From Thioploca sp. (GTDB lineage: Bacteria; Pseudomonadota; Gammaproteobacteria; Beggiatoales; Beggiatoaceae): a DNA stretch of 34,050 nucleotides. Shown here in pieces: positions 1-34,050 of the stretch (the first letter of the stretch is position 1; every line of letters starts with the position of its first letter). The stretch is taken from positions 1 to 34,050 of the forward strand of contig DAOUSL010000020.1 in assembly GCA_030627235.1 (NCBI GenBank), written 5' to 3'. Position numbers and translations under genes: made by a program. The notes beneath the pieces were generated by a model. It was given only the letters and a program-made list of their open reading frames with translations. It was not told the origin of the DNA and did not search any database.

Positions 1-117
1 AATATGTGTTTTTATATCATTTTGTTATAAAATAATTTTGCAATATCAAATATATTTTATTATCACATAATCTTATTTATAACTTTACATCTATAACACT
101 ACCTCTTTTTTATACTT

Positions 118-162
118 GACGCTGGTGCGTCATGAATGCATTCCCAACGAAGCCGTTGGGAA
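118..162. repeat. Two adjacent small palindromes downstream of the persulfide dioxygenase gene
   Basis: A 5-bp hairpin (GACGC/GCGTC, 118-131) is followed by a perfect 9-bp hairpin, TTCCCAACG at 141-149 pairing with CGTTGGGAA at 154-162 around an AAGC loop. The pair lies 3' of the leftward gene that ends at 190, so it could help end that transcript, although no clear U-tract follows in that direction. GC content is well above the surrounding DNA, which suggests a dispersed palindromic repeat. Nothing else was recognised in 1-189. Confidence 0.55.
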
Positions 163-189
163 CGAGGGATTAGTATTTTAATCGGAGAA

Positions 190-879
190 TTATAAACCAC
201 ATTTCATATTACTTGGTACAGCTTGATCAATTAATTTAGGTTTAGGTAAATCCATTCCATCCATAATAGCAATATATTCTGCACTAGTCTTATTTTTACA
301 TAAACGAGGATTTAGGATTTTCTCCTCTCCAATACTGGATACTGTGAACCCATTATAATCATGACCAGGATATACTATCGTGTCATCATGTAAAGTAAAT
401 AGCTGATTGATAATAGAATTATAAGCTGTTTCAGAATTTCCTGATTGAAAGTCAGTACGTCCACTACCTCTAATTAATAATGTGTCTCCGGTAAATACAG
501 CTCCATAAATCAGATAAGATATATCCGTATTAGTATGTCCTGGAGTATGTAGCATATTAATTGTTTTATCTCCCAACAAAATAGTATCTCCATGTTCTGC
601 TAATATATCAGCACAAACACTATTACTATTCTTATGTATCACTATTTCAACTTCAGAAAAATGGTGTTTCTTTAATTTACCAGAACCAGTAATATGATCA
701 GCATGAATATGAGTTTCCAATAAGTATTTCAAACTTAAACCAAGTTCATTAATCAGTTTAGAATCTCTGTCTACATGTTCTTGAACTGAATCAATTAAAG
801 CGGCTTGTTGTGTATTGTTATCCCATAATAAATAGGAATAAGTACTACTGGTTGCATCGAATAACTGTCTTATTTGCAT
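190..879 (-). CDS. ETHE1-type persulfide (sulfur) dioxygenase, metallo-beta-lactamase fold
   Basis: The 229-residue protein is predicted to oxidise glutathione persulfide to sulfite and glutathione using mononuclear Fe(II) in the cytoplasm. The metallo-beta-lactamase motif THIHADH is at residues 56-62 (H57, H59, D61, H62). H115 (PGHTNTD), D132 (TGDTLLIRGSGR) and H173 (YPGHDY) follow. H59, H115 and D132 align with the three iron ligands of human ETHE1, and the GSGRTDFQ block is typical of ETHE1 rather than of glyoxalase II. Length fits bacterial ETHE1-like enzymes. The ATG at 879 has only a weak upstream GGGA as ribosome site. The gene stands alone, downstream of the giant surface-protein gene on the same strand with a 74-base gap. 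It fits a sulfur-metabolising host, but the family is widespread, so this is not diagnostic. Confidence 0.9.
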   Translation of the reverse strand: MQIRQLFDATSSTYSYLLWDNNTQQAALIDSVQEHVDRDSKLINELGLSLKYLLETHIHADHITGSGKLKKHHFSEVEIVIHKNSNSVCADILAEHGDTILLGDKTINMLHTPGHTNTDISYLIYGAVFTGDTLLIRGSGRTDFQSGNSETAYNSIINQLFTLHDDTIVYPGHDYNGFTVSSIGEEKILNPRLCKNKTSAEYIAIMDGMDLPKPKLIDQAVPSNMKCGL

Positions 880-953
880 TACAATAATCCCATTGTTTTA
901 CAATTATTAAATTGATATAAGATATTGTATTTAATACCTTATACCAGTAAACT

Positions 954-3900
954 TTAATCAATCCTCAAATACAATGCTTCTCCACCATTATAAATAATAT
1001 CGCCATTTTCTAATTTATAACCAATGTAAACAGTATAATCACCACTTTCAAATAGACCTTCAAATAATTGTATTTCCAACATATCTTTTTCTAACTGGAT
1101 ATCAGGAATAGATTTTGTAATATATACATTATCAGCATCCCAAGTTCCCCAAGTTGGAGCTTCCAGTTGAGTATTAACATCAGTATCACCATGTACAGCA
1201 ACCATCATAATTTCTACAGTTTGATCTATATGTTTGGTTTCTGGGGAAATAATAGTTGCAATCCCAACCGGAGTATTACTATTTGCATAAAAAGGATTAT
1301 GAACTTTTTCATCTTGAAAACCCCAATTTATAAACCGGGTAGTTGTGGCAAATTTTTGATTGGCAACATTGATTCCAATTCCGTTAGCTAACATAAAGTT
1401 AGTAGGCTCAAACCCATTAAATACGATAATATCATTGTCTAATTTATAACCAATAAATATTTGGTAATAACCAGGTCTTAGTGATAAATCTCCAATATAA
1501 ACTGGTATTTCTAAATATTCTGGCAAACGTTGATAATGTTGAATTGGTAATAAGTCAGTAAGACTATGATCCCAAAATTGCCAAGCCGCACCATTTCTAG
1601 CATAAGCCTGTTCTTTATAATGACCACGATAGCCAGCGGCAATTAATATATCTGCTGGCTGTCCAACATAACGTGGTTCTACAGTTATAAAACCAGAAAC
1701 ATTTACAGTATCATAATAGGCAAAAGATAAATTATCACCATTACTATTATTTTGATTACTAATAGCTGATGAAAAAATACTGGTGGATTCAACTTCATTC
1801 CAGATTTGAGTGTCATCACGTACTATGTCTTGTTGCAAATTTACGCTACCACTATTGCCGATAAAGAAATGAATCGGTTCTAAACCATTAAATACTATCG
1901 TACCATTGCGTAAGCGATAACCAACAAAGACAGTAAACTCTCCTGGAATAAAATCTAATTCTTCTGCATAAATAAACACTTCAATTTGCTCAGTTAATTC
2001 TGGATAATATTGAGCAGTTGGTAAGCTACTTAGCCGACCGTCCCATACTTGCCAATCTTGTTCATTGCGATTATAGGAAATGTCATAAGAGATATTATTA
2101 TAAGTTCCAATTAACAATATATCAGCAACTTGGCCAACATGTTGGGGAGCTATATTGACAGTGCTAGAAATAGACACAGTTTTTGCATCGGTATAGGTCA
2201 TACGACTATGATTCGCTAATCTTACATTGGAATTTAACTTATCCAGAAAACAAGATTGACTAGTAGTCATATTGCCTTGCACACTGATTTCCAAACCATA
2301 TTTACAATCATCATTAATAGTTAAATCACCAATTTTACCAATCAACAAACCGCTACCAGTTTTTTTAGTTCCGTCTAACAAACCATTATCAATTTTATAT
2401 TGGTTAGCCGCATCTATTAAAGCGTTACCTTTAATGTTACTGTTTGGATTGTTATCAGGATTATTAGGATCGTTAGCAGATTCATTACCTTGATCATAAT
2501 TAATATCCCTAGCTATTACAGTTAAATCGATGGTAGTTTTTTCTGGTGGAATTGAATGGTCGCTGATAACTATTTTACTTTGGCCAACTTTAACTCCAGT
2601 TAGACTGAACATGGCAGAACCACTATCACCAAGAGTAATCCAATTTTCTAGCAACACTATATTTTGATCTGGAATTTCACTAATAGTAAGCTCACCTTCA
2701 CCACCAGCAACGGTTAAATCTAACTGCTGTCCAACTTTTACCGTAGTGTGCATAGCTTTAATTCTAAATTTAGACTTGCCAACATTGATAATTGGACTGG
2801 TTGAATCTTCAATAACTTTAATATAGATCGTAATCGTTTGTAATGGGTTGGCACTGTCACTGATTACCATTTTGCTATCACCAACATTAACACCAGTCAA
2901 TTCTAGTTCAGCAGCTCCAGCATTCAGTGGTCGCCAAGCATCTAAAGAAACAAAGGTATTGTTAGGAATCTCTTTAATTAAAAGTTCTGCTTGTCCCTCA
3001 GCCAAAGTCATTTCCGTACTTTCTCCAACTTTCAAAGTTATTGATAATGATTTCACATTAAAAGCAGTGTTAACTTGACATGTAGGACAACAAACCTGGC
3101 AAGTTGGGAAACTATGGCAAGATGAATCTTGCAGTCCTGAATCATCATCAATGATAGTTAAGGTAATGATTTCTGGAGCTACAATGGAAGCACCACCGCC
3201 AGGATTGCTTAATATTAAATCAATAATTTCATCACTTTCTGGAGTAGTATCGTTGGTAATAGGTATGCCAATTGCCTTATCTCTACAATCATTGGCTTCC
3301 CAAGTTACAGTTCCTTGAGTGGTGGTATAATCTGGACTTTGGGTAGTATTATCTCTAGTGGTGTAATCTACACTAATTTGATCATCACAAGTTCCCAGCC
3401 GTTGAATTGCAACTGTGGCAACATTACCAAATTCGTCGATGGTATAACTCGGATTAGCCCATTGCACTCGTTCCTGAGCAAATGCTCTACCACTGGTATG
3501 AGTTATATGTCCACTAATATCTGAATTATCCCCAGCTTTGCCATCACTAAGACGGAAGCTTGCAGTAGTAACTGTTTTATCGCCTACTGTCTTGCTGTCT
3601 AAAGTTACTGGTAGATCTTGCCATTTACCATCAGCATATTGACGATGTAAATCTACATCATCCGCATCATGATAAAAAATTTCAATATCTGCATCAGTAC
3701 AAGACATATCCAAATCAAAAGGAAATGGTACTAGACTGTTATCATCCGCAGTTAAACCAGGTTCACTAAGTTTAATATCATTGATAGTACAACCATTTTT
3801 TTCTACGATAGTTACATATTTACCATCAGGCATTAATAAAGAAACTACATTATTTTGCTTCCAATCTGGAATTCCATCGTCATTACCATCACCATCATTT

Positions 3901-6900
3901 GGAGCATTTTCTTCAATGTCAGTAGCAACTCCGTCACCATCTCCATCCAAGGAAAAATTAGCTTGACAGCTTTTGGCTTTATCGATTAATACAGTGACAG
4001 TTCTGTTAGTACCACTACAATCTCCACTCCAACTAGTGAAAGCAAAACCAGAATCTGGATTAGCAACTAAATCAACTTCAGTGCCTTGAGCGTAGTCTTC
4101 CGTGCAATCATCTTTGCATTCAATCCCAGTCGGTTGGCTAATGATAGAACCAGAACCATTTCTGGCTACGTCTAAATTAAATTGAGGTACGTCATCTTCT
4201 ACAAATACAGCTTTGCAACTCTTAAAGTTATCCATAGTAACCTCACCAGCAGCATCACAATGTCCACGCCAACCGTCAAATACCCAACCAGTTTCTGGAG
4301 TTGGAGTTAAAGTAACATTAGTATCAGTAGCGTATGGTTGCTGACATGGATCGTTGTTATTGTTGCAAGCTAAATCTTGTCCTTCCACCTTGCCTTGACC
4401 ACTGATAGTAACGATTAGTTTTACTTCACCAGTCGGTTCTGCAACTCCATCCGATACAGTAATGGTAACAGTGGCAGTATCACATAATTGTTCAGTATCA
4501 CATACTTGATAAGTAAAACTATCTGTACCTGTAAACCCAACATTTGGAGTGTAATCTATCTCTCCAGTATTAAGATTAAGTTTTACTGTTCCATTATTTG
4601 GTTGAGTAACAATAGTTAGGCTATTTGGATTCAGATTATCATTTGGATCACTGTCATTTTTTAACACTGAAATTGTAATTGGAGTTTCAGGTTGAGTACT
4701 AACATCCAAGTCGTTAGCTGTAGGCGAACTATTATTTAAACCTGTAACTGGAATAGTCATTAAAGAAGAACCACTTTCTCCACCATTGTTATCAGTAGCT
4801 GTGAAAGTAAAACTAGCATTACCGATAAAACCAGGATTAGGCTGGAAAAATATTTGAGCTGCTTGTTCTGGGGTTAATATCTGCCCAGCTTGAATTGGAG
4901 TGCCACCAAGAGCAGGATCACCTAAATATAAAATTCCTTGTTCTGGTAAAGTTTTAATAGTGTAAGAAACTACTGTGCCATTATCATCCGCAACTAAACT
5001 TGGTAATTTAGCGATTACGTCATTAGTTATGGTTTCAGCAGTTTGATTGCTAGTAGTTGGTGGTGGATCGTCCAGTGTAGGTACTAGAATTGTAACTGTC
5101 GCAGTATCGCAAGATTGAGGAAAATCTGAATCGCAAATTTGGTAATCAAATTCATCAGTGCCAAAGGTAAAACCAACTTCAGGAGTATATGTAACTGTAA
5201 AATCATTATTTACAACTACTGTACCTTTACTAGGTTGACTAGTTATGATGATTAAATTATCTATATCTAAGTTACCTTCTGGATCAATGTCATTTTTGAT
5301 AACATCAATAGTAACTGGTATTTCTGGATCGGTATAACCATTATCATTATTAGCTATCACATTTTTATTATCCAAAGCTTTTATAATTGGAATAGTGACT
5401 AAAGCTGGACTGCTAACATTACCTTTATCATCAGTAGCTGTATAAGCAAAACTAGCATTCCCCACAAAATTATCATTTGGCTGAAAATATAGTTGGCTAA
5501 TTTGTTCAGGAGTAAGTTCTTGGCCAGCAGTAACTGGAATTCCTCCATTATCTGGATCACCTAAATATAATATACCTTGGCTAACTGGTGGTAACAAACT
5601 AATATTATACGAGGCTACACTACCATCATCAGTAGCAGCTAAAGATGGTAATTTAGTAATAATATTATTAGGAATCGATGGTGAAGTTACTTTTTTTGCA
5701 GTTGGTGGAAAGTCATCTAAAATTGGTACTATAACCCTTACTTCGGCAGTATCACATTGAATTGGAATTCCAGTATCACAGACTTCATATGTAAAAGTAT
5801 CAATACCTTTAATAAAATCATCATCCGGTTTATAAGTCACTGTTCCATCATTATTAGCGGTAGCAGTACCATGTGGTGGTGGAGTGATAATCGTAATACT
5901 TTCAGTATTAAGCCCACCTTCTGGGTCAATATCATTATCTAAAACTTCAATAATAACTGGAGTAGCAATATCAGTAGTACTAGTATCACCATTGGCGATT
6001 GGAATAGTATTTACCGGTGCAGTTACTGGAATTGTTATCAAGGCTGGGCTACTAACAGCATCTGAATTATCGGTAGCAGTGTAAGTAAAACTGGCATCTC
6101 CAATAAATTTATTATTAGGCTTAAAATATAAATTGCCTATTTGATCTACTGTAAGTTGTTGAAATTCGGTTATCAGAGTTCCGCCATTATCAGGATCACC
6201 CAAGTATAAAATACCTTGATCTGCTGGTGGTAAAGTAGCAATGTTATAAGCAGTTACAGTTCCGTCAGTATCAATGGCAGATAACGGTGGTAATTGTGCA
6301 GTAGTATTGTTCAGAATACTTTCAGTAGTTTTATCCACTGTAACTGGTGGTTCTTGAGTTGGTATTGCGATCGTAATTGTAGCAGTATCACATAATGGTG
6401 GAATTCCACTATCACAAACTCGATAAGTAAAACTATCTGTGCCAGTGTTAAAACCATTATTTGGGGTATAAGTAACACTTCCATCAGGATTGATTACAAC
6501 AGTTCCATTCGCTGGTTGATCAGTAATAGCAATTGTACTTGGGTCAAGATTACCGTCTGGGTCACTGTCATTACCCAAAATATCAATGGTAACTGGAATA
6601 TTTGGATCTGTCGTATCACTATTGTCATTGATAATTGGAGGATTATTAGGTACTGCAGTAACCGGAATAGTAACAGTAGCTATATTGCTAACAGCATCAT
6701 TATTATCGGTAGCTATGTAAGTAAAACTAGAGTCACCACTAAAGCTAGTATTAGGTTCAAAAAATAAACTTTTTACCTGTTCTGGGGTTAGATTTTCATT
6801 AACTAGAATAGGTTTACCACCTTTGGCTGGGTCTTCTAAATATAATTTGCCTTCACTTGCCGGTGGCAAAGTCTTGATTTGGTAAGATTCCACTGTACTG

Positions 6901-9629
6901 TCAACATCTGTTGCTTCTAAGGCTGGTAGCTGTTCAGTAATATTATTCGGTATACTGGGAGCTTCTTTATTTTCGGCAACTGGTGGTTGATTAGAATCGG
7001 TAACTGGAATAGTAACCGTGGCGGTATTACTCTCAGAACCATTGTTATCAGTGGCTATATAAGTAAATTCTACATCGCCAGTAAAGCTAGAATTAGGTTG
7101 GAAATAGATATTAGTAACTTCAGCTGGGGTTAATTCTTGACTAGCAAAGATTGGACTTCCACCAGTATTTGGATTACCTAAATATAAAGTACCTTGTGAA
7201 CTAAGTGGAATAGTTGTAACATTAAAAAATTCTACCGTACCGTCTTTATCAGTTGCTGATAAATCATTCACTTTTACAGTGGCATCATTAGGAGTTGAAG
7301 TTACAGTTTTATCATCAGCTATAGGAGGTTCATTATTTGGTGGAGCGGTAATTGTGATAGTTACATTAGCTTGATTACTAGCATCTCCTTTATCATCAGT
7401 AGCAGTATAATGAAAAATTACTTCACCAATCGTACTAACAGCTGGCATAAAATAGATATTACTTATGTCATTTGGAGTAAGTATTTGACCTTCAGTTATT
7501 AAAGTTCCACTAGTTGGCTCACCTAAATAGAGAGAACCTTTAGTATTCGGTATATCATATACTGTATAACTAGCTATTGTGCCATCTGAATCAGTAGCTT
7601 CTAAAGTTGGTATTTGTACTGGAGTTACATTATCAGTAGTTGTAGCTTTGTCAACCGCAACTGGTGGTTCATTGTCTGGTGGAGCTATTTCAAAAGAATG
7701 ACTTACAGTTTCAGTATCAGCATTAGCAGTATTACCTTGTGGATTAGTAATATCATTAGGTCGAGTTATGGTAACTGAATTGGTAACTGTATCGCCTACA
7801 TCAGCAGTTATAGTTCCAACTATTTCAAAAGTTGCAGAAGCTCCATTTTGGAGATCAACGGTAATATCAATTGCTCCACTACCATTTGATTCTGAACAAC
7901 TATTTTGAATTGCAGGAGTTGGTTTTACTGAATTAGAAACTTCACAAACCCACAATGGTGGAGGATCGATAACAGTGGCTGGTAAATTATCTTGCACCTT
8001 AATGCCAGCAGCATCTGAAGGACCATCATTTTTAACTGTAATAATATAAGTGACTGGACCACCATTCAATGGTTTAACATCAGTAGTATGGGTTTTGCTT
8101 ACCGATATATCAGCTTGTTTTAATTCAAAACTAGTTTGGATTTCAATTTCTTGTTGAACACTAGGAAAAGCCCAAGTATCTACAACTTTATCATCTCCAA
8201 AATTATTGACAAAAGCATGTTTACCTTCATAGCTATTCACTCCATCTAATGCTGAAATTAATTCTGGAGAATTATTATCAGCAATAGCAGAATGATTATA
8301 GTAAATAGTGTTACAAGTTTCTGTACAATCCAAACGTTCTATAATAAAACCATTGGCATTATTCTCTAAATCCCAAAATGGAAAATGAATATTGCCCAAT
8401 AAAAAATTGAATCTAGCATTGTAAGGAACTTTTCTGGCTGGTAATGGATTACCTTGACCATCTAAACCATCCCAGGAAATCTGATTATCTCCTTCAATGG
8501 TAGAACCTTGTAAAATTATATCTTCCCCATCTCCAAACACATTATTATTATTAATATCAACGGTTAAGAAATAGGTTAATCCTATATCAATATTGAAACT
8601 AAAAATTCCTTTTAATGGAGCTGTACCAGCATATCCATTAGAACCTTCTTCTCCAACAAATTTAAAATTAGTTAGGGTAGGTAATTCTTTAGGAGTAGTT
8701 CGTAACCAAGTTTTACCACTGGGTGAATCTACTGGTGGCTGATCCAAAGGTAAATCATCACTAGGTATATTAAAAAATAACTTGTGAGTAGTGTCCGTTG
8801 CAGTATCTGGTAATTCAGGACTATGTACTAGGATAGTAACGTTATCTACATCTTTACCATTAATTGATGTATAAAGAGATTCACCCTTATTATTTTTTAC
8901 ACCATTATTATTAGCAAAGAATAAAAAACCATGTGGTTCAATTCCATTTAAATTGGCTAGATATAAATATCCATCTTCGGTTAAAAAGTAAGTTTTTGAG
9001 TTTAGACCTTTCTTTTTACCACCCATATCTAAAGGCAAATGATTAGTATAAATCCGACCTTTTTGTTCGGTATCTATATTATCAGGAGTTTTAAAAACTG
9101 TGACATCCCAAGCAGCAACAGCTTGTTTTTGATTTTTGTCAATAGGAAATTGTTGACTTGTGAGGACAGCTTTTGGCAATTTATATCCAGTTACAAACAT
9201 TGGAGCTCTAAATTCTATTTCATAAATTCCAGTTTCAGTGGTGATAAAACTACATGGTGTGTAACCATTTGTATGTGGTAATGGCCCAGCTTGTTCTTTA
9301 ACCAGTGTGTCAATTAATCCAAACCCAGTGTTTAACACATCACAACTACCATTTTGTCCACCTAAAGGGCTGGTATAAACAATATCAGCTTTACCATTGG
9401 CACTATTTGGGACACTAGAACCAAGATTAATTTGTTCACCTGCATTAACATAAACTTTAATACTAGTTTGTAATTTAATACCAACCATTGTTCTATTAGC
9501 AAATTGTAAATAAGGCCGATAACCACCATTCTCTACTAGTTCTCGACTACCTTCTGCGTTTGCTGGTAAAATGAATAGACAATTTAATAATAAGGTAATG
9601 AATACTAAAATAATTTTCATGTTTTTCAT
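954..9629 (-). CDS. Giant secreted multidomain protein with DUF11, alternating Ig/cadherin-like repeats, Calx-beta and C-terminal tandem repeats
   Basis: The 2891-residue protein starts with a Sec signal peptide (about 1-25, ending ANA-EG). A unique region of about 480 residues is followed by a DUF11-type domain (about 505-640). Ten modules of about 100 residues each fill about 650-1725. Type A carries the motif LYLGDP, a GG and LTPEQ; type B resembles Big_9 and carries NDSDPDGNL, GTDSFTY and CDTATVTI. The order is A-A-A-B-A-B-A-B-A-B. Then come two InlB-B-like repeats with paired Cys (about 1735-1890), a DGDGDG calcium-type linker, a choice-of-anchor-U-like domain (about 1920-2040), a Calx-beta domain (about 2045-2165), a Cys cluster (CQVCCPTCQ), two BIg2-like domains and three C-terminal repeats sharing FVGYRL-NG-I-FNG. 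No LPXTG, PEP-CTERM or transmembrane anchor is visible. A role in adhesion or the cell surface is inferred. ATGs at 9629 and 9620 are both possible starts. Confidence 0.9.
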   Translation of the reverse strand: MKNMKIILVFITLLLNCLFILPANAEGSRELVENGGYRPYLQFANRTMVGIKLQTSIKVYVNAGEQINLGSSVPNSANGKADIVYTSPLGGQNGSCDVLNTGFGLIDTLVKEQAGPLPHTNGYTPCSFITTETGIYEIEFRAPMFVTGYKLPKAVLTSQQFPIDKNQKQAVAAWDVTVFKTPDNIDTEQKGRIYTNHLPLDMGGKKKGLNSKTYFLTEDGYLYLANLNGIEPHGFLFFANNNGVKNNKGESLYTSINGKDVDNVTILVHSPELPDTATDTTHKLFFNIPSDDLPLDQPPVDSPSGKTWLRTTPKELPTLTNFKFVGEEGSNGYAGTAPLKGIFSFNIDIGLTYFLTVDINNNNVFGDGEDIILQGSTIEGDNQISWDGLDGQGNPLPARKVPYNARFNFLLGNIHFPFWDLENNANGFIIERLDCTETCNTIYYNHSAIADNNSPELISALDGVNSYEGKHAFVNNFGDDKVVDTWAFPSVQQEIEIQTSFELKQADISVSKTHTTDVKPLNGGPVTYIITVKNDGPSDAAGIKVQDNLPATVIDPPPLWVCEVSNSVKPTPAIQNSCSESNGSGAIDITVDLQNGASATFEIVGTITADVGDTVTNSVTITRPNDITNPQGNTANADTETVSHSFEIAPPDNEPPVAVDKATTTDNVTPVQIPTLEATDSDGTIASYTVYDIPNTKGSLYLGEPTSGTLITEGQILTPNDISNIYFMPAVSTIGEVIFHYTATDDKGDASNQANVTITITAPPNNEPPIADDKTVTSTPNDATVKVNDLSATDKDGTVEFFNVTTIPLSSQGTLYLGNPNTGGSPIFASQELTPAEVTNIYFQPNSSFTGDVEFTYIATDNNGSESNTATVTIPVTDSNQPPVAENKEAPSIPNNITEQLPALEATDVDSTVESYQIKTLPPASEGKLYLEDPAKGGKPILVNENLTPEQVKSLFFEPNTSFSGDSSFTYIATDNNDAVSNIATVTIPVTAVPNNPPIINDNSDTTDPNIPVTIDILGNDSDPDGNLDPSTIAITDQPANGTVVINPDGSVTYTPNNGFNTGTDSFTYRVCDSGIPPLCDTATITIAIPTQEPPVTVDKTTESILNNTTAQLPPLSAIDTDGTVTAYNIATLPPADQGILYLGDPDNGGTLITEFQQLTVDQIGNLYFKPNNKFIGDASFTYTATDNSDAVSSPALITIPVTAPVNTIPIANGDTSTTDIATPVIIEVLDNDIDPEGGLNTESITIITPPPHGTATANNDGTVTYKPDDDFIKGIDTFTYEVCDTGIPIQCDTAEVRVIVPILDDFPPTAKKVTSPSIPNNIITKLPSLAATDDGSVASYNISLLPPVSQGILYLGDPDNGGIPVTAGQELTPEQISQLYFQPNDNFVGNASFAYTATDDKGNVSSPALVTIPIIKALDNKNVIANNDNGYTDPEIPVTIDVIKNDIDPEGNLDIDNLIIITSQPSKGTVVVNNDFTVTYTPEVGFTFGTDEFDYQICDSDFPQSCDTATVTILVPTLDDPPPTTSNQTAETITNDVIAKLPSLVADDNGTVVSYTIKTLPEQGILYLGDPALGGTPIQAGQILTPEQAAQIFFQPNPGFIGNASFTFTATDNNGGESGSSLMTIPVTGLNNSSPTANDLDVSTQPETPITISVLKNDSDPNDNLNPNSLTIVTQPNNGTVKLNLNTGEIDYTPNVGFTGTDSFTYQVCDTEQLCDTATVTITVSDGVAEPTGEVKLIVTISGQGKVEGQDLACNNNNDPCQQPYATDTNVTLTPTPETGWVFDGWRGHCDAAGEVTMDNFKSCKAVFVEDDVPQFNLDVARNGSGSIISQPTGIECKDDCTEDYAQGTEVDLVANPDSGFAFTSWSGDCSGTNRTVTVLIDKAKSCQANFSLDGDGDGVATDIEENAPNDGDGNDDGIPDWKQNNVVSLLMPDGKYVTIVEKNGCTINDIKLSEPGLTADDNSLVPFPFDLDMSCTDADIEIFYHDADDVDLHRQYADGKWQDLPVTLDSKTVGDKTVTTASFRLSDGKAGDNSDISGHITHTSGRAFAQERVQWANPSYTIDEFGNVATVAIQRLGTCDDQISVDYTTRDNTTQSPDYTTTQGTVTWEANDCRDKAIGIPITNDTTPESDEIIDLILSNPGGGASIVAPEIITLTIIDDDSGLQDSSCHSFPTCQVCCPTCQVNTAFNVKSLSITLKVGESTEMTLAEGQAELLIKEIPNNTFVSLDAWRPLNAGAAELELTGVNVGDSKMVISDSANPLQTITIYIKVIEDSTSPIINVGKSKFRIKAMHTTVKVGQQLDLTVAGGEGELTISEIPDQNIVLLENWITLGDSGSAMFSLTGVKVGQSKIVISDHSIPPEKTTIDLTVIARDINYDQGNESANDPNNPDNNPNSNIKGNALIDAANQYKIDNGLLDGTKKTGSGLLIGKIGDLTINDDCKYGLEISVQGNMTTSQSCFLDKLNSNVRLANHSRMTYTDAKTVSISSTVNIAPQHVGQVADILLIGTYNNISYDISYNRNEQDWQVWDGRLSSLPTAQYYPELTEQIEVFIYAEELDFIPGEFTVFVGYRLRNGTIVFNGLEPIHFFIGNSGSVNLQQDIVRDDTQIWNEVESTSIFSSAISNQNNSNGDNLSFAYYDTVNVSGFITVEPRYVGQPADILIAAGYRGHYKEQAYARNGAAWQFWDHSLTDLLPIQHYQRLPEYLEIPVYIGDLSLRPGYYQIFIGYKLDNDIIVFNGFEPTNFMLANGIGINVANQKFATTTRFINWGFQDEKVHNPFYANSNTPVGIATIISPETKHIDQTVEIMMVAVHGDTDVNTQLEAPTWGTWDADNVYITKSIPDIQLEKDMLEIQLFEGLFESGDYTVYIGYKLENGDIIYNGGEALYLRID

Positions 9630-9789
9630 TAGATATTTAATAAGTTAATAATTCTTTCTATGAATATAGTTTTTTAAGAAACTGAATCTTAACATATTTG
9701 ATTTATTGATGCTAGGGTGTCAATATTATTAAGTTAAAAGCAACTGGATTATTACCATATATTATTATTTATAGGGATAATTCTTTTTT

Positions 9790-9960
9790 GCTTAGTTACG
9801 CTTCACTAAACCAGCCTACGAGCTTACAGGATCCATAGGTTAAACGCTAAAAGTTTTTCAGCAAACGTAGGATGCAATGAACGAAGGGAATTGCATCAAT
9901 TGTGTAGCAACATGATTGATGCGGTTCGTTTCTTCACCATATCTTACATTGCAGGTTACG
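9790..9960. repeat. Cluster of dispersed palindromic repeat units
   Basis: The 9630-10107 gap between the divergent giant-protein and NACHT genes contains a GC-richer patch. GATGCAAT at 9871-9878 pairs with ATTGCATC at 9890-9897, and CCTACG near 9813 is complementary to CGTAGG near 9866. A further GATGCGGTTCG segment lies near 9918. The unit preceded by GTAG and GATGCAATGA recurs at 33928-33955, which supports a dispersed family. Both flanking genes must be transcribed away from this gap, so their promoters should lie in its AT-rich edges. No certain promoter was assigned. Confidence 0.6.
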
Positions 9961-10107
9961 AGTTACATATAAAATATAAAAATCATTGATATATAAGTAT
10001 ATTTTTGTCACATTAATTATCATCATTTTATATATCTAACTCAGATTGTTAGCATAGTAAATATGTTGTAATATTTACTTTATATTTTGATTATCTGGAG
10101 AAAAATT

Positions 10108-12168
10108 ATGATTTATCGAGTATTATTTATATTGTTATTAAGTTTTAATGTTGTAGCAGAAAATGTTAAAGAACCAGTTCCATCGCCTCATGATGTTTTA
10201 ATTGTTGAGATTCAAAAACAAGCCAAAACTGATGTTGAATTGGAAAAACTGCCGGAAAATATTCAAGGTCTTAGTTTGTTGTTTGGTGAAGAGGCAAAAA
10301 CGGTTGGATTAACTTTACGGAAAATTGTGCAGATTTATGAGGAAGCTTATCGACAGGCTAAACCAGAACAATCATGGATGAAAAAGTTTGTAGATGACCA
10401 ATTCGCAGTTATGGGTTGGGGTTTGGCATTTATTGTTATTTTGTTTTACTTTTTTCGTGAAACTGTTAACTATTTTACCATCAATTTATTTTCCAATTTA
10501 AATAAGTGGTTTTACCGGTTGGTTTCTGGATATAAGTTATTTCGTAAATGGGCTTTAAAACGCTATCGTAAAACTTTGATTAAAAACTTTCGTGAGTTTA
10601 AAGTTCCATTTCGGCCAGACAATCGTCCTTTGAAAATGCACGAGATTTATGTTCCGCTCAAAGTGAAGAGTTCCAAGGAATATGAGCGAATTGATGCTTA
10701 TCAGGCAATAACTAAACATCAGCGTTTAATGGTGGTTGGTGAGCCAGGAGCTGGTAAGTCAACATTATTGAAACATATTGCATTGTCTTATGCAGAAGGA
10801 AAATTAACCGACCTACCTAAACAACCAGTGGTTATTTTGCTGACCATTGGGAGTTTACGGCAGGATGACTTGCTGGATGATTTGGTTAAGGAATTGGCTC
10901 AAAATGATTTCCCTAATGCACGTAATTTTGTGGAAATTGGACTGGAAAATGGGACTTTGATGTTGTTGTTTGATGGTTTGGATGAGGTGAGTAGTGAGGG
11001 ACGGAAAGTTGTTGTTGAGAAAATAAGAGATTTATTAAAAAAATATTCTAACTGTAGGGCAATTATTACTTGTCGGAAAGCTGTTTATCATAATGAATTT
11101 GTTAATGAAACTGAGAAGAAATTGGAAATTGACAGTTTCCGAGATGATGAAATTCAACAGTTTTTACAGCCTTGGCAACGAGATATGCCACCCGGTAAGT
11201 CGGTGAAGCAATTAATTCATACTTTGCATGAGCGGCCTAGAATTATGCAATTGGCTGGTAATCCGTTACTGTTGACTATTATTGCGTATCTTTATACCGA
11301 TACGGCTTTTGTGTTACCGCATTCACGGGCAAAGTTTTATATTGAAGCTACACGAGTATTATTAGATGAACTGCATCACAGTGATAAGCGTAATGATTAT
11401 GATGTGGCTAAAAAACTGGCTATTTTAAAACATTTAGCTTTGTTTAATCAAGATGGTAAGGTAAAAGATAAAGCTGATTGGCGGACTATGAAGTTGGAAA
11501 CGGTATTAGCAGAAACCAGAAAAGTATTACCAACTTTGAATTTGGTTGATAAAGATGCTGATCTATTATTGGAAGAAATTGTTAATCGAAGTGGTTTGTT
11601 GCAGAAGATTGATGGTGGTGAACGGTATCAATTTGCTCATTTAACTTTGCAGGAATTTTTTGCGGCGGTTGCGTTGCGAGATGATGCTGATGGAATGTTG
11701 ATGCGGTTTAAGAAAAATCCGGATACTTGGCGAGAGGCAGTTAAAATTTGGTGTGGGCTTGATCATGATAGTACGAATTTGATACGGGCTATTTATGCAG
11801 AAAATCGTATTGTGGCGTTTGAGTGTATTGCTGATGCTCAACAAGTGAGTGCTGAATTATCTGATGAAGTTATTGGATATTTTAAATCTCAATTGGGTTC
11901 GGATGATGAGCAAGAGGAAATTTTGCGAGCTTTTGCGGCAGTTGCTTCTAATACAACGGATCGAGGGAAAGCTATTTTTGAGTATTTGGTTGATATTTTG
12001 GCTGATACTGGGGATGATAGGCGTGTTATGGCAGCTGATATTCTTTCAATGACTAATTTGGATGAGGCGGCGGAGGTATTGGTTGGTTATAGAGATATAC
12101 CTGAAATACGGGCTGCTTTGATACGGATGGGGGATATAGCTGTGCCTGTGTTGGAGAGGCTTGTTTAA
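10108..12168 (+). CDS. Membrane-linked NACHT-domain STAND ATPase, HEAT-repeat C-terminus truncated
   Basis: The ATG at 10108 is preferred over an upstream in-frame TTG (10087) because GGAG sits 7 bases before it and the protein then begins with a signal-like hydrophobic stretch (MIYRVLFILLLSF). It is 686 residues long. A transmembrane helix at about 102-118 follows a region of about 80 residues that would be periplasmic. The cytoplasmic NACHT NTPase has Walker A GEPGAGKST (211-219, K217) and Walker B LLFDGLDE (D289, D292). ITCRK and HLTLQEFFAAVAL motifs follow. HEAT-like helices occupy the end (RRVMAADILSMTNLDEAAEVL) and stop abruptly at LERLV. NACHT STAND proteins act as oligomerising sensors, and several bacterial ones are anti-phage. 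No recognised effector domain is visible at the N-terminus. The next ORF appears to be the rest of the protein, separated by an inverted-repeat element. Confidence 0.85.
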   Translation: MIYRVLFILLLSFNVVAENVKEPVPSPHDVLIVEIQKQAKTDVELEKLPENIQGLSLLFGEEAKTVGLTLRKIVQIYEEAYRQAKPEQSWMKKFVDDQFAVMGWGLAFIVILFYFFRETVNYFTINLFSNLNKWFYRLVSGYKLFRKWALKRYRKTLIKNFREFKVPFRPDNRPLKMHEIYVPLKVKSSKEYERIDAYQAITKHQRLMVVGEPGAGKSTLLKHIALSYAEGKLTDLPKQPVVILLTIGSLRQDDLLDDLVKELAQNDFPNARNFVEIGLENGTLMLLFDGLDEVSSEGRKVVVEKIRDLLKKYSNCRAIITCRKAVYHNEFVNETEKKLEIDSFRDDEIQQFLQPWQRDMPPGKSVKQLIHTLHERPRIMQLAGNPLLLTIIAYLYTDTAFVLPHSRAKFYIEATRVLLDELHHSDKRNDYDVAKKLAILKHLALFNQDGKVKDKADWRTMKLETVLAETRKVLPTLNLVDKDADLLLEEIVNRSGLLQKIDGGERYQFAHLTLQEFFAAVALRDDADGMLMRFKKNPDTWREAVKIWCGLDHDSTNLIRAIYAENRIVAFECIADAQQVSAELSDEVIGYFKSQLGSDDEQEEILRAFAAVASNTTDRGKAIFEYLVDILADTGDDRRVMAADILSMTNLDEAAEVLVGYRDIPEIRAALIRMGDIAVPVLERLV

Positions 12169-12169
12169 T

Positions 12170-12282
12170 TGTCAGAATCAGGATTTGCAGGATTAAAGGA
12201 TTAACAGGATAAAGGCACTTAACATTAAGATCAGGTTTTAAATCCAGAAAATCCTTTAATCCTGTAAATCCTGATTCAGACA
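12170..12282. mobile_element. 113-bp inverted-repeat (MITE-like) element between the two NACHT-HEAT fragments
   Basis: Two 33-base arms (12170-12202 and 12250-12282) are inverted copies with only two differences, around a 47-base centre. The arms consist of short direct motifs (CAGGAT, GGATTAAAGGATT). It encodes no protein of note. It starts two bases after the stop codon of the NACHT ORF and ends 14 bases before the ATG of the HEAT-like ORF. No clear target duplication was found. It may be a non-autonomous transposable element or a dispersed palindromic repeat, and its long stem could also act on transcription or mRNA stability. Confidence 0.75.
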
Positions 12283-12296
12283 TTTGGGAAATAATT

Positions 12297-13046
12297 ATGA
12301 CTAATAAACTTGATTATTTGGATGATTTACGAGAAATTGGTACACCAAAAGCTGCTCTTGTTCTTATACCTTTTCTCTGGCATGAAGACAATAATTTAAC
12401 CAATCATGCTGCCTTAAATTTAGCTGTGTTGTTGCCTAAGCCAGAAGTAGAAAATGCGTTACGTGGTTATGAATTGACAAAAGAACAACGAAAATCTGAA
12501 TGGTTTGAATGGGTTTGGGAACCTTTTAATGAATACGAACCTAATAATTCATCTTTGCCTATTGTTACTGGAAGAATAGGTTATATTATTGACCAACTTC
12601 CAGAAGAGTATATAAAAAATTATGATAATGTTTCAAATCTTGACCCACGAATTATTATTCCACTTGTTATAAACAATCAAACTAAGTGGAAAGTAATTCT
12701 TAATTCCATTGTAAAAAAATATCCAAAAGAAGAATTTGTAAAATTGAAGAGTATTTTGGATGATAAAGATATTCCCACGCCGATACTTAATGATTGGAGA
12801 AATACCTTTACTCCTCTTGATGTGCAACAGAGGGAATTTCATAAAAATAATAAAAAAGCACCATTAATTATTGTAATTTTATTACTTCTGATATTTTTGG
12901 CATATTATAAAAATTATCAATATTTTTCAATTGTGTATACCATAATGTTAATTTTATTTATGCCATTCATTCCCTTTGTTTATTTTAAATCTAAAAGAAA
13001 ACTTAAAAATCCTTTACGACACCTCCTCAAACCATCAAAACGATAG
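12297..13046 (+). CDS. HEAT-repeat protein with C-terminal membrane hairpin, probable detached 3' part of the NACHT gene
   Basis: The 249-residue ORF starts at an ATG preceded by GGGAAATAATT. Residues about 5-60 read as a HEAT repeat (LDDLREIGTPKAALVLIPFL, then NHAALNLAVLL), continuing the helical pattern with which the upstream NACHT ORF ends. The middle is a WEPFNEYEP-containing region of unknown role. Residues about 188-232 form two hydrophobic helices (IIVILLLLIFLAYY and IVYTIMLILFMPFIPFVYF) before a basic tail. I infer that it was once fused to the preceding ORF. It lies in a different reading frame and is separated by the 113-bp inverted-repeat element. Whether it is still translated as a separate partner subunit or is a relic cannot be told from sequence alone. 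Confidence 0.6.
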   Translation: MTNKLDYLDDLREIGTPKAALVLIPFLWHEDNNLTNHAALNLAVLLPKPEVENALRGYELTKEQRKSEWFEWVWEPFNEYEPNNSSLPIVTGRIGYIIDQLPEEYIKNYDNVSNLDPRIIIPLVINNQTKWKVILNSIVKKYPKEEFVKLKSILDDKDIPTPILNDWRNTFTPLDVQQREFHKNNKKAPLIIVILLLLIFLAYYKNYQYFSIVYTIMLILFMPFIPFVYFKSKRKLKNPLRHLLKPSKR

Positions 13047-13164
13047 TAATCAGTATTTTCTTGTCAACTCATAAGCCGTATATAAATTAATTGCGATTTG
13101 GTACTGAAAATATCGATAGATGATAACGATTTTTTCAGCAGTATTTAAGGATGTTTATCTTAAA

Positions 13165-13428
13165 TTATGGTTTTTTCTCTTCTGGTTTTTTGTCTTCGGC
13201 TTTTTTAACACGAATAACGTTATTAGAAATATTTTTATTATTCAAGTTTTTCATAGCAACTTTAGCTTCTCCTGGTTTTGGCATTTCCACAAAAGCAAAA
13301 CCCTTAGAATCACCAGTAGTTTTATCTAACACCAAATCACAAGATTGTACTGTGCCATATTTTTTAAAGAGGTCTTTTAACTCTTCTTCAGTAGTACTAC
13401 GAGCAAGATTACGAATTAATAATTTCAT
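13165..13428 (-). CDS. Small RNA-binding protein with a single RRM domain
   Basis: The 87-residue protein is essentially one RNA-recognition motif. It has RNP2 LLIRNL at residues 3-8 and RNP1 KGFAFVEM at about 43-50, the aromatic residues expected to stack on RNA. A Lys/Glu/Pro-rich tail ends in KKPEEKKP. Such short single-RRM proteins are known in cyanobacteria and several proteobacteria and bind single-stranded RNA; in some hosts they are linked to stress or cold. No strong ribosome-binding site precedes the ATG at 13428. It is flanked by 118-base and 134-base gaps and appears monocistronic. The specific target is unknown. Confidence 0.9.
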   Translation of the reverse strand: MKLLIRNLARSTTEEELKDLFKKYGTVQSCDLVLDKTTGDSKGFAFVEMPKPGEAKVAMKNLNNKNISNNVIRVKKAEDKKPEEKKP

Positions 13429-13562
13429 AAGTACGACATTTAATATTTAGTAGTGTGTATAATGTTGAAACCAACTTACCATTTTAGATATTATACAATT
13501 AAAACAGTATATTATGGTCAAATTTAGAGTTGATTATTTTCTAATTTAAGCTATTTTTACAC

Positions 13563-14027
13563 TTAAAGGTTAGGACGATATTTAAGTTGCATACCTTTTA
13601 GAAAATTGCGTAATATCTGATTTTGACAGTCACGGTAGTGCTTATGATCTGGTCTACGGAAAAATGCACTTAATTCATGTTTACTTATACATAAATTAGC
13701 CAGATTCATAATTTCCAATACATCTCTAGTTTTCAGATTTAATGCGATCTTTAATTTTTTGAAAATAATATTGTTAGTTAAAGACTCCTCTGGCTCTGAT
13801 TGTGGACCTTCTTTTTCCCCTCGTTTATCATTAATTAAACCATTTAGGAAAATCGCCAGTTCGGTGTCACTACATTCCTTAAATTCAGGATCATCATCTT
13901 TTTTTAACCAATCACTGATCTGTTCACGAGTTACTTGATGATCAGCTAAACCAAATATAGCAATCATTTTAGAATCATTAAAATCGAAGATATAGCGGAT
14001 ACGACGTAAAATATCATTGTTATTCAT
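13563..14027 (-). CDS. DUF1456 family protein (YehS-like)
   Basis: The 154-residue protein has two homologous halves, each beginning with a NDILRRIRYIFD-like or NIIFKKLKIALNL-like segment followed by a helix with a conserved FL-GLI or FLKGMQ ending. This duplicated layout is that of DUF1456 (E. coli YehS, about 156 residues). The ATG at 14027 is chosen over an upstream in-frame ATG at 14090 because an AGGA sits about 8 bases before it and family members start at MNNNDILRRIR. The two halves are joined by an acidic linker (residues about 76-88). Function is not established for the family. The long MscS-family gene lies upstream on the same strand, separated by a hairpin at 14132-14167. Confidence 0.85.
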   Translation of the reverse strand: MNNNDILRRIRYIFDFNDSKMIAIFGLADHQVTREQISDWLKKDDDPEFKECSDTELAIFLNGLINDKRGEKEGPQSEPEESLTNNIIFKKLKIALNLKTRDVLEIMNLANLCISKHELSAFFRRPDHKHYRDCQNQILRNFLKGMQLKYRPNL

Positions 14028-14131
14028 AATTATGTCCTGATTTAAATTGTGTCTATAACATACTTTGTGGTTCAAAATAGAGTCTAGCATACCATAAAAC
14101 TGTACTCTTTATAGTGGAATAATTAGCTTCC

Positions 14132-14167
14132 GAAGTCCGCAGGTTCACAATACATTGCGGCTACTTC
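14132..14167. terminator. Hairpin between the MscS-family gene and the DUF1456 gene
   Basis: GAAGT plus CCGCA (14132-14141) pair with TGCGG and ACTTC (14156-14167), leaving two unpaired bases in one arm and a 14-base loop. It lies immediately 3' of the leftward MscS-family gene. No U-run follows, so it is a candidate transcript end or dispersed palindrome rather than a classic intrinsic terminator. Confidence 0.4.
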
Positions 14168-14176
14168 ATCTATTAA

Positions 14177-17100
14177 TTACCTCAAGAATAATTGAGCAAA
14201 ATCATCATCATCCCTCTCATTATTTAATGAATTTTTTGATAAAGATTCTGAGTTAACAGTCTGAGATACTTTTATTTTTTGAGTTTTAAACTGATCCCAA
14301 ATATTAAATAATAACTGTGATTTTACTACTTCTGCATCTGCTAAACTAGCTAATTGATAACTAATAATAAAACTAATCTTGTTATCTATAAATTCTGCCA
14401 AAAGTACTTGTGGTTCTGGTTTATCTGAAATTTGTGGAGTATTTGCCATAATAGTCATGAGTATGTTTTTAACTATATGTGGATCATTTTCACAGCCAAC
14501 TTCAATATTTATCTTTTCAGCAGCATCCGCACGATCTGCATCTCTACCAAGGTTAGTGAAAGGACGGTCGATAACCCTAGAATTTGGTACCGAAATCCGT
14601 TTATCATCAGTTTCTATCATCGTGGAACGTATACCAATGTGTTTTACAACTCCTTGAGAATTGCCACCAATATCAATTAAATCTCCTACTCGCAATGGAC
14701 GTTCTATCAATAATAAAACTCCACTTATAAAATTAGCAACTAAGCTACGCATTCCAAAACCAATTCCAACCCCTAAAGCTCCAGCAAATACGCTCAGTGC
14801 AGTCGGGTCTATTCCAATTACTCTTAAACTACTAGTAAGCCCAAGTACAACTATAGTATATTGAGTAAAAATTGATAAGCTATGTCGTATTCCTGAGTCA
14901 GCTATATTGGAGAAAATCCAACGGTAAGTTATACGTTGAGCCCAACTACCAAACCAGAATACTATCCAGATCATCACTACTGACATAAAGATACTTATAA
15001 TAGTAATACTATTACCATTGGAAAAGGTTGTTAATGGATAATTTAAAACACCACTAACTCCTTCTCTGATTGCAACATCTGAATACCAACCAGTCAACCA
15101 TAATAAGCTCATTATTGCTAGTACAGATAACCCTAAACCTAGTACACTATGAATTAATGGAATTAAGTCTTCTGCCCATAAAGAACCATAAGACCCTTGT
15201 TTTAATACTATTTTCTTCCATATGTTAATTAGAGTGTCCAAAAATAATTGAACAATCATCCAACTTAACAAAACTAATAACAACATACTCAAGTATTTAA
15301 TAATTACCCAACCTAAGCTAATATAACCAACTATTCCTAATATAGAAACCGAGAGAATGATTATTGGTAAGGTTAGTAATAATAATTTGGTAATAGTAAG
15401 TAGATAACCTTGAACATAGTTTTGTAAAGGAGCTATGATAAATTTACGGATACTAAATAATATTGGAATTGATAATGATAATAGCAACATAAATAGACTA
15501 TCAATCAAATCACGAGCGTCTAATGATATTTGTCCTTCTGCTAATAAATGAATTTGGGAGGTTATTATTATTAATATACTAATAATTATAATAATGCGAC
15601 GTACTTGTGGATAATATTTATTGCTTTCTTGAACTTGGGATAAGATTAACCAAGCTAAATTTAATAATAATTTACCAATTAAAAATACAGCTAACAAAAT
15701 TAAACTAAACAATATACTAGCTTGATTTGGTTGAGTAATCCAAATAAATAATAAGAAACTGCTGGCAAAAATAATACTAAAAGAATTATTATGCCATAAA
15801 CGTAATAAATATTTTTTATTTAATGGCGTATCTTTGAGTAGTTTAGCACTCGAAAACCGAAACCAAATTACCAAAATACTCCAAACAAGCATAATTATCC
15901 CAAAAATAATCCAATTTTTTTGAGTTGTTTGTTGCATGGCTTGGACAAAACTTTCGTGGATAAATTTTAGTTGTTCTAGAAAAACCTTTGGAATATCAAT
16001 AATTTCAGTCAGCATTCCTTGCCATTCACCAATACTTGCTGGTAATGTTCTTTGTCTAATTAAAGCTCGATGAACATTGTCTTTATATACTGTTTCTAAT
16101 AAAGTTAACAATTTATCACCTTTTTCTACTAATCTAGGCAATTTATTTAATTCTTGTTTCAAAATACTTTGTAATTTTGTTAACTGTTCTTGAGTTTGTT
16201 TATTGTGTTGTAATTCTTCAGCAGATAAAGTTTTACCACGTTCAATAGTCATTTTCAATTGTTGTTCTAATACAGAAATTTCGTTTTGTAATGACCCATC
16301 TAATCCTTTTATATCTAACAGTAAAGAACTTAATTCATTAATTAAAATATTAATACCATCTATATGAGTTTGTAAAACTTCCTGAAGTTCTTGTTGGTCT
16401 ATAGCAGTTTTTTCCCATTGTTCTAATTGATCAGTCATATGACGAATTTTCAATTGTCGCATAGCTCTTTGAGCCATTTCATTAGATATTTGAATTTGTA
16501 CTTCTAATGAGTAACGTTTAGCAGAATTTTGTTCTAAATCAGGAATTAAATCTAATCTTTGCCTTAACTCATCGGCTTGCTTAAAATAACGTTGTTGTTC
16601 TTGACGAATATGTTTTTCTAATTCCTGTTTTTGTTGAGCTAAATAGACTGCTTTCACTTTGTCATACCATTTGACATTTAGTGCTACTTGTTTATTAGCT
16701 TGTTCTATCTGTTGTTTTATGATATCTAATTGCTGAGATTCTAACTCTAAAATTCTTTCCTGCAATTTAATATTATCTTCTAAAATTAAGATTCTTTTTT
16801 CATGTAATGCTAACTGTTCTTTTTCAACTGGTGGAGTTTTTCGGAGAATATCTGCTTTAATTTGTAACTGTTTAAAATCATCCCTTAATCGATCTAAATT
16901 AGTCTCAGAACTTTGATATTCCAAATCTAAATTTTTAGCTTCAACCTCGGTAGTATTATTATCCAAAGCCGCTTTTTCAACTTTCTCTTTCAAAGCAGTT
17001 GCAGTAGATTCTGTTGTTTCTAATGCAATTATTTTATTGGGTAAATCTTTTTGTTCTAAAGTTAAAATTTCTTTATTTTTGGCAAGATTACTTTTAGTAG

Positions 17101-18172
17101 TTTCTATTGTTTTCTCTTGTTTTTCAATAACACGTCTAATACGGCTGTCTTCTAATTGAGCATACCAATCTAAATCTAATAATGCTTGTTGGATTACAAT
17201 TTTATTTTGGCTATTGAGTAGATCACTATATACTTGTTCTAAAGCACTTAATTGTTGATATAACTTTATATGTTGAGTTAACTCAGATACATTATGTTTT
17301 TGAATAAACTTAAGCTCTTTTAATTCGGACAATTCATCCAAAGAAGCTTGTAACTTTGCTATAATAATGGAATAACCTTCTAAACGGCCTTGAGTAGTTT
17401 GCCGCTCCATGCGTAATTCTTCTAATTTATCATTAGTATGTTGCTTTACTTGAATAGCAGCATCTAATATTTCATTAGTAATTTTTTCTAAATTTGGTAA
17501 GTTTTCTAAATTTTCTTGTTGTTTGTCAGCCTTTATTTTTAGCTCTTTTTCTCCCTTTGTTAAATCTTTTTTAACCTGTTTAATGGCTTTTTTACGCTCC
17601 TTAATCAAACTATCAATGCTCATAATTTTCATCTGATTGTGCCATTTCATAGCAATAATAGTTTGATCAACTATCAATTTGATTTTTTTGATAAACAAAT
17701 CAATATGAGTTGTTTCTAGTTTAATTGCTTGTTGATATAAATCTATTTCCTCTTGCAATTCTGAAACTTCTTCTTTAGGATCAATATCCTTCAAAGAAGT
17801 TTTTAACTTTGCTAAGTAATCAGTATGCTTGTCTAAATCACTTTTATGCTGTTGACGTTTAGCTTCAAATTCCCCTAATTTAGTAATAAAAAGTTGTTTC
17901 TGCTCATTTGCTTCTTCCAACATTTTATCAGTAATTGTTTTAGTCTTTTTTAATTTTCTAAGATTTTTCTTTAAGTTTTTTTGTTGTTTTTTCAAAATCT
18001 TGCTGATATTTTTTAAGCTAGATTTAGTTTGGGAAGTAATTTCTTTCTGAGTTACCAACCAATCTTGGGTAATTATCACAGTTTCATCAGATATTATAAC
18101 TTCTGATTCAGCATTTACTACTGATGTAGTAATTAGGATTAATACATAAAAAATAAATTTTAATAAAGACAT
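14177..18172 (-). CDS. MscS-family mechanosensitive channel of the large MscK type
   Basis: The 1331-residue protein starts with a signal peptide (MSLLKFIFYVLILITTSVVNA). A periplasmic region of about 700 residues follows, nearly all charged coiled coil (many EELKELK- and KQQEQ-type heptads). Multiple transmembrane helices begin near residue 750 (WIIFGIIMLVWSILVIW). The conserved MscS pore helix and beta domain are near residues 1125-1210, with GALGVGIGFGMRSLVANFISG, RPLRVGDLI, GVVKHIGIRST and ISVPNS. Family members are inner-membrane channels that open under membrane tension to release solutes on osmotic down-shock. E. coli MscK has about 1120 residues, so this one is longer, the extra length being in the periplasmic coiled coil. 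The C-terminus is short and hydrophilic, ending DDDFAQLFLR. Confidence 0.9.
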   Translation of the reverse strand: MSLLKFIFYVLILITTSVVNAESEVIISDETVIITQDWLVTQKEITSQTKSSLKNISKILKKQQKNLKKNLRKLKKTKTITDKMLEEANEQKQLFITKLGEFEAKRQQHKSDLDKHTDYLAKLKTSLKDIDPKEEVSELQEEIDLYQQAIKLETTHIDLFIKKIKLIVDQTIIAMKWHNQMKIMSIDSLIKERKKAIKQVKKDLTKGEKELKIKADKQQENLENLPNLEKITNEILDAAIQVKQHTNDKLEELRMERQTTQGRLEGYSIIIAKLQASLDELSELKELKFIQKHNVSELTQHIKLYQQLSALEQVYSDLLNSQNKIVIQQALLDLDWYAQLEDSRIRRVIEKQEKTIETTKSNLAKNKEILTLEQKDLPNKIIALETTESTATALKEKVEKAALDNNTTEVEAKNLDLEYQSSETNLDRLRDDFKQLQIKADILRKTPPVEKEQLALHEKRILILEDNIKLQERILELESQQLDIIKQQIEQANKQVALNVKWYDKVKAVYLAQQKQELEKHIRQEQQRYFKQADELRQRLDLIPDLEQNSAKRYSLEVQIQISNEMAQRAMRQLKIRHMTDQLEQWEKTAIDQQELQEVLQTHIDGINILINELSSLLLDIKGLDGSLQNEISVLEQQLKMTIERGKTLSAEELQHNKQTQEQLTKLQSILKQELNKLPRLVEKGDKLLTLLETVYKDNVHRALIRQRTLPASIGEWQGMLTEIIDIPKVFLEQLKFIHESFVQAMQQTTQKNWIIFGIIMLVWSILVIWFRFSSAKLLKDTPLNKKYLLRLWHNNSFSIIFASSFLLFIWITQPNQASILFSLILLAVFLIGKLLLNLAWLILSQVQESNKYYPQVRRIIIIISILIIITSQIHLLAEGQISLDARDLIDSLFMLLLSLSIPILFSIRKFIIAPLQNYVQGYLLTITKLLLLTLPIIILSVSILGIVGYISLGWVIIKYLSMLLLVLLSWMIVQLFLDTLINIWKKIVLKQGSYGSLWAEDLIPLIHSVLGLGLSVLAIMSLLWLTGWYSDVAIREGVSGVLNYPLTTFSNGNSITIISIFMSVVMIWIVFWFGSWAQRITYRWIFSNIADSGIRHSLSIFTQYTIVVLGLTSSLRVIGIDPTALSVFAGALGVGIGFGMRSLVANFISGVLLLIERPLRVGDLIDIGGNSQGVVKHIGIRSTMIETDDKRISVPNSRVIDRPFTNLGRDADRADAAEKINIEVGCENDPHIVKNILMTIMANTPQISDKPEPQVLLAEFIDNKISFIISYQLASLADAEVVKSQLLFNIWDQFKTQKIKVSQTVNSESLSKNSLNNERDDDDFAQLFLR

Positions 18173-18525
18173 ATTAGATAATTTTTTTTAGGTTTAAAAT
18201 AGATTGAATTGAAAATTATAAAATGAATGTAACAGAAAAACATTCTGATGTCGATTATTTTTCGGTAGTGCCATTTTTAGGGGATGAGAACTGTTCTAAA
18301 GAAAATATACATAAATATAGGAGTAGAAGCTTTAGTCAATTATTTTTTATATTACTTTTTTTACGACTTTGCATAACTTTAGTTATACTGAAAATAACAA
18401 TTAAATTAAACGAGATTGAACTAAACAAATGATATAAATATTTCCTCTTATAGACTAAAAAAATTATAATTTGACCATATTATTATAAGATTGAATATTA
18501 TATAACCAAATAAATATATTTTCTT
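18173..18525. other. Intergenic gap between the divergent MscS-family gene and ubiV
   Basis: This 353-base AT-rich gap must contain promoters for both divergent genes. A 69-codon open frame (18223-18432) with a hydrophobic middle is present, but it has no convincing ribosome site and no recognisable family, so I do not call it a gene. No RNA gene was seen. Confidence 0.5.
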
Positions 18526-19416
18526 ATGAATAAACCCAAATTATCTTTAGGGCCGGTTTTATATTATTGGCCACGTGAAACTTTATTAGATTTTTATGAA
18601 CAAATAGCCACTACAAATGTTGATATTATCTATTTGGGTGAAACTATTTGTTCTAAACGTAAATCATTACGAACTTCTGATTGGTTTGAAATTGCAGACA
18701 AATTAATCGATGCTGGTAAAGAAGTTGTATTATCTACTTTATCTTTAATAGAAGCAGAATCAGAACTTAAGACTTTACGCAGTTTATGCGATAATGACAA
18801 ATTTATGGTGGAAGCCAATGATATGGCAGCAGTTGAACTATTAGAAGGCAAACCATTTATAACTGGTCATAGTGTAAATATTTATAATAATAATAGTTTA
18901 GCTTTTTTATCTAAACTTGGTTTAGTGCGCTGGGTACTACCTGTAGAATTATCTCGGGATACATTGGCTGATTTTCAGGCTAGTCGTCCTGTAGGTGTAG
19001 AAACTGAAGTTTTTGCATATGGTCGTTTACCATTAGCTTATTCAGCCCGTTGTTTCACTGCTCGATCTCATAATTTACCTAAAGATGACTGTCAATATTG
19101 TTGTATCGATTATGAAGATGGTTTAACTTTATTTAGCCAAGATAATAAACCATTTTTAACTTTAAATGGCATTCAAACCCAATCAGCTCATACCTATAAT
19201 TTATTATCAGTATTGCCAGATGTAATTACTTTGGGAGTTGAAGTATTACGCATAAGCCCACAATCCCATCATACTGATAAAATTATTGAAATTTACCATG
19301 ATAGTATACGAAATCCAGAAAATATAACTGATGGAGTAGCTAAATTACAACGTTTAATGCCAATGGGAAGTTGTGATGGATATTGGTATGGAGACGCTGG
19401 AATGGATGGAAAATAA
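18526..19416 (+). CDS. ubiV: UbiV, U32-family iron-sulfur protein for O2-independent ubiquinone hydroxylation
   Basis: The 296-residue protein matches UbiV (YhbV), which together with UbiU and UbiT hydroxylates the ubiquinone ring without oxygen. The start MNKPKLSLGPVLYYWPRETL and the central VETEVFAYGRLPLAYSARC block are characteristic. The four [4Fe-4S] cysteines are present with the family spacing: C42, then C176, C189 and C193 (13 and 4 residues apart, as in E. coli). C192 is an extra neighbouring cysteine. Its partners ubiU and ubiT are not in the window, whereas in E. coli ubiU and ubiV are adjacent. Carriage implies that quinone is made under anoxic or microoxic conditions. The ATG has no strong Shine-Dalgarno, only AT-rich sequence upstream. 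Confidence 0.93.
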   Translation: MNKPKLSLGPVLYYWPRETLLDFYEQIATTNVDIIYLGETICSKRKSLRTSDWFEIADKLIDAGKEVVLSTLSLIEAESELKTLRSLCDNDKFMVEANDMAAVELLEGKPFITGHSVNIYNNNSLAFLSKLGLVRWVLPVELSRDTLADFQASRPVGVETEVFAYGRLPLAYSARCFTARSHNLPKDDCQYCCIDYEDGLTLFSQDNKPFLTLNGIQTQSAHTYNLLSVLPDVITLGVEVLRISPQSHHTDKIIEIYHDSIRNPENITDGVAKLQRLMPMGSCDGYWYGDAGMDGK

Positions 19417-19473
19417 TAAAATATGTATTTTTTTATAACCGGTTAGAAAAAAATTAATATCGACATGATGGTT

Positions 19474-19508
19474 GTTTCGGGAATGGAGCATAGCGGATTT
19501 CCCGAAAC
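19474..19508. repeat. Palindrome downstream of ubiV
   Basis: GTTTCGGGAA (19474-19483) is a perfect inverted copy of TTCCCGAAAC (19499-19508) around a 15-base loop. It lies 57 bases after the ubiV stop. The stem is GC-rich in an AT-rich gap and lacks a U-run, so it looks like a dispersed palindromic repeat that may also stabilise or end the ubiV transcript. The rest of the 19417-19950 gap is AT-rich with no gene recognised; it presumably holds the promoter of the DUF928 gene. Confidence 0.5.
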
Positions 19509-19950
19509 CTAAGTAATATCATAATTTCTGGAAATCGTACTTAATTCCCAAAACATTTTTATATTGGCAAAGGTATTGAATTAAATATTACAATTTATGC
19601 TATAATAACAGAATAGTTATAGAAAATATGATTATTATTTTGTTAAGCTATTTAAACAACTTACAAAGCGAATTTTTTTGAATGAAGACCATGATATCAA
19701 TATAAGTAAATTTAAGTATTTTGTAAAATAAATATTTTAAACTTAAAATTGATATAATTATAACCAATGACGGAGGAATTGAAGGCAAATATTATATAAT
19801 AAATGTTAATTTTATAATTAGTTAATTATTAAATGCTAATTATTAATATCAGATAGTTATTTACAATAATTCAAAATTAAGTAATTTCTATCTAAACCAG
19901 TGTTTTAATATCTTATAATTTGATATTTTTCAAGTATCTAAGGAAAAGTT

Positions 19951-20691
19951 ATGAACAATCTCAAAGCATTTAGTTTAGTAGCTGGTATTTTACTAAGTAT
20001 CTCTGGTTCAATTTCTCAAGCACAAGTAGAAGAAGTTATTTACAATCAGACTGAAGACGGTGAAGTAACCAGAAATATTATATCAGGCGTGCGTGGAATG
20101 AGAGGCATGCGTGGAATGAGAGGCATGAGGGGTATACGTGGCGGTTGTTGGGATATTCAAAGTAATTTCGCTTTACGTTTATTAGTACCTAAACGTACTG
20201 GTAAGACTGTTGATGCTCAACCAACATTATATTGGTCAATATCTGAGTCTTTAGAAAATGCTGATTTTACTTTCATTATAGATAAAACTCCAGAAAAGTT
20301 AACAGAATTCTCTGAAACTCCATTATTTAAAGATTCATTTCATTTGAAATCAGTAAAATCAGGTATACATACATTACCTCTTAGTAATTACAACCTAAAT
20401 TTAGAAAAAAACGTGGAATATGAATGGTCTATATCTTTAATCTGTGACCAGGATAATCCTTCTTTGAATATTAGTGCAATTAGTACAATTGAACGAGTTG
20501 ACGCTCCTTATATCTTATTATCAGCTAATAATAATCAGGATATGGCCGCTTTATACGCCAAACATGGTTACTGGTATAATGCTTTAGACATATTGTCTGA
20601 ACAAATTAAAGTAAACAGTTTAGTACATAAAGTACGAGCAAATTTATTACGACAAGTTGGATTACCAGAAGTAGCAGTCTATGATATGTAG
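19951..20691 (+). CDS. Secreted DUF928 family protein with Arg-Gly-Met tripeptide repeats
   Basis: The 246-residue protein has a Sec signal peptide (about 1-24, ending SQA-QVEE). Next is a low-complexity tract at about residues 46-65 with four Arg-Gly-Met units, then RGI and RGG. From about residue 70 it follows the DUF928 pattern: ALRLLVPKRTGKTVDAQPTL, a WSISES strand, FHLKSVKSGIHTLPL, then YEWSISLICD and a C-terminal helical AALYAKHGYWYNALDIL. DUF928 proteins are common in cyanobacteria and Beggiatoa-like bacteria and have no established function; export to the periplasm or cell surface is inferred. AAGGAAAAGTT before the ATG gives a good ribosome site. A strong hairpin follows the stop, and an IS1-family relic sits directly behind it. 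Confidence 0.8.
   Translation: MNNLKAFSLVAGILLSISGSISQAQVEEVIYNQTEDGEVTRNIISGVRGMRGMRGMRGMRGIRGGCWDIQSNFALRLLVPKRTGKTVDAQPTLYWSISESLENADFTFIIDKTPEKLTEFSETPLFKDSFHLKSVKSGIHTLPLSNYNLNLEKNVEYEWSISLICDQDNPSLNISAISTIERVDAPYILLSANNNQDMAALYAKHGYWYNALDILSEQIKVNSLVHKVRANLLRQVGLPEVAVYDM
20092..20127 (+). repeat. Two perfect tandem 18-bp repeats inside the DUF928 gene
   Basis: The unit CGTGGAATGAGAGGCATG occurs at 20092-20109 and again at 20110-20127, encoding Arg-Gly-Met four times. Each 18-bp unit is itself two divergent 9-bp units using CGT and AGA for Arg, so expansion probably went from 9 to 18 bp. In-frame length variation between strains is plausible. Confidence 0.9.
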
Positions 20692-20700
20692 ATAAATATT

Positions 20701-20732
20701 AAACCTCCAATATATTTAATGGTTGGGGGTTT
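20701..20732 (+). terminator. Probable terminator of the DUF928 gene
   Basis: AAACCTCCAA (20701-20710) pairs with TTGGGGGTTT (20723-20732) over 10 bp with one T-G wobble and a 12-base loop. It begins 10 bases after the stop. The IS1-family relic with its target duplication begins at the very end of this stem, so any original U-tract may have been displaced by the insertion. Confidence 0.65.
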
Positions 20733-20739
20733 ATATTTG

Positions 20740-21554
20740 GGTAGTCCTAAAGAAAGTAGTGGTGCATAAACTCAAATAATATTAGTGTTATAATGATGGA
20801 TAAAAGAATCCCTACCCAAATATGATTTGAAAGTTTTTTAGAGAAAGAGTGTGTGCTTCTGACAAGACGTGCAATGAAGTAACTAACGAATGTGAGATCA
20901 ATTCGTTGTCTCATGGTGCAATTAAAGCGTTCAATACAGTTTGTAAGACCAGTCCCTTTAGCAACAGATTTATGACTTTGGAAAAATTGTATCATATGCT
21001 TTCCAAAAATCTGTAAATGAAACAGCATATTGTCGATATACAGAAGGTAATGAATCCCATAATTCTTGAGTTCCTTTTGTATCTCGACTACCAATGTATA
21101 GAATCCCTACCCAATAATTTCTTTAGTGTCAATAGCAAGCCAAATCCATTGCTTATTTATCTATCACAAAAGAATCCCTACCCACATTGGGCGTATAAGG
21201 TAACGCCACTTCGTTGCATCACACTGGATGGTAAGTTTACCTTTTCGGAGTAACATAAACAACTTTTGGAACAGAATCATATTTATCATTAACATAATTT
21301 TGTAACCAATACTCAGAAACGTCAACGACTCTTGCAATACCAGCTAATGGGATTTTTTCTAATATTATCAATTAAGGTTTTATTCCGAAATACAATTAGT
21401 TGGATCTAAAATAAATTGCCTGTTACAATCTTTACAAGCGTATTTTTGTTTTCCATTGTGGATGCTTCCATTTTATTTTTTCTAAGTTACATGTTGGACA
21501 ATTCATAGTTTTTTTCTTAATATATTATACATCACTACTTTCTTTAGGACTACC
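20740..21554 (-). mobile_element. Decayed IS1-family insertion sequence with intact ends and 8-bp target duplication
   Basis: The 815-bp element is bounded by 25-bp terminal inverted repeats (20740-20764 and 21530-21554, one mismatch, outer end GGTAGTCCTAAAG). It is flanked by direct repeats TATATTTG at 20732-20739 and 21555-21562. Inside, on the minus strand, are broken pieces of an IS1-family transposase. Length, terminal repeats, target duplication and protein all fit IS1. It lies directly after the terminator of the DUF928 gene. The near-perfect ends contrast with the heavily disrupted gene, which suggests the element moved or was kept in trans, or that decay is confined to the gene. Confidence 0.9.
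20772..21506 (-). pseudogene. IS1-family transposase pseudogene, multiple frameshifts and short insertions
   Basis: Reading piecewise from the ATG at 21506, the frames give MNCPTCNLEK, then NGSIHNGKQKYACKDC, RQFILDPTNC, IPLAGIARVVDVSEYW, KGKLTIQCD, MW, SFV, NKQWIWLAIDTKEIIG, YIGSRDTKGTQELWDSL, then TNCIERFNCTMRQR, RLVRSTHSFSKKLSNHI and finally IHHYN. This is the zinc-finger N-terminus and DDE core of an IS1-type transposase. Frame breaks occur at several points. Three are caused by the same 8-nt insertion (plus-strand ATCCCTAC at 20808-20815, 21103-21110 and 21174-21181). Two further insertions of 27 nt (20876-20902 and 21188-21214) keep frame. No active product is expected. A 115-codon stretch, 20747-21094, is open but contains only the damaged C-terminal part. 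Confidence 0.9.
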
Positions 21555-21820
21555 TATATTTGGTATAGTCTAAATTTATTTTAGATGATTAAAGTTCAAA
21601 ATAAAGATATATTGGTATATATTTAAAAAAATATTTAGGTATACTAGAATAATAGATGCTTAAATATTCGGAATTAAACTTTTAGTTTTTATAAAAATCC
21701 AAAAATTGTTTTAGATATTGATAAAGTCAATATTTATCCGATATAAATATTGAAGACCACTTTATATTATTCAAAAATATGTATATTTTGAACTCATTTT
21801 AAATTTAATTTGGACTAAAA

Positions 21821-22291
21821 ATGACTGAAGAAGTTACAACCAGTAAAGCTTGGCTATTAGATTTTGGTGCAGGTTTACAAGCGGCGGTAGGACACCACGA
21901 AATGTGGCAAGTGCTTATATCACATAAGTTGTTTAATGTTCCAGGAACTTTACCATACTGCAATGAAGTTTTAATCTTTCAAAAGCAAATTTTACCAGTA
22001 GTAGATATGTCCCAACTTATGGAAGGACAAAAAATCAATCAAGCTGAAGAACCAATAGTTGGAATTACAGTCTATCAAACTGACCAATCCCAACCAGTTC
22101 AATATTCTTGTTTGCATCTGGCTACCATGCCGCAAAATATTTATGTAAATGATGAACAAGAATGTGAATTACCAGCCAATCAAAAACATTGGGAACCTTT
22201 TGCTTTATGTTGTTTTTCATATAAAGACATGGTTATACCTATCATCAACTTAGCCCATCTATTTTCTGAGCAATTTAGGAAAGGAATATGA
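21821..22291 (+). CDS. CheW-like domain protein
   Basis: The 156-residue protein is a single CheW-like domain. It opens with a short WLLDFGAGLQAAVGHHEMWQVL strand-turn region. The typical CheW segment VPGTLPYCNEVLIFQKQILPVVDMSQL is at about 45-70, and the closing strand is MVIPIINLAHLF near the end. CheW folds bind receptor tips and CheA kinases. This one departs from chemotaxis CheW in its start and middle and has no chemotaxis genes around it. It overlaps the next gene by ATGA, so the two are co-translated. The upstream gap 21563-21820 is very AT-rich and must hold the promoter. A scaffold or signalling-adaptor role is inferred only. Confidence 0.75.
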   Translation: MTEEVTTSKAWLLDFGAGLQAAVGHHEMWQVLISHKLFNVPGTLPYCNEVLIFQKQILPVVDMSQLMEGQKINQAEEPIVGITVYQTDQSQPVQYSCLHLATMPQNIYVNDEQECELPANQKHWEPFALCCFSYKDMVIPIINLAHLFSEQFRKGI

Positions 22292-23010
22292 TAAAAAGAT
22301 TAATAATTGCTATATTATTAGTTATATCTAGCTTTGTCCAAGCCAATGATATTGAATTCACTGATGCTATTTCTCAAAATGGTTTTGAAGAATTTATTAA
22401 AGAATTTGGTAGTGCCTTATTATTCAACCCTATGGCAACAGCAGAACCACTTGGTATGCTGGGATTTGATATTTCTTTAGAAACTGTTGTTACTGATATT
22501 AGTGATGATCAAGAATTTTGGATAAATTTAGTATCTGATAACGACCCATCAACATATTTACCTATTCCAAGATTGCATGTACAAAAAGGTTTACCATTCA
22601 ATATTGATGTAGGAGCAATGTACGTTTCTGTGCCAAGTACTAATATCACATTATGGGGTCTTGAAGCTAAGTATGCTATTTTGGAAGGTTCTACTTTGAC
22701 ACCAGCGGTTAGTGTTAGAGCTAGTTATACCAGTCTTAGTGGAGTTGATGATATTAGTATTGATACTCAAACTTTAGATGTATTAGTCAGTAAGGGATTT
22801 TTAATGTTTACTCCTTATGCTGGAGCTTCAATCTTTAGAATTAATGGTAGTGAAAATACTGATATTGTTGAATTAGATGATGTTAATACAACTGGTTATC
22901 GAGCATTAGTTGGACTGCAATTTTCTCCTTTTCCTCTAATGATTATTAATGCAGAAGTTTCACTTGGTGAAGTGCCACAGTATGGATTAAAAATTGGAGT
23001 TCGATTTTAA
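22288..23010 (+). CDS. Outer-membrane beta-barrel-like protein (DUF6588-like)
   Basis: The 240-residue protein has a signal peptide (MIKRLIIAILLVISSFVQA-ND). Alternating strands follow, including YLPIPRLHVQKGLPFNIDVG, LWGLEAKYAILEGSTLTPAVSVRASY, DVLVSKGFLMFTPYAGA and a final LKIGVRF ending in Phe, the usual beta-barrel C-terminal signal. The pattern resembles DUF6588-type outer-membrane proteins. I recognise this from motif order, not a search. The ATG overlaps the stop of the CheW-like gene. Substrate or function is unknown. A hairpin at 23036-23055 follows the stop. Confidence 0.7.
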   Translation: MIKRLIIAILLVISSFVQANDIEFTDAISQNGFEEFIKEFGSALLFNPMATAEPLGMLGFDISLETVVTDISDDQEFWINLVSDNDPSTYLPIPRLHVQKGLPFNIDVGAMYVSVPSTNITLWGLEAKYAILEGSTLTPAVSVRASYTSLSGVDDISIDTQTLDVLVSKGFLMFTPYAGASIFRINGSENTDIVELDDVNTTGYRALVGLQFSPFPLMIINAEVSLGEVPQYGLKIGVRF

Positions 23011-23035
23011 ACTTTAAGTGTTTAAATTGGTGAAC

Positions 23036-23055
23036 AACCACCACTTACGGTGGTT
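23036..23055. terminator. Bidirectional hairpin between convergent genes
   Basis: AACCACC (23036-23042) pairs perfectly with GGTGGTT (23049-23055) around ACTTAC. It lies between the convergent beta-barrel gene and dapC. A second, perfect 18-base palindrome GTCTATAAATTTATAGAC (23063-23080) overlaps the dapC stop codon. Either may stop transcription for its side. Neither has a long U-run. Confidence 0.5.
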
Positions 23056-23072
23056 AGTTACAGTCTATAAAT

Positions 23073-24260
23073 TTATAGACCTTTTATAAAGATACATAAT
23101 CTTTCAGCAGCTTCAATACATTCTTCTAGCGGAGCTACCAAGGCAATTCGAACTCTATTTTTACCAGGGTTTATACCATGAGCAGTACGTGACAAAAAGC
23201 TACCTGGTAATACAGTGATATTTTGTTGGATAAATAATTTTTGAGTAAATTCTACATCATCGATAGGGGTTTTTAACCATAAATAAAAACTAGCTGGTGG
23301 ATAGCTAACCTCTATAACTGGAGCTAAAATTGCTATTACTGCTGTATATTTTTGTCGATATAAATCCCGATTTACTTGTACATGTTCTTCATCTTTCCAA
23401 GCAATAGCACTGATCTCTTGCACAACTAATGACATAGCACAACCATGATAAGTACGATATAACCAGAATTTTTTTATTAAATCAGCATCTCCAGCCACAA
23501 ATCCAGAACGCAATCCTGGCAGATTAGAACGTTTAGATAAACTATGAAATACCATACAACGTTTAAAATCTGAACGACCTAATTCCGCACAAACTTGCAA
23601 CAATCCAATTGGTTGCTCATCAGCATAAATTTCAGAATAGCATTCATCAGCAGCTATTACAAAATCATATTTATCGGCTTTTTTTATTAAATCTTGTAAT
23701 ATATCCCTATCTAATACTGTGCCAGTAGGATTATTTGGTGAACATATATACAATAACTGACAATTTTCCCATACTTCTTTTGGCACAGAGTTAAAATCTG
23801 GTAACCAAGAATTTTCTTCTAAACAATTAATAAACCAAGGTTTAGCTCCTGCTAAAAAAGTTGCACCTTCATAAATCTGATAAAAAGGATTTGGCATTAA
23901 AACTAATGGTTGAGAAACAGTATTATCGACTATACATTGTGCAAAGGAAAATAATGCTTCACGAGTGCCATTAACAGTTAAAATATTTTCATCTGAATTA
24001 ATAATTGGTAATTTAAAACGTTTTGTCAGCCAATTGCCTATATTGCAACGAATTATTTCACCACCTTTAGTAGCTGGATATTTACTAAAACCATTAATTT
24101 TTGCTTGCTGTATAGCCTGTTTTAACAAAGCAGGAATATCATGTTGTGGCTCACCTAAAGCAAGGTTGATTGGAGCTTTATCGGTAGCTATTGGAATATT
24201 TTTAAGCTTATTTAATTTCTCAAATGGATAAGGTTGTAGCTGATTTAAATTTTGATTCAT
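23073..24260 (-). CDS. dapC: Succinyldiaminopimelate transaminase, PLP aminotransferase class I
   Basis: The 395-residue protein is a fold-type I aminotransferase. It is predicted to convert N-succinyl-2-amino-6-ketopimelate to N-succinyl-LL-2,6-diaminopimelate with glutamate, in the lysine and peptidoglycan precursor pathway. The N-terminus (LNQLQPYPFEKLNKL) and ALGEPQHDIP block are typical of DapC. CSPNNPTGTV and AADECYSEIY hold the residues that contact PLP. K243 in SLSKRSNLPGLRSG is the Schiff-base lysine, and RVRIAL near the C-terminus carries the substrate-carboxylate arginine. Length matches the family. It is monocistronic and convergent with the CheW-like/barrel pair. The ATG at 24260 is supported by the conserved N-terminus. 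Confidence 0.9.
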   Translation of the reverse strand: MNQNLNQLQPYPFEKLNKLKNIPIATDKAPINLALGEPQHDIPALLKQAIQQAKINGFSKYPATKGGEIIRCNIGNWLTKRFKLPIINSDENILTVNGTREALFSFAQCIVDNTVSQPLVLMPNPFYQIYEGATFLAGAKPWFINCLEENSWLPDFNSVPKEVWENCQLLYICSPNNPTGTVLDRDILQDLIKKADKYDFVIAADECYSEIYADEQPIGLLQVCAELGRSDFKRCMVFHSLSKRSNLPGLRSGFVAGDADLIKKFWLYRTYHGCAMSLVVQEISAIAWKDEEHVQVNRDLYRQKYTAVIAILAPVIEVSYPPASFYLWLKTPIDDVEFTQKLFIQQNITVLPGSFLSRTAHGINPGKNRVRIALVAPLEECIEAAERLCIFIKGL

Positions 24261-24500
24261 AAATTTGTTTGATATATATGTACTTTAAAAATATAATAGT
24301 CAATTATATATTAAATATCATGTAGTTACTATTATACAATGAAAAATATTTGCTACAAAAGGATTAATCCTATATAATATGCCCAATAATTAATAAGATA
24401 TTGCGAATATGATACCAATAATATATTTGAACTTAATTACAAACTATGTTCATAAAATAATTGGTAGTAAACGGTGGTTAATCATATAATAGTATTAAAG

Positions 24501-24521
24501 TGGGCCTAGTGCCCATTTTTT
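24501..24521 (+). terminator. Intrinsic terminator or attenuator in the rimP leader
   Basis: TGGGC (24501-24505) pairs with GCCCA (24511-24515) around CTAGT and is followed by six T. It ends 15 bases before the rimP start, where no gene precedes on this strand for about 1.5 kb. It is therefore more likely a leader attenuator for the rimP-nusA-infB operon than the end of another gene. No tRNA, which often precedes rimP in enterobacteria, was found in 24261-24536. Confidence 0.6.
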
Positions 24522-24536
24522 ATTTCTATAAGGCGG

Positions 24537-24992
24537 TTGAAATTGCTAGACAAGGAATTACAAAAATTATTGGCTCCAACTATTGTAGCACTCGGTTATG
24601 AATTAGTTGGTGTAATGCGCCTTTCACAAGGGGGGCATGGCGTTCTATTACGCATATACATAGATAGTCCTAGCGGAATTGGTTTATCTGATTGTGAGAA
24701 AGTTAGCCATCAGGTAGATGGAGTATTAAGTGTTGATAGCCCTATACAAGGTCATTATATTTTAGAAGTATCATCTCCTGGTTTAGAAAGGCCTTTATTT
24801 ACATTAGAACAGTTTATTCGTTTTATTGGTAACAAAGTAAAAATCCGTTTAATACGTCCTAAAGATGGACGACGTAATTTTATCGGAACTTTGGAAAGAG
24901 TGCAAGATAGTGATGTGGTAATAATGGTAGATGGAATAGAATATAATTTACCTTTTGAAAGAATAGATAAAGCACATATTGTGCCTAAATAA
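24537..24992 (+). CDS. rimP: Ribosome maturation factor RimP
   Basis: The 151-residue protein is the 30S-subunit maturation factor. Motifs match the family: ALGYELVGVMRL, LRIYIDSPSGIGLSDCEKVSHQV, then LEVSSPGLERPLF and the C-terminal SH3-like part ending KAHIVPK. No ATG is available. TTG at 24537 immediately follows AGGCGG, and a second in-frame TTG at 24543 has better spacing (9 bases) from AGG. Either gives a complete protein. A stem-loop with a T-run just upstream suggests transcription control. nusA follows after 32 bases with its own strong ribosome site. Confidence 0.93.
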   Translation: MKLLDKELQKLLAPTIVALGYELVGVMRLSQGGHGVLLRIYIDSPSGIGLSDCEKVSHQVDGVLSVDSPIQGHYILEVSSPGLERPLFTLEQFIRFIGNKVKIRLIRPKDGRRNFIGTLERVQDSDVVIMVDGIEYNLPFERIDKAHIVPK

Positions 24993-25024
24993 CCACATAT
25001 TTGATCTAAAAATAGAGGTGGTAT

Positions 25025-26497
25025 ATGAGTAAGGATATTCTTTTGGTCGTGGATGCGGTATCTAACGAAAAAGGTGTTAGTAAAGAAGTTATTTTCGATG
25101 CTTTAGAATGTGCTATCGCAATTGCTACCAAAAAGAGTTATGAATATAATACTGATGTATATGTCAATATAGATAGGCATAGCGGAGAATATCAAGCATT
25201 TCGACGTTGGTTAGTAGTAAATGATGATGCCAAAGAAGAAATTGAAACTAACCTAGAAGATGCACGCATAAATAATGCTGATATAAATGAAGGCGAATTT
25301 ATTGAAGAAGCAATAGAATCAGTTAGTTTTGGACGTATTGGAGCTCAAACTGCCAAACAAGTAATAGTTCAAAAAATTCGAGAAGCAGAACGAGCTAAAA
25401 TTGTTGAAACTTATAAAGATCGTGAAGGTGAATTGTTAAATGGAATTGTAAAACGTATAGAACGTGGCAATATCATCCTTGATTTAGGCGATAATGTAGA
25501 AGCAGTAATTTTACGTGAAGATATGATCCCACGTGAAACAGTGCGTTTAGGTGATAGATTACGTGGTTATCTACATAGTGTACGTTCTGAGCTAAGAGGT
25601 CCACAATTATTTTTATCACGAGTCGCACCAGAACTATTGATTAAATTATTTGATATGGAAGTTCCTGAAATAGGAGAGCATTTTTTAGAAATAATAAATG
25701 CAGCTCGTGATCCAGGTTTAAGATCTAAGATTTCAGTAATGTCTAAAGACCCAAGAATTGACCCTATTGGTGCATGTGTAGGAATGCGTGGTTCTAGAAT
25801 TCAAACTATTTCAAATGAATTAACTGGTGAACGAGTAGATATTATTTTATGGGATGAAAACCCAGCTCAATATGTAATGAATGCTATGTCGCCAGCAGAA
25901 GTAGTATCAATTGTAGTAGATGAAGAAACTCATAGTATGGATGTTGCTGTACGTGAAGAACAACTGTCTCAGGCTATTGGACGTAATGGGCAGAATGTAA
26001 GGCTTGCTACTGAATTGACCGGTTGGAATTTGAATATAATGACCGAATCACAAGCATCTGAAAAATATGAGAAAGAAACAACGACTATAGTTCAATTGTT
26101 CATGGATGATTTAGAAGTCGATAAAGAAATTGCTGAAGTTCTATTACAAGAAGGATTTTCTTCATTGGAAGAAGTTGCTTATGTACCACTCAATGAAATG
26201 CTTAATATTGAAGAATTTGATGAAGAACTTGTAAAGGAGTTGCGTACTAGAGCTAAGGATATATTATTGACTAAGGCTATTGCCAGTGAAGAAGAACAAG
26301 CAAATAAAACTAGTGAATTATCTACTATAGATGGAATTAATGAACAATTGATTCAAGTTCTTGCAAAAAATGGTATAGTTAGTATAGATGATCTTGCTGA
26401 ACAATCAGTGGAAGATTTAATAGTTTTAGATGGTATTGATGAGGCTAATGCGGGTCAGTTTATTATGGCTGCAAGAGCTTCTTGGTTTGATAAATAA
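25025..26497 (+). CDS. nusA: Transcription termination/antitermination factor NusA
   Basis: The 490-residue protein binds RNA polymerase and nascent RNA to control pausing, termination and antitermination. In order: an N-terminal polymerase-binding domain (MSKDILLVVDAVSNEKGVS), an S1 domain (about 135-200, GELLNGIVKRIERGNIILDL), KH1 and KH2 domains (about 200-345, with DPIGACVGMRG and SQAIGRNGQNVRLA), and two C-terminal acidic helical repeats (FSSLEEVAYVPLNEM and IVSIDDLAEQSVEDL). E. coli NusA has 495 residues with the same layout. The start has a strong AGAGGTGG just upstream. It is second gene in the rimP-nusA-infB block. Confidence 0.97.
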   Translation: MSKDILLVVDAVSNEKGVSKEVIFDALECAIAIATKKSYEYNTDVYVNIDRHSGEYQAFRRWLVVNDDAKEEIETNLEDARINNADINEGEFIEEAIESVSFGRIGAQTAKQVIVQKIREAERAKIVETYKDREGELLNGIVKRIERGNIILDLGDNVEAVILREDMIPRETVRLGDRLRGYLHSVRSELRGPQLFLSRVAPELLIKLFDMEVPEIGEHFLEIINAARDPGLRSKISVMSKDPRIDPIGACVGMRGSRIQTISNELTGERVDIILWDENPAQYVMNAMSPAEVVSIVVDEETHSMDVAVREEQLSQAIGRNGQNVRLATELTGWNLNIMTESQASEKYEKETTTIVQLFMDDLEVDKEIAEVLLQEGFSSLEEVAYVPLNEMLNIEEFDEELVKELRTRAKDILLTKAIASEEEQANKTSELSTIDGINEQLIQVLAKNGIVSIDDLAEQSVEDLIVLDGIDEANAGQFIMAARASWFDK

Positions 26498-26700
26498 ATA
26501 TTAAGTGAATGTTCACTATATCTATTAATTTTCAAAGTAGCAGACATAAATGTCTGTCCTAACAAGGATGATGACCCATGTCTTAATTTTAACTACATAA
26601 TGTTATTCAGAAAGTTATAAACTTTATGGCTTAAATAAAGCTGTAAGAATGTTATATTTAGGCTTTCTGCATAACATAATTACAATATATCTTAGAATAA
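26498..26700 (+). promoter_or_regulatory. Structured 203-base spacer between nusA and infB
   Basis: CAGACAT (26541-26547) pairs perfectly with ATGTCTG (26550-26556). A larger inverted repeat pairs 26600-26614 with 26663-26677 over 15 bases with one mismatch. AAAGTTATAAACTTT (26611-26625) is a third palindrome that competes with the long stem. The final 20 bases before the infB ATG contain no Shine-Dalgarno. In most gammaproteobacteria this gap is short. It may be a folded infB leader, an internal promoter region, or dispersed palindromic repeats. Confidence 0.55.
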
Positions 26701-29547
26701 ATGGCTGAAGTAACTGTAAAACAATTTGCTGATAGATTAGAAATCCCCATCGAACGTTTGTTAACCCAATTGGGTCATGCTGGATTACCAGTAAAAGAAG
26801 CTGATGATAAAATTAATGAGGAAGAAAAAAATAAACTCTTAACTTATCTACGCCATATCCATGGGAAAGATGATATCGGCCAAGAAATATCTGCTAGTCC
26901 TAAAAAAATTACTCTTAAACGTAAAACTACTAGTGAGCTTAAAGTATCTAATTCAACTGGAAGTACTAAAACAGTACATGTTGAAGTAAGGAAAAAGCGG
27001 ACTTATGTTAAACGTACTCCGAAAAATACTGAACTTGAAAAAGAAGTAATAGTAGATAATAATGATGCTTCTATTTCAGCAGAGAATGTTACTAAAGAGA
27101 ATAATATTAAAGAGATTATAGTTAAAGAAACTACTGTAAAAACTCCTGAGGTAGTAGTCAAAACTGATAATACAAACCCTACTACAAAAACTGTCAAACC
27201 TACGGTTAATAAAAATTCAGTGGCTAAAACTTATCCAGTTAAATCAAATGCAGCCAATTCTAAGAAAGCAGAAACCACAGTTGGAACTACAATAAATACT
27301 AGGACTAAAAAACGTCCGACAAAATATGAAGCAGTGGATTCAGGCACTGTAAAAATTAAAACTAAAAAGCGTGAACCTGTACAACCTGTAGTTGTAAAAC
27401 CAGAGAAAAATACTGCAACTACAATTAAAATTGCAACTAAGCCTAATACTAATGTTACCAAGAAACCAGTAACTACTTCAGATAAACCCAGTAACGCAAT
27501 TCCAACTATCAAGGTTAAAACCAATACAGAACAACAACCTGTTGTTAAATCTAACCCGGACAATACATCTGACACTGCTAAAAAAGCAAAAGATGATAAA
27601 CCGATTAAAAAACCAGTTCCTCAACGTAAACGAGGGGATAAAACTAAATCTAATAATAGAAGATTAGAATTAGACCGTAAAACTGATAAAGGCAATAGGA
27701 AAGATCACGCAGGAAGGAAACGAGGTGGTAAGCAACCATATGTCAGACCGGGTGAACTTCAACATGGAAGCTTTCGCAAACCAACAGCACCAGTTATTCA
27801 TGAAGTATTATTACCAGAAACTATAACTGTATCTGAATTAGCTCAAAAAATGTCGGTAAAAGCAGCAGTAGTTATCAAAACTACCATGAAAATGGGAACA
27901 ATGGTGACGATTAATCAGATTTTAGATCAGGAAACTGCTTCTATTATTGTAGAGGAAATGGGTCATACTTCTAAATTGTTGAAGGAAAATGAGATAGAAA
28001 CTGGCTTAATGCAAACTGGTCAGCAGGCTGGAAAGCAAGTATCTCGTTTCCCTGTAGTTACTATCATGGGTCATGTTGATCATGGTAAGACTTCTCTATT
28101 AGATTATATCAGAGTAACTAAAGTTGCAGATGGAGAAGCTGGTGGTATTACTCAACATATTGGTGCCTATCATGTTGATACTCCAAAAGGTAGTGTATGC
28201 TTTTTAGATACACCAGGCCATGCCGCTTTTACAGCAATGCGAGCTAGGGGCGCTAAAGTAACCGATATTGTAATTTTAGTGGTTGCTGCTGATGATGGGG
28301 TTATGCCACAAACGATGGAAGCCATCCAACATGCCAAAGCAGCCTCTGTACCATTGATAGTTGCTCTTAATAAAATTGATAAAGATAATGCTGATCAAGA
28401 CCGTGTAAAACAAGAATTGGTTGCTAAAGAAGTAATTCCTGAAGATTGGGGTGGAGACACTATATTTGTGCCAGTATCTGCTAAAACCGGAGCTGGAGTT
28501 GATGAATTATTAGATGCAGTTTTATTGCAATCTGAAATGCTAGAACTAACTACTGTCGCTGAGGGTGCTGCAACTGGAGTAATTGTTGAATCACGATTGG
28601 ATAAAGGACGTGGTGTAGTAGCAACAGTATTAATCCAGAGTGGAATATTAAAAAAAGGTGATATTTTATTAGCTGGTAGAGAATTTGGTAAGGTTAGAGC
28701 CATGCTAGATGAAAATGGTAAACCAGTAGCTGAAGCAGGTCCATCTATACCAGTTGAAGTATTAGGTTTGTCTGGAGTACCTAATGCTGGGGACGAAGTT
28801 GTAGTAGTATCAAGTGAACGAAAAGCTAGAGAGATTGCTTTATTCAGACAAGGCAAATATCGTGATGTCAGATTGGCTCGTCAGCAAGCATCTAAATTAG
28901 AAAATATGTTTGCTCAGATGCAAGCTGGTCAAGTTAGCACTCTTAGAGTTGTATTAAAAGCTGATGTACATGGATCGGAAGAAGCTTTATCGGATGCTTT
29001 AATCAAATTATCTACTGATGAAGTTAAAGTTAATATTGTTGCTAGTGGAGTTGGCGGTATTACTGAGTCAGATGCAAATTTGGCTGTCGCTTCTGGAGCA
29101 ATTATTATTGGTTTTAATGTACGGGCTAATCTTGGTGCTAAACAGTTAATTCAGGAAGAAGACATTGATTTACATTATTATAGTGTTATTTATGAAGCTA
29201 TAGATGAAGTCAAGAAAGCTTTGAGTGGTATGTTAGCGCCTGAGGAAGTGGAGACAATTATTGGTTTGGCAGAGGTTCGTCAGGTATTCCGTTCACCTAA
29301 GTTTGGTTTGGTTTCTGGTTGTATGGTAGCTGACGGATTGATTAGGCGTAGTAGTCCAATTCGGGTATTGCGGGATAACGTCGTTATTTTTGAAGGCGAA
29401 TTAGATTCTTTACGACGATTTAAGGAAGATGTGCAGGAAGTTAAGCATGGTATGGAATGTGGAATCGGTGTGAAGAATTATAGTGATGTTAAAGTTGATG
29501 ATCAGATTGAAATTTATGAAAGAAAGATGGTTGCTAGAACGCTTTAG
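26701..29547 (+). CDS. infB: Translation initiation factor IF-2
   Basis: The 948-residue GTPase delivers initiator tRNA to the 30S subunit. An IF2_N domain covers about 1-55 ([20 protein letters not shown]). A long Lys/Thr/Val-rich low-complexity linker fills about 60-350. A second IF2_N domain ([17 protein letters not shown]) leads into the G domain with G1 GHVDHGKT (457-464), DTPGH, NKID and SAKTG. IF2 domains II, III and C2 follow. The start is the ATG at 26701, supported by the conserved N-terminus though no Shine-Dalgarno precedes it. Downstream, rbfA would normally follow directly, but here the ATPase-HNH cassette intervenes. Confidence 0.97.
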
Positions 29548-29557
29548 TTAAATAGTA

Positions 29558-29580
29558 TGGTGGGCTGATAAAGTCCACCA
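29558..29580. terminator. Hairpin between infB and the ATPase gene
   Basis: TGGTGGGC (29558-29565) pairs with GTCCACCA (29573-29580), 8 bp with one G-T wobble and a 7-base loop, starting 11 bases after the infB stop. No U-run follows. It may be a partial terminator, an mRNA 3'-end protector for infB, or a dispersed repeat marking the edge of the inserted cassette. Confidence 0.45.
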
Positions 29581-29662
29581 AATATCCAACAATTTTAAAT
29601 GTAATTATTCAAATCTGTTTTATCAAATATTTCCCATTTGTCCTACCAAGTATTTCTCCAAT

Positions 29663-30874
29663 ATGACTACCAAAATAACTAAACTAAAACTTGACAATGT
29701 AGGTGGTTTTAAAGATTTTGAGTTAGAATTCCATGATAAATTAACAGTTTTGATTGGGAATAATGGAAGTGGAAAGACTACGATATTATCTAGTATTGCT
29801 TCCTTGCTAGATCATGTAATTATGGGTGTTAAAGCTTCTCCAGAACATGTAAAAACAATAGTAGGTTTTTCTACACGAACATATACATCGAAAAAAAATA
29901 TAAAGTTTTATAGAGATAAAGATATTCATATAAGCTTAGATGGTCATAATATTACTGTAGCTGATATTGATGGATTTCAATTGCTCATTGAAAAAATACA
30001 TGATTTATATAATAGTCAAGGATATTTACCATTATTCGTTTATTATCCTGCTTATAACGCACCAGTTGGAAATGTAGAATTTTTAGATATAAAATTAGAA
30101 AATGAACCATTTGCTGCTTATATATCAGCTTGTTCAGAAGGAGTATTTGATTTTAACCGTTTTTTTAATTGGTTTAAATGGCAAGAAAGTATTAAAAGAG
30201 AGACTGGCACTAATAACAAATATGAAATAGTTCGACAAGCCATATATCAAGTTTTAAATGATAAAAACAATACTTTTTATAACTTACATATTACTTGGGT
30301 AAATAATCCACAAGGTGATTTATGTATAGAAAAAAATGGCACTAACTTAAATATTAATCAACTTTCTGCTGGTGAAAAGATGTTATTAATATTAGTTGCA
30401 GATTTAACCCGACGATTAATAGTTGCTAATCCAGAAAATGATAATCCTTTGCATGGAGATGGCGTTATATTAATTGACGAAATTGACTTGCATTTACATC
30501 CTAGTTGGCAAAGAAAAATTGTTCCTAATTTGACGAAAATATTTAAAAATTGTCAGTTTATTATTTCTACGCATTCTCCTTTGATATTAGGCACTGTACC
30601 ACCTAAAAATATAACTATTTTAGAAGATTTTAAACCAATAAAAATCACACCTAATACTTTAGGCAGAGATAATAATTCTATTTTATATGATTTAATGGGA
30701 GTTACAGAACGTCCTGAACAAACACAAAAAGAACTTGATAAATTTTACGAACTACTTGATGAAGAGAAAAAAGAAGAAGCACAAAATATATTGGATGATT
30801 TGTCTAAATATTTAGGTGAAGATGATATTGCTATTGTTCAAGCTCGTGTTAATTTGGATTTTGCAGATTTTTGA
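29663..30874 (+). CDS. AAA/ABC-type ATPase of a Septu-like (PtuA-like) defence pair
   Basis: The 403-residue protein begins with the RecF/SMC-like signature ITKLKLDNVGGFKDFELEF. Walker A is GNNGSGKTT (32-40, K38), the ABC signature is LSAGEK (234-239), Walker B is VILIDEID (D272, E273) and the switch histidine is H304 in STHSPL. The HLHPSWQ motif after Walker B is typical of COG3950 and OLD/PtuA-like ATPases. There is no coiled-coil arm and no Toprim domain. It is followed at once by an HNH nuclease gene. ATPase plus HNH is the composition of Septu (PtuA-PtuB) and of the effector module in some retrons, which suggests anti-phage defence by inference. No Shine-Dalgarno is evident before the ATG. 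Confidence 0.85.
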   Translation: MTTKITKLKLDNVGGFKDFELEFHDKLTVLIGNNGSGKTTILSSIASLLDHVIMGVKASPEHVKTIVGFSTRTYTSKKNIKFYRDKDIHISLDGHNITVADIDGFQLLIEKIHDLYNSQGYLPLFVYYPAYNAPVGNVEFLDIKLENEPFAAYISACSEGVFDFNRFFNWFKWQESIKRETGTNNKYEIVRQAIYQVLNDKNNTFYNLHITWVNNPQGDLCIEKNGTNLNINQLSAGEKMLLILVADLTRRLIVANPENDNPLHGDGVILIDEIDLHLHPSWQRKIVPNLTKIFKNCQFIISTHSPLILGTVPPKNITILEDFKPIKITPNTLGRDNNSILYDLMGVTERPEQTQKELDKFYELLDEEKKEEAQNILDDLSKYLGEDDIAIVQARVNLDFADF

Positions 30875-30876
30875 AT

Positions 30877-31527
30877 ATGAAGTTAATTAATAAAGCTAAA
30901 GAACCTAACTCATTGACAATTAATCGTAAAAAAACTAATGCTACGTATGACAATTATCCTGAAAAAGATGATTTGCGTATTGCTCTAGTAAAAGAACAAG
31001 GCTATATTTGTTGTTATTGTATGCAACGTATTGAACCAAATTTAGAAAAAATTAAAATTGAGCATCGTAAACCACAAACAAAAAATCAAGAATTGCAATT
31101 AGAATATCAAAGTTTGTTAGGTGCTTGTATGGGTAATGAAGGACAACCAAAACATTTACAACATTGTGATACTAGTAAAGGCGACAACGAAATTACTATT
31201 AATCCAACTGATAATATAAAAAATTGTGAAGAATTAATAAAATATAGAAAAAATGGTCAAATATATTCTGATGACCAAACTATTAATAATGATTTAGATA
31301 AAATTCTAAATTTAAATATGCAAAAATTGGTTAATTTTAGAAGAGCAATAAGAGAAGAAGTTATAAATAAACTTACCAATATTAAAGGTAAAAAATCAGC
31401 TTGGGATAATTCAAAAATCCAGAAAATGATTGAAAAATATCAAAGTAAAGATGCAGAAGGAAAATATAAACCTTATTGTCAAGTAGTCATTTATTTTCTT
31501 AAAAAAAGAATTAGAGTAAACTCATGA
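30877..31527 (+). CDS. HNH endonuclease of a Septu-like (PtuB-like, TIGR02646-type) pair
   Basis: The ATG at 30877, two bases after the ATPase stop, gives 216 residues. An in-frame TTG at 30871 overlapping that stop is the alternative. A Cys/His metal site and HNH core are visible: C45 C46 Y C48 (ICCYCMQRI), then IEHRKP with H63, C84 in GACMG, and H96-C97-D98 followed by SKGD. This arrangement (CxYC, IEH, C, HCDxxKG) is that of the HNH family annotated as a retron/Septu effector. The C-terminal half is basic and helical. No reverse transcriptase is nearby, so a stand-alone Septu-like pair is the better reading. Its TGA stop overlaps the rbfA ATG. Confidence 0.85.
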   Translation: MKLINKAKEPNSLTINRKKTNATYDNYPEKDDLRIALVKEQGYICCYCMQRIEPNLEKIKIEHRKPQTKNQELQLEYQSLLGACMGNEGQPKHLQHCDTSKGDNEITINPTDNIKNCEELIKYRKNGQIYSDDQTINNDLDKILNLNMQKLVNFRRAIREEVINKLTNIKGKKSAWDNSKIQKMIEKYQSKDAEGKYKPYCQVVIYFLKKRIRVNS

Positions 31528-31877
31528 AAGAATTCAGCCGCACCCAACGAGTTGGAGAACAAATCCAACGAGAATTATCTTCTATCATTCATAAAGAAGT
31601 CAGCACTAAAACCTTTGGCATGATTACAGTTTCTGCTGTAGATATATCCCCAGACTTAAAACAGGCTAAGATTTATGTAACAATCCTTGCTGGTGATGAA
31701 AAAACTACTGTAAAATACTTAAATAACGAGATGAGAGGTAAGTTACGGTATGGTTTATCCCAACGTTTAACAACCAGAACTACTCCTCAATTATATTTTA
31801 TTCATGATGGCTCAGTTGAATATGCAACTCGTTTATCAGCATTAATAGAATCTGTAAAACCTGAAACAGAAGAATAG
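31524..31877 (+). CDS. rbfA: Ribosome-binding factor A
   Basis: The 117-residue protein is the 30S maturation and cold-adaptation factor RbfA, a KH-fold protein acting near the 5' helix of 16S rRNA. The family pattern is complete: EFSRTQRVGEQIQRELSSII, then MITVSAVDISPDLKQAKIYVT and a C-terminal LYFIHDGSVEYATRLSALI. Its ATG lies within ATGA shared with the HNH stop codon. No independent strong ribosome site is seen, because the sequence before it is coding and A-rich. Translation is therefore probably coupled to the HNH gene. Confidence 0.95.
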   Translation: MKEFSRTQRVGEQIQRELSSIIHKEVSTKTFGMITVSAVDISPDLKQAKIYVTILAGDEKTTVKYLNNEMRGKLRYGLSQRLTTRTTPQLYFIHDGSVEYATRLSALIESVKPETEE

Positions 31878-31923
31878 AACATCAACGCTTAATTTAAAAA
31901 TATTGTTAACTGTAAATTTATCA

Positions 31924-32808
31924 ATGGTCAAAAGAAATATAAATGGAATTCTACTGTTCAACAAACCAGTAGGCATAAGCTCTAATGGAGCTTTACAACG
32001 AGTTAAACGCTTATTTCAAGCCAATAAAGCGGGTCATACCGGAAGTTTAGATCAACTTGCTAGTGGTTTATTACCTATTTGTTTAGGAGAGGCTACTAAG
32101 TTATCTAATTTTCTATTAATGGCAGATAAATATTATGAAACCACTTTAACTCTAGGTTTTACCACATTAACTGGAGATAGTGAAGGTGAAATTTTACAAA
32201 CTCGTTCAGCTGATAATATTACTCTAGAACAAATAGATAAAGTTGTTAAATCATTTATCGGTTCTAATGAACAAGTTCCTCCCATGTATTCAGCTCTTAA
32301 ACATAAAGGCGAACCTTTATATAAGTTAGCTCGACAGGGTAAAACTATAGAACGTAAAGCCCGTACGATTAATATCTATGATATTGAAATTCAAAGTTTT
32401 ATCGATAATTATCTGGCCATAAAAGTACATTGTTCTAAAGGCACTTATATTCGTACTTTAGCAGAAGATATAGGTGAAATTTTAGGTTGTGGAGCTTTCG
32501 TCAGTCGGTTGCATCGGATTCGAGTAGGAGAGTATCAAAGTATGATAGATTTTACCACTTTAGAACAGCAAACTGATTTAGAGGCTCTTGATAAGTTATT
32601 AATCCCTATGGAAACAGCAATCTCTCACTGGCCTAAAATTAATTTATCGACAGAACTTACTTATTATGTCCAACAAGGTCAAGCAGTCCAAGTTCCCCAA
32701 GCTCCAACTGATGGTTGGGTACAATTATTTAATGAAGAAATATTTTTAGGGATTGGACAAGTATTAGAAGATGGTAGAGTTACACCAAAGCGTCTAATAA
32801 ACTACTAA
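31924..32808 (+). CDS. truB: tRNA pseudouridine-55 synthase TruB
   Basis: The 294-residue enzyme makes pseudouridine at position 55 of the tRNA T-loop. The ATG at 31924 is preferred over an in-frame TTG at 31903 because the family begins close to NGILLFNKPVGISSN. The catalytic aspartate is D43 in GHTGSLDQLASGLLP, where most relatives have DPLA. SMYSALKxxG is represented by PPMYSALKHKG, and CSKGTYIRTLAEDIGE follows. A C-terminal PUA-like segment ends TPKRLINY. It lies 46 bases after rbfA. rpsO and pnp, which usually follow in gammaproteobacteria, are replaced by a convergent uppP. Confidence 0.95.
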   Translation: MVKRNINGILLFNKPVGISSNGALQRVKRLFQANKAGHTGSLDQLASGLLPICLGEATKLSNFLLMADKYYETTLTLGFTTLTGDSEGEILQTRSADNITLEQIDKVVKSFIGSNEQVPPMYSALKHKGEPLYKLARQGKTIERKARTINIYDIEIQSFIDNYLAIKVHCSKGTYIRTLAEDIGEILGCGAFVSRLHRIRVGEYQSMIDFTTLEQQTDLEALDKLLIPMETAISHWPKINLSTELTYYVQQGQAVQVPQAPTDGWVQLFNEEIFLGIGQVLEDGRVTPKRLINY

Positions 32809-32815
32809 TATAATT

Positions 32816-33613
32816 TTACATCATCCAAATTAAGACTGCTCCCAAGCCTAATCGATATAGAACAAATGGCCACATACCAATATGATCCAACAATTTGATA
32901 AAAATTTTAATACACAAATAAGCACTGATAGCTGAAAATATTACTGCCAATAATAATGTCGTCCAATCAACTGCAACATTTTGATTTATCAAGGTAACTG
33001 TTTCGCTAGCACCAGCTAAAATAATTACAGGAATTGCTAATAAAAATGAAAATCTTGCAGCAGCCTGTCGATTTAAACCTAAAAATAAAGCGGCAGTTAT
33101 AGTGATACCAGAACGAGAAGTTCCTGGGATGAGAGCTATTGCTTGGGCGATTCCAATTATCATTACATCTTGCCAATTTAAGTGAAATTCATTTCGGTTT
33201 TTAATACCGCTTATATCAGCTTTCAATAACATTAAGCCGAAAAAAATTGTCGTACTAGCAATTATCATAGGTGAACGTAATTGTTCTTCCCAACCAGCAA
33301 TAGATATAGTTAAGCCGACCAATCCAACTGGAATAGTAGCAAATCCTATAGCCCATACTAAACGGCTTTCTGAAGTCAATTGTTTGTTTTTACATGATAA
33401 TACCCAACTAACCAGCAGTGGTTTTAAGTCATAACGAAAATATAATAATACTGCAAATAAAGAACCTACATGTACAGCGATATCAAATGCTAGACCTTGA
33501 TCTTGCCAACCTAACAGTTGGGGAAATAATATTAAATGACCAGAACTAGAAATAGGTAAAAATTCAGTTAGTCCTTGCATAACAGCAAGAATTATAATAT
33601 GTAAGATATCCAA
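32816..33613 (-). CDS. uppP: Undecaprenyl-diphosphate phosphatase (BacA family)
   Basis: The 265-residue integral membrane protein recycles undecaprenyl diphosphate to the monophosphate lipid carrier for peptidoglycan and other envelope polymers. Family motifs are QGLTEFLPISSSGH (about 13-26, with E17) and PGTSRSG (163-169, R167). Hydrophobic helices fill the rest. The start is TTG at 33613: an in-frame TAA lies three codons upstream and no ATG is available before the conserved MDILHIIILAVMQG equivalent. The gene converges on truB with only 7 bases between stops, so their ends must share terminator sequence. Confidence 0.95.
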   Translation of the reverse strand: MDILHIIILAVMQGLTEFLPISSSGHLILFPQLLGWQDQGLAFDIAVHVGSLFAVLLYFRYDLKPLLVSWVLSCKNKQLTSESRLVWAIGFATIPVGLVGLTISIAGWEEQLRSPMIIASTTIFFGLMLLKADISGIKNRNEFHLNWQDVMIIGIAQAIALIPGTSRSGITITAALFLGLNRQAAARFSFLLAIPVIILAGASETVTLINQNVAVDWTTLLLAVIFSAISAYLCIKIFIKLLDHIGMWPFVLYRLGLGAVLIWMM

Positions 33614-33802
33614 TGGTAGTTAAACTTAGTTAAATGTTGAATTTATGAAAAATATGTATTTGTAATAATTTTTTAGCATATATTACACCCGTATTGATTA
33701 AGAATCAAATTACAAGTTTCTAACTATATTTTGGAATAATATTTACTATAGTATTTTTCGATTGGATAAACTACAGCAATATAAGTAATTTATTTTGAAT
33801 TT

Positions 33803-33834
33803 AATTAAGAATTAAGCATTCATAATTAAGAATT
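33803..33834. repeat. Direct repeat of AATTAAGAATT upstream of uppP
   Basis: AATTAAGAATT occurs at 33803-33813 and 33824-33834 in the AT-rich DNA about 190-220 bases upstream of the uppP start. In such AT-rich sequence this may be a dispersed repeat and need not be an operator. Confidence 0.4.
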
Positions 33835-33927
33835 GCTATACGCTTTCCTAAATTGACATTTTCAAACCCATTTGATAGTCTAAAGTTATAGGAATAGGCA
33901 TATTTCCTAACTAAGGTTGTATAAATG

Positions 33928-33955
33928 TAGGATGCAATGAAGAATGAATTGCATC
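33928..33955. repeat. Dispersed palindrome, second copy of the GATGCAAT unit
   Basis: GATGCAAT (33931-33938) pairs with ATTGCATC (33948-33955), preceded by GTAG as at 9867-9897. The shared GTAG-GATGCAATGA start and identical arms show these are two members of one repeat family. Apart from this and the direct repeat at 33803-33834, the terminal gap 33614-34050 contains no gene I can support. Confidence 0.6.
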
Positions 33956-34050
33956 AAGATGTAATTTGTAAACTCATTACCATTTGCGCTTCCCTTTGGA
34001 ATTGGCTATAAAACAAAATTATTTTATGATTTTGCAATCGCAGTAGAACT

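Follow-up and report, generated by a model that had tools for sequence, protein, structure and literature searches.

A dispersed 11-nt repeat in decayed IS1 elements of Thioploca and in heptamer arrays of cyanobacteria

The closest known kind of element to the repeat described here is the small dispersed repeat (SDR) of cyanobacteria. SDR1-8 of Nostoc punctiforme and its relatives, attributed to Elhai et al. in 2008, are reportedly 21-27 nt long and thought to be mobile. They are said to lie often within heptameric tandem repeats or small transposons and to form nested or tandem copies, and some of them, SDR4-6 only, reportedly have a conserved hairpin. We know of no mechanism for cyanobacterial SDRs, and elements that are too small to encode or structure anything, and yet are dispersed as mobile DNA is, are poorly understood. 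SDRs are cited in passages of two papers (PMC3116915 and PMC4390886), and a passage of the latter places SDR5 within HIP1, inserted at a precise point defined by sequence. REP sequences and REPINs, which are spread in trans by RAYT transposases, are short non-autonomous repeats, the REPs being palindromes of about 20-40 nt (PMC3116915). TAACTGA heptamer direct repeats of marine Beggiatoaceae are found in Beggiatoaceae, Cyanobacteria and some Bacteroidetes, and their horizontal movement has been suggested (MacGregor 2015, PMC4679880).

The case presented here offers exact pairs of filled and empty sites and a simple rule by which 11 nt take the place of 3 behind GG, with the same transposase codon hit repeatedly and an identical 11-mer in two phyla. 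The spread of a sequence of about 11 nt thereby becomes a directly testable question.

Three copies in one IS1 relic

Elements of the IS1 family are characterized by a DDE_Tnp_IS1 or InsAB-like product, a target duplication of 8-9 bp and terminal inverted repeats. The window, by which we mean the whole stretch of 34,050 nucleotides analysed from a Thioploca sp. contig (DAOUSL010000020.1), contains an 815-bp element that fits this description, as its sister copies match PF03400, it is flanked by the duplication TATATTTG, and its ends, GGTAGTCCTAAAGAAAGTAGTG and an inverted copy, are inverted repeats (Table 1). Several further frameshifts and stops interrupt the relic apart from the inserts described below. 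Outside the element, at 20085-20127, a tandem repeat with an 18-bp unit encodes RGMRGM in an ORF at 19951-20691.

A sequence-only reading of the window had reported that the octamer GTAGGGAT interrupts the transposase gene at 20808-20815, 21103-21110 and 21174-21181. An exact count returned these three copies, all on the minus strand, and removal of each was confirmed to restore the reading frame (MW-SFV, IIG-YIG and FIHHYN). The mean number expected by chance in the window was 0.61, and 3 of 100 shuffles reached three or more copies, so the octamer on its own is weak evidence. Each of the three copies shares a longer context, the 14-mer TGGGTAGGGATTCT. That reading had noticed no further insertion in the window, and none is there. 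In the source genome, a draft assembly of 4.58 Mb in which many contigs end within IS copies, 30 copies of TGGGTAGGGATTCT were counted, against 0 of its reversed control.

The octamer had been taken as the inserted sequence, with TCT as its flank. As the net gain in length the octamer stood, but according to uninserted relatives the TCT lies mostly inside the inserted unit. Since 11 nt stand where those relatives have 3-4 nt, TCT belongs to the unit, which is the 11-mer GTAGGGATTCT in place of 3 (or 4) native bases, with a net gain of 8 (or 7). The minimum free energy predicted for a hairpin of the 11-mer was 0 on both strands.

Table 1. Positions in the window of the IS1 relic, its target duplication and the three copies of the 11-mer.
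Feature	Position	Strand	Basis
IS1-family insertion sequence, decayed	20740-21554	minus	Sequence; DNA relatives in own genome; PF03400 relatives
Target-site duplication, left copy, 8 bp, TATATTTG	20732-20739		Sequence
Target-site duplication, right copy, 8 bp, TATATTTG	21555-21562		Sequence
GTAGGGATTCT, site A (DEMW^SFV)	21171-21181	minus	Empty homologue ATATGG-TCT-TTCGTAATG in genome G001
GTAGGGATTCT, site B (EIIG^YIG)	21100-21110	minus	Empty homologues GTAGG-AGCT-TACGTTGG and GTTGG-TTCT-TATACAGG
GTAGGGATTCT, site C (AIW^FIHHYN)	20805-20815	minus	Empty homologues TTTGG-TAC/CAC/ATT/TTT-TTYATTCATCA; tree requires 3 or more independent changes

Filled and empty sites in the source genome and its relatives

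Of the 30 exact 14-mers, about 28 are carried by IS1 relics, whose diverged copies have them at three homologous positions, and the remaining 2 lie in an IS630-like gene (contig C393) and in an unidentified region (C83, 7336-7349) with no Rfam family match and no clear gene. The 30 copies mix insertion events with IS proliferation, and because many of them descend from few insertions in this way, they do not amount to 30 events. In the alignment, where site B is marked by EIVG^, the sets of inserts differ among the IS1 copies of the genome (A only, A+B, A+B+C, or C only). Of the 96 genomes searched, source genome included, 7 contained TGGGTAGGGATTCT, all of them from the source genus or a sister genus of the same family. 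Other gene families also hold the insert, namely IS630-like genes in the source genome and in G002, in both of which dropping 8 nt rejoins two frames, and a TnpB-like gene of G005, to which it is antisense; the names IS630 and TnpB were taken from reading the translations and not from a profile search. A few other matches were ordinary coding sequence, such as ESLPN in an ABC transporter of G029.

Comparison of homologous sites revealed what the 11-mer replaces. At site C of G001, a near-allelic pair reads ...GGAGCTATTT-GG-CAC-TTTATTCATCACTATAATG when empty and ...GG-GTAGGGATTCT-TTTATTCATCACTATAATG when filled, and a second pair reads GG-TAC-TTCATT and (A/G)G-GTAGGGATTCT-TTCATT, respectively. 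These IS1 copies belong to the source genus, and the first pair shows CAC-TTTATT when empty and GTAGGGATTCT-TTTATT when filled. The middle triplet of further empty copies of this site is ATT or TTT. Site A is empty in G001 (ATATGG-TCT-TTCGT). For site B, with the empty form GTAGG-AGCT-TACGTTGG, several copies show a net gain of 7, a point against the copying reading given below. The fixed 11-mer sits between GG (usually TGG) on the left and T or TT on the right.

A tree of site-C flanks, built with the insert columns left out, required 5 switches of state, filled or empty, and strongly supported branches forced 3 or more of these, showing that the 11-mer was gained or lost at this site at least 3 times. 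Across the filled IS1 copies, with two deletion junctions set aside, we counted 0 substitutions in 154 nt of 11-mer against about 13 predicted by the flank rate, although the copies are related and the figure is only indicative. The inserts thus look younger than their host copies or homogenised by conversion; that gene conversion among IS copies could produce the low divergence counts against the copying reading.

The motif acts as a recombination repeat in the source genome, where deletions end in the 11-mer on two contigs, leaving the left side of site A joined to the right side of site B (C115) or site A joined to a native GGGATTCATTACC further on (C232). On contigs C37, C67, C68 and C290 of the same genome one base is added, giving CATATTTGG in place of CATATTGG; in copies with CATATTTGG the gain of 8 is turned into 9 and the transposase tail stays in frame across the insert.

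Copies in heptamer arrays of cyanobacteria

We scanned 84,980 GTDB species genomes for the 18-mer TTTGGGTAGGGATTCTTT. Planktothricoides sp. SR001 and the Oscillatoriales MAG S07.Bin090 each had many matches, and Thiotrichales HSG1, Thiotrichaceae GMC7 and Thiomargarita RS_2_10 had a few. Eight unrelated genomes had one match each, about the number expected by chance (estimated at 7-8), and the 11-mer is absent from nearly all other genomes. Whole-genome counts of TAGGGATTCTT were 279 and 123 in these two cyanobacteria, compared with 4 and 1 for the reversed controls, and 38 in the source genome (control 0). Among 245 genomes of the cyanobacterial order, GGGTAGGGATTCTT had 12-272 copies in four and a single copy in every other genome with a match; Planktothricoides has 261-272 copies of the 11-mer per genome. 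The 11-mer is multicopy in one genus-level Thiotrichaceae group with its sister genus, and in cyanobacteria of the Planktothricoides group. A scan of IMG/VR for the motif gave scattered single matches only.

The cyanobacterial 11-mers lie mostly inside arrays of TTGTTGG-type heptamers, either singly or as 15-bp tandem arrays (11-mer plus TTGG), and TTGG is the left context at 113 of 135 sites. Because empty sites in heptamer arrays are not uniquely alignable, the heptamer phase was used instead, and past the 11-mer it fits a loss of 3 nt and a net gain of 8 (mod 7) at 29 of 40 sites, +8 and +15 being indistinguishable in such arrays. Between two cyanobacterial species with about 88% identity, orthologous arrays are distinguished by such repeat units, with gaps of 8 nt, and in two near-identical strains (99.5%) the repeat units are mostly common to both.

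Some loci have additional features. In several Planktothricoides arrays of tandem 15-bp units, every two units contain four runs of GGG (GGGTAGGGATTCTTTGGGTAGGG) and could fold into a G-quadruplex. In Thiotrichaceae GMC7, two intergenic copies lie 28 bp apart with TTGGTTATT adjoining, like the cyanobacterial arrays, and a third copy, inverted and partial (TCCCTACCCAGTTGATTTGTAC), is just upstream. The Bacillota MAG AS09scLD_203 contains the motif as a perfect inverted pair (AAAGAATCCCTACCCATTTTGGGTAGGGATTCTTT), possibly a chance terminator hairpin.

Origin of the repeat and comparison with known systems

We believe that GTAGGGATTCT is a very small dispersed repeat of the mobile type, of which new copies are written from existing ones, and we put the probability of this reading at roughly 0.6; mobility by copying is well supported. 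Unit, left neighbour and net change are alike in the relics of one phylum and the arrays of another, which argues for one copying process with an 11-nt unit and not for random decay. The initial suspicion that random decay would hardly explain the three inserts, and the proposal of a site-specific micro-insertion or templated process, gained support from the recurrence of the 11-mer at homologous sites of many IS1 copies, the IS630-like and TnpB genes of relatives, the hundreds of Planktothricoides copies and the exchange of 11 nt for 3 beside GG in both phyla.

In the course of repair or replication, each new copy could be templated by an existing copy, or by its RNA or single-stranded DNA. 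A strand with TGG at its end would pair with TTGG of the donor, copy GTAGGGATTCT and return through the T-rich right side with about 3 bases skipped, the microhomology being TTGG on the left and TT on the right; an RNA template, if involved, would carry AAAGAAUCCCUACCC. Transposon relics and heptamer arrays may accumulate the 11-mer because they are expendable and repeated, and its presence in two phyla could mean that a carrier, or the machinery itself, was transferred horizontally. We identified no donor, enzyme or RNA for the copying, and count this against the reading. It is doubtful, as a stronger form of the same idea, that the fixed 11 nt are written at TGG-NNN-TT by a machinery dedicated to this task, perhaps with a small RNA or single-stranded DNA as template, which prefers IS elements, heptamer arrays and other repeated DNA and has passed between Cyanobacteria and Gammaproteobacteria. 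If this were true, no smaller DNA sequence that spreads itself would be known, and the 11-mer might also inactivate IS elements.

Site A is occupied in every IS1 copy of the source genome that covers the position, the site-C insert is carried by at least 11 copies of the C37-type subfamily, and direct motif repeats recombine, as at C115. These observations would suit one or a few ancient insertions into IS1 that spread afterwards only by transposition of the inserted copies and gene conversion, with no continuing activity of a micro-element in the lineage. We regard such a history as unlikely, if worth serious consideration, as the 11-mer occupies three positions in IS1 and further positions in IS630-like and TnpB genes, was gained separately in G001 on a subfamily backbone of its own, and has hundreds of copies in cyanobacterial heptamer arrays.

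Improbable is a scar composed of bits of both ends of a larger transposon, inserted at GG-NNN-TT and then excised, even though a constant 11 nt with a small target loss resembles an excision footprint and slippage could yield the tandem 15-bp arrays. A longer element starting with TGGGTAGGG or ending with GATTCTTT was not found, other contexts being point variants or unrelated sequence, and no larger parent element was seen in the genome or in 548 kb of mostly cyanobacterial loci, which is why we disfavour this origin. Other sources were tried and rejected. A mini-element derived from 5'-truncated IS1 3' ends with the motif (C360, G001 C8 and C444) was rejected as none had a flanking duplication. 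For an origin in a tRNA T-arm, GAATCCCTACCC resembles a tRNA 3' end, and among the part of the genome's GTAGGGATTC places that were read none continues into GAAC. An Rfam search of four loci returned nothing relevant.

Programmed bypassing of the T4 gene 60 type requires that take-off and landing codons match and that a product is translated downstream, and gene 60 is said to have GGG followed by UAG at the bypass. Deleting 8 nt from the relic restores the frame, and site B has GGG followed by UAG, so one may ask whether the insert might be excised at the mRNA or DNA level, or bypassed by hopping ribosomes, with transposase still being made. Bypassing with GGG as take-off and landing codon works on paper for site B only. 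We find removal or hopping very improbable, because host copies are broken by other frameshifts, stops and deletions, and the 11-mer is also found outside coding sequence, in heptamer arrays, and antisense to TnpB. Moreover, an extra T in some C37-type copies makes the insert readable in frame (NHIWSNLGRDSFIHHYN), which would be pointless if it were removed or skipped, and the programmed removal suggested by the sequence-only reading finds no support. Chance, or an assembly or sequencing artefact, is hardly credible, given that random coding matches such as that in G029 do occur but reversed controls gave 0 and the insert is present in independent assemblies of at least 5 organisms, one of them a single-contig genome of 7.2 Mb.

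A literature search did not find the motif in any relevant paper, and GTAGGG was not found in the main text of PMC4679880. Like the TAACTGA repeats, the 11-mer is a short repeat common to Beggiatoaceae and Cyanobacteria; however, it does not have the TAACTGA unit, and those repeats are tandem heptamers upstream of start codons, whereas the 11-mer forms single inserts in transposase relics. It differs from REPINs and REPs in having no palindrome or self-complementary structure. Its likeness to SDRs is greater, as it is dispersed, highly over-represented, present or absent at homologous sites, inserted at precise points defined by sequence, tandem in places, and embedded in heptamer arrays in cyanobacteria and in IS1 relics. 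In contrast to the 21-27 nt of SDRs, however, its unit has 11 nt (15 with TTGG, the period of the tandem arrays), no structure is predicted for it, it replaces 3 bases, and it is common to Gammaproteobacteria and Cyanobacteria. The 11-mer is thus one of the smallest mobile-looking DNA repeats so far, with the SDRs of cyanobacteria as its nearest counterpart.
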